Positions 1-59,023 of a stretch of DNA of 59,023 nt are shown here, in pieces (the stretch's first letter is position 1; each line of letters opens with the position of its first letter). The notes under the pieces are model-generated. The model saw only the letters and a list, made by a program, of their open reading frames with translations. It had not been told where the DNA came from and did not search any database. The stretch is from Candidatus Zapsychrus exili (GTDB lineage Bacteria > Omnitrophota > Gorgyraeia > Zapsychrales > Zapsychraceae): NCBI GenBank assembly GCA_030765585.1, contig JAVCCJ010000070.1, forward strand, positions 1-59,023, given 5' to 3'. A program made the translations under genes and the position numbers.

Positions 1-128
1 TGCCCTTCTCGAATAGCATGATATTTGCGAACCTTACCTTCAACATATCCATCATAATAAATTTCATCAAATCGGGGAAGATTGATAAAAATATTCGAGT
101 TTTGAATCTCACCTTCAATTAAATTCAC
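1..128 (-). CDS. Possible partial hypothetical protein, cut by left window edge
   Basis: An open frame runs on the minus strand from an in-frame stop near 161 to the window edge, with a GTG at 126-128 as a possible start. The readable part contains INLPRFDEIYYDGYVEGKVR, which looks protein-like (aromatic and acidic, codon use like the neighbours). I do not recognise a family, and no Shine-Dalgarno is visible. It lies downstream of the 3' end of tRNA-His, where integrated elements usually sit, but nothing shows it is mobile. It may be chance. Confidence 0.3.
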   Translation of the reverse strand, partial: MNLIEGEIQNSNIFINLPRFDEIYYDGYVEGKVRKYHAIREG

Positions 129-437
129 GACACCATTCCTTTTAATTGGGCTCTTTCTTGATTAAGTAGGATAAGAAAGAACCCGATTACAACGATTTAA
201 ACAACCTGCCAAAAACCTATTCCCCTTAAAATTTTTTATATATGCGTGAGAAATACTCAGTATATCCATACCCACTCCCATGGGTACCCCAAGCGGGTTT
301 GGGCGATAAGCGCCCTCAAAAGGGCAAATTTGTGACCAAAATGTGACCACTCAAATAATAACATATATCAAAATGTATCAATTTGTGACCAAATAATAAG
401 CTTTTATGCAAGAGAGGAAAGTTATTATTTAATTAAT
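129..437. other. Gene-poor spacer beside tRNA-His with short hairpins and repeated GTGACC words
   Basis: No convincing gene is seen. The word GTGACC occurs at 332-337, 343-348 and 385-390, twice within ATTTGTGACCAAA. Small inverted repeats include GGGCG-ATAAG-CGCCC near 302-316 and a GGGTACCC-type palindrome near 285. Together with the adjacent tRNA 3' end this could be the edge of an integrated element, but no integrase is visible. Confidence 0.35.
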
Positions 438-470
438 AAAAAAGCCTGTTCTCGTCTAAGAAAACAGGCT
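438..470 (-). terminator. Rho-independent terminator of tRNA-His
   Basis: Read on the minus strand, AGCCTGTT (470-463) pairs with AACAGGCT (450-443) across a 12-nt loop and is followed by a run of T. It begins seven bases after the encoded CCA end of tRNA-His. Confidence 0.85.
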
Positions 471-477
471 ATATTAA

Positions 478-554
478 TGGGGTGGCTAACCGGGTTCGAA
501 CCGGCGACCGCCTGCACCACAAGCAGGAGCTCTACCAACTGAGCTATAGCCACC
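478..554 (-). tRNA. tRNA-His (GTG)
   Basis: A full cloverleaf is visible on the minus strand: acceptor GTGGCTA/TAGCCAC, D stem GCTC, anticodon stem CCTGC/GCAGG around TTGTGGT (anticodon GTG) and a T arm with TTCGAAC. An extra G at 554 pairs with C73 at 481, the His-specific G-1. The CCA tail is encoded at 480-478. The minus-strand reading frame across it is the familiar tRNA-derived false ORF. Confidence 0.95.
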
Positions 555-635
555 ATCGTACTGCTTATCTTTTCAAATGAACAATTGCAATATTCTACCA
601 CAAAAATAATTCTTAACAACAAAAATACTACCGAC

Positions 636-1580
636 CTAGTCTACTATAATATTACCCTCAAAAGATACGTTTTTGACCTTAAAATCATACATATTTGTCT
701 TAAAAGAGAAATCTATACCAATGTCAGGGTTTTCTTGACCTTTAGGAAGCAACATCTTGCTAACAGAAAAAGTGTTGCCTTCTGGAGTGCCACCTAAATA
801 TGATAGAAACTTACCCATTTTAACATTGCCTGATACATTGACATCATCATTCTCTATAGTCATATTTGAAACTAATCCAATTTTTCCACTCGCATCTAAG
901 ACATCAACATCAGCGTATAGCTTTCTTTCAAATATATCTGTCACCCCGGAAACATTTACCCTGCTATTCGTAAAAGGAGATTCTTCTTTGACAAAAATAC
1001 CTTCAAAATAAAAAGGCACTTTAGACGAAACAATTGGAAATACAATATCCTTGAGTTTAAAATCTACTTTATCTATTCTAAACAAAACTTTTTGCTCTAC
1101 GCCTACACTAAGATATTTAATTACTCCATTTGCAACATTAAACCTTCTTACAATAACAGACGTTAAAGGCATCATTTTCTTCGTTATTTTTTTTATAGCT
1201 GAATCAACTTCTTGGCCCTGCATCTCAGAAGATTCTTTGTTCACTATCTCAGATACCCTTGTTTTCTCGTCTATAAAAATAACAGGGCTATCGACATCTA
1301 AATATGATAAAGAAGCCCGTCTCATTGCCAAAGAATGAAGATCGAACTGCATCCTCATATTTTTTACCTTTAAAACACGTCCTATCTCTACATTAACCAC
1401 TCTTAAACCAAAAGGAAATTGATATTGAATACTGCCTATTCTAACATCTTGTTTTATGGACTTATTAAGCATCACCTGTATAAGATTTTTTCCATAAAAC
1501 TTTATATAGAAAGATCCGCTAATAAACACGACAATTACAAGAATTATGATTATGATGGATATTTTTTTGAAGGATTTCAT
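636..1580 (-). CDS. AsmA-like/DUF748-type membrane-anchored protein
   Basis: 314 residues. An N-terminal hydrophobic helix (about 7-28) is followed by a stretch matching AsmA-family N termini, with lysine-rich residues after the helix and then GSIQYQFPFGLRVVNVEIG, typical of the first beta strands of these periplasmic lipid-transfer or envelope proteins. The rest is beta-rich with alternating hydrophobics. It is shorter than classical AsmA (about 600). AsmA proteins sit in the inner membrane and act in envelope biogenesis; the exact role here is unknown. It stands alone between tRNA-His and tRNA-Arg. Confidence 0.65.
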   Translation of the reverse strand: MKSFKKISIIIIILVIVVFISGSFYIKFYGKNLIQVMLNKSIKQDVRIGSIQYQFPFGLRVVNVEIGRVLKVKNMRMQFDLHSLAMRRASLSYLDVDSPVIFIDEKTRVSEIVNKESSEMQGQEVDSAIKKITKKMMPLTSVIVRRFNVANGVIKYLSVGVEQKVLFRIDKVDFKLKDIVFPIVSSKVPFYFEGIFVKEESPFTNSRVNVSGVTDIFERKLYADVDVLDASGKIGLVSNMTIENDDVNVSGNVKMGKFLSYLGGTPEGNTFSVSKMLLPKGQENPDIGIDFSFKTNMYDFKVKNVSFEGNIIVD

Positions 1581-1615
1581 ATTAAAATATTTGGAAAGAA
1601 AATTAAGGAAAATTG

Positions 1616-1776
1616 AGGAAGGTTGTGATCGAACTACGTCCTCATCGTCATTTATTAAAAACGCGCCCAGGACGATTCCGCTTACGCGGGTCCCAACCCT
1701 CTCTAAACAAAAAAGGAAGGTTGTGATCGAACTACGTCCTCATCGTCATTTATTAAAAACGCGCCCAGGACGATTC
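1616..1776. repeat. 63-bp direct repeat including the 3' end of tRNA-Arg
   Basis: Bases 1616-1678 and 1714-1776 are identical, offset by 98. The right copy runs into the T arm of tRNA-Arg, so the left copy carries a loose tRNA 3' fragment (GCGCCCAGGACGATTC on the plus strand). The 35 bases between the copies are unique. This is either a short tandem duplication or a tRNA-targeted insertion scar. Confidence 0.9.
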
Positions 1777-1833
1777 GAACGTCCGACCCTCGCCTTAGAA
1801 GGGCGATGCTCTATCCAGCTGAGCTATAGGCGC
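1760..1833 (-). tRNA. tRNA-Arg (TCT)
   Basis: Cloverleaf on the minus strand: acceptor GCGCCTA/TGGGCGC with one G:T pair, anticodon stem TCGCC/GGCGA around CTTCTAA (anticodon TCT), T loop TTCGAAT and discriminator G at 1760. No encoded CCA, unlike the His and Pro genes nearby. Its 3' end is duplicated 98 bp downstream. Confidence 0.95.
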
Positions 1834-1876
1834 AAAATTTATTTATTATTCTATTTGAAGCTCTTCAACTATTTAC

Positions 1877-1947
1877 GTCATTGCGAGCATTTTTGCGAAG
1901 CAATCTACAACAGATTGCCGCGTCGCTTAAAAGCTCCTCGCAATGAC
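1877..1947. repeat. Palindromic REP-like element (GTCATTGCGAG family)
   Basis: The outer arms GTCATTGCGAG and CTCGCAATGAC are inverted, with inner arms CGAAGCAATCT and AGATTGCCGCGTCG. Elements of this type are dispersed in intergenic DNA of many environmental bacteria. It lies between tRNA-Arg and the 3' end of the acetolactate decarboxylase gene and could act as a terminator for either. Confidence 0.75.
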
Positions 1948-1970
1948 AATATGCTACAGGGACGTATACT

Positions 1971-2759
1971 TTACTTACTTTCTACTGTGTGCAAAGCTTC
2001 TTTTTTGTCTTCTTCTAAATCTAGCTTATAAAAATCTTCCGATTCTGGCAAAACAAGTGAAAATGCAAGCGTCTCGTCTATCTCAACCTTAATATCTTTC
2101 ATACTGCATTCAAGCAAATGTCCTCCAGCTTTTTTATCTTTTGTAATAAAGTGAAAATGATAACCTGGGACATTTACACCTTTTACAAATGCTGGGGCAC
2201 GAAATCCAATAATTGTTCCTTCTGCTTTTTCAAACTCAAATACTACCTGATCTTTTACAACTTCAATCAACTTTTTATAAGGCTTATCTTGCCTAGGAAC
2301 ACTTCTTGTTTTTATATAATCAAAAACACCTTCTATTTTAATGGCGTAAAATATATTATCAGTTGGCAAGAACTCATCAATGTATTGCTTAAGACTTGAA
2401 ATATTTGTCACATCATCTAAAAGAACAGTTTTGTCCAAATCAAAAAAAGTTACTACTGCAAAAGGTGTAATCGCCTCGTCATCTACAGGATAAGCTATAC
2501 CATCTGTTTTTATCTGATAAAACTTACCATCTACCCCTATCATTTCTCCATCTAGTGCATCAAAAGTACCTATGCCAAAATCTCCACGATTTTTTAAAGC
2601 AGCAAAAGTGATATCTCCATCATAAATTCCATCTAAAAGAGCATCTATTGTAGAATTCTGAAATATAACATCTCTATCTACCGATTGAGCTTGTGATAAG
2701 CCAATAGAGCTATTAAAAAGAAATACGACAAATATTAAGGTAAGCTTTTTTATATTCAT
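1971..2759 (-). CDS. Acetolactate decarboxylase, exported
   Basis: 262 residues. A signal peptide (about 1-24, ending SQA) precedes a complete alpha-acetolactate decarboxylase domain. Family motifs are GDFGIGTFDALDGEMI, KTRSVPRQ and YHFHFITKDKKAGGHLLEC, with the His-x-His plus later His that bind zinc. The enzyme converts 2-acetolactate to acetoin and CO2. Export is known for the Brevibacillus enzyme; most homologues are cytoplasmic. No acetolactate synthase or butanediol dehydrogenase lies nearby, so the pathway context is missing. Length fits the family. Confidence 0.88.
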   Translation of the reverse strand: MNIKKLTLIFVVFLFNSSIGLSQAQSVDRDVIFQNSTIDALLDGIYDGDITFAALKNRGDFGIGTFDALDGEMIGVDGKFYQIKTDGIAYPVDDEAITPFAVVTFFDLDKTVLLDDVTNISSLKQYIDEFLPTDNIFYAIKIEGVFDYIKTRSVPRQDKPYKKLIEVVKDQVVFEFEKAEGTIIGFRAPAFVKGVNVPGYHFHFITKDKKAGGHLLECSMKDIKVEIDETLAFSLVLPESEDFYKLDLEEDKKEALHTVESK

Positions 2760-2864
2760 TGGATTAAGAAATTAAATTGAACCGAAATTTTACATTAGAA
2801 GCATTTTCTCAAATAAACCAATAGAATAAATGTTTCTGCAAAATTGTTCGCTTCAACAAAAGTT

Positions 2865-2894
2865 TCAATAAAGAAAAGCGACGGTTGAAGTCAA
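2865..2894 (-). promoter_or_regulatory. Possible promoter of acetolactate decarboxylase gene
   Basis: On the minus strand, TTGACT (2894-2889), an 18-base spacer and TATTGA (2870-2865) resemble a sigma-70 promoter about 105 bases before the start codon. The spacer overlaps one arm of a CTTCAAC/GTTGAAG inverted repeat (2851-2857, 2884-2890), a possible operator. Weak evidence. Confidence 0.35.
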
Positions 2895-2926
2895 ATTACC
2901 TTTTCTAATGAAAAATTTGAGTTAAA

Positions 2927-3003
2927 TGGTCGGGGAGCCGGGATTCGAACCCGGGACCCCGTGCTCCCAAAGCACGTACGCTAGCCAGCTGCGCCACTCC
3001 CCG
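2927..3003 (-). tRNA. tRNA-Pro (TGG)
   Basis: Cloverleaf on the minus strand: acceptor CGGGGAG/CTCCCCG, anticodon stem CGTGC/GCACG around TTTGGGA (anticodon TGG), T loop TTCGAAT, discriminator A and encoded CCA at 2929-2927. Confidence 0.95.
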
Positions 3004-3106
3004 AAAATTTAATATTATATCAAAAAAGCGAGTTACTATAACACACAATATTAAATTATGCAAATAATGTATTATTACTAATACTAGTTATTATTTAAAT
3101 CAAAAT

Positions 3107-3137
3107 TTGCATTAGAATTCGATTTTTCTGTTATAAT
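3107..3137 (+). promoter_or_regulatory. Promoter placed for a leaderless AsmA-like mRNA
   Basis: TTGCAT at 3107-3112 and a perfect TATAAT at 3132-3137 are separated by 19 bases. The ATG follows only seven bases after the -10 box and no Shine-Dalgarno exists between them, so transcription is expected to start at or beside the start codon. Confidence 0.55.
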
Positions 3138-3144
3138 ATTTGCC

Positions 3145-3702
3145 ATGAAGCCAATAAGAAAAAGAATACTGTTTATCATACTTGCATTCGTAATGCTTTT
3201 GACAATCGCTTATCTTTATATAAATAAAATTTTCCTACCTGTTAAGTTTAAAAGCATTGTCAAACAAAAGGGTTCAGAATTCCTTAATCGCCAGCTAGAT
3301 GTTGAAGAAATTACCTTTGACATAATAAAAGGAATTACAGCAAAAAATATAAGAGTATATCAAAAAGATAACAGTGGTGAAATATTTGCATCAATAGATA
3401 AGTTAACTTTTAGCTTCCTGCTTCCCCCTATCTTAAAAAGTAAAAAGATCATAATACCCTCAATCAAAGTTATAAATCCGTTTATTAATATAATTAAGAA
3501 AGACTCTGGAGAGTGGAACTTCTCTGATCTTATTAAGAACAAAAACAAATCTGAAAGTAAAAGTGCTTTTCAAATTTTAACAAGAAAAGTTGAACTAAAG
3601 AATGGACAAATCAATATAACAGACAAATCAAAAGAAGAAGCGTCCAGCGAACACATCTCTCCGGTAAACTTAGTAGCAGAGTTATCTTTACCAAAAACAT
3701 AA
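3145..3702 (+). CDS. AsmA-family protein, N-terminal part (frameshifted gene)
   Basis: 185 residues: a transmembrane helix (about 7-27), then RQLDVEEITFDIIKGITAKN, the typical AsmA N-terminal pattern. It stops at a TAA right after CCA-AAA-ACA at about 3691-3702. The other plus frame continues without a stop through this point into the 888-codon ORF downstream, and one extra A in the five-A run would join them into about 1,097 residues. So this is the 5' part of one large gene broken by a 1-base deletion, a sequencing error, or read by -1 slippage on AAA. It probably tethers an envelope protein to the inner membrane. Confidence 0.75.
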   Translation: MKPIRKRILFIILAFVMLLTIAYLYINKIFLPVKFKSIVKQKGSEFLNRQLDVEEITFDIIKGITAKNIRVYQKDNSGEIFASIDKLTFSFLLPPILKSKKIIIPSIKVINPFINIIKKDSGEWNFSDLIKNKNKSESKSAFQILTRKVELKNGQINITDKSKEEASSEHISPVNLVAELSLPKT

Positions 3703-3770
3703 ACTTTACCTTTGAGAGTTTTATACCTAAAAGCGGATCATCTGCAAAAATAGAAGGCTCTTATGACATT

Positions 3771-6437
3771 ATGACCAAATCTCTTTTGTCTACGACTTCT
3801 ATTGACAAACTTTATGTAAGCAAATATTTATCACTTTTAAACGTCAAACAAGCAAATGTTTTAAAAAATGGCAGCATATCTTCATCTGAAGCTCATATAT
3901 CATATAAAGATGGTCTAGTTAGTATGACAGGCGATCTTTCGTTAAATGAAATAGATATTAACGCTAATGAGAAACAAAAATTCAAGGGAAACGCAAAAGG
4001 ATCTAATCTCTCTCTTACTCTTTTAAACAAAGAACTAAATTTATCTGGAAACGTATCTTTAATATCTGAAGAAACATTTATCTTCCCTCATACTTATATT
4101 AAAGGAGAGTTATCTCTTAATATTGATAATTTATACATACAACAAAACAATGGTTTATTTAAAGGAAGCATAGCGCTTAAAAACGAGTCTCCAGGCTATC
4201 TTATAAAAATAAGCGACAAGCAAGAAGTTTTAGGGAATATAAACATAGATGATGCCTCTATTGCCTGGGGTGACAAAGGGATAAATATTAATGGCAAAAT
4301 ATCGACTAATCCAACAACTATCAATATCTCCCCTGACATAAAGATAAGTGGAAACATTACCTCTACAATCAATTCATTAACTTTTGCTCGCGACAAAAGC
4401 ATTTCTCTTCAAGGCAATATAAATATCGATCAGGCCAATATAAAAAATGGCGACAAACAAAACATATCCTCTAACATAGCACTCGACAATGCATCTGTAT
4501 CTGTAAAGGGTTCTGATGTACAACTTCATGGAAAATTTAATTTAAATAATACGAGCATAAGTCTTCAAGATAATAAAACAATAAAAGGAAACATCTCTAC
4601 AGTAAACACTAATATAAATTTTAAAAACAAAAAGCTAGATATACAAAGCGATCTAAAGATTAATAATACTGATATTTCGTTAGGAGAGAATAAAAGCATA
4701 AAAGGAAATGTGATATCAGAAAACACAACCCTCTCTTATGAAAACAAAAAGATACTTTTAAGGACATTATCTGCTTTTACTGAAACAGAAGTGCAATTTG
4801 ATGGTATTAATTTTAATGGCAGCCCTAATGTTGAATTCTCTGTCGCAATTGATCCTGGCCAAGAAACTAAATATTCCGGAAAGGTTGAACTAGCAGAGGC
4901 TTCTGTATCTGGTGTGCCAAAAGTTGGAGCGATAAATAATATAAAAGGAAACGTCTTATTAAACGAGAATAAAGTAGAAACCGAACTTATTGAATTTAAT
5001 ACAAATGATGTCGACGTCAAACTATCAGGCAACCTAGAAAACTTTTTAAATCCAGTTATCGACATAACAGCTTCATCAGATGAAGTCCTTTTAGAAAATA
5101 TATCTAAATTTATACCTGCCGCAAAGAACAAGGCTAAGATAAAAGCATCTGGCAAGGCATCTGTTACGGCAAGCTATAAAGGCTCTATCAAATCTACTGC
5201 AGACTCTCTAATTGATGCAACAGCAAAATTAGAAGGAGTCAAACTATCGACCCCTAAACTTGCAGAAGACATAACTAATGTGTCTGGAGAAATTAGATAT
5301 AAAAATGATTTAATAACCTGGAGTGGGCTTACAGGAACATTTAAAAATAAAGACTATAAGATAAGCGGTCAGTTGACAGACATTTCTCGACCTACGATAG
5401 CATCAAGAATATCATCTGAAGACCTTACGGTATCAACTCAGATAAAAATTCTTAGAAAAGCATTTCAAATACTCTTACTTAAAGGAAATTATTTAAATTC
5501 CTCTTTTGATCTCTTAGGAGACGTACACTTAACAGAAAATATGGGTCCTGATTTAGATATTAAAGGCACGCTTTCCATTAATCTAGAAGATTTAAATGCA
5601 ATACCAAATGAATTAGTTAAGAGCAAGCTAGCTAAACTAAAACCTCGCGGCATAATTTCTTTCGACGGCCTATTTAAAGGAAAAACAAAAGATTGGCGCA
5701 ATTGGGATGTGACGTTCAAGGCTCAATCTCCAAAACTATCACTGCTAAATTATTTTATCAATAATGTCTCTATTGCATTTTCGCAAAGAGATCAGACTGT
5801 AACCAATTTTGATATTTTATCTAACATATATAGTGGAGACTTAAACATCTCTTCTTCTGCAGACCTTAGAGATATTGATATACCAATAAAATTGGCTGCT
5901 GATATTAAAGGTTTGCAATTAAAACAACTTCTTAAGAGCGCTAACATAAAAAGAAACATGTCAGGTAATGTTGCTTTATCTCTTAATCTAAGAGGTCCAG
6001 TAAAAAATTATGACAAGATAAAAGACTCTGGTAGCTTTGCAATATCAGAAGGATATCTTGGTCGACTTATTCCAGCATTTAAAAATGCTGACTTTAGAAA
6101 CGCAAGGGCTGACTTCCTTGTTAGAAATCAGAAAGTCTTTACGGAAAATGCGCAAATAATAAGCGATACCGTTAAAGTAAGGGCTGAAGGTTGGGTAGAT
6201 ATAAAACAAAATATTGATTTTAATCTTATACCTTCTTTTTCTGAAACTCCTGTCTTAAACACTGAGGCTCTTAAGATTGATCCATCATCAATTCTTAGTC
6301 GTGCATTAAATATCAAAGTAACTGGAAAATTGACTAAACCTAGATTCCAAGTAGAAACCTCGCCTGTTAAGATATTAGAAAATACAACTGAAATTATAAG
6401 AGATGGAATAGGAAGTCTGCTGGAAGGGCTTTTTTAA
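3771..6437 (+). CDS. AsmA-family large periplasmic protein, C-terminal part (frameshifted gene)
   Basis: 888 residues from the first ATG, but the frame is open upstream to about 3693 and its codons there (NINFTFESFIPKSGSSAKIE) continue the preceding fragment. It is a long beta-rich protein. The N-terminal third has degenerate internal repeats of about 30-35 residues built around KGN(I/V)S and L.I...D/TISL, the middle resembles AsmA/TamB/YhdP repeats, and the end has an AsmA-type C-terminal domain (NIDFNLIPSFSETP, then LNIKVTGKLTKPRFQV). Proteins of this class bridge inner and outer membranes for lipid transport. The chosen ATG is probably not a true start. Confidence 0.7.
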   Translation: MTKSLLSTTSIDKLYVSKYLSLLNVKQANVLKNGSISSSEAHISYKDGLVSMTGDLSLNEIDINANEKQKFKGNAKGSNLSLTLLNKELNLSGNVSLISEETFIFPHTYIKGELSLNIDNLYIQQNNGLFKGSIALKNESPGYLIKISDKQEVLGNINIDDASIAWGDKGININGKISTNPTTINISPDIKISGNITSTINSLTFARDKSISLQGNINIDQANIKNGDKQNISSNIALDNASVSVKGSDVQLHGKFNLNNTSISLQDNKTIKGNISTVNTNINFKNKKLDIQSDLKINNTDISLGENKSIKGNVISENTTLSYENKKILLRTLSAFTETEVQFDGINFNGSPNVEFSVAIDPGQETKYSGKVELAEASVSGVPKVGAINNIKGNVLLNENKVETELIEFNTNDVDVKLSGNLENFLNPVIDITASSDEVLLENISKFIPAAKNKAKIKASGKASVTASYKGSIKSTADSLIDATAKLEGVKLSTPKLAEDITNVSGEIRYKNDLITWSGLTGTFKNKDYKISGQLTDISRPTIASRISSEDLTVSTQIKILRKAFQILLLKGNYLNSSFDLLGDVHLTENMGPDLDIKGTLSINLEDLNAIPNELVKSKLAKLKPRGIISFDGLFKGKTKDWRNWDVTFKAQSPKLSLLNYFINNVSIAFSQRDQTVTNFDILSNIYSGDLNISSSADLRDIDIPIKLAADIKGLQLKQLLKSANIKRNMSGNVALSLNLRGPVKNYDKIKDSGSFAISEGYLGRLIPAFKNADFRNARADFLVRNQKVFTENAQIISDTVKVRAEGWVDIKQNIDFNLIPSFSETPVLNTEALKIDPSSILSRALNIKVTGKLTKPRFQVETSPVKILENTTEIIRDGIGSLLEGLF

Positions 6438-6440
6438 TTT

Positions 6441-6476
6441 AGGGTCAGACCCTCTGATCTTAGAGGGTCTGACCCT
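6441..6476. terminator. Perfect hairpin after the AsmA-like gene (AGGGTCAGACCCTC)
   Basis: 14-bp perfect arms (6441-6454 and 6463-6476) around an 8-base loop, starting four bases after the stop codon. Each arm contains AGGGTCAGACCCT, itself a palindrome seen in REP-like repeats. It lacks a T tract, so it is a REP-type hairpin that may stabilise or end the mRNA. Confidence 0.7.
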
Positions 6477-6503
6477 AAGCACTACAATATTATTCTAACT
6501 ATC

Positions 6504-6524
6504 ATCCCGGACTTGATCCGGGAT
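6504..6524. repeat. Short palindrome ATCCCGG-N7-CCGGGAT
   Basis: Seven-base arms around ACTTGAT. This is a common small dispersed palindrome of environmental genomes, here at the head of a repeat-filled spacer (6438-6809) with no gene. Confidence 0.65.
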
Positions 6525-6537
6525 CCATTATTAGATC

Positions 6538-6760
6538 AGATCCCTGCCTTCGCAGGGATAAATTAAACTCTGTCATTCCAGTTTTTTGCAAAGCAAAAAT
6601 ACCGGAATCTCCTCAACTATTCACTTAATACTAACTAGATCCCTGCCTTCGCAGGGATAAATTAAACTCTGTCATTCCAGTTTTTTGCAAAGCAAAAATA
6701 CCGGAATCTCCTCAACTATTCACTTAATACTAACTAGATCCCTGCCTTCGCAGGGATAAA
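6538..6760. repeat. 99-bp tandem repeat, about 2.25 copies
   Basis: Copies start at 6538, 6637 and 6736 with a period of 99 and look identical; the third is cut after about 25 bases. Each unit holds two palindromes, TCCCTGCCTTCGCAGGGA and TTCCAG...CCGGAA around TTTTTTGCAAAGCAAAAAT. The same modules occur singly at 19079-19180 and 38898-38976. Confidence 0.9.
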
Positions 6761-6812
6761 TTCGGACTTCATTTTACGCTCCTTTTAGTCTCGTAAAATA
6801 TGTCCTCATTTA
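6740..6812 (-). repeat. 3'-end two-hairpin element, copy A (after rdgB)
   Basis: On the minus strand it begins in the rdgB stop codon: TAAATGAGGACATA, then a TTTTACG/CGTAAAA stem-loop, AATGAAGTCCGAATTTATCC and a second hairpin made from the tandem-repeat palindrome. Related elements follow murI, the Rrf2 gene and the DUF2892 gene. Confidence 0.7.
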
Positions 6813-7406
6813 CTTTAAATAACTTTCAATAATCTTTTTTGTCTTCTTAAGCGCTCTAGCGCGATGAGAAATCTTTGCTTTAATGGAAGGATCAAGCTCT
6901 CCGAAAGTCTTATCATATTTAGGCAAGAAAAATAAAGGATCGTACCCAAACCCATTCTTACCAACTGATTTCTTAGCAATTAATCCACTACAGCTGCCGC
7001 TCGCCACATCAACTATTCTTTTAGCATCAACTATTGCCACAAAACATCTATAACGCGCTTCTCGTCTAGCTAAAGAAACTCCACGAAGCTCACGAAGCAA
7101 TTTTAGATTATTCTTTTTATCTGTAGCATTTTCACCAGAATATCTTGCCGAATAAATCCCAGGACGATTACCAAGCGCCTTTATTTGTATCCCAGAGTCT
7201 TCGCCTAAAGTAAGCTTTTTTGTATACATCGCAATTGTAACTGCTTTCTTTAAAGCGTTTTGAGCAAATGTTTTTCCATCCTCTATTATCTCTGGCGCAT
7301 CTGGATAATCACTTAAAGAGGTTATCTTTAAATCAAAATCAGCCAACAACTCTTTTATCTCTCTTAGCTTTCCTTTATTTTTTGTAGCTACAACAAGTTC
7401 TTTCAT
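6810..7406 (-). CDS. rdgB: XTP/dITP pyrophosphatase (RdgB/HAM1)
   Basis: 198 residues from the ATG at 7406; the longer frame to 7466 adds 20 unrelated residues. It hydrolyses non-canonical purine triphosphates (XTP, dITP) to keep them out of DNA. Signatures: N-terminal VVATKNKGKLREIK, GEDSGIQIKALGNRPGIYSA and GFGYDPLFFLP, then SHRARAL near the end, all typical of the family; usual length about 197. No clear Shine-Dalgarno. It is the last gene of the que-rph-rdgB run, and rph-rdgB adjacency is common in bacteria. Confidence 0.93.
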   Translation of the reverse strand: MKELVVATKNKGKLREIKELLADFDLKITSLSDYPDAPEIIEDGKTFAQNALKKAVTIAMYTKKLTLGEDSGIQIKALGNRPGIYSARYSGENATDKKNNLKLLRELRGVSLARREARYRCFVAIVDAKRIVDVASGSCSGLIAKKSVGKNGFGYDPLFFLPKYDKTFGELDPSIKAKISHRARALKKTKKIIESYLK

Positions 7407-7410
7407 AATA

Positions 7411-7526
7411 AACACAAGGTTTAAGGTGCAAGGTTTAAATAAAAGCAATAAACAGCGAAAAAACAATCAAAATATTACCAACTTATTGTATCCCTTTGTC
7501 CTTTATCCTTTATCCTCTATCCTTTC
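7411..7526. repeat. Degenerate word arrays between rph and rdgB
   Basis: Near 7411-7440 AAGGTTTAA words recur; near 7494-7525 TCCTTTATCC words recur with one-base differences. Neither is an exact tandem repeat. Similar arrays with other words fill several spacers of this window. Confidence 0.55.
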
Positions 7527-7527
7527 T

Positions 7528-8244
7528 TTAAAATTTTAATTGCCCTAAAACCTTTTTCTGAATCACAATCAGCTCAGAAATACCTTTTTTGGCTATATCA
7601 ACTAAATCATTCATTTGTTTTTTAGAAAAAGGTGCACCCTCTGCTGTACCTTGAATTTCCACAAACTTTCCGTTTCCTAACATTACAATATTCATATCCA
7701 TATCTGCGGTAGAATCTTCTTCATAATTTAAATCAAGAAGCAAATCGTTTCCCGAGGTGCCAACGCTTATTGCTGCCACGTAATTATTTAATGGGATTAC
7801 ATCCAATACACTTTTTTTCTTAAGATCCTTTAGAGCAAGTGCAAGAGCAATAAAACCTCCTGTTACCGAGGCTGTGCGTGTTCCTCCATCAGCCTGAATA
7901 ACATCGCAATCTATCTTTATAGTTCTTTCACCTAGCTGCTCAGTATTAACAACATTCCTTAAAGACCTTCCAATTAATCTTTGTATCTCTTGAGATCTGC
8001 CTGAAACATTATTTCTTCTTATTCTAGAATTACATGACCCTGGAAGCATTCCATATTCTGCTGTAACCCAGCCCTTGCCTGCATTTCTTAAAAATGGTGG
8101 GACACTTTCTTCAACAGTTGCCGTACAAATTACTCTTGTCTCTCCAAACTCTATTAAACAAGAACCTGCAGGATGTTTTATATAATTCTTTGTAACTTTA
8201 ATTTTTCTTAACTCATTATTCTTTCTTCCATCTATACGTTTCAT
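7528..8244 (-). CDS. rph: Ribonuclease PH
   Basis: 238 residues, the usual length. A phosphate-dependent 3'-5' exoribonuclease trimming tRNA precursors. Signatures: RIDGR at the N terminus, EFGETRVICTATVE, VTAEYGMLPGS, the arginine-rich R.GRSQEIQRLIGRSLR, DCDVIQADGGTRTASVTG and the C-terminal EIQGTAEGAPFS. It lies 16 bases after queF and 121 before rdgB, on one strand. Confidence 0.96.
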   Translation of the reverse strand: MKRIDGRKNNELRKIKVTKNYIKHPAGSCLIEFGETRVICTATVEESVPPFLRNAGKGWVTAEYGMLPGSCNSRIRRNNVSGRSQEIQRLIGRSLRNVVNTEQLGERTIKIDCDVIQADGGTRTASVTGGFIALALALKDLKKKSVLDVIPLNNYVAAISVGTSGNDLLLDLNYEEDSTADMDMNIVMLGNGKFVEIQGTAEGAPFSKKQMNDLVDIAKKGISELIVIQKKVLGQLKF

Positions 8245-8260
8245 TTTTACCCTTTCTATT

Positions 8261-8668
8261 TTATATTACATCCTCAGAATCATATTCTGCAAAAACCGTT
8301 GTCTGAATACCGCCTCGTGAGCTAACAACCCCTTCTACATTAACCCATTTTGGTTTACAAGCTTTTACAATGTCATCTAGAATTCTATTTACAAGATGCT
8401 CATGAAATATTCCAACATTACGAAAAGCCACAATATAAAGCTTAAACGACTTAAGCTCTAGGCATGTTTCGTTTGGAGAATATTCAACATTTATAGTTAT
8501 AAAATCTGGCAACCCTGTCTTAGGACAGATACAAGTACATTCTGGAACGCTCAAGCTTATTATATACTCTCTGTCTTCATACTTATTGTCCCAAACTTCT
8601 ATCGAGGGTGTTTTTAGTTTACGAATATTATTTTGTAAATCTTCGTAAGTTGATTTTTTCTTTTTCAT
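8261..8668 (-). CDS. queF: NADPH-dependent 7-cyano-7-deazaguanine reductase QueF
   Basis: 135 residues, the short (YkvM-type) form. It reduces preQ0 to preQ1, the last small-molecule step of queuosine synthesis. CTCICPKTGLPDF holds the catalytic cysteine and FRNVGIFHEHLVNRILDDI is the family substrate-binding motif. The Shine-Dalgarno AGGAGAAAG precedes the ATG. Placed after queD, queC and queE, which make preQ0. Confidence 0.95.
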   Translation of the reverse strand: MKKKKSTYEDLQNNIRKLKTPSIEVWDNKYEDREYIISLSVPECTCICPKTGLPDFITINVEYSPNETCLELKSFKLYIVAFRNVGIFHEHLVNRILDDIVKACKPKWVNVEGVVSSRGGIQTTVFAEYDSEDVI

Positions 8669-8677
8669 ATCTTTCTC

Positions 8678-9361
8678 CTATCGTAATCCAAGTATTTTAT
8701 GCATTTGAGGAATAATTCTAACATCATTTAAACTTTTAATACAATAATCTTTAAATTCTACACACTTATCTATAGCGCCATCTTTCATTTGAAAATAATT
8801 GGGTTGTAGAATAAAAGTCAACCCAGAATCAACTTTCTTTATTATATCAACTGACTTTTCTATGTCTTCAATACTCGTCTCTTTTGATATAACTGCTTTT
8901 ATAAAGACTTGTTTTCTCGAGGCTATTTTTAAGAATTCTTTATGCTCGGACCAAAAATCTTTTGTCTTAGCTGAGCTAGGTAATTTAAAATCCATTGAGA
9001 TAATATCTAAATTATCAATTACACCTTGGAGCTCTTCACAAAGCGTACCGTTCGTCTCTAAATAAGACTTCATTTTAGCTAGCTTCATTTCAGCCAATAA
9101 GTCGCTTAAGAAATCTTTACAAAGCAATGGCTCTCCTCCGGTCAAGCTTACCGAGTGACAACCGTGCACTAAATTACTTATCTCTTTAAACGCTTCATTT
9201 GTTGAATATTCTTTTATATTTTCTTTAGATCCGCCCTTAGTGTCGCACCAAACACAATCAATATTACACGCATCAAATCTCACAAATACCTGCGTCACCC
9301 CTACATACTTGCCTTCGCCTTGAACTGATTTAAATATTTCGCTTATCTTTGCGTTTCTCAT
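8678..9361 (-). CDS. queE: 7-carboxy-7-deazaguanine synthase QueE (radical SAM)
   Basis: 227 residues. It converts 6-carboxy-tetrahydropterin to 7-carboxy-7-deazaguanine using SAM and a 4Fe-4S cluster. EIFKSVQGEGKYVG is the typical start, and CNIDCVWC is the C-x3-C-x2-C cluster motif, followed by DTKGG. VSLTGGEPLL is the SAM-binding GGE motif. The start ATG overlaps the queC stop by one base, so they are translationally linked. Confidence 0.95.
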   Translation of the reverse strand: MRNAKISEIFKSVQGEGKYVGVTQVFVRFDACNIDCVWCDTKGGSKENIKEYSTNEAFKEISNLVHGCHSVSLTGGEPLLCKDFLSDLLAEMKLAKMKSYLETNGTLCEELQGVIDNLDIISMDFKLPSSAKTKDFWSEHKEFLKIASRKQVFIKAVISKETSIEDIEKSVDIIKKVDSGLTFILQPNYFQMKDGAIDKCVEFKDYCIKSLNDVRIIPQMHKILGLR

Positions 9362-10029
9362 TATTTTCTCGTAGGGTCCTTAATCGCCGCTTCTTTAAAA
9401 CCCTTTTCTCTTAAAACACAACTATCACACTTACCACAAGGAGTCTTGCCTCCCTCATAGCACGACCAGGTTAATTTATACGGAACATTTAATTTTATCC
9501 CTAGTCGAATTATCTGAGACTTGGTCTTTCTGATTAAAGGTGTTTTAATCTGAATCGCTCTACCATTAACACCCGTTTTTAAACCTACTTTTAAAGTGTT
9601 TTGAAAAGATTTAATAAACTCTGGCCTACAATCAGGATAACCTGAATAATCAACTGCGTTTGCTCCAATAAAAATTGTTGAAGCCCCTATTGTCTCTGCA
9701 TAAGAGGCTGCAAAACTTAAGAAAATAATATTTCTAGCAGGAACATAAGTTGATGGTATTTCTTTAGGATCTATTTTCTTACTTTTACTTTGCGGAACAC
9801 TTACCTTTTTATCTAAAAGTGACGACCCTTTCTTCGGCAAAGATATCTTTATTATTTTATAATCACAATTTGCATGCTTTGCTATTTGCTTTGCTTTGTT
9901 TATTTCTTTACCATGCCTTTGCCCATACTCAAAAATAAGACAATAAGCCTTATAGCCTTGAGCTTTTGCATAATAAAGTGTGGTGGCAGAATCAAGTCCG
10001 CCTGATAATAAACAAACTGCTTTTTTCAT
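9361..10029 (-). CDS. queC: 7-cyano-7-deazaguanine synthase QueC
   Basis: 222 residues. An ATP- and ammonia-dependent enzyme making preQ0 from 7-carboxy-7-deazaguanine. LLSGGLDSATTLYYA is the PP-loop ATP site, STYVPARNIIFLS is conserved, and the C-terminal CYEGGKTPCGKCDSC binds zinc. It starts two bases after the queD stop. Confidence 0.96.
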   Translation of the reverse strand: MKKAVCLLSGGLDSATTLYYAKAQGYKAYCLIFEYGQRHGKEINKAKQIAKHANCDYKIIKISLPKKGSSLLDKKVSVPQSKSKKIDPKEIPSTYVPARNIIFLSFAASYAETIGASTIFIGANAVDYSGYPDCRPEFIKSFQNTLKVGLKTGVNGRAIQIKTPLIRKTKSQIIRLGIKLNVPYKLTWSCYEGGKTPCGKCDSCVLREKGFKEAAIKDPTRK

Positions 10030-10031
10030 TT

Positions 10032-10394
10032 TTATTTGTAATAGGTTACGCTTGAGGTGTCAGATTCCCAAACTTGAACTTTTTTTACCTTTAAGGGGTC
10101 AATAAGTTTGCTATAACTGTCATAAACATATTTTGCAATTAATTCAGTCGTAGGATTGTTTTCTTTAAAGAATTCTAAATCATTAAGACATTTGTGATCT
10201 AGCTCTGATAAGAAATCTTTTAGCTTACTCTTAAGCTCTGTAAAATCGTGAACCATTCCAAGGCTACCTAACTCAGGCGACACTATTGTTATCTCTATTT
10301 GATAAGTGTGCCCATGCAATGCCTCACACTTGCCCTTATATTCTCTTAAATAATGTGCTGCAGCTATACTATCTTTTATTGAAAGTTCGTACAT
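10032..10394 (-). CDS. queD: 6-carboxy-5,6,7,8-tetrahydropterin synthase QueD
   Basis: 120 residues. It acts on dihydroneopterin triphosphate at the head of the queuosine pathway. The zinc-binding histidines are in AAHYL and LHGHTYQIEI, and the catalytic cysteine is in KCEALHGH. HDFTELK and LDHKCLND are further family motifs. It is the first que gene after murI, separated by a hairpin element. I see no preQ1 riboswitch in the 120-base spacer. Confidence 0.95.
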   Translation of the reverse strand: MYELSIKDSIAAAHYLREYKGKCEALHGHTYQIEITIVSPELGSLGMVHDFTELKSKLKDFLSELDHKCLNDLEFFKENNPTTELIAKYVYDSYSKLIDPLKVKKVQVWESDTSSVTYYK

Positions 10395-10414
10395 ACTATT
10401 CTCCTAATTGTTGA

Positions 10415-10519
10415 GATCCCGACATTCACTTTACGAAGTCGGGATACCTACCTGCCGATAGGCAGGAATTCGTACTTATGAGTTATGTCATTTCGCTCCA
10501 TAACTCATGTGCTCATTTA
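10415..10519 (-). repeat. 3'-end two-hairpin element, copy B (after murI)
   Basis: On the minus strand it starts in the murI stop codon (TAAATGAGCACATGAG). Stem one is ATGAGTTATG/CATAACTCAT, different in sequence from copies A, C and D but again paired; a short CCTGCC hairpin follows; the last stem is ATCCCGAC/GTCGGGAT. Confidence 0.65.
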
Positions 10520-11317
10520 AATTAATTTTATTTTAATATCCCGTCCTAAAAATATTTTTGCTTGCTTCTGAAATTCTTGAGGTCTATCACTTATCAAAAA
10601 CTTGTGTTTAGGCTTGGTCTTTGAAATATTATTTTGATTGGTGCTATTTAACATCTCTTTAACTTGGCTTGCAACTTCAGTAGCTGAATCGACAAGAAAT
10701 ACATTACGACCCATTACCTTTCTTAAAACAGATTTAAGTAGAGGATAATGCGTACACCCTAAAACAAGCGTGTCTATTCTTTTAGACTTAAATATCTTTA
10801 AATATTGTTTAGCGACATCAATAGCTATTTGCTTATTAGTCCACCCCTCTTCAACTATTGGAACAAATAAAGAACATGCAGAAGATAAAACTTTTATATC
10901 AGAATCTTCTTTCTTAATCGCCTTTAAATACTCTTGACTCTTAATGGTAGCGGATGTTGCTATTACCCCAACTTTTTTATTCTGTGTCTTTAATGCAGCT
11001 TTCTTAGCGCCTGCAGATATAACTCCTACAATAGGCAATGAGAACTCTTTTTTTAATGAAGACAATGCATAACTCGACGATGAGTTACAAGCTACAATAA
11101 TCATCTTTACATTATTCTTTATAAGTACATTTACATTATCTTTTGAGAAGCGAATAATCGATTCTTTTGATTTCGTTCCATATGGCAGACGCGCTGTATC
11201 TCCATAATAGACTATATCCTCACCTGGAAGCTGACGCATAAGTTCTTTTACAACAGTCAATCCTCCTAAACCTGAATCAAAAACTCCAATTGGATTATTT
11301 CTTTTTTTATTTAACAT
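10517..11317 (-). CDS. murI: Glutamate racemase
   Basis: 266 residues from the ATG at 11317 (MLNKKRNNPIGVFDSG); a longer frame to 11338 would overlap the upstream gene. It makes D-glutamate for peptidoglycan. The catalytic cysteines lie in VACNSSSSYAL and LGCTHYPLL, and GVFDSGLGGLTV and YYGDTARLPYG are the substrate-site motifs. It follows the secretin gene by only a few bases, so it is probably transcribed with it. Confidence 0.95.
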   Translation of the reverse strand: MLNKKRNNPIGVFDSGLGGLTVVKELMRQLPGEDIVYYGDTARLPYGTKSKESIIRFSKDNVNVLIKNNVKMIIVACNSSSSYALSSLKKEFSLPIVGVISAGAKKAALKTQNKKVGVIATSATIKSQEYLKAIKKEDSDIKVLSSACSLFVPIVEEGWTNKQIAIDVAKQYLKIFKSKRIDTLVLGCTHYPLLKSVLRKVMGRNVFLVDSATEVASQVKEMLNSTNQNNISKTKPKHKFLISDRPQEFQKQAKIFLGRDIKIKLI

Positions 11318-11321
11318 AATA

Positions 11322-12839
11322 TTAATTTCCGCGAGCAACTATCTTTGGCGTTAAAAAAATGACAATCTCTGTTTTCTGTTCATCCGTTCTCTGTCCCCTA
11401 AAAGCAACACCTAACAACGGAATACTTCCTAGAAAAGGTACTTTTCTTAAAGATTCAGATTTGACATTCTGGAATAAGCCTCCAATTACAACAACAGAAT
11501 CATTCTTTGTGTCTATAGAAAAAAGTTGCTCTTCTATCTCTGAGGTATCTCTTTCTGATAAAATAAACTTTGGAATAATATCCAAAGACAACAGACCTTC
11601 TCCTTTTATGTGAGAAGCTAGCTGCATATTAAGTTCAAAGGTTTCTTCTTCTAAATCTTCATTCAATTTAGAAGACACAGAGTCTGTTATATTTAAAGCA
11701 ATTTTTGATAATTCATCTTTTATCATATCAATATTAGAATTAAAAATAGTTTTTATAACTCCTACAGTATCTAGCGCATCAGATAAAATAGCATAATCTT
11801 CAATTGAAACCGTTCCTACGCTTAATTTCTCCAAACTTCCGTTTAAAACCTGCTTTAGCGCAGTTAGATTTAAGTCTTTATAGTCAGATAAAATTGCTCT
11901 CCAGTCGACCCCAGCCTGATGTTCCTCGTTTAAAACGATTTGTATAATCTCTGCTTCTAATACGATTCTTCTGCCCTGATAATCTAGTCTCTTGATCAGA
12001 TTACTAATATTTTCAAACACGGACGGTATATCTGTTACCGTAATTTTATTCTCTTTTTCATCTATCTCAATCTTACCTACGTTCTCAGTCAAAAGGCTTT
12101 GACTCTCTTTTGCTACTTCCTTGCAATCTATATGCTCTAAAACAAAAACCTTAACTTCAACTTCAACATCAACTTGTTTTATAAAATCTACCATATCATT
12201 TAAATCTTCTAAGGAACCAATTAATGCTATTGTGTTTGTTTCGTTGTTTACAATAACTCTTCCAACATCACTTTTCATATTTTCTAAAATCAATGCCACT
12301 ACGGACGCTTCCGCATGTTCTAATTTAACAATCTTTGTCTGAATTTTATCGCGAAATGAAAATCCATGATGCAATTTAAAATCTTCATCCGTTATTACGT
12401 GCACAATATCTCCGATTTCTTCATAAGCTAAATCACTTGAATCTAGTATAATTCTAAGCACATCAAAGGCATTTATATATCTTAAATATATGCTAATCTC
12501 CTCGGGAAGATCCTCTTCCGTTATAATATTAAGTCCACTTTTTACATAAATTAGCTCCAATACATCTTTTATTGGCATATTAGTCACCTGAAGTTCATCA
12601 ATCATATATTTAACATATTCTTCAGGCTCTTCTAATTCAATTTCTTCTATAAACGTTTCATCAATACTTGTTCCCTGAATTTCTTCAATAGCGTCCAAAG
12701 TTTCTTCAACAATCAACTCTTTAACATTTTGACTAAAACAAAACTTAGGGGCAATAGCAGCAATACATAAACAAATGCAACCACATATAAAAAATCTACA
12801 AAATATCAAAATCAAATCTCTATTTATCATTATCTGCAT
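11322..12839 (-). CDS. Secretin-family protein (GspD/PilQ-like), first copy
   Basis: 505 residues (or 502 from the ATG at 12830). A signal peptide is followed by an STN-like short domain (IKDVLELIYVKSGLNIITEE), N1-type ring-building repeats (EHAEASVVALILENM, IVNNETNTIALIGS) and the secretin core ending VPFLGSIPLLGVAFRG...EIVIFLTPKIV. Secretins form outer-membrane pores for type II secretion or type IV pili. It is away from the pilus cluster, where a second secretin lies, and overlaps the upstream MerR-like gene by 11-20 bases. Confidence 0.85.
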   Translation of the reverse strand: MQIMINRDLILIFCRFFICGCICLCIAAIAPKFCFSQNVKELIVEETLDAIEEIQGTSIDETFIEEIELEEPEEYVKYMIDELQVTNMPIKDVLELIYVKSGLNIITEEDLPEEISIYLRYINAFDVLRIILDSSDLAYEEIGDIVHVITDEDFKLHHGFSFRDKIQTKIVKLEHAEASVVALILENMKSDVGRVIVNNETNTIALIGSLEDLNDMVDFIKQVDVEVEVKVFVLEHIDCKEVAKESQSLLTENVGKIEIDEKENKITVTDIPSVFENISNLIKRLDYQGRRIVLEAEIIQIVLNEEHQAGVDWRAILSDYKDLNLTALKQVLNGSLEKLSVGTVSIEDYAILSDALDTVGVIKTIFNSNIDMIKDELSKIALNITDSVSSKLNEDLEEETFELNMQLASHIKGEGLLSLDIIPKFILSERDTSEIEEQLFSIDTKNDSVVVIGGLFQNVKSESLRKVPFLGSIPLLGVAFRGQRTDEQKTEIVIFLTPKIVARGN

Positions 12840-13068
12840 TGCTTTCTTTATTAAGATGTTCTTGTATCTGCTTTAAAGACATCTTTTCTTTCTGAAGTTT
12901 ACGTATTTTCTTAAGATGTTCACATGAGCCATCATCAAAATAGCGGAAATTAGTCTCCGGACTTCTTCCTATTTCCTTCAAAAGCCCAAGACGTAGGTAA
13001 TATTTTAATGCATGCGTTGAATGACCGCTTATTTTTGCTAAATCTTTAAGTAAATATATGTTTTGCAT
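12820..13068 (-). CDS. Small MerR-type DNA-binding protein
   Basis: 82 residues: only the winged-helix part of a MerR regulator (KDLAKISGHSTHALKYYLRL, NFRYFDD, LKKIRKLQKEKMSLKQIQEHL), with no ligand-binding domain. Its 3' end overlaps the start of the secretin gene, so it probably controls or is co-expressed with it. The same MerR-then-secretin order occurs at 51353-53286. Confidence 0.85.
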   Translation of the reverse strand: MQNIYLLKDLAKISGHSTHALKYYLRLGLLKEIGRSPETNFRYFDDGSCEHLKKIRKLQKEKMSLKQIQEHLNKESNADNDK

Positions 13069-13126
13069 GGAATTCTACTCTCTAAGTGGATAGTAAGGCT
13101 AGTATTCTTATATAATTGCTTTTCAG

Positions 13127-13132
13127 TGTCAA
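13127..13132 (-). promoter_or_regulatory. Possible -35 box before the MerR-secretin-murI operon
   Basis: A perfect TTGACA on the minus strand about 60 bases before the MerR gene. The best -10 matches sit at poor spacings (TATAAG at 14, AATACT at 20). A 20-base spacing would fit a MerR-activated promoter, but this is speculative. Confidence 0.3.
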
Positions 13133-13350
13133 GGATTTTTATAGAGCTAACCTTAAATAGCTCTTAATATATGGCCAAACTCTTATCCTTATTATTTAAT
13201 CTAAATATTAATATTAATTTTTATACAAGAAGTCTTGAGAAAACATATTATATCTTTATAATAAGTAATATCTAATGCGTTTAAAAAGCATTTAATTTGC
13301 AAAATACAACACTGCTATCAACTCAACATAACCTAATAACAGGAGCATAT

Positions 13351-14688
13351 ATGCCACCACAAAAAAAGAAAAAGAAAATATTTGTGCTAGATACAAACGT
13401 TATTCTTCACGATAGTTCTTGTATATATCAATTTAAAGACTGCGACGTTGTAGTGCCAATAGCTGTTATAGAAGAGCTTGATCATTTCAAAAAAGGAAAT
13501 GAAATGCTCAACTATCATGCTCGTCTATTTTTACGATCTTTAGATGATCTTGAAGGAGATAAAATATTTAATGGTGGAGTACAAATAAAGCCTGGTTTAG
13601 GTAAACTTTCAATAAAGCTCGATGAAAAATTTAGCAAAAAACTTGCCTTAAGTTTCTTGCCAGGAAAACCTGATCATAAAATATTAAACATAGCCTATTG
13701 TCTTTCAAAGAAACACCTATCTAAGAAAATCGTTCTTGTTACAAAAGACGTTAATTTGAGAATGAAGGCCAAAGCCATAGGCCTAATATCTGAAGACTAT
13801 ACAACAGACCACGTAAAAGATATATCTGAGCTTTATAAAGGTTACAGATATGAAGAAAACTTTTCTGCAGAGCTAATAGATAAAATATACGATGATCCTG
13901 AAGGTATTGATCCAAAAGAAATAAAAGCAAAGAAAAAAATACTTCCCAATGAGTTCATTATAATGAGAGATGACAAAAAATCAGCAATAGGATACCTAGA
14001 TGCTGAAACATCAAAAATTAAAAGAGTGGAAAAAGAAACAGCATCTGGAATAAAACCAAGAAATGTTGAGCAAACATTCGCACTACATGCTCTTATGGAC
14101 AACAAAATAAGACTAGTAACAATGTCCGGAAAAGCAGGAACAGGAAAAACATTACTTGCGCTAGCATCGGCGCTTGAGTGCAGAGATACCTATCTTCAAA
14201 TATTCTTAGCAAGGCCTATAGTATCGTTAAGTAATAAAGATTTAGGATTCTTGCCTGGCAGCGTATTTGAAAAAATAAATCCTTATATGCAGCCGCTGTA
14301 TGACAACCTTGGAGTTATACAAAATAAAACTCTCACTGGGGAGAAAAAACCCAAGAAACTAGCTAAAATGTTAGAAGATGAAAAACTAACCATTGCTCCT
14401 TTAGCCTACATTAGAGGAAGAAGTTTAGTTCATACATACTTTATAGTAGATGAGGCTCAAAATTTAACTCCACACGAGGTAAAGACTATTATTACTCGAG
14501 CAGGAGAAAATACAAAAATGGTTTTCACTGGCGACATCTTCCAGATTGACCACCCTTATTTGGACACTTATTCTAATGGATTAAGTTATCTAATACAGAA
14601 AATGAAGGGTCAACATATCTATACTCACATAAACCTTGAAAAAGGTGAGCGTTCCGAGTTAGCTGAAATAGCAAGTAACATATTATAA
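13351..14688 (+). CDS. PhoH-family protein with PIN domain (YlaK/PhoH2 type)
   Basis: 445 residues from the ATG at 13351, chosen because AGGAG sits five bases before it; a TTG-started frame from 13297 has no ribosome site. The N-terminal PIN nuclease domain begins FVLDTNVILHD with the first catalytic Asp. The C-terminal PhoH ATPase has Walker A GKAGTGKT, ARPIVSLSNKDLGFLPG, Walker B FIVDEAQN and MVFTGD. PhoH2 proteins are reported RNA helicase/RNases. It is the only plus-strand gene between 6438 and 40036. Confidence 0.92.
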   Translation: MPPQKKKKKIFVLDTNVILHDSSCIYQFKDCDVVVPIAVIEELDHFKKGNEMLNYHARLFLRSLDDLEGDKIFNGGVQIKPGLGKLSIKLDEKFSKKLALSFLPGKPDHKILNIAYCLSKKHLSKKIVLVTKDVNLRMKAKAIGLISEDYTTDHVKDISELYKGYRYEENFSAELIDKIYDDPEGIDPKEIKAKKKILPNEFIIMRDDKKSAIGYLDAETSKIKRVEKETASGIKPRNVEQTFALHALMDNKIRLVTMSGKAGTGKTLLALASALECRDTYLQIFLARPIVSLSNKDLGFLPGSVFEKINPYMQPLYDNLGVIQNKTLTGEKKPKKLAKMLEDEKLTIAPLAYIRGRSLVHTYFIVDEAQNLTPHEVKTIITRAGENTKMVFTGDIFQIDHPYLDTYSNGLSYLIQKMKGQHIYTHINLEKGERSELAEIASNIL

Positions 14689-14699
14689 AGAACAAACTC

Positions 14700-14822
14700 T
14701 AAATACTAAACTCGAAACAATATTAAAATTCTAATATAAAATATCACAAACATTTGTTTAGAATTTTTATATTTGTATTTTGGATTTGTTTAGGATTTCG
14801 GATTTAGTGCTTAGGATTTATA
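14700..14822. repeat. Spacer with degenerate word array (GGATTT words)
   Basis: Between the PhoH gene and the MipA-like gene the words ATTTGTATTTTGGATTTG, TTTAGGATTTCGGATTTAG and CTTAGGATTTA follow each other with small changes. No gene or clear terminator is seen. Confidence 0.5.
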
Positions 14823-14825
14823 AAA

Positions 14826-15599
14826 TCAAAACTTTCTTACAAGTCCTACCATACTACTTACAACATAATTATCATCCACAATAGGACTATCGTAAATTTC
14901 ATTTGATAATCTCTCTATATTAAAATATGTCGCGATTACCCATTCCTGAGATATTCCCATATTAAAGTTTATACTAGCAAAACAATTTAAAGAAGCATCT
15001 GGCTCATATTCTGATCGTCCTGCAGCTACTTCGTTTGATCTTACTCCATAATAATAGTTAACTAAATCTTGGCTTTGCCATTTAACGCCTGCGCTAGGAG
15101 TGAATGTAAAATAATCATGTTTAAATTTCTTTAAAATCTTAAGCTCAATCTCTTTTCCCTTATGCTCTCCCAAAAGATCGGTTAAGAAATTTATATCCAC
15201 AGATACTCCATCATGCTCAACTAAATCCCAAGAAAAACCTACTCCTCCATCTAAAGACATCTTTCTCTCTTGCATACCTTCTAAATCTGTTGAATCTTCA
15301 TCATCATAGCCCATTAATCTAGGAACAAAGATAAAATCCAACTTCAAGTTGTCATATTCTATTAGCTGATATCCACCCTTATTCCCCTCAACATATGATT
15401 TTCCACCTTCTGAATGCCAATAAAGAATTGGTATTGGTACAGATTCTTTGCCTACCCCTTTATATGGACTATCTGTCATTAGATATCCCACTCCTGAATA
15501 ATTTGCAGGACGTTCTTGTTCTTGTTCTTGTTCCTCTGCATAAACAAAAGAAGCAAACAAAATGCATAGTAGCACAACTACAATTAATGACTTTTTCAT
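14826..15599 (-). CDS. MipA/OmpV-family outer-membrane protein
   Basis: 257 residues. A signal peptide (about 1-21, ending VYA) is followed by a Glu/Gln stretch and a beta-barrel pattern. YSGVGYLMTDSPYKGVGKES, IPILYWHSEG and the ending in a charged-aromatic strand (VVSSMVGLVRKF, terminal Phe) are typical of MipA/OmpV proteins. The family includes peptidoglycan-machinery scaffolds and porin-like proteins; the substrate here is unknown. No partner genes nearby. Confidence 0.75.
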   Translation of the reverse strand: MKKSLIVVVLLCILFASFVYAEEQEQEQERPANYSGVGYLMTDSPYKGVGKESVPIPILYWHSEGGKSYVEGNKGGYQLIEYDNLKLDFIFVPRLMGYDDEDSTDLEGMQERKMSLDGGVGFSWDLVEHDGVSVDINFLTDLLGEHKGKEIELKILKKFKHDYFTFTPSAGVKWQSQDLVNYYYGVRSNEVAAGRSEYEPDASLNCFASINFNMGISQEWVIATYFNIERLSNEIYDSPIVDDNYVVSSMVGLVRKF

Positions 15600-15621
15600 T
15601 TTTTTATCTTTCTGGCTAAAA

Positions 15622-15789
15622 TTACTTTTTCTTATTTTTCTTTTTATCTATTCTATTAATCGCCTTAACCATTCTGTCATATGCTTGATTCTTGGTTAAT
15701 CCTTCGGTAATACAATCGCAACATAAAGCAGCGTACCCTTTTCTATTCGCCATCTTAAAAATCTTTACAGTCTTTTTTCCTATTTTCAT
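15622..15789 (-). CDS. 55-residue Cys-rich small protein, function unknown
   Basis: An ORF of 55 codons preceded on the minus strand by GGAGG six bases before the ATG, a very good ribosome site. It is basic, with a central CCDC motif (AALCCDC, then ITEGLTKNQAYDRMVKAINR) and a lysine-rich tail. I do not recognise the family. The three cysteines could bind a metal. It lies between the Rrf2 gene and the MipA-like gene on the same strand. Confidence 0.65.
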   Translation of the reverse strand: MKIGKKTVKIFKMANRKGYAALCCDCITEGLTKNQAYDRMVKAINRIDKKKNKKK

Positions 15790-15817
15790 AACAAACCTCC
15801 TATAGTTGTCATCTTAA

Positions 15818-15896
15818 GATCCCTCGCTTGAAAGCTCGGGATAAATTCGGGCTTCACTTTACACTTCCGTTGGTCGTGCAAACTATGCCCTTATTT
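15818..15896 (-). repeat. 3'-end two-hairpin element, copy C (after the Rrf2 gene)
   Basis: On the minus strand, a few bases after the Rrf2 stop: AAATAAGGGCATAG, stem TTTGCAC/GTGTAAA with one G:T pair, AAGTGAAGCCCGAATTTATCC, then the ATCCCGAGCTT/AAGCGAGGGAT hairpin. The stem differs from copy D at several positions but stays paired. Confidence 0.7.
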
Positions 15897-15899
15897 AAA

Positions 15900-16304
15900 T
15901 TAAGAGCAATCAAGTAAAGATGCAATAGATATTTTATTTAATTCTTTTATTAAGGAAGTTTCGATGCTTTTTAACTTCTTTCGTACGGGGCAAACTTTTA
16001 TATCTGGGCAAACTTCTTTCTTAAGAAAACATTCTGTAAGAGATACTCCTCCTTGAAATATTCCTATTAAATCAACTAAAAATATTGTCTTAGGATTAAC
16101 ATCCAAAATAAAACCACCCTTATTACCCTTAACAGATCTTAGAATACTTTCTTTCTGCAGTATTTGAAGAATCTTACGTAGAAAAGGTTTTGGAAGTCCT
16201 AAACTTTTTTGTATTTCAGATACAGCTACTATTTTTTCTTTAGATTTAGTAATATACATAAGAGCCCTTACGGCATAATCTGTATCTCTTGTCATCAGCT
16301 TCAT
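15900..16304 (-). CDS. Rrf2-family transcriptional regulator with Fe-S type cysteines
   Basis: 134 residues. The winged helix (KLMTRDTDYAVRALMYI, VSEIQKSLGLPKPFLRKILQ, GNKGGF wing) is followed by three cysteines spaced as in IscR/NsrR (CFLKKEVCPDIKVC), which usually hold an iron-sulfur cluster sensing NO, O2 or Fe-S status. It ends the rubredoxin-fprA-dfx run and overlaps ogg by four bases. It is my candidate for the regulator that binds the hcp/ferredoxin operator; unproven. Confidence 0.88.
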   Translation of the reverse strand: MKLMTRDTDYAVRALMYITKSKEKIVAVSEIQKSLGLPKPFLRKILQILQKESILRSVKGNKGGFILDVNPKTIFLVDLIGIFQGGVSLTECFLKKEVCPDIKVCPVRKKLKSIETSLIKELNKISIASLLDCS

Positions 16305-16948
16305 TTAAATATTTCTCCTGTCTCATTAGACCAAAACAATAAATCTAATTCATCCATAGGTATCTTTACTTTTTTAGAGAATTTTTTTAACTCATCCTCT
16401 AAATATAAATAAACTTTCTTGGTTAGACTTTTTGGTTTCTCTTTTATAATGTCGTACTTAATTAAGTTTTTAAAAATATGTACATCAAGTATTGCTAAGT
16501 CACGTCCAAAACCTATATTTCTTAAAAAATGGCTAGCTTCCTTTAATCCAATACCTAAAACATTATCAGCAAACCATTCTCGAGTTTCTAAGATATTATC
16601 AACATCAATTCTTTCTTTTATTTTAATACTCGCACCTTTTAGAAATTTCTTACGAGTCTCAAATATAAATCTTGCTTTATTATTAGGAAAGCGTACTCCA
16701 GCAAGGCCCTCTCTTATTTTTTTTAAGCTTCCTTTTAAAAGATTCCCATTCTTTTCTAAAAGCTTTATTGCCTTATCGCAATAAACCGCCTTAGACTGTG
16801 GAGTACATACACAAAAACAAAGCTCGCTAAATATTCTTTTCTCTGGCTGATCAAAAACCAGTCTAAACTCTTTTAATCTTTTCTTTATACTAGCTTTCTT
16901 ATTATTATATTCTGCAATAAGAACATTTACGCTGGTATCAGATAGCAT
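16301..16948 (-). CDS. 8-oxoguanine DNA glycosylase/AP lyase, archaeal Ogg2 type
   Basis: 215 residues. An HhH-GPD glycosylase without zinc finger: LGIGLKEASHFLRNIGFG carries the helix-hairpin-helix and catalytic Lys, and LAILDVHIFKNL the catalytic Asp. CFCVCTPQSKA and GVRFPNNKARFI are Ogg2 motifs. It excises 8-oxoguanine and nicks the strand. Overlaps with the rubrerythrin-like gene (11 bases) and the Rrf2 gene (4 bases) place DNA oxidation repair inside the oxygen-defence operon. Confidence 0.88.
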   Translation of the reverse strand: MLSDTSVNVLIAEYNNKKASIKKRLKEFRLVFDQPEKRIFSELCFCVCTPQSKAVYCDKAIKLLEKNGNLLKGSLKKIREGLAGVRFPNNKARFIFETRKKFLKGASIKIKERIDVDNILETREWFADNVLGIGLKEASHFLRNIGFGRDLAILDVHIFKNLIKYDIIKEKPKSLTKKVYLYLEDELKKFSKKVKIPMDELDLLFWSNETGEIFK

Positions 16949-17414
16949 CTTTTAGCTCTTCTAATTTTTTAAGATGTTCATACTCTTGAGCTATTAGCTT
17001 ATCAATCATTTGATGGTCTTGTTCTGAAACTAGCTTTTTTACGTTATCAAAAAATACAATTGAATCCTTCTCAAAACCTATCCCCAAATCAATAGCCTGA
17101 GCATAACCTTCAACTCCTAAGGCAATTTGTCGACCAGAACCCTTCTTAGTGAATGCATGCTCACTTGCCAAAGAATTCATATGAGCAAAATATTCCTCTG
17201 GATATGACTGAATAGGCTCGTACTTCTTAAAAAGATCTAATATTTTTTGAAAAACATATATATGGCTTTCTTCTTCAGAAGCTAGAAATTTAAAAACTTT
17301 CTTTGCCTCTTCGTCTTCAATGTTATCTACTAAAGTCTCGTAGAACTCTTTACCATTTATTTCAATTTGAATACCTATCTCTATTATTTCGCTTCCAGAG
17401 AATTGATCTGACAT
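16938..17414 (-). CDS. Rubrerythrin-like ferritin-fold diiron protein
   Basis: 158 residues without a rubredoxin domain. The diiron ligands are visible in IEINGKEFYETL, ASEEESHIYVFQ, GFEKDSIVFFDNV and QEYEHLKKLEEL, the ferritin-like four-helix pattern. Such proteins reduce peroxide or handle iron. It starts an operon with ogg and the Rrf2 gene. Confidence 0.85.
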   Translation of the reverse strand: MSDQFSGSEIIEIGIQIEINGKEFYETLVDNIEDEEAKKVFKFLASEEESHIYVFQKILDLFKKYEPIQSYPEEYFAHMNSLASEHAFTKKGSGRQIALGVEGYAQAIDLGIGFEKDSIVFFDNVKKLVSEQDHQMIDKLIAQEYEHLKKLEELKDAI

Positions 17415-17429
17415 GCTTGACTCCTCTTT

Positions 17430-17517
17430 TTTAATACTCGATACTCGATTCTAGATGCTAGATAGAAACAAAAACACTAATAACATTTATTTGATATCCA
17501 ATATCTAGGATCTACTG
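17430..17517. repeat. Degenerate word array (CTAGAT/CTCGAT words)
   Basis: ACTCGATACTCGATTCTAGA, then TGCTAGATAG and, after a gap, CCAATATCTAGGATC. It separates dfx from the rubrerythrin-like gene. No promoter is obvious. Confidence 0.5.
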
Positions 17518-17895
17518 TTAAGCTTTCCAAAGTCCGTGTAAATTGCAATACTCGCGAACTTCGATTACGTCTTCTTTCTTAGCACAAAAACAAGCTTCTG
17601 GCTTTTGTCCTGGCTTTAATTCTGCCCTTAAAACTTTGCTTTCAGTTAAAACCTCAATAAAATTAATGTAATGCTCGTCTAACATTGGATGCTCAACGTC
17701 TCCAACTTTTACTTTAATTCCACATTCTGCCTCTTCTACTACAGGAACATGCTTCTCTGAACCAGTATCTTCTGCTTTAGCATCTAACTTTTGCATTTTT
17801 TCTGCGCAACAAACTGGCACAGGCATAGCTTCTTTTACAACTTCTACAACGCTTCCACAATGTACACATTTATAAATTTCTCTTAATGCTATCAT
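17518..17895 (-). CDS. dfx: Desulfoferrodoxin (superoxide reductase, two-iron class)
   Basis: 125 residues. The desulforedoxin-like N-terminal domain has CVHC and VCC for the FeS4 centre I. The SOR domain carries the Fe centre II ligands: His in SEKHVPVVE, two His in VEHPMLDEHYI, and Cys and His in EYCNLHGLW; the catalytic E-K precedes the first His. It reduces superoxide to peroxide without making oxygen, with rubredoxin as donor. Start overlaps the fprA stop by four bases. Confidence 0.96.
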   Translation of the reverse strand: MIALREIYKCVHCGSVVEVVKEAMPVPVCCAEKMQKLDAKAEDTGSEKHVPVVEEAECGIKVKVGDVEHPMLDEHYINFIEVLTESKVLRAELKPGQKPEACFCAKKEDVIEVREYCNLHGLWKA

Positions 17896-19058
17896 GATAT
17901 TTCTCCTTTGGATTTATCCTTTATTTCATTTATTTGATTTTCATCAGGCACATACTGAACTTTAATACTTTCTAACATTTCAAATCCGCATCCACTCAAT
18001 GTTGTTTCTATTTCTTTAATACTTTGTCCTCCCCAACCATAAGACCCAAAAGCCAAGCCAGTTCTTCCTTTTGGCGCAAGACCTTTCAAATAGCAAAGAA
18101 AAGCTGCAACAGCAGGTAACATTCCACTATTTAACGTAGGCGAACCAACACACAAATATTTAGCATCTAGCAAATATGTCATAACATCTGAAATATGCAT
18201 ATCCTGAAGACTTATTAGTCTAGACTGTATGCCCTTACCGTCAAAAGCATCTTGAATAGCTTGTGCTATAACAGCCGTTGAATCCCACATCGTGTCATAC
18301 ACAATTGCGGCTTTATCTTCCATCTTATTATTAGCCCATTTTGTGTAACTCTCTATTATCTTCCCTATATTCTCTCTCCATATAATTCCATGACTTGGAG
18401 CTATCATATTTATATCTAAACCAGATGCAGCTTCTAGCTCTTTAACAACTTGATTACCATAAGGAAGAACAATATTTGCATAATATTTAGCTGCTTCATA
18501 ATAAACAGTATCCCATTCAAGCTCGTCATCAAAGCGTTCATCTGATGCAATGTGCTGACCAAAAGAATCATTTGATAAAAGTAATTTATCTTCTGGGATA
18601 TAGGTTACCATTGAATCAGGCCAATGAACCATAGGAGTTAATACAAAATTTAAATTTCTTTTTCCTATGTTAAGAGAATCTCCTGTATTTATAACCTTAA
18701 ACTTCCAATCATTGCCTTTGTAATGAAGATTCAAACCTTTTTCTCCATTTGGACAAGTTACAATTTCTGCATTCTTGCAAACTTGCATAATATCTGGCAA
18801 TGCTCCAGAATGATCCATCTCAACATGATTACAAACTATATAATCTATTTTCTCTGGATCAATAATCTCTTTTATTCTTTCTAACATCTCATCATAAAAT
18901 TGATGCTTAACAGTATCTACCAAAGTGATTTTATCATCTACTATCAAATATGAATTATAAGTAGACCCTCTTTGAGTAAGATACCCATGAAAGCTTCTTA
19001 AATCCCAATCTATAGCACCTACCCAGTAAATGCCTTTTTTTATTTCAATAGATTTCAT
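17892..19058 (-). CDS. fprA: Flavodiiron protein (FprA/ROO type)
   Basis: 388 residues. An N-terminal beta-lactamase-like diiron domain with HVEMDH, VHWPDSM, SNDSFGQH and APSHG ligands, then a flavodoxin domain (from about 255; YDTMWDSTAVIAQAI FMN loop). It reduces O2 to water or NO to N2O using rubredoxin. It forms an operon with dfx, and rubredoxin is upstream. Confidence 0.95.
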   Translation of the reverse strand: MKSIEIKKGIYWVGAIDWDLRSFHGYLTQRGSTYNSYLIVDDKITLVDTVKHQFYDEMLERIKEIIDPEKIDYIVCNHVEMDHSGALPDIMQVCKNAEIVTCPNGEKGLNLHYKGNDWKFKVINTGDSLNIGKRNLNFVLTPMVHWPDSMVTYIPEDKLLLSNDSFGQHIASDERFDDELEWDTVYYEAAKYYANIVLPYGNQVVKELEAASGLDINMIAPSHGIIWRENIGKIIESYTKWANNKMEDKAAIVYDTMWDSTAVIAQAIQDAFDGKGIQSRLISLQDMHISDVMTYLLDAKYLCVGSPTLNSGMLPAVAAFLCYLKGLAPKGRTGLAFGSYGWGGQSIKEIETTLSGCGFEMLESIKVQYVPDENQINEIKDKSKGEIS

Positions 19059-19078
19059 ACTAACCTTTCAACACCCTT

Positions 19079-19180
19079 GTCATCCCTGCGAAGGCAGGGA
19101 TGACATTAATATATTTAACTGTTTTTTATCAATAAGAGATTCCGGTATTCTCGTCTTACGGCTCGAAACCGGAATGACAG
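19079..19180. repeat. Palindromic repeat pair (GTCATCCCTGC and CCGGAATGAC modules)
   Basis: GTCATCCCTGC/GCAGGGATGAC forms a 26-base palindrome at 19079-19104, followed by ATTCCGGT...ACCGGAAT. These are the same modules that make up the 99-bp tandem repeat near 6538 and the element at 38898. A word array of CCTTAAACCTTAATCC type follows (19187-19219). Confidence 0.8.
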
Positions 19181-19223
19181 TGTTTTTACTTTATCCTTAA
19201 ACCTTAATCCTCAAACCTTGTTT

Positions 19224-19385
19224 TTACTCTACTACTTCAAAATCATCTTTACCAACGCCACATTCAGGACATACCCAATCATCTGATATATCTTCAAATG
19301 CAGTACCAGCTGCAACTCCATTATCAGAATCACCAACTTCAGGATCATAGATATACCCACATACTGTGCATTTATACTTTTTCAT
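19224..19385 (-). CDS. Rubredoxin
   Basis: 53 residues, starting [19 protein letters not shown] and ending with [16 protein letters not shown]. The two CxxC pairs bind one iron. GAGGAG precedes the ATG by about eight bases. It is the expected electron donor for the flavodiiron protein, desulfoferrodoxin and rubrerythrins encoded around it. Confidence 0.96.
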
Positions 19386-19404
19386 TTTTGCCGCTCCTCT
19401 CTTA

Positions 19405-19483
19405 GATCCCTCGCTTTAAAGCTCGGGATAAATTCGAACCTCAATTTACGCTCCCTTTGGTCTCGTAAATTATGCCCTCATTT
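19405..19483 (-). repeat. 3'-end two-hairpin element, copy D (after the DUF2892 gene)
   Basis: On the minus strand: TAAATGAGGGCATAA, beginning at the stop codon, then a stem TTTACG/CGTAAA, ATTGAGGTTCGAATTTATCC and a final ATCCCGAGCTTT/AAAGCGAGGGAT hairpin. It lies just before the rubredoxin ribosome site. Confidence 0.75.
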
Positions 19484-19667
19484 ATTTTAATCCTAACTTC
19501 TTTAATATAATTATCATCGGACACCAATTCGTAAACGCTGACTGCAACAAATTTAATCCAATAAAAACTGTTAATAAAATCCATAAAGGATTTACAAAAT
19601 ATGCAAGAGCAGCGCTTATTAGTACCATTACACCCGCTATTGCCCTTAATACTCTTTCTAATGTCAT
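19482..19667 (-). CDS. DUF2892 (YgaP-type) small membrane protein
   Basis: 61 residues with two membrane helices (about 6-25 and 27-46) and the conserved NWCPMIIILKKLG end. In YgaP this unit is fused to a rhodanese domain; here it stands alone, as often happens. Function unknown. It begins one base after the RND pump gene, so the two are co-transcribed. Confidence 0.88.
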   Translation of the reverse strand: MTLERVLRAIAGVMVLISAALAYFVNPLWILLTVFIGLNLLQSAFTNWCPMIIILKKLGLK

Positions 19668-19668
19668 T

Positions 19669-22600
19669 TTATCTCTCCAATATATTATTAAACCACTTAT
19701 CTCCTAAAAATTGATAAACTAAAACTGGAAAAACAACTAAAGTTAACACCGACGATAAAGATAGTCCAAAAACAATTGACCATGCAAGCCCTGACCAAAC
19801 TGGATCTGAAGCAATTACTAAAGAGCCTAGTATGGTTGTAATTGATGTTAGAAGTATCGGCCTTGCACGTGTAACGCCAGCATCTAATAATGTACTTTTT
19901 AACGAGCTGTGGTCACGAGCAGCTTGAATTACATACTCGATAAATATTATTGCATTATTAACTACAATACCTGCAAGAGCTATAACTCCTATCATTGATG
20001 TTGCCGAGAAATATACCCTGAAAACAATAAAAAGAATTGCAAACCCTGGCATAACCCCTATTAAAGCAAGTGGGATAGTTCCTAATATAAGCAAAGGCAG
20101 AACAAAAGAATTGAATTGTGCGACCAGTACAAGATAAATTAGGATTATCGCAACTGCAATCGCAAGCCCTAAATCCCTAAATACTTTGACTGTCAGATCC
20201 CATTCACCACCTATTTCTATTTTCACCACATCAGTCTCATTTACTAAATATTCTGCGCCGACCAAAGAAAATTTCGTCAATTCAGAATTATTAGCAAACA
20301 CCTTATAATTAGATAATTTCTTTAATAAATCTATGGCAGCGTACGTCACGCTTCGTTTGCCCATCTCTCCTGATATATAAATAACCTGCTCCCTGTTATC
20401 ATTTAAAATAATATCCTCTTGCAACTGAGACTCCACTTTAATGAACCTTGATACAGGTATATAATTTCCTAATTCATTTTGTATATTAATATTTTCAAGA
20501 TCTTTTATACTATCCCTTAGATCCCTGTCAAATTTAAGAACAATATATTCCTGCTCATAATTATAATCACTATGATATACCCCTATTATCTTTCCACTAA
20601 ATATAGTTTCAAGCTCATTTGAAATAGACTCAACACTTACTTTCAACTTAGCTGCCAGATCTTTATCTATTGATAAAACATGCTTCTTGTGTTCCTCTAA
20701 AGAAGATACATCAATATCTTTTACTCCCTCTATTTCCTTAGATATTTTCTCAATATCGCCTGCAACACTATAAAGCAACTTCTTATTTCTGCTTTTTACC
20801 TTAACATAAAATGTCGACTTTACAGGTGGTCCTGGAGGATCTTCTACAACCTTTATTCTCAAACTCTTATTTTCCTTAAAATTACCCTCTAATAGCTCTC
20901 TATATTCATAGGCTAACTCCTCTGATTTCAATACTCTTTTGTTCGGATGAGTTAGATTAAGTTTTAAAGTTATCTGATTTGTCTCTTTTCTCTCCTGAAC
21001 CCCTCTAAATAAACCATTAAAATCAAGAACTGGTGGTATTCCAACGAATGATTGTATACTTAAAATATCCTTCTCTTTTAATAACAGATTTGATGCCTCA
21101 TTTGATACAGCATTAGTGCTCTCTATGCTTATACCTCTGTCTAAGTCCATATATACATATATCTGTTCTCTATCCGCCTTAGGTAACATTCTAAATCTTA
21201 CCAATTTAATTACAGGGAATGTCAAAACTATTAAAAGAATAACAAATGCCCCCAACAAAAACCTAAATCTTTTTTTCTTATCATCAATTAATCCCGATAA
21301 TATGCTTTTATATCTTTCTAAAACAAATCTCATAATATTGCATATAACTCCACACTTCTGTTCTATGCTAGACTCTATTTTATCTTTGCAGAATACACCA
21401 GCCAACCACGGATTCATAGTATAGGCATATATTAATGATACAATAAGCGCTGCTGATACAAAAAACGGCAAAGGCCCCATATATGGGCCCATCATGCCTG
21501 TTACAAATGCCATAGGAATAAAAGCTAGAACAGTTGTCAAAGTAGACAAAAACAATCCTGTTCCCACCTCAGAAACTGACTGCGACACCAAAGAGATCTT
21601 ATCCAGCTCAGGAAATTTCTTTTTATTCTTAACGATATTCTCTATAACAACTGTTGCACTATCCACTAGAAGCCCTAAAGAAAGAATTAAAGCAAATAAT
21701 GTAATTCTGTTTATTGTATATCCAAAAAGATTTCCTAAAGCCAAAACTGTTAGCAAAGTCATCGGAATGCTAAACGCAACTATTAATGCAGCACGATGAT
21801 TTAAAAAACAAAACAATACAAAAAATACTATTGCAATGGCTTGAATAAGATTTTTAGTAAGACCTGATATCTCTTCTTTGGCTATACGTCCTTCATCTTT
21901 CACAATCTCAATATTTATACCTTTTAAATAATCTCTTCTTTTAACCAAGTCTGCTAACTTAGAGTCGATATCATTTGATACATTAATTATATTTTTGCCT
22001 TTTTGTTTTGAAATGGAAAGAAAAACTGCATTATCAAGATTTAATCCTTTTTTATAAAAATTGACATAATCTTCATACTCTTTTTCTTTTTCAATAACCG
22101 TAGCTACATCAGATACCTTTAAACTCTTTTCATAATTTGAAGCTATTATTATATTTTCTATATCCTTAACCCCAACAACCTGCTCCTGTGTCTCGACCTT
22201 AAAATACTTATCCTTTGTTTTAACAAGCCCTAAATCTTTCAATAAAGACGTATTATTTAAAGCCTGCATTATCTCTATTAAAGACGTTTGAGAAGTACTC
22301 ATTTTCAAAGGGTCAAGAACAATTTGAAATTCTCTTTTTCTTCCCCCGGCAACCTCTGCTAAAGATGTGCCCTTTACCTGCTTTAACTCATCACGTAACT
22401 GATATGCTATCTTCCTTAATGCTACAGGATCTTTGTCATTTGAATACAAGACAACAGTTTTAATAGGCAGATCTTCTGGGTCTATTGAATAAATATATGG
22501 ATCACTTACTCCTAAAGGAGATAAATTAAGTCTACTTGATATTTTCTGTCGAAGAATTATCATACTTTCTTCCAAATTCTCGCCTACAAAAAACTCAACA

Positions 22601-22890
22601 ATAACAGATGATTTTCCACCCTGAATTGACTTTGAATAAATATTTTCTATCGAAGGGATTTCGGCAAGAATATCTTCAAGCGGCTTAGTAACTATCTGAT
22701 ATACTTCATCAACAGTTGCTCCTTCAAATTCCACATCAACTGAGAATGCAGGAGCAACAATATCGGGATTATACTGTTTTGGCATAATGACAAAAGATAT
22801 GCTTCCCCATAGAATAATCCCTATAAAAATAAGGAATGAAAGCTTCTTATTCTTTAAAAAGTATTCTGATATTTTTCCGTATATATTCAT
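19669..22890 (-). CDS. RND-superfamily efflux transporter (AcrB/HAE-like)
   Basis: 1,073 residues. TM1 (about 14-35) is followed by two large periplasmic loops and further helix groups near 330-500 and 540-560 and from about 910. GRKREFQIVLDPLKMS, the TM4 motif LSLGLLVDSATVVIENIVKN (one Asp where AcrB has two) and the last-third ALAGIVVNNAIIFIEYV identify the class. No membrane-fusion or TolC partner is adjacent; the substrate cannot be told. It follows rubrerythrin after a hairpin and is followed by DUF2892. Confidence 0.9.
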   Translation of the reverse strand: MNIYGKISEYFLKNKKLSFLIFIGIILWGSISFVIMPKQYNPDIVAPAFSVDVEFEGATVDEVYQIVTKPLEDILAEIPSIENIYSKSIQGGKSSVIVEFFVGENLEESMIILRQKISSRLNLSPLGVSDPYIYSIDPEDLPIKTVVLYSNDKDPVALRKIAYQLRDELKQVKGTSLAEVAGGRKREFQIVLDPLKMSTSQTSLIEIMQALNNTSLLKDLGLVKTKDKYFKVETQEQVVGVKDIENIIIASNYEKSLKVSDVATVIEKEKEYEDYVNFYKKGLNLDNAVFLSISKQKGKNIINVSNDIDSKLADLVKRRDYLKGINIEIVKDEGRIAKEEISGLTKNLIQAIAIVFFVLFCFLNHRAALIVAFSIPMTLLTVLALGNLFGYTINRITLFALILSLGLLVDSATVVIENIVKNKKKFPELDKISLVSQSVSEVGTGLFLSTLTTVLAFIPMAFVTGMMGPYMGPLPFFVSAALIVSLIYAYTMNPWLAGVFCKDKIESSIEQKCGVICNIMRFVLERYKSILSGLIDDKKKRFRFLLGAFVILLIVLTFPVIKLVRFRMLPKADREQIYVYMDLDRGISIESTNAVSNEASNLLLKEKDILSIQSFVGIPPVLDFNGLFRGVQERKETNQITLKLNLTHPNKRVLKSEELAYEYRELLEGNFKENKSLRIKVVEDPPGPPVKSTFYVKVKSRNKKLLYSVAGDIEKISKEIEGVKDIDVSSLEEHKKHVLSIDKDLAAKLKVSVESISNELETIFSGKIIGVYHSDYNYEQEYIVLKFDRDLRDSIKDLENINIQNELGNYIPVSRFIKVESQLQEDIILNDNREQVIYISGEMGKRSVTYAAIDLLKKLSNYKVFANNSELTKFSLVGAEYLVNETDVVKIEIGGEWDLTVKVFRDLGLAIAVAIILIYLVLVAQFNSFVLPLLILGTIPLALIGVMPGFAILFIVFRVYFSATSMIGVIALAGIVVNNAIIFIEYVIQAARDHSSLKSTLLDAGVTRARPILLTSITTILGSLVIASDPVWSGLAWSIVFGLSLSSVLTLVVFPVLVYQFLGDKWFNNILER

Positions 22891-22904
22891 AATGATAAAT
22901 GATA

Positions 22905-22960
22905 GGGGACAGACAGGAGATATGGGTATTTACCTGTTTCCATATCTCCTGTCTGTCCCC
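22905..22960. terminator. 21-bp perfect hairpin between rubrerythrin and RND genes
   Basis: Arms at 22905-22925 and 22940-22960 pair perfectly, beginning GGGGACAGACAGGAG, around a 14-base loop. The GGGACAG core is typical of REP-like repeats, and GGGACAG recurs at 58941. It probably isolates the hcp-rubrerythrin operon from the pump gene. There is no long T tract. Confidence 0.8.
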
Positions 22961-22971
22961 ATTATTATTAA

Positions 22972-23547
22972 TTAATAATTCTCAGCCAATACTTCATAAA
23001 ACGCTTGTGGATGAATGCATGCAGGACAAACTTTAGGCGCTTCTTTGCTCTCATGAACATATCCGCAATTACGACATCTCCACTTTACCGTTGTATCTTT
23101 CTTAAAAACTGTGCCATCTTTTACATTTTTAAGCAAAGCTCTGTATCTTTTTTCATGCTCCTCTTCCACTTCTGATATTTCCTTAAAAATCTCTGCTATT
23201 TCTTTAAAACCTTCTTCTAATGCTGTCTCCGATGCTTCTTTGTAAAGAACACTCCACTCCATTTTTTCCCCGTCTGCAGAAGCTTCTAAATTTTCAGCAG
23301 TATCACCTATTGCTCCAGCAGGATAACTTGCAGTAATCTCTACTTCACCACCTTCTAGAAATTTAAAGAACTTTTTTGCATGTTCTTTTTCGTTTTCAGC
23401 TGTTTCTAGAAATATAGCTGCTATTTGTTCATATCCTGCTTTCTTAGCAACACTTGCAAAGTATGTATATCTATTCCTTGCTTGTGACTCGCCGGCAAAT
23501 GATGCTAATAAATTCTTCTCTGTCTTAGTTCCTTTTAATTTTGACAT
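22972..23547 (-). CDS. rbr: Rubrerythrin
   Basis: 191 residues. A ferritin-like diiron domain (FAGESQARNRYTYFASVAKK, ETAENEKEHAKKFF, EISEVEEEHEKRYRALL) plus a C-terminal rubredoxin domain with CRNCGYVHE and CPAC. NADH-linked peroxide reductase of anaerobes. It is the last gene of the hcp operon, 18 bases after the FNR-like gene. Confidence 0.96.
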   Translation of the reverse strand: MSKLKGTKTEKNLLASFAGESQARNRYTYFASVAKKAGYEQIAAIFLETAENEKEHAKKFFKFLEGGEVEITASYPAGAIGDTAENLEASADGEKMEWSVLYKEASETALEEGFKEIAEIFKEISEVEEEHEKRYRALLKNVKDGTVFKKDTTVKWRCRNCGYVHESKEAPKVCPACIHPQAFYEVLAENY

Positions 23548-23565
23548 TTTTCTTTTCTCCTATTC

Positions 23566-24276
23566 TTAATAACCCATAAAATTCTCGGCCTTTATCATAT
23601 CTTCTGCACATCCAAGATTAGCGCAAACTTTCTTCATTGCCTCTACCATGACCGGAGGTCCTACTATAAATAAATTTCTTATCTTATAATCAATCATCTG
23701 TTTATTAATGAATTCTTCATTTATCATACCCTTTGAATATCCCATATCATTATCTGGGAGTTCTACAAGGCAATGCGATATATTGATTAAACCTTTTTCT
23801 TTGCTCCAATTATCCAATTCTTCTTTAAAAGCAATATCCTTAACTGTCCAATTTGAATATAAAAGATTGACATCTATATCCAAATTCTTATCCAATATAT
23901 ATTCTATTATAGAAATCGCAGGCGTTATGCCTATACCACCTGCAAGAAAACCTATTTTTTTATACTCTTCTTTTAAAACACAACTTCCCATAGGACCTTT
24001 GATCAAAATTTCATCACCTTCTTTTAAAAATTTTAAACGAGATGAGAATTCGCTATCTGATAATTTCTTTGTAAACTCAATATAATCCCGCTCAGGCGAG
24101 CAAGAAAACGATAAATACTTATTTACATTCTTATTCTGCATATTTTCTTTATCAAAAATGATCTGTGCAAATTGCCCAGGGATAAATGAAATCTTGCTTT
24201 CAGGAGAAAATCTAAAACTTGATACATTATCTGTTCTTTTAACGCTTCCTATAAATTTACACTTAAACTCCTGCAT
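23566..24276 (-). CDS. FAD/NAD-dependent oxidoreductase, ferredoxin-NADP reductase fold
   Basis: 236 residues from the ATG at 24276, chosen for the AGGAG before it; the longer frame to 24318 overlaps the PPOX gene. The N-terminal FAD barrel has NKYLSFSCSPERDYIEFT, the nucleotide domain has FLAGGIGITPAISIIEY, and the end has NLFIVGPPVMVEAMKKVC. No 2Fe-2S domain. Placed between ferredoxin/hcp and rubrerythrin, it probably feeds electrons from NAD(P)H to them; inference. Confidence 0.85.
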   Translation of the reverse strand: MQEFKCKFIGSVKRTDNVSSFRFSPESKISFIPGQFAQIIFDKENMQNKNVNKYLSFSCSPERDYIEFTKKLSDSEFSSRLKFLKEGDEILIKGPMGSCVLKEEYKKIGFLAGGIGITPAISIIEYILDKNLDIDVNLLYSNWTVKDIAFKEELDNWSKEKGLINISHCLVELPDNDMGYSKGMINEEFINKQMIDYKIRNLFIVGPPVMVEAMKKVCANLGCAEDMIKAENFMGY

Positions 24277-24289
24277 GTTTTCTCCTATG

Positions 24290-24754
24290 CTATTTTTTCT
24301 TGATCGGCGACAGATCAATCACCTTCTCAACATCTATCTCTATCAAATATTTAGGATGTTTAGGAAGATCCACTTCAAAATGTTTCCTTGATTTTACACT
24401 AGTCTGAACACTTTTTATTACCCTGCTTGAAATCCTTCTTATAATGCTGTTTTCCCACTTCTTTATTATATGATCTTCTATTTTTTCTCTTAAGACTATC
24501 TTTGCTTTTCCCTGTATAGTTACTCCTGAAAAACTATGTTCATCTATAGCATCAATGCTTACTGTAGAATTTCTAGCTAAATTCTTATAAGTATTCCCCT
24601 TGTACAAATCTATAATAAAAACTTTATCTTCTTCTATCCCAACTATTCCTTTGGCAGAACAATTTATTTTATTTCTAGAATCTAAAGTAGCGACCATAAC
24701 AAACCCTTGTCTTTGCAATAAATTCATCTGATCTCTAGATAATTTATCTTTCAT
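24290..24754 (-). CDS. Pyridoxamine 5'-phosphate oxidase-like flavin-binding protein
   Basis: 154 residues. A split-barrel PPOX fold: QGFVMVATLDSRNKINCSAK at the start, then FIIDLYKGNTYKNLARNSTV and FSGVTIQGKAKIV. Such proteins bind FMN or F420; the substrate is unknown. It overlaps arsC by four bases in the hcp operon. Confidence 0.78.
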   Translation of the reverse strand: MKDKLSRDQMNLLQRQGFVMVATLDSRNKINCSAKGIVGIEEDKVFIIDLYKGNTYKNLARNSTVSIDAIDEHSFSGVTIQGKAKIVLREKIEDHIIKKWENSIIRRISSRVIKSVQTSVKSRKHFEVDLPKHPKYLIEIDVEKVIDLSPIKKK

Positions 24755-25188
24755 TGTTGATATCCATTTTCAGCTATAAATTCCTTTATCTTTAACTGAA
24801 TTTCTTCTCTTACAACACGTGTAAAAGCTAACTTTTCTTCTGCAGAACCCTCAAAGGAAGAAGGATCAGAAAATCCCCATCTAATTTGCTTTTCATTTCC
24901 GGGGAAAATAGGGCACTTAGATGCATTTGCCTCATCACACACTTTTATTACATAATCATAGCTCTTACCACTGTTGATAAGCTCTGATACTGATTGCGTC
25001 TTTTTGCCCTCAATATTAATTCCTATTTCTCTAAGCACACTTACAGCAAAAGGATTTAAATTACCAGGCTCAATTCCAGCACTTTCAACATCAAACTTGT
25101 CCGGAGCTAATTTTCTTAATATTTCTTCTGCCATCTGACTTCTGGCAGAATTATGTATGCAAATAAAAAGAATACTTTTCTTCATCAT
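24751..25188 (-). CDS. arsC: Arsenate reductase, thioredoxin-coupled LMW-phosphatase type
   Basis: 145 residues. The CIHNSARSQMAE phosphate loop (C-x5-R), VCDEANASKCP with the two resolving cysteines, and WGFSDPSSFEG with the catalytic DP are all present. It reduces arsenate to arsenite. No ArsB/Acr3 exporter or ArsR is nearby, so its place in a nitrosative-stress operon is unexplained. It overlaps the ferredoxin gene by one base. Confidence 0.92.
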   Translation of the reverse strand: MMKKSILFICIHNSARSQMAEEILRKLAPDKFDVESAGIEPGNLNPFAVSVLREIGINIEGKKTQSVSELINSGKSYDYVIKVCDEANASKCPIFPGNEKQIRWGFSDPSSFEGSAEEKLAFTRVVREEIQLKIKEFIAENGYQQ

Positions 25189-25376
25189 TAATTTATCTTT
25201 ATTGCATCAACTGAACAAACCCTTTCACAGCCTCGCAATTTATCACATTTTGTTTCATTAATAACTTTACATTTATTGATTTTACTATCAATATAAAGAA
25301 TATTCATTGGACACATATCAACGCAAAGCCCACATCCTATACATTTGTCTTCATCTATTAGTACTATTTTATTCAT
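25188..25376 (-). CDS. Two-[4Fe-4S] ferredoxin-like protein
   Basis: 62 residues. The first cluster motif is CIGCGLCVDMCPM; the second is altered, CDKLRGCERVCSV, with C-x5-C-x3-C plus an upstream Cys (KCKVINETKC). Directly after hcp, it is probably the electron carrier for it. Confidence 0.85.
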   Translation of the reverse strand: MNKIVLIDEDKCIGCGLCVDMCPMNILYIDSKINKCKVINETKCDKLRGCERVCSVDAIKIN

Positions 25377-25402
25377 AATATTGATATAGTCTAGTATAAA
25401 CT

Positions 25403-27016
25403 TTAACTACCAGACAACATTGCTTCTATATCACTTTTTGCATCGCTAATTGGTTTTATGTCAAAATTCTCAACTAAAACCTTAACAACATTAGGTGACA
25501 AGAAAGCTGGCAAGGTTGGCCCTAAGCGTATTCCTTTGACTCCTAAAAAAAGAAGAGCTAAAAGAACAATGACTGCTTTTTGCTCATACCAAGCTATATC
25601 AAAAGCGATTGGTAATTTATTGATATCATCTAGTTCAAATACTTCTTTTAATTTTAAAGCTATAACAACCAACGAATAAGAATCATTACATTGCCCAGCA
25701 TCTAAAACTCTTGGTATGCCTCCAATATCCCCAAGATTAAGCTTATTATAACGATATTTAGCACAACCTGCTGTTAGTATTACTGTATCTTTGGGCAATT
25801 GTTCTGCGACCTCTGTAAAATAATTTCTTTCTTTATGCCTACCATCGCATCCTGCCATAACAACAAACTTACTTATAGCCCCAGACTTTACAGCCTCAAC
25901 TACCTTATCTACCAAAGAAAGCACTTGATTATGAGCAAATCCACCTACAATCTCGCCCTTTTCAATTTCTACTGGTGACTTACATGTTTTAGCTAAAATT
26001 ATAATACTAGAAAAATCTTTAGGACTACCATCTTCAATATGTCTAACTCCTGGATAACCTGCCATACCAGTTGTGAAAAATCTATCTTTATAAGAATCCT
26101 GAACAGGTGTTATGCAATTCGTGGTCATTAAAATAGGTCCATTAAATGACTCAAATTCTTTATTTTGTTTCCACCAGGAATTACCATAATTACCAACGAA
26201 ATGTTCATACTTCTTAAAGGCTGGATAATAATTGGCAGGCAACATTTCACTATGAGTGTAAACATCTACGCCTGTATTTTCTGTTTGTTTTAATAGCTCT
26301 TCCATGTCTTTTAAATCATGACCGGAAATCAAAATACCTGGCTTTGTTCCTACACCAATATTAACTTTTGTAATTTCAGGATTACCATAAGCTTTAGTAT
26401 TAGCCTCATCTAGAAGAGCCATAGTTGCAACTGCAACCTCGCCTGCTTTTAAAACAAGTGCTACCATTTCATCAACAGACAAATCTTCTGTTGTAGAAGC
26501 CAAGGCTTTAAAAATAAATGCATATACTTCATCTTTCTCTAAACCTAAAACAGCTGCATGAGAAGCGTAAGCAGATAAGCCCTTTAGCCCATAAACAAGC
26601 AACTCGCGAAGCGATCTAACATCTTCATTTTCTGTAGATAAAACTCCTACTTCAGAAGCCTTGCTATAGAATTCGTCTACATTATCTGAATACCAAATAG
26701 CAGAGTCGTGAAGATCGTCCTGAGATAATTGCGATTTCTTTTGAACTTCTGCTCGGACAACTAAAGCCTGCCTAATTAGTTCAACAAATCTATTATCATC
26801 AAAATTAGCATTAGTAATTGTTGCAAAAAGAGCATCTGCAACAAATAACCCAGCCTTCTTGTCTACCCCTTCTACCTTAGAAGAATAAATAGAAATACCT
26901 TTTAAAACATAAACCAGCAAATCTTGTAAATTAGCTGTTTGTTCTTTTTTTCCACAAGCTCCACCTTTTGTACAACCAGTATTGCCTATTGCTTCTTGAC
27001 ATTGATAACAAAACAT
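25403..27016 (-). CDS. hcp: Hybrid cluster protein (hydroxylamine reductase)
   Basis: 537 residues. N-terminal cysteines C3, C6, C15 and C21 (C-x2-C-x8-C-x5-C) as in the strict-anaerobe class; [53 protein letters not shown] and [16 protein letters not shown] carry the hybrid-cluster ligands. It acts on NO or hydroxylamine. It heads the operon hcp-ferredoxin-arsC-PPOX-FNR-rbr and has its own operator-bearing promoter upstream. Confidence 0.97.
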
Positions 27017-27070
27017 TTTGACCTCTCTTATTTTCTTTTTGTTTATAATACTTATCCTAAATCCAGACTA

Positions 27071-27098
27071 ATGATACTACTCTAGTATCTTTTGTCAA
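27071..27098 (-). promoter_or_regulatory. hcp promoter with 17-bp palindromic operator
   Basis: On the minus strand: TTGACA (27098-27093), a 16-base spacer and TATCAT (27076-27071). The palindrome GATACTA-CTC-TAGTATC (27073-27089) fills the spacer and overlaps the -10 box, a classic repressor position. The promoter at 39950-39977 has the same geometry and a related site. A candidate binder is the Rrf2 protein encoded at 15900-16304. Confidence 0.7.
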
Positions 27099-27115
27099 GT
27101 ATTTTTTTATAGAGA

Positions 27116-28168
27116 TTATTTTCTATTGTTGCTTAAAATATTAATAAGAATTCCTACTAACAAGACAATAGTAGATATAGCACTGACCCAAGCAGGAAGA
27201 ATTTGACTATGTGACATTATGTGGTGGGTTATATTTATATCAAAATACTGCCAAATAATATTTAATATGTAGCCTAAAAACAAGCTTGAGATAATTATAG
27301 AAGAAACAAAAATTGCAGCTGCTTTTACTCCAAGCTCTTTAGCTATAACTGTTAACGCAGCTGAATTTGTAGCAGGTCCACTTAAAAGAAAAACAAACGC
27401 TGCCCCTGGATTTAATCCTTTTAACATAAGCGCAGCAGCAATAGGAAGCGACCCTGATGAACAAACATACATTGGCATTCCAATTAAAAGCATTATAAAC
27501 ATAGACTTCCAAGTAGAACTTAAATAATTTGTTATAAAGGTATCTGGAATAAAATATGATATTACCCCAGCTACTAATATTCCTATTAATACCCACGGAC
27601 CTACATCTTTAAGAAGATCAACAAATGCGTACTTAAATACTCCTTTTATTTTGCTTGCGATAGATTCGATATTATGTTGATGTTCCTGATGATGGCTACA
27701 ACAAGCTTTAGGCTTGTTTAATATGGGAGCTGTCTCCGAAAGAGGGCTATCCTCCCCTTTAAAGAATATATTTGCGAGAACTCCAGCAAAAACACCTGCT
27801 ACAAATGATGCTATTATTCTATAAATAGTAAAAATACCACCTAAGATACCATACGTTGCGAATATTGAATCTATTCCTGTCGTCGGGGTTGATATCAAAA
27901 AGGATAGTATGGCTCCCTTGCTCGCCCCATCCCTTTTAAGAGATAAAGCAGCAGGAATTACTCCACACGAACAAAGTGGCAAAGGTATACCAAATAAAGA
28001 TGCCTTAATAACAGATGATAATTTATTTTTGCCTAAATGCTTTGCTATAGTTTCTGTTTTAAGAAATATATGAATAATTCCTGCGACCAGAAAACCAAAA
28101 AGCAAATAAACAGACATCTTGTTTAACAAAAAATACGATTCTCTTAAAATGTCTAATATAATATTCAT
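27116..28168 (-). CDS. Permease of the SO_0444 Cu/Zn efflux (DUF318/UPF0718) family
   Basis: 350 residues, about eight membrane helices in two related halves. PLCSCGVIPAALSLKRDGA and ISTPTTGIDSI in the first half and MYVCSSGSLPIAAALMLKG with SGPATNSAALTV in the second are the family signatures. The loop between halves is His/Cys-rich (CCSHHQEHQH), apt for metal binding. Members are linked to copper/zinc efflux. It ends the copper island. Confidence 0.87.
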   Translation of the reverse strand: MNIILDILRESYFLLNKMSVYLLFGFLVAGIIHIFLKTETIAKHLGKNKLSSVIKASLFGIPLPLCSCGVIPAALSLKRDGASKGAILSFLISTPTTGIDSIFATYGILGGIFTIYRIIASFVAGVFAGVLANIFFKGEDSPLSETAPILNKPKACCSHHQEHQHNIESIASKIKGVFKYAFVDLLKDVGPWVLIGILVAGVISYFIPDTFITNYLSSTWKSMFIMLLIGMPMYVCSSGSLPIAAALMLKGLNPGAAFVFLLSGPATNSAALTVIAKELGVKAAAIFVSSIIISSLFLGYILNIIWQYFDINITHHIMSHSQILPAWVSAISTIVLLVGILINILSNNRK

Positions 28169-28191
28169 TCTTATACCTTACGCCTTAAACC

Positions 28192-28590
28192 TTATTCCTC
28201 AGCTTGCATTGACTCTTCTATAATCTTTACATATTTATCTGGATCTTCGTTAAATGCTTTTAAACATCCAAAACAACAAAGACTATAAATTTTACCATTA
28301 TACTCTGCCTTAGTTGCATATTCTTCTACAACTTCAGCTCCCATTACAGGACAAACTTTATTTCCGACGATAATAGACTCTTTGACTGCTACTTCACCTT
28401 CTACCGCCTCATCTAAAACAACTTCTTCTGCTTCTTCGACCATATGCATAGAATGATCCTGTTCCATAACTTCATCCATATGGTGTTCCATAGTTTCATC
28501 CATTTGATGCTCCATTGCGTCTTGCGCGAATACAAATGGAATTAAGAATAAAACTAAAACTACTGAAAAAATAATTGAATAACGTTTCAT
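28192..28590 (-). CDS. Exported YHS/TRASH-type metal-binding protein 1
   Basis: 132 residues from the ATG at 28590, preceded by GGAGGAG; the longer frame to 28668 overlaps the next gene. A signal peptide (ending VFA) is followed by a Met/His-rich stretch (HQMDETMEHHMDEVMEQ, HSMHMVEE) and a YHS-type domain: NKVCPVMG, YNGKIYSLCCFGC, FNEDPDKYVKIIEESM. Cys, Met and His richness fits periplasmic copper binding. It is paralogous to domains at 29368-30129 and 30556-30921. Confidence 0.82.
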   Translation of the reverse strand: MKRYSIIFSVVLVLFLIPFVFAQDAMEHQMDETMEHHMDEVMEQDHSMHMVEEAEEVVLDEAVEGEVAVKESIIVGNKVCPVMGAEVVEEYATKAEYNGKIYSLCCFGCLKAFNEDPDKYVKIIEESMQAEE

Positions 28591-28621
28591 TTTTACTCCT
28601 CCTTTATTTTTGAAAAAATAT

Positions 28622-29344
28622 TTATCTGACTTTTTCTGTATAAATAACATTAAACACATTAGCAACAATCAAAGATGTTATAAAAATATCTACTTGGGGC
28701 ATAAATTTAAACATAATAAAACTAGTTAACCCAGCAATACTACCGAATAAAAATCCTTTCAACGTCCCAAATCCAGATGTTTTTGGTTCAATAAGCATAA
28801 TAAACAAAAAGAACCAACTAATCATATTAATAGGATTTACTCCTGAGAAATAAAATGTACTCGAAAACACAAGAAGAAACCCCAAAGCATGCGACCATTT
28901 CTTTAAAGATAAAACAAGATAAATCCCAGCAATAATTATTATGTAGATATTAGATTCAATGTTCCATGTAAGCGGTTGTTTAAACAGCGCCGCTACAAAA
29001 AGTGCAAAGTTAGCAGGATTGAATATATGTTTGTTCTTTATCCTTAAGATGAATTTTGAAATTATAGCAATTGACGAGAAAACTAATAGCAAATACCAAT
29101 CTGAACCATAATCCAAAACACCTGTAACAATAAAACCTGTAATAATAGCACTTTGTGCAGAGATTTTCTTCTTACGGAAAATCTTATTCAACAAGATATC
29201 CAACACAACGCATGTTAAAATGCCCCCAGCAATCCACAGAATAAATCTCACTCCGCCTTGAGGTATTTTTATTGCAAAAAGGATGCTAAGAAGCGAAATC
29301 ACCAAGTTTTTCTTATTTTTAATAAGTTTTTTTAACTTATTCAT
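28622..29344 (-). CDS. RnfD/NqrB-like integral membrane protein
   Basis: 240 residues from the second ATG (MNKLKK). About eight to nine helices. NKHIFNPANFALFVAALF and MLIEPKTSGFGTLKGFLFGS match the NqrB/RnfD/RnfE-like family, which hold flavin or ubiquinone sites in ion-pumping oxidoreductases. No other Rnf or Nqr subunit is present. Between two copper-type secreted proteins it may pass electrons across the membrane to the periplasmic copper proteins; inference. Confidence 0.7.
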   Translation of the reverse strand: MNKLKKLIKNKKNLVISLLSILFAIKIPQGGVRFILWIAGGILTCVVLDILLNKIFRKKKISAQSAIITGFIVTGVLDYGSDWYLLLVFSSIAIISKFILRIKNKHIFNPANFALFVAALFKQPLTWNIESNIYIIIIAGIYLVLSLKKWSHALGFLLVFSSTFYFSGVNPINMISWFFLFIMLIEPKTSGFGTLKGFLFGSIAGLTSFIMFKFMPQVDIFITSLIVANVFNVIYTEKVR

Positions 29345-29367
29345 AATTTTCAAGTCCTTTTTACTTA

Positions 29368-30129
29368 CTACTCCACAACAAGTTTCGATTTCATGCTATG
29401 ATGGCCTCGACCACAATAAACAGAACAAAGAATATCAAATTCTCCTGCTTTATCAGCAACGAACTCAATCTCCTTAACTTTTCCCTTCTCAACTTTTTCA
29501 CTAATTCCATACTCCTTAATAAAAATTCCATGAGGAACATCACGAGAAGTGGCAAGAATCTTCACTACCTCACCTTTTTTAACAACTACTCTCTCGGGTG
29601 AATATCCGTACTGATAAGCTTCTAAGTGAATTTCTTGAACTTCACCTTTTGCCTTCTTTTGGTCTTCAGAAACTTCACCTGAATGAGATTCTTTTTTACC
29701 ATGCATATCTTTTATCGCATGCGAATCCATTTCTCCCATCATATGTTTGCTGTGATCATGATCGAGATCTTCTCCATGTATTTTTTGCTGCTCCATTGAC
29801 TCTTCAATAATCTTTACATATTTCTCAGGATCGTCTTTGAATGTACTGAGGCATCCTGCACAGCATAAATTGTAAATCTTACCCTTATATTCATATTTTA
29901 CTGCAGGTCCCATTGCGCCAACCGTTTCTCCGCTTATAGGGCAAATTTTATTGCCCATTTCAACAGCTTCCGAAGCTTCTTCTTCCATATGCCCCGTCAT
30001 TGATCCTTTATGCTCCTGTTCCATCATAGAACCTTTATGCTCCTGATGACCATGTTCTTCAGCAGCTAATGCATAAGTTGCAATAGATGAAATAATAAAT
30101 GCTGTCATTAAAATTGTTTTTACTCTCAT
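29368..30129 (-). CDS. Exported YHS domain fused to CuA-type cupredoxin
   Basis: 253 residues. Signal peptide (ending ALA); Met/His-rich linker (EEHGHQEHKGSMMEQ); YHS domain (NKICPISG, YNLCCAGCLSTFKDDPEKY); a second His/Met-rich linker; then a cupredoxin domain from about 165 (HLEAYQYGYSPERVVVKKGE). It carries the CuA ligand set: His in DVPHGIF and CSVYCGRGHHSM (C-x3-C-x3-H-x2-M). CuA centres are known in cytochrome oxidase subunit II and N2O reductase; here the domain has no membrane helix and no oxidase neighbours. Probably a periplasmic electron or copper carrier. Confidence 0.85.
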   Translation of the reverse strand: MRVKTILMTAFIISSIATYALAAEEHGHQEHKGSMMEQEHKGSMTGHMEEEASEAVEMGNKICPISGETVGAMGPAVKYEYKGKIYNLCCAGCLSTFKDDPEKYVKIIEESMEQQKIHGEDLDHDHSKHMMGEMDSHAIKDMHGKKESHSGEVSEDQKKAKGEVQEIHLEAYQYGYSPERVVVKKGEVVKILATSRDVPHGIFIKEYGISEKVEKGKVKEIEFVADKAGEFDILCSVYCGRGHHSMKSKLVVE

Positions 30130-30138
30130 TTTGTCCTC

Positions 30139-30513
30139 CTATTCTTTATTAGACAGTTCTTCTGTTTGATTATTTTCCCTTGGAACAACATAAGATGCCT
30201 GAGCAATTCCGCCTTCCTTACAATACATTTTTACGTTTATAATTTCGTTAGCTTCGAGCTCAGTCGAAATACTTTTAGAGGCATCTTTGGTTTGGTTCTG
30301 TCGCATATAATATGAATCTTGCGATTCACCGTTTCCTTTAATGATTTCTATTCTCCTGATGTAATGCTTATTCCAATTATGTGAGACATGAACAAAATTA
30401 ATAGTTAACATTTTCTCCGCTTGATAATAATCAACATTGATCTCCATTGGCGGATGAGCAAATGCTGTTGATGCAAAACAAAAAGCTAAAAACAACATAA
30501 TAATTATTTTCAT
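30139..30513 (-). CDS. Exported superoxide-reductase-like (desulfoferrodoxin-fold) protein
   Basis: 124 residues. A signal peptide predicted to be cut after AFA leaves His20 as the mature N terminus (HPPMEINVDYY). SHNWNKHYIRRIEI aligns with VEHPMLDEHYINFIEV of the Dfx in this window (His45, His50) and KMYCKEGG with EYCNLHGLW (Cys98), but the last His ligand is replaced and the catalytic E-K is missing. So it has four of five SOR iron ligands, one at the N terminus. In a copper operon it may instead bind copper. Function unproven. Confidence 0.7.
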   Translation of the reverse strand: MKIIIMLFLAFCFASTAFAHPPMEINVDYYQAEKMLTINFVHVSHNWNKHYIRRIEIIKGNGESQDSYYMRQNQTKDASKSISTELEANEIINVKMYCKEGGIAQASYVVPRENNQTEELSNKE

Positions 30514-30555
30514 TTTACCCTTCTCTTTTATTCTATTCTTTACACAAAAAAGAAA

Positions 30556-30921
30556 TTACCCATGACAACTTTGAATCTCACCGCAAACATCATCCTGGGG
30601 TGGTTCCTGCATGCTTGCATCGATTTTCTCTATGTATTTCTTTGGATCTTTCTTAAATATGTCGATACAACCTGCACAACAAAGATTATACACTTTGCTT
30701 TCATGCTTAATTTTAACTGCATTTCCTTCACCAATTTTCTTGCCCATAACCGGACAATTCTTATTTCCGACTTCAACATCTGATGAGTTTATCTTACTCT
30801 CTTGACTCTCTATCTTGCGAGATCCACAACCGCAACTACCTCCACAAGCATAAGCAAGCGAATGTCCACTCAACATTAAAAGAACAACCAATAAAACAAT
30901 CAATAATTTATTTTGCATCAA
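30556..30921 (-). CDS. Exported YHS/TRASH-type metal-binding protein 2
   Basis: 121 residues. A signal peptide (ending AYA) is followed directly by CGGSCGCGS, then a YHS-type domain: NKNCPVMG, YNLCCAGCIDIFKKDPKKY, IDASM, and a C-terminal Cys pair (DVCGEIQSCHG). It lies 13 bases after the CusA-like gene. The Cys-Gly cluster at the mature N terminus could be a metal site. Confidence 0.82.
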   Translation of the reverse strand: MMQNKLLIVLLVVLLMLSGHSLAYACGGSCGCGSRKIESQESKINSSDVEVGNKNCPVMGKKIGEGNAVKIKHESKVYNLCCAGCIDIFKKDPKKYIEKIDASMQEPPQDDVCGEIQSCHG

Positions 30922-30933
30922 TGCCTCTTTTTT

Positions 30934-33900
30934 TTAGACTGATTCTTTAACTTTTAATAATTCTCTTTCCTTCAACCAGCAATATCCTACTGGAACGATA
31001 AAGAGTGTAACCAAAGCTACCATCATTCCCCCGACGGATGGTAGAGCCATAGGAATCATGACATCTGCTCCGCGTCCCGCCGAAGTCAATATAGGCAGCA
31101 AAGCCAATATTGTTGTCGCTGTAGTCATAAGACATGGCCTGAGCCTTCTTTGACCAGCAAACAGCGTTGCTTCTCTTATATCTGAAACCTTTTTGGGCTT
31201 GCGTTCCCGAAAACTTTGATCCAAATAAGTGGCCATGACAACTCCATTATCACTAGCAATCCCAAATAACGCTAAGAATCCAACCCAAACGGCAACGCTT
31301 AAATTATAGGTTTGCATATTAAATAAATCTCTAAAATAATGCCCAAAGAAAGGAAGATGCATAAACCACTCTTGAGCATATAGCCATATCAAAATAAAAC
31401 CCCCACAAAAAGCCACAATGATACCGCTGAACACCAACAATGTTGTTGATATCAACTTAAATTGAAAATACAAAATTAGAAAAATAATAAACAAGCTTAG
31501 TGGAAGTACCAAAGCTAGCTTCTTTTCACTTCTAACCTGATTCTCATAACTTCCAGCAAACTTATAACTTGTCCCAGGAGGTAAAATTAATTCTCCTGAT
31601 TCAATCTTACTTTCTAAGTAGTTTTGTGCAGCAATAACAACATCAACTTCTGCCACATTTGGTTTTTTGTCAAAAAGAACATAACCAATCAAAAACGTAT
31701 CCTCACTTTTGACAACTTGTGGACCACGTGTAAATTTTAAAGTTGCGACTTGAGACAAAGGTATTTGCGCTCCGGTTTTTGTGGGTATCAAAACATCCTG
31801 GAGTTCTTCAATCGAATCTCTGAGCTCTCTTGGATACCTTACTCGCACAGGATATCTTTCACGCCCCTCGACCGTTGTTGTAAGAGTCATTCCTCCAATA
31901 GCAACTTCAACAACATTTTGAACATCACCAATATTTATACCATAACGAGCAATCTTTTCTCGGTCAATTTCAAATTCTATATAGGGTTTACCCACAATAC
32001 GATCAGCAATAACAGCGCTTGGCTCAACACCAGGAACTTCTTTTAAGAATTGTTCTATTTGAAACCCAACAGCCTCAAGTTCTTCTAAATTTTGGCCATA
32101 TACTTTAACTCCCATCGGAGCCCGCATACCTGACTGAAGCATGACAATACGTGCAGCAATTGGCTGCAACTTAGGAGCAGATGTTACCCCGGGAACTTCT
32201 CCTGCCTTAATAATTTCTTTCCATATATCATCTGGCGATTTAATGTGATCTCTCCAGATTCTTTCCCGTTTACCTGTCTTTGGGTCTTTTTCTCCGTACT
32301 CAGGTTTATAACTAATGGTTGTTTCAATCATCGAAATCGGTGCAGGATCTAAAGGTGAGTCCGCACGCCCAAGCTTGCCGACAACAGAATCAACTTCCGG
32401 TATTTGGCTTATGCGAATATTTTGCTTCTGTATAATATCTTGAGCCTCTCCTATTGAAGCATGAGGCATAGTTGTAGGCATGTAAAGAAAGGAGCCTTCA
32501 TCTAATGGCGGCATAAACTCTTTTCCTAATCCAGGAAAAGAATGATTTAATGCGCTCATCGGCCAAATCTTCAAAACAGAAGATTCCTTAATACCAATCT
32601 TGTTCAAAGGCTTTATCAGCGGAGAAATTACAGAAGCAAAACCCAACCAGATTACTATTCCGAAGACAAAAATAGAAAGAGGTATACTTAAAAACAACTT
32701 TTTACGACTTAAGAAATACATTAGAAATTTAGGATAATACTCAATAAATTTGAAAAAGAAAAATATGAGTGATAGCAACGTAGTCCCAACAAAAAGAAAA
32801 TTCAATATAAAACCTTTTCCAAAACCAAGAGGCATCCAATTCGATGTTAAAAATATCATGACAAGAAGGATAGCGATCCAATTAGAATATTTAAGGAAAA
32901 AAGATTTTAATGTACCTGGAATTTTATGTTCAAACAGAATATAGAGACCATATGAAAAGATTCCTGCCCCTAAAACTGTGCTGATTTTCCATGCCACAAT
33001 CGTTGCAACCCCAATAACAATAAATTTTAACTTTCGCTTCATCCCCTCAAGAAACTTCTTGCGCTTTACAAAAAATATGTGCGACAAAGCAGGAACCACT
33101 AACAAAGCTAAGACAACAGAAGCTAGCAATGCAAAAGTCTTCGTGAATGCTAAAGGTTTAAAAAGTTTCCCCTCGGCCCCTGTCATTGTAAAAACTGCCA
33201 AGAATGAAACAATTGTAGTAGATATCGCAGTAAGAATCGCGCCCCCTACCTCATTAGCAGCTTTATGAACAACCTTTAGCGGATTTTCTTGCGCTTGGTT
33301 TTCATCCAAATGTTTCAGAATGTTCTCGCACATAATAATCCCCATATCCACAATCGTCCCTATAGCAATTGCGATACCAGCTAAAGACATAATGTTGGCA
33401 TCCACCTTAAATATTTTCATCATAATAAACGCCATTAAAACAGCTAAAGGCAAAGTCATGGAGACAACTAAAGAACTTCTGAAATGCATCAAAAAAAGAA
33501 GAATAACAATAATAGTGATCAATATTTGTTGTGTTAAAGCTTCGCTCAGTGTGCCTAATGTTTCGTTAATGAGTCGAGTGCGGTCATAGAACGGAACAAT
33601 TTTTACTTTTGAAACAGTGCCATCCTCAAGTATTTTTGTGGGCAACCCCGGCTCAAGCTGTTTAATCTTCTCCTTGACTCTTTTAATAATAGCCATAGGA
33701 TTCCCACCGTAGCGGGAAACCACAACTCCGCCCACAACATCAGCGCCTTCTTTGTTAAGAACTCCTCGTCGTAATGCAGGCCCTAAGATTACTTGAGTTG
33801 CAATATTTTTAACATAGATCGGAACATTATCATTTACTTTGACAACAATGTTTTCAACATCTTCGAGACTTTTAATGAATCCAATACCACGCACAACATA

Positions 33901-34611
33901 TTCAACACGATTTGATTCTATTGTTTTTGCCCCGACATCAATATTCGCATTTTTAACAGCCATTATAATGTCTTTCAGGCCTACTTTATAAGCACGCATA
34001 GCATCTGGATCTACATCAATTTGATACTCTTTTACAAATCCACCTACAGAAGCAACCTCGCTAACTCCCTCAGTTGATTGCAAACCATATTTAACATACC
34101 AATCCTGGATAGAACGCAATTCGTCCAATCCAAAACCTTCACCTTCCAATGTATACCAAAATATCTGTCCTAAAGCAGTTGCGTCAGGACCAATAACGGG
34201 TATAAGGCCATCAGGTATATCTTTCTGCGCACTATTTAACCGCTCTAATACACGAGACCTAGACCAATAAAAATCAACATCATCCTTAAAGATAATATAA
34301 ATCGTGGAGAAGCCAAACGCTGAATAGCTGCGAATACTTTTAACACCAGGGATTCCTTGCAATGCAACAGCCAAAGGATAGGTAATCTGATCCTCCACAT
34401 CTTGTGGAGAACGCCCCATCCAGTCTGTAAAAACAATTTGCTGATTCTCTCCGATATCAGGAAAAGCATCAACAGGGACAGGGCTACGTGGAATCGCACT
34501 CTCCTTAATATCAAATGGCATAACAGATATTCCCCAAAGCAAAATTCCAACAACAAACAGAGTTGTCACCAACTTATTTTCAAGAAAGAATTTTATAAAT
34601 TTATTAATCAT
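30934..34611 (-). CDS. cusA: Heavy-metal RND efflux pump, CusA family
   Basis: 1,225 residues, longer than E. coli CusA (about 1,047). Family motifs: VPVDAFPDIGENQ, GRSPQDVEDQITYPL, SRVLERLNSAQ, IAIGTIVDMGIIMCENILKH (TM4), FLYMPTTMPHASIGEA with the methionine matching a CusA copper ligand, RIVMLQSGMRAPMG, and FLALFGIASDNGVVMATYL. Residues of about 525-663 hold extra hydrophobic helices between TM6 and the second periplasmic domain, which explains the length. It pumps Cu(I)/Ag(I) from the periplasm through TolC. Confidence 0.93.
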   Translation of the reverse strand: MINKFIKFFLENKLVTTLFVVGILLWGISVMPFDIKESAIPRSPVPVDAFPDIGENQQIVFTDWMGRSPQDVEDQITYPLAVALQGIPGVKSIRSYSAFGFSTIYIIFKDDVDFYWSRSRVLERLNSAQKDIPDGLIPVIGPDATALGQIFWYTLEGEGFGLDELRSIQDWYVKYGLQSTEGVSEVASVGGFVKEYQIDVDPDAMRAYKVGLKDIIMAVKNANIDVGAKTIESNRVEYVVRGIGFIKSLEDVENIVVKVNDNVPIYVKNIATQVILGPALRRGVLNKEGADVVGGVVVSRYGGNPMAIIKRVKEKIKQLEPGLPTKILEDGTVSKVKIVPFYDRTRLINETLGTLSEALTQQILITIIVILLFLMHFRSSLVVSMTLPLAVLMAFIMMKIFKVDANIMSLAGIAIAIGTIVDMGIIMCENILKHLDENQAQENPLKVVHKAANEVGGAILTAISTTIVSFLAVFTMTGAEGKLFKPLAFTKTFALLASVVLALLVVPALSHIFFVKRKKFLEGMKRKLKFIVIGVATIVAWKISTVLGAGIFSYGLYILFEHKIPGTLKSFFLKYSNWIAILLVMIFLTSNWMPLGFGKGFILNFLFVGTTLLSLIFFFFKFIEYYPKFLMYFLSRKKLFLSIPLSIFVFGIVIWLGFASVISPLIKPLNKIGIKESSVLKIWPMSALNHSFPGLGKEFMPPLDEGSFLYMPTTMPHASIGEAQDIIQKQNIRISQIPEVDSVVGKLGRADSPLDPAPISMIETTISYKPEYGEKDPKTGKRERIWRDHIKSPDDIWKEIIKAGEVPGVTSAPKLQPIAARIVMLQSGMRAPMGVKVYGQNLEELEAVGFQIEQFLKEVPGVEPSAVIADRIVGKPYIEFEIDREKIARYGINIGDVQNVVEVAIGGMTLTTTVEGRERYPVRVRYPRELRDSIEELQDVLIPTKTGAQIPLSQVATLKFTRGPQVVKSEDTFLIGYVLFDKKPNVAEVDVVIAAQNYLESKIESGELILPPGTSYKFAGSYENQVRSEKKLALVLPLSLFIIFLILYFQFKLISTTLLVFSGIIVAFCGGFILIWLYAQEWFMHLPFFGHYFRDLFNMQTYNLSVAVWVGFLALFGIASDNGVVMATYLDQSFRERKPKKVSDIREATLFAGQRRLRPCLMTTATTILALLPILTSAGRGADVMIPMALPSVGGMMVALVTLFIVPVGYCWLKERELLKVKESV

Positions 34612-34671
34612 GCTTTATTCTCCTAATTATGTACCTCGTATACTTAACAATATTTATATGTTCCAAGTTAA

Positions 34672-36702
34672 TTACATCTCATGCCCTGCATGGCCAGTCA
34701 TTGGCTTTGATTCTTTAATTTTTCTTCCATATTCTTCTTTGACTTCTCCGCATTCAAGCATTTCTGCTCCATAATATGGATTCCTAATCTGCTCAGTATC
34801 AGCAAGCCAATATGCCCCCTTGCCAAAAGCCATTGGACAAAAACTCAAATACAACTTTAAGTCTTCTTTATACTCGTATTTATCTAATACGCTTCTGAGT
34901 ATTTCAGAAACCTCAGAGAGTTGATTCCTTAAGGAGTCCAAGTCATGTTTAATTGTCTCTAATTTCTGGGCTAGCAAATTGATTTCCAAAGCAATACCTG
35001 TTTCTTTGCCTTTTAAAAAATTCACCTCTACTATTTTTGTTATTTGATCTCTAAATTTCTCAAGATTTTGACCAGCTTTATGCACATTATCCTCTGCAAG
35101 TGCTTTAGAAACTTCCAAATAATAAGGTAAAGCCGGAGTTAACAATGCTGCACTTTCAATGGTTGTGCTATAGTTTTTAGACATTACATTTTCACCTTCG
35201 CTATAATACCCTGCAGGATTCATCATGCTAGGTTTAGCCAGTATTTGAAGGGCACTATCTATCTTAAAATTCCCATTCGTAACAACCTTTTCGCCCGCTT
35301 TTAATCCCGAGAGTACAACATAGTTCTTGCCAGCGCGTGGGCCAAGCACAACTTCCCTGCCTTCATAGCGTTTAGTACTGCTTTTATTAGTTTCATTCTC
35401 GACATAAACAACTGCTCTTTTCCCTGTGATCAAAGGAGCTGTTTTAGGAATAGTAAGAACCTGCTTCTTATCTGTAGGTTTTTCAGCGAAACCAAATTCA
35501 CTTGTTTTTATTAAATCCATTCCACAAATATCACATGGTTCTTGGCTTACCTTAATAATATCTGGATGCATTGGGCAAATCCATTTACCCGCTAAATCCT
35601 CTTCAAATACCTTTCCTCCATCACCCAAAACAGCATTAATTATGGCTCTAACAAACATTCCAGGTTTAAGCTTCTCTCCCTTATTATTGACATTAACGCG
35701 CAGTTTAATTGTTCTTGTTTTTTCATCTACAAATGGATCGACAAAGGCAATTTTTCCTAGGAATATTTCTCCAGGATAACTTTCTGTTTCAATTTTTACA
35801 TCTTGTCCATAATGCAACCACTGAATGTCACTTTCATATGCTTCTAAAAATAACCAAACCTTGCTTAAATCAGCTATTGTGTAAATTTTGTCTCCTGTTT
35901 TTACATACATTCCCTCAAAACCATTCTTATGAATAACTGTTCCCTTAACAGGAGAATATATAGTCATATGCTCATCAGGTGTTCCGCGTTTAACGATTCC
36001 TTCAACCTGCTCTCCTTTGATTCCATATAACCTTAACTTTTCTTTAGCACTTTCTAACGTTGTTTTTGCTGTGTCCCGTATGACGCTTAAACTACTATCC
36101 TTTGTCTCTTTCAGATTTTTTATCGCTTGCAAATATTCTTCCTGTGTAGCTAATAATTCCGGGCTATAAAGCTTAATAAGATGATCACCTTCTCTTACTT
36201 TTGTTCCCGTAAAATCCACAAAGAGTCTATCTATACGACCAGACACCCATGCACTAATATAAGAAAGACTTGTCTCATCATAATCAACCTTACCAACTAA
36301 CCTAACTTCGTTAGAAACTTCCCTGTATTTAACTTCTGCTGTCTCTACTTCAGCTAACTTTTGACCAACTTCGTTAAGTGTCAAAGAAACTTCAGAACCC
36401 TCTTCATCATCCCCTACGCCTTCATAAACAGGAATAAGATCCATAGCGCATATAGGGCATTGACCTTCCTTGGGAAGCTTTATTTGAGGATGCATAGAAC
36501 ATGTCCAATACTTTAATTTCTTTTCTTGTGAACTTCCCGACATATTATGTCCAGTATGAGGATCGCCTCCTTTTGAAGAACGTCCGGAAAATACATTGGC
36601 GATGAGAAGACCAGCTACAACGCCAACTACAATGAGCTTCCAATGTCTTTTGCCCTCATTTAAAAGCTCATCTTTTAAGTTTTTAAAGAATTTATTAAGC
36701 AT
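34672..36702 (-). CDS. cusB: CusB-like membrane-fusion protein with two heavy-metal-binding domains
   Basis: 676 residues. A TM anchor (about 23-40); a first metal-binding module near 64-92 (YWTCSMHPQIKL, CPICAMDLIPVY); HlyD-type barrel and hairpin domains; a second module inserted near 372-400 (WICPMHPDI, CDICGMDLIKT); and a C-terminal DUF3347-type domain (SFCPMAFGKGAYWLAD, NPYYGAEMLECGEV). Typical CusB is about 400 residues. The modules probably deliver Cu(I) to the pump. Confidence 0.92.
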   Translation of the reverse strand: MLNKFFKNLKDELLNEGKRHWKLIVVGVVAGLLIANVFSGRSSKGGDPHTGHNMSGSSQEKKLKYWTCSMHPQIKLPKEGQCPICAMDLIPVYEGVGDDEEGSEVSLTLNEVGQKLAEVETAEVKYREVSNEVRLVGKVDYDETSLSYISAWVSGRIDRLFVDFTGTKVREGDHLIKLYSPELLATQEEYLQAIKNLKETKDSSLSVIRDTAKTTLESAKEKLRLYGIKGEQVEGIVKRGTPDEHMTIYSPVKGTVIHKNGFEGMYVKTGDKIYTIADLSKVWLFLEAYESDIQWLHYGQDVKIETESYPGEIFLGKIAFVDPFVDEKTRTIKLRVNVNNKGEKLKPGMFVRAIINAVLGDGGKVFEEDLAGKWICPMHPDIIKVSQEPCDICGMDLIKTSEFGFAEKPTDKKQVLTIPKTAPLITGKRAVVYVENETNKSSTKRYEGREVVLGPRAGKNYVVLSGLKAGEKVVTNGNFKIDSALQILAKPSMMNPAGYYSEGENVMSKNYSTTIESAALLTPALPYYLEVSKALAEDNVHKAGQNLEKFRDQITKIVEVNFLKGKETGIALEINLLAQKLETIKHDLDSLRNQLSEVSEILRSVLDKYEYKEDLKLYLSFCPMAFGKGAYWLADTEQIRNPYYGAEMLECGEVKEEYGRKIKESKPMTGHAGHEM

Positions 36703-36741
36703 GACTTTTCTCCTTTTTATTTAAAAAAATATTCTTTGCTA

Positions 36742-38118
36742 TTACTCCCTGTCTTTCTGAATCTCTCCCAACAAACTTTGCAATTCAGATAGACGCTGAT
36801 AGAAATTTGCATTATGTCGATAATAAGATAATTGAAAACTAAGAAGAACTCTCTGAGCATCTATGAGAGAAAGAAACTCCACGTTCCCACCTTCATATCC
36901 AGATTGAGTCGCATTTAATGTCTGCGTTGCCTTAGGCAATAATGCATCTTTATATAACTCTGACTGTCTTAGCGCGTCACGTAACTTATAATGAACCATC
37001 GCTAATTTTGAGGACAATTCGTTCTCTTTATTCTCTAATAAATTTTCTGATGCCTTTAAAGATGCCTTTGCCTCCTGTACTCCTGCATTCAAACGATTAA
37101 CCCATATCGGCACATTCACCGAGAACATAACCATTTGCGCATCCTTGCCACTGTCGGCTAATGATGGATTAAGAGCGTCACCTGTGTCAATTTGAGTAAA
37201 TCCTACAGTCAAATCAGGAAAATATTCTCTTTTGGCAAGTTTCAGACTATCCTTAATCTTTTCAACTTGGCTGAAAAGTGCCAACAGCTCAGGATTATTT
37301 TCCTTTAGAATGTCATATAGATTTTCTATTTCATTATATTTGTCTTGCATCACAGAAACTTCAAGAGATTCGTTAGGCCACGGCAAAGAATTATTTTTAG
37401 GTAAGTTTAATAGTGCATTTAGTCGAGTTGCTAATGGCGCTCGCAAATCTTGCAAGCTATATAGATCGCTCTCAAGTTTACCAAGCTCTACTTGTACTTT
37501 TAATAAATCTTGATTTTTTACCAAAGCTGATTTATATCTTGCTTGCGCAACACTTTCAAAATTCTTCAAAAGTTTTATGTTTTCCTCCATTAAAAGTATT
37601 GCCTTATTGAGATATGCATATTCATAATAAACATCGGAGATCAAATAAATAAGATCAAGCTGTTTCTTTTCAAAATTATGATACGCTTCCTCAGAAGCTT
37701 TAAAAGCTTTGTTCTTACGAATCCAGAGCTTATCAGGAAGCGGCAATTTCTGTTTTATAGAGAAGGCTCTTTCTTGTGGGCCTACTCGAGTCTCCACTGA
37801 CTCGACATAATTTGTAAAAGTAAACTGAGGATCAGGAAGAGAAAATTCTTTCGAAATTTTCTTAAACGAAGATTTCCATTTATAGAATGCCACCCTAAGG
37901 CCAGGGTTATTCTTTAGCCCTACCTTAATATAATCATCTAAATTTGCGTCCTCATCTATTGTTGTAACTACACTCTTTTCATTTTCTCGCACAATACTCT
38001 CTTCTTTTATTAATTGTTTTCTTCTTTCCGAAATATTAACATCAGCATAGCTAAAATTTATTTGTGCGCACATCAATATTAAAACGACTAGACTAACTTT
38101 TAATTTATTTGATAACAT
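36742..38118 (-). CDS. cusC: TolC/CusC-family outer-membrane efflux protein
   Basis: 458 residues from the ATG at 38118, preceded by AAAGGAGG; the longer frame to 38163 is not supported. Signal peptide (ending SYA). Two outer-membrane efflux protein repeats rich in long coiled helices (KIKDSLKLAKREYFPDLTVG is typical) and the late ALRQSELYKDALLPKATQTL. It completes the CusCBA set in the order C-B-A. Confidence 0.9.
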   Translation of the reverse strand: MLSNKLKVSLVVLILMCAQINFSYADVNISERRKQLIKEESIVRENEKSVVTTIDEDANLDDYIKVGLKNNPGLRVAFYKWKSSFKKISKEFSLPDPQFTFTNYVESVETRVGPQERAFSIKQKLPLPDKLWIRKNKAFKASEEAYHNFEKKQLDLIYLISDVYYEYAYLNKAILLMEENIKLLKNFESVAQARYKSALVKNQDLLKVQVELGKLESDLYSLQDLRAPLATRLNALLNLPKNNSLPWPNESLEVSVMQDKYNEIENLYDILKENNPELLALFSQVEKIKDSLKLAKREYFPDLTVGFTQIDTGDALNPSLADSGKDAQMVMFSVNVPIWVNRLNAGVQEAKASLKASENLLENKENELSSKLAMVHYKLRDALRQSELYKDALLPKATQTLNATQSGYEGGNVEFLSLIDAQRVLLSFQLSYYRHNANFYQRLSELQSLLGEIQKDRE

Positions 38119-38152
38119 GTGTTTCCTCCTTTTAAAATAAATTGCGTTGCCA

Positions 38153-38266
38153 TCATAACTCATTGGGAATACATGCCGTTAACAAGCCTACTTCTTCTAT
38201 ATATTCCATTCCGATATTAAAATTAGACAGATCTTCCATTAAAATATAAAAATATTTCTTATTCAT
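38153..38266 (-). CDS. Candidate 37-residue protein between csoR and cusC
   Basis: A 37-codon ORF with one base between the csoR stop and its ATG (TAATATG), preceded by GGAGG at a good distance inside the csoR end. Sequence: MNKKYFYILMEDLSNFNIGM then EYIEEVGLLTACIPNEL; one Cys, acidic. It could be a real small protein or a leader that couples translation to the cus genes. No homologue is known to me. Confidence 0.45.
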   Translation of the reverse strand: MNKKYFYILMEDLSNFNIGMEYIEEVGLLTACIPNEL

Positions 38267-38267
38267 A

Positions 38268-38552
38268 TTAAATACCTCCACGGTATTTGCTTAGTAAACT
38301 AATAGCTTCATCAATTTTATTTTGCCTATCTGACTCCGACTTACCTTTTAAAGCATCCTTTACGCAAGTCTCTAAGTGTTTTTTAAAAACCTTCTCTTGA
38401 ACACTTACAATAGCTCTTGTAACTGACCTAAACTGAGTTAATATATCTACGCAATATCTTCCCTCTTCAATCATTTTTTGAATACCTCTGACTTGTCCTT
38501 CAATTCTTTTTAAGGCAATTATTTGATTCTTATGACATGGATGTTTTTTCAT
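38268..38552 (-). CDS. csoR: CsoR-family copper-sensing repressor
   Basis: 94 residues from the ATG at 38552 with AGGAG upstream. A DUF156 four-helix protein: LKRIEGQVRGIQKMIEEGRY, then the Cu(I) ligands Cys (RYCVDIL) and His/Cys (KKHLETCV) as in CsoR rather than the nickel-type RcnR pattern. It represses until Cu(I) binds. First gene of the copper island and just downstream of its own operator. Confidence 0.93.
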   Translation of the reverse strand: MKKHPCHKNQIIALKRIEGQVRGIQKMIEEGRYCVDILTQFRSVTRAIVSVQEKVFKKHLETCVKDALKGKSESDRQNKIDEAISLLSKYRGGI

Positions 38553-38574
38553 AACATTTTCTCCTTTCACCCAT

Positions 38575-38604
38575 AATATACCATACCCCCCCAGGGTATG
38601 TCAA
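38575..38604 (-). promoter_or_regulatory. csoR-cus promoter and CsoR operator
   Basis: On the minus strand: TTGACA (38604-38599), an 18-base spacer and TATATT (38580-38575). The spacer holds the inverted repeat CATACCC-N5-GGGTATG with a C/G tract in the middle (plus strand CATACCCCCCCAGGGTATG, 38582-38600), the form of known CsoR sites. Copper should release repression of the whole island. Confidence 0.85.
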
Positions 38605-38678
38605 ATATAAAAAAATAATGAATTTAATTTGTCAAAAAACTTTTTAAGTTAAATAATGGTATGCCCAAAACAATCTTT

Positions 38679-38867
38679 TTATTTCTCACTTTTTCCTCTT
38701 AGCTCATCTATATAATACTGATGGCATTTCTTGCAAACGCCTTTTTCTTTTTCCCACTCAGGATGCTGCGTTCTTATATAATCCACTATATGCCCTTCAG
38801 TATGTTTTATATAAGCTAATGAATCGCCATTAACCTCTTCTTTGCAAATACTACAAACATATATCAT
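38679..38867 (-). CDS. Small zinc-ribbon-like protein
   Basis: 62 residues with CSICKEEV near the N terminus, His residues (IKHTEGHIVDYI) and CKKCHQYY near the end, so two CxxC knuckles that probably bind one zinc. AGGAG lies before the ATG. Family not recognised; it could be a small DNA- or protein-binding adaptor. Separate from csoR by a promoter region. Confidence 0.65.
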   Translation of the reverse strand: MIYVCSICKEEVNGDSLAYIKHTEGHIVDYIRTQHPEWEKEKGVCKKCHQYYIDELRGKSEK

Positions 38868-38897
38868 AGCTGACTCCTATATAATTTCTAATTCCTT

Positions 38898-38976
38898 GTC
38901 ATTCCTGCGAAGGCAGGAATCTCTTCTTTTAGCTAAAAGATTCCGGTATTTTTGCTTTGCAAAAAACCGGAATGAC
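38898..38976. repeat. Palindromic repeat (GTCATTCCTGC ... CCGGAATGAC)
   Basis: Outer arms GTCATTCC and GGAATGAC, with inner palindromes CCTGCGAAGGCAGG and CCGGTATTTTTGC/GCAAAAAACCGG. The same unit forms the 99-bp tandem repeat at 6538. It lies between the ferredoxin stop and the zinc-ribbon gene and may end transcription. Confidence 0.8.
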
Positions 38977-38981
38977 AGTAT

Positions 38982-39812
38982 TTATATAATCTCTCCTGAT
39001 ATAGAAATTGTATAATCTTTAACTGTTATATTCTTACCCGACTGTTTTAAAGCATTTTCAACTAAAGCCAATGTTCCATAACAACAAGGCACTTCCATCC
39101 TAACAGAAGTAATAGATTTAATATTATTATTTGAAATTATAAAAGTTAGTTTTTCTAAGTAGGCATCCATCGTAGTATCCAGTTTTGGACAAAACATTAT
39201 AAGTATTTTACCTTTTAAAAACCTCTGATGGAAATTGGCAAAAGAAAATGCAACACAATCAGCAGCTATCAACAAATCAGCATCTTTAAAATATGGCGCA
39301 GCTGGATTTAAAAGTTGCAATTGTATTGGCCATTGACCTAGTTCAGATTTAAGAGATGCAGCTAGGACATCTTGCGTCTTAGGCGGCTCGGGTTCTTTTT
39401 TTCTTAAATCTTTCATCATAATCCCTGGACAACCACAAACAAGAGGCTCATTTTTCTTAGTCTCAGGCTCCTCTATGTCATTTTCTTTCATATATTCTAA
39501 AGCTTGCGCTAAGTATTCATCTTGATTATGATCTCTTAAATGCTTTAAATGTGCCCTTAAAGTCGCATCACCTGCTTTAACTATGTTTTCCATAACCTTT
39601 TTCTCTTGATATTCTTCTGCCTCTCTTGTCTCTACTTCAATAGCTCCTTCAGGACAATTCCCTATACAAGCGCCCAAACCATCACACAAAAGTTCTCCAA
39701 CCAATTTTGCTTTGCCATCAATAATTTGCAATGCCCCTTCTGGGCAATCAGGAACGCATAATCCACATCCAGTACATTTATCTTCATCGATTTTAATAAT
39801 TTGTCTCTTCAT
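38982..39812 (-). CDS. 4Fe-4S ferredoxin-domain protein of the type often near hcp
   Basis: 276 residues from the ATG at 39812 (AAGGA before it). The N terminus holds two cluster motifs, CTGCGLCVPDCPEGA and CDGLGACIGNCPEGA. A 200-residue C-terminal domain has PLVCGCPG, IAADCVAFSF, IMFCPKLD and VPCCYGT, suggesting further Cys sites. Its promoter has the operator geometry of hcp, so I infer a shared nitrosative or Fe-S stress response, perhaps as an electron donor. Biochemistry unknown. Confidence 0.85.
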   Translation of the reverse strand: MKRQIIKIDEDKCTGCGLCVPDCPEGALQIIDGKAKLVGELLCDGLGACIGNCPEGAIEVETREAEEYQEKKVMENIVKAGDATLRAHLKHLRDHNQDEYLAQALEYMKENDIEEPETKKNEPLVCGCPGIMMKDLRKKEPEPPKTQDVLAASLKSELGQWPIQLQLLNPAAPYFKDADLLIAADCVAFSFANFHQRFLKGKILIMFCPKLDTTMDAYLEKLTFIISNNNIKSITSVRMEVPCCYGTLALVENALKQSGKNITVKDYTISISGEII

Positions 39813-39837
39813 TTTTATCCTTTTGTAAAATGATCCC

Positions 39838-39940
39838 AGTGATTTCAAAAATGATTACAACGATTAAAGTATCTCTAACTTTTAAACTTTTCTAATCACT
39901 GTAATCTGCTTTTTAATCTCTGCAATCTTTTTCATTATTT
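39838..39940. repeat. Degenerate word array in the ferredoxin leader (GATTACAGTGATTA words)
   Basis: On the minus strand GATTGCAGAGATTAAAAAGC, then AGATTACAGTGATTAG, then AATCGTTGTAATCA and GAAATCACTG. The words repeat every 10-13 bases without exact copies. It lies between the promoter at 39950 and the start codon, so it would be in the 5' leader. A 16-codon ATG frame there has no ribosome site. Confidence 0.5.
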
Positions 39941-39949
39941 ATCAGGTAA

Positions 39950-39977
39950 ATGATACCACTTCTGTGTCATTTATCAA
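39950..39977 (-). promoter_or_regulatory. Ferredoxin promoter with hcp-like operator
   Basis: On the minus strand: TTGATA (39977-39972), a 16-base spacer and TATCAT (39955-39950). The site GACACAGAAGTGGTATC (39952-39968 reversed) matches the hcp operator at 12 of 17 positions and sits in the same place relative to -35 and -10. Confidence 0.65.
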
Positions 39978-40024
39978 GAATAAAAAGGAACAAAAAGGCA
40001 TCTGGTTCTTTTTTAAAAATGTTG

Positions 40025-40030
40025 TATAAT
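40025..40030 (+). promoter_or_regulatory. -10 box for a probably leaderless yjbQ mRNA
   Basis: A perfect TATAAT ends six bases before the ATG at 40037, with no Shine-Dalgarno between. No convincing -35 box. The start site would fall on the start codon. Confidence 0.5.
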
Positions 40031-40036
40031 ATTTTT

Positions 40037-40432
40037 ATGCATACTATTCAAATATCCACAAACAAAAGAGAACAGGTTGTTGACCTTACTCCATTAATTC
40101 AAAAATATATAACAAATTCTGGATTTGACTCAGGCATAATCACTATCTATTCTCCTCATACAACAGGAGCTATTACAGTTAATGAAAATGCTGACGATGA
40201 TGTGAAAAAAGATATCCATTCATTTCTAAAATCAACCATCCCTCAAGATTATGGGTTCTCTCACATGGAAGGAAATTCTGACTCGCACATAAAAGGGACT
40301 CTTACTGGTTTCTCACAGACCTTTATTGTAGAAAAAGGTCATCTTAGGCTCGGAACATGGCAAGGGATATTCTTTATGGAGTTTGATGGTCCAAGAACCC
40401 GCGAAGTATGGCTTAAATTCATATCTGGCTAG
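40037..40432 (+). CDS. YjbQ/UPF0047 family protein
   Basis: 131 residues from the ATG at 40037 (MHTIQISTNKREQVVDLT), the usual family length; a frame from 39950 adds 29 unrelated residues. Conserved TIYSPHTTGAITVNENAD, YGFSHMEGNSDSHIKG and GTWQGIFFMEFDGPRTREVW are all present. Some members have weak thiamine-phosphate synthase activity; the physiological role is unclear. Divergent from the ferredoxin gene. Confidence 0.93.
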   Translation: MHTIQISTNKREQVVDLTPLIQKYITNSGFDSGIITIYSPHTTGAITVNENADDDVKKDIHSFLKSTIPQDYGFSHMEGNSDSHIKGTLTGFSQTFIVEKGHLRLGTWQGIFFMEFDGPRTREVWLKFISG

Positions 40433-40433
40433 A

Positions 40434-41402
40434 CTATGATCTATTGCTCAATCCTGAAAGATGTTTAATACGTTTTAGCATATTAGGATGAGTACTCAAC
40501 ATCTCAAGCATTTTATCTCCCATACTTAAATTTATTTCTTTACTCTTAAGCAAAGCTAACTCATCGGGATCAATAGTGCCACTTCTGTCTATATCAATCT
40601 GACTTAACTCACGAATTTCATTCATTGCACGTGATGGATCGTTGACAAAGAATGCCTTTAAACCCTCTGTTTCTTTCAGAGATTCTTTATCCATTTTTGC
40701 CGAGCCATAAACTAATTTATAAAGTGCAGTTGCCATTGCCTCTGGCCTATTGCCTAAAGCAACTGAGCCTCTGTCTGCAAAATATTCTCTTATTCTTGAT
40801 GCATATAAAACAAGCAGATTAGTTATAAAATAAAAAACAAATGCAGCTAAGCCTATTAATGCAGTATTTGCTCCCCCTTGACTTCGTCTTCTTCCGCCAA
40901 AGAAAACAAAATGCCAAGCTATACGATACATTATCATAGGAATAACTGATAAAAGCGTAATAGTTAAAACATCTCTGTTTTTGATATGACTTATTTCGTG
41001 TCCTATTACAGCCTTTAGTTCTTCTTCGTTTAAAAGGCTTACTATTCCCTCAGTGACACATACGCGACCATCTTTTATTCCTCGTCCAAATGCAAATGCA
41101 TTTGGTATCGATATTTTAGATATACACACCCTTGGCATTGGAATCTGAGCTCTCATTGCTTGATTTTCAACCAATCCATATATATGAGGGTTATCTTCTC
41201 TTTTAATATATTTAACACGCATAGTCCACTCAACTATCTTTGGACCTATCATGTACTGAATAAACATCAATCCAAACGAAAAAATTAGATAAAAATTAAA
41301 ACTCCCCACTCCCATAGCAGTACCAATCATTACCGACGCTGCATAAAGGATTGCAAACATTACTCCTAATAACATATACATTCTCATTTGTAAAAACAGC
41401 AT
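40434..41402 (-). CDS. HtpX-like M48 membrane zinc protease with EF-hand loop
   Basis: 322 residues. Two N-terminal helices (about 8-50); zinc site HEISHIKNRD with downstream Glu in YFADRGSVALG; two further helices (about 140-195); STHPNMLKRIKHL at the end. Near residues 267-278 the loop DIDRSGTIDPDE fits an EF-hand calcium loop. HtpX degrades damaged membrane proteins. GGAGG stands ten bases before the first ATG. Converges with yjbQ, one base apart. Confidence 0.9.
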   Translation of the reverse strand: MLFLQMRMYMLLGVMFAILYAASVMIGTAMGVGSFNFYLIFSFGLMFIQYMIGPKIVEWTMRVKYIKREDNPHIYGLVENQAMRAQIPMPRVCISKISIPNAFAFGRGIKDGRVCVTEGIVSLLNEEELKAVIGHEISHIKNRDVLTITLLSVIPMIMYRIAWHFVFFGGRRRSQGGANTALIGLAAFVFYFITNLLVLYASRIREYFADRGSVALGNRPEAMATALYKLVYGSAKMDKESLKETEGLKAFFVNDPSRAMNEIRELSQIDIDRSGTIDPDELALLKSKEINLSMGDKMLEMLSTHPNMLKRIKHLSGLSNRS

Positions 41403-41439
41403 ACTCTACTTACCTCCTATAATATTTACATAAATACTA

Positions 41440-41967
41440 TTAATCGTTCTTTTTTAATTGCACCTTAAAAAAACTATAAATTTCTAAAACTCCAAAGGCT
41501 AAGTAGCCCAGAAGAAGAATCCAAATTCCATATTGAATATTTACTTTCATAACTAATTTATCTAAGTCTGTTGTAAGTATAACAAAAGATGCGGCTGAAA
41601 ATATAACAACGCCAAACGCTCCAAGTGCAACATGAACCCACTTATTCTTTTGGAAATACGTACTTAAACCTAACATAGCCAAGGAAAATCCAGGAACTAG
41701 CCAAATCAAAAAACTCATTGCTCCAGCGTTTTTTACTCCAGGGGCAAAAATTCTAATAACGCTTATCATAAAACGAGATTCATCGCTATTAGCTAAAATA
41801 GGGACATCAAATCCACTAATAGAATCTATCAATGCTTGTTTCTTACCTGTTAACAATTTCGTTATACCTCCAACAGCTGCTGACTCAACATTTATCCAAG
41901 GCAAAAAGAATGCAATAAAAATAATTATAACTATAGCAATCATTAAAGCTTTCTTAATTGAAATCAT
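41440..41967 (-). CDS. Membrane protein of unknown function
   Basis: 175 residues with about four to five hydrophobic helices (5-21, 80-105, 114-131, 145-165) and a periplasmic-looking loop after the first helix (SAAVGGITKLLTGKKQ). AGGAG before the ATG. I do not recognise the family. It is 37 bases upstream of the HtpX-like gene on the same strand and may be its partner. Confidence 0.6.
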   Translation of the reverse strand: MISIKKALMIAIVIIIFIAFFLPWINVESAAVGGITKLLTGKKQALIDSISGFDVPILANSDESRFMISVIRIFAPGVKNAGAMSFLIWLVPGFSLAMLGLSTYFQKNKWVHVALGAFGVVIFSAASFVILTTDLDKLVMKVNIQYGIWILLLGYLAFGVLEIYSFFKVQLKKND

Positions 41968-42044
41968 TTCACTCCTCCTATATTTTTATGTTTTAATCTA
42001 TGTATTTGTAAGATATTGTATCAGAAAATGAAATAGGACGAAAC

Positions 42045-42079
42045 AAAAAAGGGATAGACCGAATACGGTCTATCCCTTT
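42045..42079. terminator. Bidirectional rho-independent terminator
   Basis: GGGATAGACCG/CGGTCTATCCC arms around AATA, flanked by A's on one side and TTT on the other. It lies just after the 55-residue membrane protein on the minus strand. Confidence 0.85.
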
Positions 42080-42092
42080 AATAACCTATATT

Positions 42093-42260
42093 TTATTGTT
42101 TCTTGCCAACCAAATGATAAGCAACTAAACCTACAGCTGGAAGAAGTACGATTATTGCAATCCAAAGTGCTTTTTTACCAGTAGTCTTGTTGCTTTTTAA
42201 ACAATCAAGAACAGCTAGAACATCTAAAACTAAAATAATTAAACCAATTAACTTGCCCAT
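42093..42260 (-). CDS. Small membrane protein, PLDc_N-like
   Basis: 55 residues: a first helix (MGKLIGLIILVLDVLAVLD), a short basic loop (KSNKTTGKKA) and a second helix (LWIAIIVLLPAVGLVAYHLV) ending GKKQ. This two-helix layout with ILLPxxGxxxY resembles the N-terminal domain of phospholipase D-type proteins found alone as small membrane proteins. GGAGG stands before the ATG, and a strong terminator follows the stop. Function unknown. Confidence 0.75.
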   Translation of the reverse strand: MGKLIGLIILVLDVLAVLDCLKSNKTTGKKALWIAIIVLLPAVGLVAYHLVGKKQ

Positions 42261-42305
42261 TATTACCTCCTGTTTAATTAATAAACTATTTCAAAGATTA
42301 TACCG

Positions 42306-42689
42306 TCAAATAGCATCTCTTAGCAACTCTTTTATTTTGTCTAACAATTCTGTTGGATCGAATGGTTTAGTCATATAACATTCAGCACCTATCACTTTTC
42401 CTACAATCCTGTCAGACTCTTGCGCTTTAGCTGTAAGCATAAGTACAGGAGTTGAGTTATCATCATTCTCTCGTTTTATTTTACGACAAACTTCATAACC
42501 GTTAAACGTAGGAATATTTATGTCCAAAACAATCAAATCAGGCGACTCTTTTAAATAAGTATCGTATGCACTCTCTCCGGTAGTTGCTGTAATAATATTG
42601 TATCCATTTGCCTCTAACCTAGTTCTAAGAAGCTCTAACATCTGAACTTCATCCTCCACTACTAATATAGTCTTTTTATTATCTTTCAT
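42306..42689 (-). CDS. Stand-alone response-regulator receiver
   Basis: 127 residues, receiver domain only: VEDE acidic pocket, phosphorylated Asp in LIVLDINIPTFNG, MLTAKAQ and the Lys in YMTKPFDPTELL. Its start overlaps the PilP-like gene by four bases, so it belongs to the pilus operon and may act on the pilus machinery, as PilG/PilH-type receivers do. Confidence 0.9.
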   Translation of the reverse strand: MKDNKKTILVVEDEVQMLELLRTRLEANGYNIITATTGESAYDTYLKESPDLIVLDINIPTFNGYEVCRKIKRENDDNSTPVLMLTAKAQESDRIVGKVIGAECYMTKPFDPTELLDKIKELLRDAI

Positions 42690-43171
42690 TTTTCTATTAT
42701 AAGCTCAAAATCCTCTTGTCCATCATTTAAAATAACTTTATCATAATCAATACTAACAACAGTACTTGAGCCTATTACGTCCCCCTTTCCAAGAATTTCT
42801 TCATTAATTAATGCACAAGGCCTTTCTTTATTAAAAAATATCCCTTTTAATTCCAAACTTCTCATAGGCTTTTTATTAATTAAGGCTCTATTGATTCCAG
42901 CATCTTTTTCTATATCTTGAACTCTATTTTTATGAAATACCTCTTTCGAAAAAGGACATGCACTCCAACTCTCGTATGCACTCTTATTACTATCTATATC
43001 TATTCTAAATTTAGAAAGCTGATTAACTATATTACTATTCTCAACCAATAATTGATTAGACTCTTTGATATCTTTTAATTTCTTAAAATCAACAAAACTT
43101 GGAAACCAAACCAAAACAGAAACAGCCATTAAAATTGGTAAAACTATTTTAAATTTTTGTTCTTTTTTCAT
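42686..43171 (-). CDS. PilP/GspC-like inner-membrane protein
   Basis: 161 residues. One TM helix (about 8-24), a linker, then a small beta domain: LKGIFFNKERPCALINEEIL and GKGDVIGSSTVVSIDYDKVI resemble the PilP/GspC homology region that binds the secretin. The match is remote; the position right after PilO supports it. Confidence 0.65.
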   Translation of the reverse strand: MKKEQKFKIVLPILMAVSVLVWFPSFVDFKKLKDIKESNQLLVENSNIVNQLSKFRIDIDSNKSAYESWSACPFSKEVFHKNRVQDIEKDAGINRALINKKPMRSLELKGIFFNKERPCALINEEILGKGDVIGSSTVVSIDYDKVILNDGQEDFELIIEK

Positions 43172-43172
43172 A

Positions 43173-43691
43173 CTACTCTGCCTCTAAATAAATCTCTAAT
43201 GTTAATCTAGATATAACCAATGGCAATATATCCTCATCCCTTATAATCGAGAAACTTTTTACTCTCACTATACTTTGATCTAAATCTTTTAGAGAACCTA
43301 GAAATAATCCGAAATCTTGATAAGTAGATTCTATCTTCAAATCAAGTGGCATACAAAAACATAAAGGAGATTCGATTTTTATCTTCTCTTTTGGCCTTAT
43401 AGATATAAAATTTATATTATTTTTCTGACCAGATTTTATTATTTCATCTATACCTAACGATATCTCGCTAGACGACAATAACCTACCTTTTGATTTTAAA
43501 TAAGTCTTTGATTTTATTATATTTTCCGCAAGACTAAGCTCTCCCCTAATCTTTTCTTTTTTAATATTTAAATCATGTATATTCTTTACAGCTGGCAAAT
43601 GCATAAAAATAATTACTAAAAATACCACCGCAAGTAAAACAAATATCTTAACAGTGAATATATCTTTTAAATTTAATCTTATATTATTCAT
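43173..43691 (-). CDS. PilO-like inner-membrane protein
   Basis: 172 residues: short cytoplasmic N terminus, one TM helix (about 13-31), coiled-coil (HDLNIKKEKIRGELSLAENI) and a ferredoxin-like C-terminal domain (PLDLKIESTYQDFGLFLGSL). This is the PilO pattern of the type IV pilus alignment complex. It follows the PilM-PilN fusion gene. Confidence 0.75.
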   Translation of the reverse strand: MNNIRLNLKDIFTVKIFVLLAVVFLVIIFMHLPAVKNIHDLNIKKEKIRGELSLAENIIKSKTYLKSKGRLLSSSEISLGIDEIIKSGQKNNINFISIRPKEKIKIESPLCFCMPLDLKIESTYQDFGLFLGSLKDLDQSIVRVKSFSIIRDEDILPLVISRLTLEIYLEAE

Positions 43692-43711
43692 ATATTTAGT
43701 ACTCTTAAAAA

Positions 43712-45403
43712 TTAATCAACAAAACAATTAATTTCAAAATTAAGAATAGATGTAAATTCATCTTCTATTTTATTGGTTGAAACTAATCTGACATTCTTAA
43801 ACATACCCTCTTCTAGCCCTAACATAAAATCAGAAAGAGTTGTCTCTCCATCTCTTGCCTCTTGATTAATTGATCCTTTTATAGTTATTTTCTCTTTACC
43901 CATAGCAAACTTATCAAGAAACATATTATTAGGCGTAACATTGCTTACATCTTTTAAAATTTCTCCCCAATCATGCTGATCATTCTTTACTCTTAAGACC
44001 AACTGATCTTGATACAGCTGTTTTAAACCCGAAGTTAATCCTTTATACTTTTGTTTTATTTGATCATATTGATTTTTATACAAGACCTTTTTACCACTTA
44101 AAACAAACAAAGCCCCTGATAATAAAAATACCAATACCGCAACCACTGAATTAAAAATTATATTCTTAACAGACCTGCCAACTTTACCTTTCATTTCTTT
44201 AGGCAATAAATTTATGCCTTTCATACTACTTAAAGCCGCTCCAATAGATAATACTAGCCTTTGAGCATCTTCTTCGCTTTTAACCACTCCATCATACAAA
44301 AGATCAATATCTTCCAACGGATTACCTATACTCACCTCGATATCTAATTCTTTATTAATAAATTCTGGCAAACCACGAAGATTCGCGCCTCCACCAAAAA
44401 GTATTATCCTATCGATTTTCTTCCCTCTCATCTCTTCTCTATAAAAGTCAAAAGAACGCTCAACTTCATTTATTAAATGTTCCACCTTAGGGCGTATTAA
44501 AGACAGAATTTGATTCGTAGTTATTTTCTCATCTACTAACCTATTTTCTTCTATCTTTGGCATTCCTACTTCTCTTTTAATCTTCTCTGCTTCATCTATT
44601 GTAAGCTCAATTCTGCCTTTATCCGTTATGAGCGCCTGAGTTAAGCTTTTTGTAATGTCTTTACCTGAGAACGGAATCTTTCTTGAAAATTCCAATCGAG
44701 AATTCTTATAAATGTTTAATTCTGTTATATCTGTTCCCATTTCCATAGTCACCAAAGTTTCTTCTGTCTTACGCTTTGACTTCTCTATTATGTTCTCAAG
44801 CACAAGCGATAAAGGCAAAAGCGCAGAAACTTTTATTCCTAATGGATCTAAATCATCTTCACTCTTAAACTTTTTACTAATTGATCCTGAAAAAGGCTTG
44901 GGCTTAGACTTTATAAAAAACGATAACATCCTATCAATTGTCTCTTTAGGAGATATCGCCACATTAATACCTAATTTAGCAGCGCCCTGCATTTTAACTT
45001 CTTCAATAACATTAAAATCTAAAACAGCTTGATTTAAAGAAAAAGGAATGGAGCGTTTTATATCTAAACTAACAGCATTCTCTAGCTCTTCTTTAGGCAT
45101 ATAAGGAGTTACTACTTTTCTTACAAAAGTTTTAGGACAGCTTACAACACACACTATTTTTGCTTTTGTTGAATTAAATTTAAAAAAAGCCTCGGTGAGC
45201 ACTTTTAAAGTAGCTTGATCGCGATCTGCATTATTTCTTATATCTATATCAACTGTTTCTGTCTTTATTAGCGTTAGCTTTCCTTTGTACTTAGCAACTT
45301 GCGAAATGTTTACAGAGCTTGTACCTATATCAATACCAATAGTTGACTTTCCGCGAGAAAGCCTCTCTTGTAATTTATTCGCAAATTTAACTTTATGCTT
45401 CAT
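43712..45403 (-). CDS. PilM-PilN fusion protein (type IV pilus alignment complex)
   Basis: 563 residues from the second ATG (MKHKVKFANK). Residues of about 15-395 are PilM, an actin-like ATPase (GIDIGTSSVNISQVAKYKG, VTMEMGTDITELNIY, RIILFGGGANLRGLPEF). Then comes a TM helix (about 415-435) and PilN features (coiled coil, then the periplasmic FLDKFAMGKEKITIKGSINQ). In most bacteria these are two genes whose products bind through the PilN N terminus; here they are joined. Confidence 0.85.
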   Translation of the reverse strand: MKHKVKFANKLQERLSRGKSTIGIDIGTSSVNISQVAKYKGKLTLIKTETVDIDIRNNADRDQATLKVLTEAFFKFNSTKAKIVCVVSCPKTFVRKVVTPYMPKEELENAVSLDIKRSIPFSLNQAVLDFNVIEEVKMQGAAKLGINVAISPKETIDRMLSFFIKSKPKPFSGSISKKFKSEDDLDPLGIKVSALLPLSLVLENIIEKSKRKTEETLVTMEMGTDITELNIYKNSRLEFSRKIPFSGKDITKSLTQALITDKGRIELTIDEAEKIKREVGMPKIEENRLVDEKITTNQILSLIRPKVEHLINEVERSFDFYREEMRGKKIDRIILFGGGANLRGLPEFINKELDIEVSIGNPLEDIDLLYDGVVKSEEDAQRLVLSIGAALSSMKGINLLPKEMKGKVGRSVKNIIFNSVVAVLVFLLSGALFVLSGKKVLYKNQYDQIKQKYKGLTSGLKQLYQDQLVLRVKNDQHDWGEILKDVSNVTPNNMFLDKFAMGKEKITIKGSINQEARDGETTLSDFMLGLEEGMFKNVRLVSTNKIEDEFTSILNFEINCFVD

Positions 45404-46476
45404 TAAATTTCTCTCCAAGTATTTGCAACAGAACCTGCAGCATTTGCTCCTCCACCAGGATTAGTTATATATGGTGGTGGACTAGTCAAAATGCTTGGAT
45501 CAAATACAATTGTTAAATTATCTCCATTATTAAAATTTATATGCCCACCTGCAACAATAGACCCTGTTATAGTGCTATCTTCACTGTTATTTATAGTTAC
45601 GCTTCCAGTAGCATAAATAAGCCCCGTTATTTGAACACTTTTCACTTTATTACCTATAATGCTCCCATCAGTAACAATTGCTGGATTGGGAGAAGTAGCA
45701 GTTATAATAGCATTTGAGTCTTTATCAAAAATTATATTACCCATCGCAACTATTGTTCCATCTAACGTTACGTTGTCTTCAAATGTAGCTTTTCCATCCA
45801 CATAATAAATACCATTATATGTTTGACCTGATTGAAATGTAAAATTTCCATTAATAACATAATCTGCAGCTGCTTCATAAGCCGCAAAATCAACTTCAGG
45901 CAAACTTAAGCCAGAGCCTTCTGTTATAGTTCCATCTGAAGTCATATCTCCCTGAGTAAAACTTCCTCCAGTAGCTATGTCTCCTGTTATCGTCCCATTA
46001 GAATTCTGAAACTTTATATTAGATTCAGAAAAACTAACGTATTCAAATGCTTCTGGAACTCCAACATTAGATAGTGTTATTCTTTGTATTATAATTCTTT
46101 CTGCAGAACTAACTTCGCCCCTTGATGTAATTAAAATATCATCTACTGCTGTTTCAACCCACATTGTATAAGTCCCTTCTCCTAATTGTTCTTCTTGTGG
46201 ATCTGTCAATCCAGCGCCTGAAGCTACTGGATAGCTAGATGTCCGCCACGAACCATCTGTTGAACCATCAGGCGCTGTGTTTAACAAATACCAAACTGCC
46301 TTATTTAAACCTGCCTCCGCCAAATAAAAAGCTTTTTTATTGTTTATCTGACCCCCAACATTTTTAGTATCATAAGAAATTAAAGAAATATACGCTAAAG
46401 CTATACCCGCTAAAGCTATCATAAATATTAAAGCTAAAAGAAGAATACTGCCCTTTTTTTGTCGTATAGCGCACAT
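45403..46476 (-). CDS. PilX/GspK-like minor pilin with beta-solenoid tail
   Basis: 357 residues. A hydrophobic N-terminal helix after a basic start (RQKKGSILLLALIFMIALAG) and YLAEAGLNKAVWYLLN match the PilX N-terminal family. The C-terminal half (from about 150) is rich in Gly, Ser, Asn and short strands (TITGDIATGGSFTQGD, VTLDGTIVAMGNIIFDKDSN), suggesting a bactofilin-like beta-solenoid. Probably a pilus-tip or surface protein. No typical prepilin cleavage motif. Confidence 0.75.
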   Translation of the reverse strand: MCAIRQKKGSILLLALIFMIALAGIALAYISLISYDTKNVGGQINNKKAFYLAEAGLNKAVWYLLNTAPDGSTDGSWRTSSYPVASGAGLTDPQEEQLGEGTYTMWVETAVDDILITSRGEVSSAERIIIQRITLSNVGVPEAFEYVSFSESNIKFQNSNGTITGDIATGGSFTQGDMTSDGTITEGSGLSLPEVDFAAYEAAADYVINGNFTFQSGQTYNGIYYVDGKATFEDNVTLDGTIVAMGNIIFDKDSNAIITATSPNPAIVTDGSIIGNKVKSVQITGLIYATGSVTINNSEDSTITGSIVAGGHINFNNGDNLTIVFDPSILTSPPPYITNPGGGANAAGSVANTWREI

Positions 46477-46482
46477 AGTAAG

Positions 46483-46998
46483 TTATAAATTCCTTGGTCT
46501 TACTTTAGTTGACATCCCTACGATCTGATCTCCTTCTTGAGCTTCTAAATCTATCGTTATAACATTATTACTTTGACTAAATACTACAGAAGTTGGCTGT
46601 AAAATATTTGTAGCTAATGTAGCTCCTAATCCATAGGTAATATCGTCAGACACCCAATACAAAAAATAAAATTCTTGCGTGTATGGTGGGTTTGGTTCTG
46701 CATCTGCTGAATTATAAAGATACACCCTATAAGATTGGTCTCCGTTACCTAAATCAGCTGTAAAAGTTATACTGCTTTCTGTCAAAGCATCAATACTTTT
46801 AGCCTGCCTTAAATTCTTACTTATCAATTCAAGAGACTGAGCAAGCTTTGTACGCATGCTGCTTCTTGAAAATCCAGAATTCCACAATCTTAATCCAGTA
46901 ATATAAGAACTAGAAATTACTCCCAAAATAATACTTAAAGCTAAAATAACTACTAAAAGCTCTACCATGGTAAAAGCATTATTTCTTTTAATAATCAT
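46483..46998 (-). CDS. Prepilin-like protein (GspJ/PilW-like)
   Basis: 171 residues from MIIKRNNAFTMVELLVVILA. The prepilin site is altered: NNA-FTMVELL has Ala where Gly usually stands before the cleaved bond. The rest (YITGLRLWNSGFSRSSMRTK, ISKNLRQAKSIDAL) fits a GspJ-type minor pilin. It overlaps the end of the upstream pilin gene by a few bases. Confidence 0.78.
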   Translation of the reverse strand: MIIKRNNAFTMVELLVVILALSIILGVISSSYITGLRLWNSGFSRSSMRTKLAQSLELISKNLRQAKSIDALTESSITFTADLGNGDQSYRVYLYNSADAEPNPPYTQEFYFLYWVSDDITYGLGATLATNILQPTSVVFSQSNNVITIDLEAQEGDQIVGMSTKVRPRNL

Positions 46999-47353
46999 AA
47001 TCTGCAAATAGTGTTACAAGATTAATATTTAATTCGTCTGATTTATCGGACCAGTAAACAGTAGTGCTTACCTGTTTAGGATCACCTGAAACAACTACTT
47101 CTCTATCAAAGTCAGAAAAGTCGCCTCCAATGCTTACTCTATTAAAAGCAAAAGAGTCTATGTTGGCATATGAGAAGGCATCCTTTATCTCTTCTAACTT
47201 TTCTTGTGCTAAATAAAATGCGATTGTTTTTTTATCCACATCAATATCAGCACGCAAAGAAATACCAAGCATACTAATAAGCGAAACAATGCCAATAGCC
47301 AAAACAATAATGGCCAACATAACCTCTAATAGGGTAAAGGCTCTTGTATTCAT
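46988..47353 (-). CDS. Prepilin-like protein (GspI/PilV-like)
   Basis: 121 residues. Prepilin N terminus NTRAFTLLEVMLAIIVLAIG with Ala at the usual Gly position. FYLAQEKLEEIKDAF is typical of GspI/PilV. It is a minor pilin of the same machine. Confidence 0.82.
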   Translation of the reverse strand: MNTRAFTLLEVMLAIIVLAIGIVSLISMLGISLRADIDVDKKTIAFYLAQEKLEEIKDAFSYANIDSFAFNRVSIGGDFSDFDREVVVSGDPKQVSTTVYWSDKSDELNINLVTLFADYDY

Positions 47354-47373
47354 ATTTTACCTAACAAGCTAAA

Positions 47374-47820
47374 TTAGAATCCTGTTCCATTACTTACGTA
47401 AACATCGTCATCATCGACGCCTGTCAACGTACCTGTTGTACCAATACCTGTAATATCAGCAACTCCATCAACGCCAACTGAGAAAATTATATAATATTTA
47501 CCATTAGTTGATTTTATATAATTATATTCAGTTGCTGCTGCCAAGAATGGATCATAAAGTACATCTGATACAATTAAAGGTGATGCACTATTTAATGTAG
47601 TTGCACATATTGTTGTTGAAGAGTCTGGGTAAGAACTAGGCTTCTGGTTAATATAATAAGACTCTATAGCAGTCTGTATAGTTTTTGCTTCTGCTTCTGC
47701 TTTAACCCTATTTGCCTCATCCTGCATACCTTTGATTCTTGGCACAGCTATTCCAACAAGAATTGAAATAACTGCAATAACAACCAAAAGCTCGATAATT
47801 GTAAAACCTCTCTTTTTCAT
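47374..47820 (-). CDS. Major pilin or pseudopilin (GspG/PilA-like)
   Basis: 148 residues from MKKRGFTIIELLVVIAVISI. A classical prepilin site (RG-FTIIE) with Glu5 present. A globular part with AEAKTIQTAIESYYINQK and YYIIFSVGVDGVADITGIG resembles GspG, including the Asp-rich loop at the end (VDDDDVY). Probably the most abundant subunit. Confidence 0.88.
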   Translation of the reverse strand: MKKRGFTIIELLVVIAVISILVGIAVPRIKGMQDEANRVKAEAEAKTIQTAIESYYINQKPSSYPDSSTTICATTLNSASPLIVSDVLYDPFLAAATEYNYIKSTNGKYYIIFSVGVDGVADITGIGTTGTLTGVDDDDVYVSNGTGF

Positions 47821-47850
47821 TTTTTCTCCTTTCATAATTTAAAAATGTTT

Positions 47851-49074
47851 TTATCTACTTATTGTTTTTACCATGTCAAATAATGGTAGTATCATTGCTG
47901 CCATAATCACTCCAACAACGGCTCCCATAATAACTATAAATACCGGCTCTATAAGAACAGTTAATTTTCTGATAGCGTACCGAAGGCTCATATCATAAAA
48001 ATCAGCTATCTTATTTAGCATATGTGAAAGCTTACCTGTTTCTTCTCCTGCTGTTATCATCTGTATTACATCAGCAGGAAACTCTCCGCTTGCACGAAGA
48101 GGCTGATCTAGTCTTTCTCCGCGTTCAACGCTCTTTTTTGCATTATAAATTGCTTTTGCAAAAACTTCATTTCCAACAACATCTTTTACAATATCTAAAG
48201 ATTTAAGCATAGATACTCCACTTGCAATTAAAGTGGATAGCGTTCTTGCAAATCTTGATATCAAAGACTTTCTTATTATCGTACCAATAATAGGAATTCT
48301 TAATTTAATTCTATCTAATAAAACTCCACCATTTTGTGTACTTATATAAACTTTTAAGCCTAAAAAAGATAGGTATCCTCCTAATATAAATAAATACCAA
48401 AACTGCTTAATAGACATTCCAAAGCTATAAACAATTTGTGTTACTACAGGTAAAGGCACACCTGCTTTATTAAAAATATCAATAAACTTTGGTAAAACAA
48501 AAGTAACTATTATAAAAACAACAAGGAGGCCAACAATCATTAAAACCGCAGGATACATAAGAGCTCCTTTTATCTTTTGCTTCAACTCTTCCTGCTCTTC
48601 TATATAATTCGCAAGACTTACTAAAACTTTATCTAAATTTCCTCCAATTTCTCCTGCACGAACCAAGTTTATGTAAAGATCAGAAAAAACTCCCTTATGC
48701 ATTAAAAGTGCTTCTGAAAAAGAAGAGCCCGATGCTATTGCATGCGCAAGCTTATTTACAATATCTGCAAAATGTTTATTCTCTATTTGTTTTGTTATAA
48801 TGTTAAGACTATTTAAAAGAGTAATTCCAGCGTTAACCATACTAGCAAGCTGCATATTAAAAATAATCATGTCTTCTGCTGTTACTCTTTTAAATCTAGA
48901 AAAGAATCCAGCCTCTACAACCACTGTCTCTTTTAGTTCCGACTTAAAAATTTCAACAGGCATATATCCCATCTTACGTAGCTGATTTACAAGTTCTTCT
49001 TCTGATGCAGCACCAAGACTAGCCTGTACTAATTTTCCATTCTCATCTCTTGCCTTATAATTATAATTTGGCAC
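47851..49074 (-). CDS. Inner-membrane platform protein (PilC/GspF)
   Basis: 407 residues, two T2SSF domains each ending in helices. NYKARDENGKLVQASL at the start, FNMQLASMVNAGITLLNSLN, GGNLDKVLVSLANYIEEQEE and GEETGKLSHMLNKIADFYD are the family motifs. It forms the platform turned by the PilB/GspE ATPase encoded just upstream. Confidence 0.95.
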   Translation of the reverse strand: MPNYNYKARDENGKLVQASLGAASEEELVNQLRKMGYMPVEIFKSELKETVVVEAGFFSRFKRVTAEDMIIFNMQLASMVNAGITLLNSLNIITKQIENKHFADIVNKLAHAIASGSSFSEALLMHKGVFSDLYINLVRAGEIGGNLDKVLVSLANYIEEQEELKQKIKGALMYPAVLMIVGLLVVFIIVTFVLPKFIDIFNKAGVPLPVVTQIVYSFGMSIKQFWYLFILGGYLSFLGLKVYISTQNGGVLLDRIKLRIPIIGTIIRKSLISRFARTLSTLIASGVSMLKSLDIVKDVVGNEVFAKAIYNAKKSVERGERLDQPLRASGEFPADVIQMITAGEETGKLSHMLNKIADFYDMSLRYAIRKLTVLIEPVFIVIMGAVVGVIMAAMILPLFDMVKTISR

Positions 49075-49086
49075 AACTTACCACCC

Positions 49087-50706
49087 TTATTCATCTTGCG
49101 TAACGCGCAAAACTTCTTCTTTTCTAGTTACACCTTTTTCCACTTTATCCATTCCATCGTCTCTTAGTGATTTCATTCCAGAAGATACTGAAGCTTTGTA
49201 TATAGACTCCATCGAAGCGCGATCCATCATAAGCTGTTTTATTTCCTCATTAGGAACCATAAGTTCATATATCCCTATCCTACCCTTATATCCTGTTTCT
49301 AAACAACTCTTACAGCCTTCTCCTTTACATTCACAACAAATGGTTCTAATAAGACGTTGTGCAATAACACCTATAATAGAAGACGATAAAAGAAATGGCT
49401 CAACCCCTATATCAAGTAGTCGCGTTACAGCACCAGCTGAATTGTTTGTATGCAAAGTAGCAAAAACTAAATGACCTGTTAGAGCAGCTTGAATAGCAAT
49501 CTCAGCTGTTTCTAAATCTCTAATTTCACCAACCATAATCACATCCGGATCTTGCCTTAATATAGAACGCAGACCGTTTGCAAAAGTTAAATCAGCATGA
49601 TGATCTACTTGAATTTGCCTAATACCTGCAAGTCTATATTCAACAGGATCTTCAATTGTTACAATCCCTTTGTCTGAAGTATTTATAGTATTTAAGGATG
49701 CATATAAAGTTGTGGTCTTTCCAGACCCAGTAGGCCCTGTTACCAATATTATTCCATTTGGTTTATGGAGAAGGTCTCTATACGAATTCAAAATTTCTTC
49801 CCCAAAACCAATTTGATCTAAACCTAAAACTATGTTGCTGGTGTCCAATAGCCTTAGCACAACATTTTCTCCATTTACTGTAGGCACTGTTGAAACACGA
49901 ACATCAATTTGTCTGTTTTCCATTTTCATATGAAAACGTCCATCTTGGGGCTTACGCCTCTCTGATATATTCATATCAGCTAAAATTTTTAGACGAGATA
50001 TTATTGCCGCCTGAAAATGCTTAGGAGGAGATTCTCTTTTGTGTAATATACCGTCTATACGAAATCTTACCTTAAGACTATCCTCTTCCGGTTCAACATG
50101 AATATCAGACACTCCCTCTCTTATCGCCTGAGTTATCATTGTGTTAACTAGCTTGACCACCGGAGGCTCTTCTCCTATATCTTTAAGCTTAGCTAGATCA
50201 ATAACATCACCATCAGCAATTTCTAATTTTTCCTTATCTATAGAATTTATTATTTCAGCCATACTACCTTGGACAGTATAGTGATCATCCAATGCCTTTT
50301 TAATTTCTTGCTCAGTTGCTATTGCAGGCTCTATCATCAACCCTGTCTTCATTACAACTTCGTCTAAAGCGTAAATATTAAAAACATCTACCATGGCACA
50401 CGTCAAAGACTTGCCTATTTTTAATATTGGTATAAGCTGATGTTTTCTTGCAAGCTCTTCCGGAATGAGTTCAATGACTTTAGAGTCTATTAAATAATTT
50501 TCTAACTCTATGTGGGGAACATCCATCTGCTCAGAAATAAAATTTACTAAATCTTCCTCTGCTATAAAACCAAGTTTCAATATAATTTTACGTACAGGAT
50601 CGCCGGTCTTCTTTTCTTCTTCTTGAACTTCATTCCACTGAAGATTGCTTATAACTCCATTCTCCAACAGAAGTTCACCTAATGATTTCTTTGATTTCTT
50701 TGCCAT
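49087..50706 (-). CDS. Assembly ATPase (PilB/GspE)
   Basis: 539 residues. N-terminal MshEN-type domain (LLLENGVISNLQWNEVQEEE), then the ATPase: SDIHVEPEEDSLKVRFRIDG, Walker A GPTGSGKTTTLY, the Asp box IRQIQVDHHADLTFANGLRS, Walker B DPDVIMVGEIRD, HTNNSAGAVTRLL. A cysteine knuckle (CCECKGEGCKSC) as in GspE. It powers pilus extension or secretion. No PilT retraction ATPase is in the window. Confidence 0.96.
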   Translation of the reverse strand: MAKKSKKSLGELLLENGVISNLQWNEVQEEEKKTGDPVRKIILKLGFIAEEDLVNFISEQMDVPHIELENYLIDSKVIELIPEELARKHQLIPILKIGKSLTCAMVDVFNIYALDEVVMKTGLMIEPAIATEQEIKKALDDHYTVQGSMAEIINSIDKEKLEIADGDVIDLAKLKDIGEEPPVVKLVNTMITQAIREGVSDIHVEPEEDSLKVRFRIDGILHKRESPPKHFQAAIISRLKILADMNISERRKPQDGRFHMKMENRQIDVRVSTVPTVNGENVVLRLLDTSNIVLGLDQIGFGEEILNSYRDLLHKPNGIILVTGPTGSGKTTTLYASLNTINTSDKGIVTIEDPVEYRLAGIRQIQVDHHADLTFANGLRSILRQDPDVIMVGEIRDLETAEIAIQAALTGHLVFATLHTNNSAGAVTRLLDIGVEPFLLSSSIIGVIAQRLIRTICCECKGEGCKSCLETGYKGRIGIYELMVPNEEIKQLMMDRASMESIYKASVSSGMKSLRDDGMDKVEKGVTRKEEVLRVTQDE

Positions 50707-50774
50707 GATAATTATTAATGTCTGGAAATTTTGAATAAAACTTTAGCAGGTCGGAATTGACAATTTACTCTAGA

Positions 50775-51143
50775 CTATTCTCCTATAAGATCTTTTAACG
50801 TTCCTAACAATTCTTCTGAATTAAATGGTTTATTTATGTAAGCATTAGCACCAACTTCTTCACTCATTTCTTGATCTTCTTGCTGAGCTTTAGCAGTAAA
50901 CATAACAATTGGAATGTTATGAAATCTTGTATCTGCTTTAAGCAATCCACATACTTTATAACCATCCATCTTAGGCATCATAACATCTAAAATTACAAGG
51001 TCAGGAAGCTCCTCTTTTGCCTTATCTAAACCTTCTTGACCATCACTTGCAGTAATAACTTCATACCCTGCTGCCTGAAGTCTAAGTTCTACCATTGAAA
51101 TAATCTCTGGCTCATCATCTACTATTAAAATTTTTTTAGCCAT
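50775..51143 (-). CDS. Stand-alone response-regulator receiver
   Basis: 122 residues: ILIVDDEPEI pocket, Asp in LVILDVMMPKMDG, MFTAKAQ, and Lys in YINKPFNSEELLG. Lies between the secretin and PilB genes of the pilus cluster. Confidence 0.92.
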   Translation of the reverse strand: MAKKILIVDDEPEIISMVELRLQAAGYEVITASDGQEGLDKAKEELPDLVILDVMMPKMDGYKVCGLLKADTRFHNIPIVMFTAKAQQEDQEMSEEVGANAYINKPFNSEELLGTLKDLIGE

Positions 51144-51211
51144 TTTACATCTCCTTCATTTCTTTAATATTGTCAAAAATATTTAATTAGTACTTATTTT
51201 GTGCAACCAAA

Positions 51212-51249
51212 ACATAGGTTACACTTTAAACCGGATACATAGGTTACAC
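51212..51249. repeat. Two direct copies of ACATAGGTTACAC
   Basis: Copies at 51212-51224 and 51237-51249, offset by 25. The reversed word GTGTAACCTATGT resembles transposon-end sequences, but no transposase is near. A CCTGCCTTCGCAGG palindrome (51264-51277) and a word array of CACGAATCATGAATCAC type (51315-51355) follow. The spacer 51144-51352 holds no gene. Confidence 0.5.
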
Positions 51250-51352
51250 ATTTTTGGAGATTCCTGCCTTCGCAGGAATGACAAACCCGACGCTGTCATT
51301 TCTGGTGCAGAAAAAATCCACGAGCTACAAATCACAATCCACGAATCATGAA

Positions 51353-53044
51353 TCACTTATTTTCCATTGATATTAATTTTTTCTCTATTATTTTTTGTCT
51401 TTCTTTTTGCTTCTGTTCTGCTGCTTTAAGATATTTCTCGGCCTTGTCAGCATAGCTGCTATATGGAAATTCTATAATCAATTTCTTAAACGACTCTATA
51501 GACTTTCTATAATTTCTTAACCCGGAATACAATATCCCTATTTTATAAAGAGCGACATCTATATTGTTAGATTCAGGAAATTGATTTACTATCATCTTAT
51601 AAGTATTTAATATCGCAGAGTTTCTATCCTGTTGTGTCTTGTCCTTAGATTCGACAGTATCTTCTATTTCAAGATTACTAGCATGTTCCCATAACTTTGA
51701 TACAAGATTTGAGTTTCCAACAGCCTCTATATTTAGAAATATTTCTTCTTCTGCTGCACCCTTGCCTATCTTTTCCATTTCTTCTTTAGTCCTTATAATG
51801 TGCGGTGTAATAAATACTGTTAGCTCTGTTTCCTCTAAATCTGTACTCTTCTTTGAAAATAACTTTCCTATTACAGGTATAGACCTTAAACCAGGAATAC
51901 CACCTACAATGCGATCGTCTTTTTTATTTATAAGGCCACCTATAATAATGGTTTCCTTATCTCTTACTCGAATAGTTGCATCAGCCTCTCTTGTTGTAAT
52001 TCTTGGTCCAGCATCTAAAGCTGCAGAAATTGATGACACCTCTGGATGAACATTCATAGTAATCCATCCGTCTGGAGACACTAAAGGAGTCACTCTTAAT
52101 GTAGTACCGACATCAACAAACTTTGTTGTCTCTGTTGCAGTACCGCTTGAATCTCTCGTGGTTTCCAAATAAGGAAATCTCTCGCCTATAATAATACGAG
52201 ATTCTTTTCCATTTATTGTTGCAATAGAAGGACTGGCTAATATATGCGCTTTATGTTCTTGAACAAGCGCATCAATTGTAACACTAGCTGTTAAACTTTT
52301 TAACACTGTAGCTATTGTCAAGTCTCCTCCTGACAAAGTCGTAGAAGGCCCTTCTAGGGAAGTATCAAAATTGGCTGACTCATCAAAAGAAGTAGAGCGT
52401 CCAAATATTCCTCCTCCAGCATTTGCACCATTAGGATCATATGTTAAGCTCATTTTTGTTCCAAGATTCTCAAACGCCTTTGATTGAATATCTACAATTT
52501 TTGCTTCTATTAATACTTGAATAGGCTGTATATCAACTTCACTTAAAACCCGTCTTACTTTTCTTAAACGAGACGGATAATCTGTTACAACCAAACTATT
52601 CGTAGCTTCGTTTACCTGTATATCTCCTTGAATAGAAATTGTCTTAAAAAGTAACTGTTTTGCTTTCTCAGCAGTTAAATAACTCAAACGAATTGATGTT
52701 GTTTCTTGACCCATACCCTCTGTTCCTGGTCCAGGAATAATATAAATCAAATTTCCTTGTCTTGTATATGCATATCCATTAACTCTAAGTATTGCGTTTA
52801 AAGCTTCATCTATAGTTACGTTCTTTAAAGTAGCTGAAACAGTTCCGCTAATATCTTTTGTCATAACAATATTTAAATCATTAGAATATGCAATAGCCTT
52901 AAGAGCCATAGTAAGTTCTACATCTTTATAATCTACCGATATAAGCCCCTCTTCTGCGCAGACAGAACTAGCCAAAAAAACAGCTAAAACTGCTATCGCA
53001 ATGACAAAAAATCTCAAATTTTTAATTAACTTTTTCATTATCAT
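51353..53044 (-). CDS. Pilus secretin (PilQ/GspD) with C-terminal TPR-like tail
   Basis: 563 residues. Signal peptide (ending VCA); STN domain (LISVDYKDVELTMALKAIAY); N1-like domain (EATNSLVVTDYPSRLRKV); secretin core (VPLVSP-type strands, ETIIIGGLINKK, PVIGKLFSKK, LTVFITPHII). After the core come about 85 residues (475-563) of paired helices (NQFPESNNIDVALYKIG, SIESFKKLIIEFPYSSYADK) of YbgF/TPR kind. Such a tail is not usual for PilQ. Outer-membrane pore of the machine. Confidence 0.9.
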   Translation of the reverse strand: MIMKKLIKNLRFFVIAIAVLAVFLASSVCAEEGLISVDYKDVELTMALKAIAYSNDLNIVMTKDISGTVSATLKNVTIDEALNAILRVNGYAYTRQGNLIYIIPGPGTEGMGQETTSIRLSYLTAEKAKQLLFKTISIQGDIQVNEATNSLVVTDYPSRLRKVRRVLSEVDIQPIQVLIEAKIVDIQSKAFENLGTKMSLTYDPNGANAGGGIFGRSTSFDESANFDTSLEGPSTTLSGGDLTIATVLKSLTASVTIDALVQEHKAHILASPSIATINGKESRIIIGERFPYLETTRDSSGTATETTKFVDVGTTLRVTPLVSPDGWITMNVHPEVSSISAALDAGPRITTREADATIRVRDKETIIIGGLINKKDDRIVGGIPGLRSIPVIGKLFSKKSTDLEETELTVFITPHIIRTKEEMEKIGKGAAEEEIFLNIEAVGNSNLVSKLWEHASNLEIEDTVESKDKTQQDRNSAILNTYKMIVNQFPESNNIDVALYKIGILYSGLRNYRKSIESFKKLIIEFPYSSYADKAEKYLKAAEQKQKERQKIIEKKLISMENK

Positions 53045-53286
53045 ATTATGCTGTTAAACTCTTCTGATTGAGCAAACTCTCTCTGTATTAATCTTAATGT
53101 ATAGCCAACATTCATCATGTCTCTTATCTTTTCAATACGTTTAGACACGTCTTCCACATCATATAAGCGCTTATTCTTTTTCTTCTGATGCACATTAATA
53201 AGGCCTATATTCGTGTAATAATTGACAGTGGCTTTTGAAACATTAAACTTCACAGCCACTTCTTCTATGTTAATTAATTCTCTCAT
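53041..53286 (-). CDS. Small MerR-type DNA-binding protein (pilus operon)
   Basis: 81 residues: a MerR winged helix (EEVAVKFNVSKATVNYYTNI, KKKNKRLYD, GYTLRLIQREF) with no effector domain. Its stop overlaps the secretin start by four bases. Likely a local regulator of the pilus operon. It resembles the MerR-secretin pair at 11322-13068. Confidence 0.87.
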   Translation of the reverse strand: MRELINIEEVAVKFNVSKATVNYYTNIGLINVHQKKKNKRLYDVEDVSKRIEKIRDMMNVGYTLRLIQREFAQSEEFNSII

Positions 53287-53382
53287 AAAACGATTTTACT
53301 CTTTTTTACCTTAGAAGTTGTTAATACTTATTATCAAGCACTAAGTTCTAATACCTTTTGATATTATATGATGATATTACTT

Positions 53383-53411
53383 AATATATGGTAATAAATG
53401 TTAACAGTCAA
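53383..53411 (-). promoter_or_regulatory. Promoter of the pilus operon
   Basis: On the minus strand TTGACT (53411-53406), a 17-base spacer and TATATT (53388-53383), about 100 bases before the MerR gene. The leader (53287-53382) is AT-rich with no other signal seen. Confidence 0.6.
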
Positions 53412-53499
53412 GGAATTCTACACATTTCTTTAACAATTAATAATATTCTTATATATAAATAATATACACTTCTATAGGAAAGTATCCACTACGGTCGGA

Positions 53500-53886
53500 C
53501 TAGTCTTCGTTAAGCAATTCTCTTATCTTCTTTAATAGCTCTTCGGGTGAGAAAGGTTTCGCTATAGCAGGATAATAAACGTCATGAACATTTATAGGAC
53601 AATCGCTCGCCTGATCTTCTCTTGTTATAGCAGATGTAAGAAAGAGTACTGGTATGTTTTCTGTTGATGGATTCTCTTTAAGTCTACGAGCGGCTTCAAC
53701 TCCATCCATATTAGGCATCATTATGTCCATTACTATTAAGTCTGGTGAACATTCTTCAACTTTAATAAGACATTCTGAACCATCTTGTGCAACTATTACA
53801 TCATAATTGTTAGCTATTAATCTTGCTCTTATAAGTTTAAGTAAGTCTTCTTCGTCGTCTACAATTAATATTTTTCTTCCAGTCAT
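53500..53886 (-). CDS. Stand-alone response-regulator receiver
   Basis: 128 residues: ILIVDDEEDLLKL pocket, Asp in LIVMDIMMPNMDG, FLTSAITREDQ, Lys in AIAKPFSPEELLKK. The insertion around DCPINVHDVYYP before the Lys is longer than usual. It lies between the pilus operon and the hybrid-kinase genes and is probably a phosphorylation target of that kinase. Confidence 0.9.
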   Translation of the reverse strand: MTGRKILIVDDEEDLLKLIRARLIANNYDVIVAQDGSECLIKVEECSPDLIVMDIMMPNMDGVEAARRLKENPSTENIPVLFLTSAITREDQASDCPINVHDVYYPAIAKPFSPEELLKKIRELLNED

Positions 53887-53929
53887 TTTAAAATTATTTT
53901 TCTTTATAAATTGTCCATTTACATTGTTT

Positions 53930-54316
53930 TTATTTAAGAAGGTCAGCTATTTTTCCTAACAATTCCTCTGTATCAAAAGGTTTTGTCATATATGCAGCAA
54001 CACCTTCGACTTGAAATATTTCTTCCATGTCTTGCTTAGCTGTTAACATAATAATTGGGATAGGATTTATGTTATCTATTGTTTTTAGCTCCTGCAAAAA
54101 TGTATACCCATCCATACCAGGCATCATAATATCTAAAACAATTAAATCAGGTTTTTCTTCCTGCCATACCTTTAAACCTTCGGCTCCGTTCTCAGCAGTT
54201 ACTGTTTCATATCCATTAGCTCTAAAACGAGTAGCAAGTACATCTAAAAGATCTCTCTCATCGTCAACTATTAATATTTTCTTACCCCGCACCTTTTTAT
54301 TAGTTTCTAATTCCAT
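53930..54316 (-). CDS. Stand-alone response-regulator receiver
   Basis: 128 residues: ILIVDDERDLLDV, Asp in LIVLDIMMPGMDG, MLTAKQDME, Lys in YMTKPFDTEELLG. Same strand as the preceding receiver; the GIY-YIG gene overlaps its start by 17 bases. Confidence 0.92.
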   Translation of the reverse strand: MELETNKKVRGKKILIVDDERDLLDVLATRFRANGYETVTAENGAEGLKVWQEEKPDLIVLDIMMPGMDGYTFLQELKTIDNINPIPIIMLTAKQDMEEIFQVEGVAAYMTKPFDTEELLGKIADLLK

Positions 54317-54560
54317 TTTTTAATCTCCTTTTTAGTTCGCTCATTCCTTTACCATGATGTTTTAAAGCTTTCTCACGATTACGAGCATCTTTTTCTGAAT
54401 TAAATGCTTCACAATATATTAAACCCCATGAAGCATATGCTTTTGAAGATATGCACTTCTTATCGTTATGCTCTTTTAATCTTCTCTTTAGATCATTAGT
54501 CGAACCCAAATAGAACTTGTCTATTTTTTCCTTACTTTGCAATAGATACACATAATACAT
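54300..54560 (-). CDS. GIY-YIG domain protein
   Basis: 86 residues from MYYVYLLQSKEKIDKFYLGS; the YVYLL...YLGST pair is the GIY-YIG motif, with RRLKEH and EAFNSEKDARNREKALK following. A single-domain nuclease-like protein of the UPF0213 kind, role unknown. A longer frame to 54587 exists. Confidence 0.85.
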   Translation of the reverse strand: MYYVYLLQSKEKIDKFYLGSTNDLKRRLKEHNDKKCISSKAYASWGLIYCEAFNSEKDARNREKALKHHGKGMSELKRRLKNGIRN

Positions 54561-54620
54561 TGCAAAAAAGGTGCGGGGTTTAGTCATGTTATCCCCTTTT
54601 TTAATTTTTATATTATAGAC

Positions 54621-55028
54621 TTAAGATTCTAAATCTTTTCTAAACTGCTTTTCCCCTTCTTCTAACAATATACACTTTAAAACATCGCGACGACTAACAA
54701 CTCCAACAAGACGCTTGCCATCTACTACAGGAACTCTCTTTATGTTCCTTTGAACAAACAATCTACTTATTTCCTCAATTGGCGTATCTTCGTTCGCACT
54801 TATTATATCTCTACAAACAAAATCAGAAATAGCTACTTTTGTAGTTCCTAAAAAGTCATAAGCTACGATTAAATCTTTTTCTGTTACAACGCCCAGTACA
54901 TCATTATTGTCATCTAAGACAATCAATCCACTTATTTGAATTTCAATAAGCATATTTATTGCATCTTTTATAGTAGTGTCAGATTTAACTGTTATAACGC
55001 TTGTTGTCATTATATCTTTAGCGAACAT
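54621..55028 (-). CDS. CBS-domain pair protein
   Basis: 135 residues: two CBS domains (AKDIMTTSVITVKSDTTIKD ... VVTEKDLIVAYDF; VCRDIISANEDTPIEEIS ... GVVSRRDVLKCIL). These bind adenine nucleotides and act as energy sensors. Between a receiver pair and the hybrid kinase, it may take part in the same signalling. Confidence 0.92.
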   Translation of the reverse strand: MFAKDIMTTSVITVKSDTTIKDAINMLIEIQISGLIVLDDNNDVLGVVTEKDLIVAYDFLGTTKVAISDFVCRDIISANEDTPIEEISRLFVQRNIKRVPVVDGKRLVGVVSRRDVLKCILLEEGEKQFRKDLES

Positions 55029-55048
55029 CTTAATTCCCCCTATAAATA

Positions 55049-58000
55049 TTATATCATTTCTATTATTAAATTGACTAAGCTCTCAAAGCCACCTGTTTTC
55101 TGCAAAACAGGAGTATCACCTAGCTTGCTATATTCACTTCTAACATCGCTAATATTTTTTGCAGTTAATATTATAACTGGAATAAAAGCCGTGCTAGGAT
55201 TTTCCTTCAATCTACCCAAAACTTCATATCCGTTCATATTCGGCATAACAATATCTAAAACTATAATATCGGGTGGATCTTTTTCAATAACTCTTAAAGC
55301 TTCTTCTCCGTCGAACGCCACAGACATTTCTATATTTCTCGACTTAAGTCTTGGCTTTAATATTCTCCCAATCTGAGGATGATCATCTACGACTAACAAT
55401 CTCTTTTGTCTAGTTTTCTCTTTGAAAGCAAATTCTATTAAATCGTCCTTATTATTACCATTATCTGGATAAACCGCTAATCCATAATTAATCTCTAGCT
55501 CAGACTTATCTTTTAGGCCAAAAGACTCTCTAGAAAAAGCATTCTTAATATTAGCAAGAACGTTGACTCCTCCACGTCTATCTGTTTCTGGAAGCGCTAT
55601 ATATATTGTCTCAGTGCTATATAGTATTATCTTGTCCAAAGGACGAGACACAACCCTAGATAATGTCTCTAGCACCTTATTAGTTACGTCTATTGATTTT
55701 TCTGTGCCATGTTTACTCTTTATACCTCCAATTGTAGACAGCTGAAGAACAGCAAGACTTGTTTTTATATTTTGACCCCTAGTATTATAAATAATTTCTT
55801 CAATATACCTATCAAATGACGCTTTTGATGTTTGATAGCTAGGCAAAGCTATAAAAAATGTTGTGCCTTCTCCAACATTACTTTCTGCCCAAATTCTACC
55901 TTCATGAACCTCAATAAGAGCTTTACAAATAGCAAGCCCAAGACCAGTTCCTTTTATGCCAGGTCCAGAAGTCCTGTCAAATTGAGTAAATTTCGTAAAA
56001 AGTTTTGGCATATCTTCTTCTGATATTCCGACTCCATTATCTTTAACACCACATATAACTTCTTCCCCCTCAACTTTCACAAATAATTCTATTTCGCCTT
56101 CGTCAGCAGTAAATTTATGAGCATTATTTAAGAAATTTGTAATAACTTGTATCATTTTATCTGAATCAACAAAGGCAATGATTTCATCAAACTCAAATTT
56201 CACATTAAGTATCTGTTTTTTAGTATCTAATACTTTTTTATATGCCTCAGCTAATTGAGATAACACATCTTTTAAATTAACTAATCCGCGCTTAAGCGTT
56301 ATCTTTCCAGATTCAATCTTAGAAATATCAAGTAAATCATTTATAATAGTATTTAAACGTACTAAATTATTTTTAGAAGTTTTAAGTAGGTCTTTTTGCT
56401 TATCTGTAATATCTCCTACTATACCATCTAATATAAGATTAATTCCTTCTGTCGAAATCGCAAGAGGTGTTCTAAGCTCATGAGATACAGTAGACACAAA
56501 GTCTGACTTAAGCTGATCGAGTTTCTGAAGCTCTGAATTTTTTGCTTCAAGGTCTTTATATAAAGACTTTATAGCTTGATTAGTTTTTTGAAGCCCCCAA
56601 GCTTGATTTTCTAATTCTTCTTTTGTTTTTTGAAGCTCCTCTTCATATTGTTTTCTTTCAGTAATATCTTCTGCTACCTTTAAATAATGAGTGATATCTC
56701 CATGTACATCACGAATAGCAGAAAGTGCCGCTATCTCCCAATAAAGATCTCCATTCTTCTTTTTATTATGAAACTCAATAGTAACTGATTCCCCTTTTGA
56801 TATTTTATCCCACATATCTTTATATACTTCTGTAGGCTGTTCTCCAGATTTTAAAACACGTGGATTTTGACCCCTAACTTCATCTAAAGTATAACCATTT
56901 AGTTCTGTAAATTTTGGATTAACATACTCCAAATTTCCATCTAAATCTGTAATTGCAACGACACTTGGGCTTTGCTCAATTGCGCTTGATAACTTACGCA
57001 TCTGGTCTTCGGCAATTTTTCTCTCAGTTACATCTTCAAAGCTTTCTATACCTCCTATAATATTTCCCTCTTGATCTTTCAAATAATCTACATTCTTAGA
57101 AATAGATCTAAACTGTCCATCTTTTGTCTTAATACGACATTCTCCCCCTGTAATAGGCTTATCTATTTCCTTGCTAAACAAGCTACATTTATCTCCACAT
57201 GGATGATCTGCGAATATAATGCAATTCTTACCAATAATATCCTCATATGAATACCCTGTAATCTCTTCAGCTTTTTTATTCCATGAAGTAACTTTTTTAT
57301 CTTTATCGACTGTAAAGATAGCACTCGGAATAACTTTGAAAATAAGCTCAGCATAATCTTTTGCCTCTTGAATTAATCCTGTTGATTTATCTTTTAGTCT
57401 AAATGCTAACGAAAATCCTAAAATTAAAATAACTAAAAAGAAAGTTACTGCAATGCCTACCAATCTATATATAAAAACTCTGTCCATACCGGTCAAAAGG
57501 ACCACAGACCATCCCTTTAAACCAATATGTTCTCTTGATACAAAAAACTTACTGCCCTGAAACTTAATAATATATTTACCTTTAAATCTATCATCAAATA
57601 TTGACTCAAAAGGCTTTATGCCAAACTGCTTTGTTTCTATTATTTCTTCCTGCTTTTTCTTGTCTAATTTCCACAAACTCTTATAAAGAAACTCAGGATT
57701 ACTTGCTATAAAAACTATTCCATTCTTATCAACAAAAAAGAATTTTGTATGCTTTGTTAAATTCTCTCCCACCTCTTCAATATTCCTCTTAATAACTGCC
57801 ACTCCAATAGTGTTACCCTGATGATCCTTAACTGCCGTACCTGAATAAAAACCTCTTTTTTGGGATGTTATTCCCAAAGCAAAATAATTACCTGATCCAC
57901 TTTCTATAGATTCCTTAAAATAAGATCTAAATTTATAATTCTTACCTAAAAAACTTGCCTTATCATCTCTGTTGGAAGACACTATAACTTCTCCATCTAA

Positions 58001-58333
58001 ATTCATTAAATAACAAATGGAATTATCTAAATATTTACTATGTCTATCTACAGATTTATTAACATTCTTTATGTTTTCAGATGAATTATCAATTAAAACT
58101 GCAAGTATCTCAGGAGATTCTGAAAGAAGACGGCTGACTGTTTCAGCTTCATCAAAAGTTTCTTTAAATAATCTTGAAAGAAATGTTACAGAAGACTCTG
58201 CCTCTTCAAAAACTTCTCTTTTAGCATGTTCTCCTAAATACTTAGTTGCAACGCTTCCTAGAAAAATAATTGCCAACAGAACAGTTACAACACATAACCA
58301 CCCGCATTTAAATATACTTTTTTTCATATCCAT
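55049..58333 (-). CDS. Hybrid sensor histidine kinase with dCache, two PAS, degenerate GGDEF and receiver
   Basis: 1,094 residues. TM helices about 11-31 and 292-312 enclose a dCache sensor of DctB type (GKNYKFRSYFKESIESGSGN, RGFYSGTAVKDHQG). Two PAS domains (about 330-570), HisKA (VSHELRTPL, His near 615), HATPase (NFLNNAHKF, VKDNGVGIS, KGTGLGLAIC). Residues 859-974 look like a GGDEF domain (NYGLAVYPDNGNNKDDLIEF) whose GGDEF stretch reads YSTETIYIALPET, so probably inactive. Last, a receiver (LLVVDDHPQ, Asp in IIVLDIVMPNMNG). The final Lys region is altered (LQKTGGFESL). Confidence 0.93.
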   Translation of the reverse strand: MDMKKSIFKCGWLCVVTVLLAIIFLGSVATKYLGEHAKREVFEEAESSVTFLSRLFKETFDEAETVSRLLSESPEILAVLIDNSSENIKNVNKSVDRHSKYLDNSICYLMNLDGEVIVSSNRDDKASFLGKNYKFRSYFKESIESGSGNYFALGITSQKRGFYSGTAVKDHQGNTIGVAVIKRNIEEVGENLTKHTKFFFVDKNGIVFIASNPEFLYKSLWKLDKKKQEEIIETKQFGIKPFESIFDDRFKGKYIIKFQGSKFFVSREHIGLKGWSVVLLTGMDRVFIYRLVGIAVTFFLVILILGFSLAFRLKDKSTGLIQEAKDYAELIFKVIPSAIFTVDKDKKVTSWNKKAEEITGYSYEDIIGKNCIIFADHPCGDKCSLFSKEIDKPITGGECRIKTKDGQFRSISKNVDYLKDQEGNIIGGIESFEDVTERKIAEDQMRKLSSAIEQSPSVVAITDLDGNLEYVNPKFTELNGYTLDEVRGQNPRVLKSGEQPTEVYKDMWDKISKGESVTIEFHNKKKNGDLYWEIAALSAIRDVHGDITHYLKVAEDITERKQYEEELQKTKEELENQAWGLQKTNQAIKSLYKDLEAKNSELQKLDQLKSDFVSTVSHELRTPLAISTEGINLILDGIVGDITDKQKDLLKTSKNNLVRLNTIINDLLDISKIESGKITLKRGLVNLKDVLSQLAEAYKKVLDTKKQILNVKFEFDEIIAFVDSDKMIQVITNFLNNAHKFTADEGEIELFVKVEGEEVICGVKDNGVGISEEDMPKLFTKFTQFDRTSGPGIKGTGLGLAICKALIEVHEGRIWAESNVGEGTTFFIALPSYQTSKASFDRYIEEIIYNTRGQNIKTSLAVLQLSTIGGIKSKHGTEKSIDVTNKVLETLSRVVSRPLDKIILYSTETIYIALPETDRRGGVNVLANIKNAFSRESFGLKDKSELEINYGLAVYPDNGNNKDDLIEFAFKEKTRQKRLLVVDDHPQIGRILKPRLKSRNIEMSVAFDGEEALRVIEKDPPDIIVLDIVMPNMNGYEVLGRLKENPSTAFIPVIILTAKNISDVRSEYSKLGDTPVLQKTGGFESLVNLIIEMI

Positions 58334-58444
58334 TTTAGAAACCTAATTATTTTCTATAATATTTAGTCCATATAAAAACAGTTTAACTTACAATATATAT
58401 CTTATTTTATTATACATTTTATTCAATTAATAAATCTATTAATA

Positions 58445-58630
58445 TTAATTAAATAAATATAGATACTCAAAATATCCTTTGAGCTCTAAATTCTCTTTTG
58501 AAATAAAACAAAGTGCTGCGGAGTTGATGCAATAACGAAGGCCTGTCGAATCCTTTAGCCCATCATTAAATACATGACCTAGGTGTGAATCAGCGTTTTT
58601 ACTTCTTACTTCCGTACACTCGGCAAACAA
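58445..58630 (-). pseudogene. Truncated methionine sulfoxide reductase B (msrB) remnant
   Basis: 61 codons read [20 protein letters not shown], then [16 protein letters not shown], the C-terminal third of MsrB including the catalytic Cys. The N-terminal two thirds and the zinc Cys pairs are missing; an in-frame stop lies just upstream and only a TTG could start it. A decayed gene. Confidence 0.8.
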
Positions 58631-58674
58631 AATGAAAAATTATACCAAGTGTAATCTTCTCCATAGAAATGCCT

Positions 58675-58917
58675 TTACTTTAAATTGATTATATTTCTTT
58701 TTTCTTCTGAAGTTAATCTCTTTATTTCAGCTTCTCTTTTAAGCGTGGATGGTCTGTCAGGATGTTCTTCTTTATAGAGAAGCTCTTTAAAACCAAAAGC
58801 GCGAGTAAACTTAGCTCCAACACTATTTTTATGCTCGAGCATTCTTCTTTCTATATCTTTAGTAATGCCAGTGTAGGGCGTATTTTTTTCTGTTTCTATT
58901 ATATATACGTACCACAT
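58675..58917 (-). CDS. GIY-YIG domain protein (YhbQ-like)
   Basis: 80 residues, MWYVYIIETEKNTPYTGITK with the YVYII...YTGIT motif pair, RRMLEH, and FGFKELLYKEEHPDRPSTLK typical of UPF0213/YhbQ. Small nuclease-fold protein. A second, different GIY-YIG protein lies at 54300-54560. Confidence 0.9.
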   Translation of the reverse strand: MWYVYIIETEKNTPYTGITKDIERRMLEHKNSVGAKFTRAFGFKELLYKEEHPDRPSTLKREAEIKRLTSEEKRNIINLK

Positions 58918-58978
58918 CTGCGTATTATAACAAAGAAATAGGGACAGTTGTTAATGCTCACTAATTCGGTAACTCTTT

Positions 58979-58987
58979 TGGTATAAT
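58979..58987 (+). promoter_or_regulatory. Extended -10 promoter
   Basis: TGGTATAAT: a perfect TATAAT with the TG extension. The next ATG is 21 bases downstream with AAGGAG before it. No good -35, as expected for an extended -10. Confidence 0.6.
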
Positions 58988-59008
58988 AATACAGCTAAAG
59001 GAGATCTA

Positions 59009-59023
59009 ATGGTTTACAATCAA
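59009..59023 (+). CDS. Start of a gene cut by the right window edge
   Basis: ATG GTT TAC AAT CAA (MVYNQ) preceded by AAGGAG seven bases before the ATG and by an extended -10 promoter. The product cannot be told from five codons. Confidence 0.6.

Follow-up and report, generated by a model that had tools for sequence, protein, structure and literature searches.

Four copies of a two-hairpin element lie after stop codons in the 59,023-nt stretch of Candidatus Zapsychrus exili DNA analyzed here (the window), which raises the question of whether the element serves the 3' ends of mRNAs or came to these positions in some other way. The first of these had been proposed in a sequence-only reading of the window. 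The copies are where that reading placed them (6737-6812, 10415-10519, 15818-15897 and 19405-19484, all on the minus strand), and the stop codon is inside the element in three of the four, as it had noted. In these three the own first three bases of the element are the TAA stop of rdgB (6810-6812), murI (10517-10519) or the YgaP-like/DUF2892 gene (19482-19484), and the Rrf2 stop (15900-15902) is 2 nt outside the Rrf2 copy. The first hairpin (H1), the second hairpin (H2) and the neighbour genes are as follows.

6737 to 6756, minus strand: H2 of the rdgB copy, CCCTGC/GCAGGG, running on into two 99-nt tandem repeats
6757 to 6812, minus strand: H1 of the rdgB copy (covariance-model match of 78.0 bits, and fold)
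6810 to 7466, minus strand: neighbour gene of the Ham1/RdgB family
10415 to 10445, minus strand: H2 of the murI copy, ATCCCGAC/GTCGGGAT, upstream of a PTPS/QueD-like gene (10032-10394)
10447 to 10466, minus strand: extra hairpin CCTGCC/GGCAGG between H1 and H2 of the murI copy (fold)
10467 to 10519, minus strand: H1 of the murI copy, outer stem disrupted (covariance-model match of 39.9 bits)
10517 to 11338, minus strand: neighbour gene for an Asp/Glu racemase (MurI-like)
15818 to 15841, minus strand: H2 of the Rrf2 copy (fold)
15842 to 15897, minus strand: H1 of the Rrf2 copy (covariance-model match of 66.0 bits, and fold)
15900 to 16304, minus strand: neighbour gene for an Rrf2 regulator
19405 to 19428, minus strand: H2 of the YgaP-like/DUF2892 copy, a TCCC..GGGA hairpin
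19429 to 19484, minus strand: H1 of the YgaP-like/DUF2892 copy (covariance-model match of 74.8 bits, and fold)
19482 to 19667, minus strand: neighbour gene for a YgaP-like transmembrane domain (the DUF2892 gene of the sequence-only reading)

The hairpin is larger than had been described. The inner stems quoted earlier are real, but what had been taken as shared sequence, TAAATGAG and GAATTTA, forms the opposite arms of an outer stem, TAAAT/ATTTA, which is accompanied by a GA/GA internal loop and a GNNC/GNNC pairing. The order within H1 is TAAAT-GA-GNNC-variable arm-loop-variable arm-(2-3 nt bulge)-GNNC-GA-ATTTA, with H2 immediately after. The YgaP-like/DUF2892 copy, for example, has an H1 of TAAAT / GA / GGGC / ATA / ATTTACG ... 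CGTAAAT / TGAG / GTTC / GA / ATTTA and an H2 separated by about 6 nt from the Shine-Dalgarno of the rubredoxin gene that follows downstream (19224-19385). Unaided RNA folding recovered the outer stem in three copies, with z from -4.1 to -5.9; the murI copy also folds (z -5.3), its outer stem being broken by the extra CCTGCC/GGCAGG hairpin within it. Most matches to H1 are 54-70 nt long, with a three-part stem. The sequence of H2 varies freely; under a strict score, 52% of 238 copies have a stem after H1, versus 12% upstream or in shuffled sequence.

Pairing was then evaluated across copies. A pattern of the outer arms only gave 15 matches in the 2.04-Mb genome versus 1 for a reversed-pattern control. 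Among 11 copies from this genome 97% of paired cells pair, double changes occur at 10 of 19 pairs and covariation exceeded that of all 500 shuffles. In one related genus, represented by 105 copies, pairing holds in 95% of paired cells and double changes occur in 16 of 19 pairs (357 cells); in this alignment, which was fitted to the structure, sliding the partners by one or two columns left 31-36% pairing. The outermost pairs covary too (TAAAT/ATTTA, TTAAT/ATTAA, TCAAT/ATTGA, CCAAT/ATTGG). The earlier claim that the stems are kept paired is therefore upheld by covariation stronger than first shown. Its extension to selection on RNA structure is not established by paired stems, because GA/GA is strand-specific in both orientations, being retained on the same strand in both transcriptional orientation classes (69 of 76 and 33 of 46 copies), and because most copies are absent from the orthologous sites of sister species, as described below.

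A genome-wide covariance-model search gave 40 matches at E<=1 in the genome of the window, which carries about 35-40 copies. A search of relatives located the element in 38 of 55 genomes, this one included, with up to 67-68 copies, and 112 of 193 Omnitrophota genomes sampled across the phylum carry it (E<=1e-4). An exact-arm pattern run against one genome per species, 84,980 species in all, matched 30 stretches, every one titled Omnitrophota or a named member, and did not match any viral contig. An Rfam covariance search of the window returned three tRNAs only and no match to the element over the gathering score, and literature searches on palindromic repeats of Omnitrophota yielded nothing relevant. 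A hairpin family spread across this phylum has apparently not been described before, and with it a poorly studied, uncultured group gains a repeat family of phylum-wide range.

With the wider sample the proposed link to 3' ends did not hold. All four window copies follow stop codons, as do 14 of 30 copies in the same genome, but in four genomes the outer end of H1 faces a gene start (antisense) in 81 copies and a stop codon (sense) in only 39, which already contradicts a terminator or mRNA stabilizer acting at 3' ends. A T-run after H2 is absent from the four window copies, and none is typical of 96 listed copies from the related genus; a Rho-independent terminator was rejected on that ground. 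We therefore hold a 3'-end element to be highly improbable, and its appearance in the window to be a sampling accident of one window.

What does recur is the position of one end of H1. Taking as gene edge the stop codon, or the point 11 nt before the start codon to allow for the Shine-Dalgarno, as given by simple ORF calls on draft genomes with approximate starts, the outer H1 end is no more than 4 nt from an edge in 68% of 117 copies from four genomes, compared with 8% for the H2 end (paired Wilcoxon p 5e-8; not significant in G047 alone). The distances fall into discrete registers: 25 copies have a stop codon at their own first bases, 14 overlap a start codon by one base and a further cluster has the start codon 9-13 nt away from the H1 end. 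Seven copies lie at tRNA ends, both 5' and 3', at distances of 0, 0, -3, 0, 4, 5 and 1 nt. As a control, unrelated GTCATTCC..GGAATC palindromes of the same genome had 1 of 22 ends (5%) within 4 nt of a gene edge, a small sample, which argues against edge placement as a general property of palindromes; together with the asymmetry between the H1 and H2 ends it also argues against a trivial effect of compact spacers. The window holds such REP-like palindromes at 6572-6609, 19138-19178, 38898-38921, 38939-38976 and 51259-51282, none of them at a gene edge. Copies at L086 5409-5607, L101 1183-1241 and L193 16553-16609 are upstream of tRNA-Glu/Gln genes, and their outer H1 end touches what seems to be an incomplete second copy of the tRNA 5' end, as would result from a partial duplication of the tRNA.

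On contig C32 of G044, 15 of 16 copies are on the strand opposite to most genes; from 86 kb to 507 kb of that contig (L172-L183) nearly all genes are on one strand and the GC skew is about -0.15. A replication-strand preference was dismissed as a general rule, since the genome of the window has more sense, stop-side copies.

These placements could be read as punctuation at the RNA level, in which a hairpin transcribed at a stop codon, ahead of a Shine-Dalgarno or next to a tRNA would protect or process RNA ends or insulate translation, and selection would keep it flush with the gene. The proximity of the outer H1 end to gene edges, the registers, the tRNA-end distances and the strong RNA folds are consistent with this. 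G-T exceeds A-C by more in sense copies (33 to 7) than in antisense copies (34 to 24; Fisher p 0.015), which also fits, but the comparison has two confounders, strand-biased mutation (with a local GC skew of about +/-0.2) and the RNA scoring used in the alignment. Most copies are antisense at starts, so that the transcribed strand has UC/UC and not GA/GA, and the neighbour genes are diverse and without common function (RdgB, MurI, Rrf2, enolase, IlvD, H+-PPase). Copies are moreover missing at most orthologous sites within one genus, and on this balance we regard RNA punctuation as unlikely.

The turnover was followed in three genomes of one genus (70-80% DNA identity), each represented by about 20 stretches. 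The element was absent at 41 of 49 assessable syntenic comparisons, in regions picked for carrying copies; presence or absence does not by itself distinguish an insertion from a precise loss. A complete copy of 143 nt in G003, a genome of a second genus, is located between a Shine-Dalgarno and a stop codon and stands opposite an unrelated 33-nt spacer in G019, with flanks that are 96% and 91% identical; G029 has the same copy with a different H2, and G025 and G027 have other spacers of 28 and 30 nt. From these comparisons it follows that spacers turn over wholesale and that the element is one of the players, so that the spacers of operon genes can be wholly swapped for hairpins between close relatives. 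Clean replacement was seen in only this one same-genus pair, the remaining cases looking like simple insertions or being too diverged to read. At a second site in this genus (L084 1414-1555) the element is present in G019, and other palindromes of 78 and 84 nt occupy the spacer in G003 and G025 (L281/L285, L282). The unrelated long palindromes at this spacer suggest a general turnover of palindromes in operon spacers.

Taken with copy number, these observations point to mobile DNA. The family probably represents Omnitrophota-wide, short, non-autonomous mobile palindromic repeats, a reading that fits the high copy number, the occurrence in both orientations, the unrelated neighbours, the presence or absence between relatives and the scarcity of copies in coding sequence (9 of 109 cores fall within ORFs, at a coding density of 91%). 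Searches for Y1 transposases and integron integrases, described below, yielded no gene that would mobilize the copies, which counts against this reading. No gene-bearing copy was noticed among the loci read. As a mechanism, an enzyme acting in trans would recognize H1 as folded single-stranded DNA and join the outer end of H1 to the target, leaving no duplication there. New copies would thereby land in, or replace, intergenic spacers, where they would be co-transcribed, fold in the RNA and perhaps secondarily affect the expression of neighbouring mRNAs. Recognition as a folded DNA strand would suit the retention of GA/GA on the same strand in both orientations, together with the lack of target duplication. 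Flank similarity was 3.44 versus 3.46 for shuffled pairings, 292 of 500 of which were at least as high, with the H2 end placed approximately; a TTTCCTT duplication suspected at G041:C2:105094 did not generalize.

In many genomes the element forms larger units. The complete form is H1-H2-inverted H1, of which 21 examples of 129-351 nt were found, with a central part of 16 to 233 nt, mostly hairpin-folding, between the two H1s. The GNNC words often differ between the two H1s of a unit, each word pairing within its own H1, so what is maintained is the individual hairpin and not one long inverted repeat. In G108 and G125 (L252, L243, L250, L256, L264) the middle module is often about 105 nt long with a conserved-looking outer stem, ACCC..GGGT, and is possibly a separate structured unit. 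A tandem array of three H1 copies with a 116-nt period lies at G041:C23 13965-14255.

Among strand-specific hairpins, integron attC sites are imperfect, carry extrahelical bulges and a variable terminal loop, and lie beside stop codons. H1 shares these features, but its end sequences are different, the housekeeping genes beside it do not move with the site and none of 16 genomes had an integron integrase over the TIGR02249 cut-off; identity with attC was rejected on the last of these results.

The likeness to REP and BIME sequences is closer, these also being short extragenic palindromes present in tens to hundreds per genome, with inverted dimers and clusters, compensatory stem changes and no target duplication seen (PMC3733652, PMC2817692). 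The H1 family is likewise extragenic and multi-copy, and occurs as single copies, inverted dimers and tandem arrays, so that H1 could be a REP that has diverged and is mobilized by a Y1 (IS200/IS605-like) transposase, as in REP/RAYT systems. Neither H1 end carried a GTAG or CGTC tag in 96 copies, except for two whose outer end has GACG, the complement of CGTC, and the tags occurred only 1-3 times at the H2 end. A Y1 transposase gene had a copy nearby at only 1 of 32 loci, about 680 nt from the match, and no Y1 gene was flanked by copies, an arrangement that defines GTAG-type REPs only; in the copy-rich genomes G044 and G047 no Y1 gene was detected. H1, at about 55-70 nt with a compound stem, GA/GA loop and bulge, also differs from the single 20-40 bp palindrome of a REP, and its outer end abuts gene edges. 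We consider a REP/RAYT-type origin very unlikely.

BOX, RUP and other MITE-like repeats of pneumococcus are similarly modular hairpin elements, intergenic and co-transcribed, with two ends and a variable middle (PMC3049150). They differ in that each end of the H1 family is its own independently covarying hairpin placed precisely at a gene edge, with no cognate insertion sequence found and with no target-site duplication, by which DDE-type MITEs are recognized. Mobile double-hairpin elements of organelle genomes (PMC4478555, PMC5910586) are likewise hairpin pairs situated between genes, and there the comparison is one of how the elements work and not of sequence, the H1 family being bacterial and of fixed H1 architecture. 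The element resembles REP/BIME or MITE-like repeats in how it works, but we assign it to neither.

Exact abutment to gene edges, as seen for H1, would not be expected of a generic mobile repeat and counts against reading the family as such. Insertion may be steered to these edges, or else copies are retained only where they lie flush, the hairpin there being helpful or harmless. It is conceivable, and we put it forward tentatively, that the family is a new type of mobile element, with precise delivery of its outer end to the functional boundaries of genes, be it the stop codon, the Shine-Dalgarno or start codon, or mature tRNA ends. Such delivery might sometimes replace the whole spacer, and might, just as tentatively, sense gene boundaries and not a DNA motif, for example via RNA ends or intermediates of translation or transcription. 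If edge precision is a property of insertion, mobile DNA has a way to find gene boundaries, and we know of no described bacterial repeat that finds them in that way. If it is the product of selection, there would be a general role for hairpins set directly against ribosome-binding sites, stop codons and tRNAs.

Two further repeats were observed in the window. The rdgB copy is directly continued by two perfect 99-nt tandem repeats (6538-6735), which contain an H2-like CCCTGC/GCAGGG hairpin and a GTCATTCC..GGAATC palindrome. Perfect 63-nt direct repeats at 1616-1678 and 1714-1776, 98 nt apart, overlap a tRNA-Arg gene (1759-1834, minus strand) at its 3' end and are perhaps a tRNA-associated duplication.
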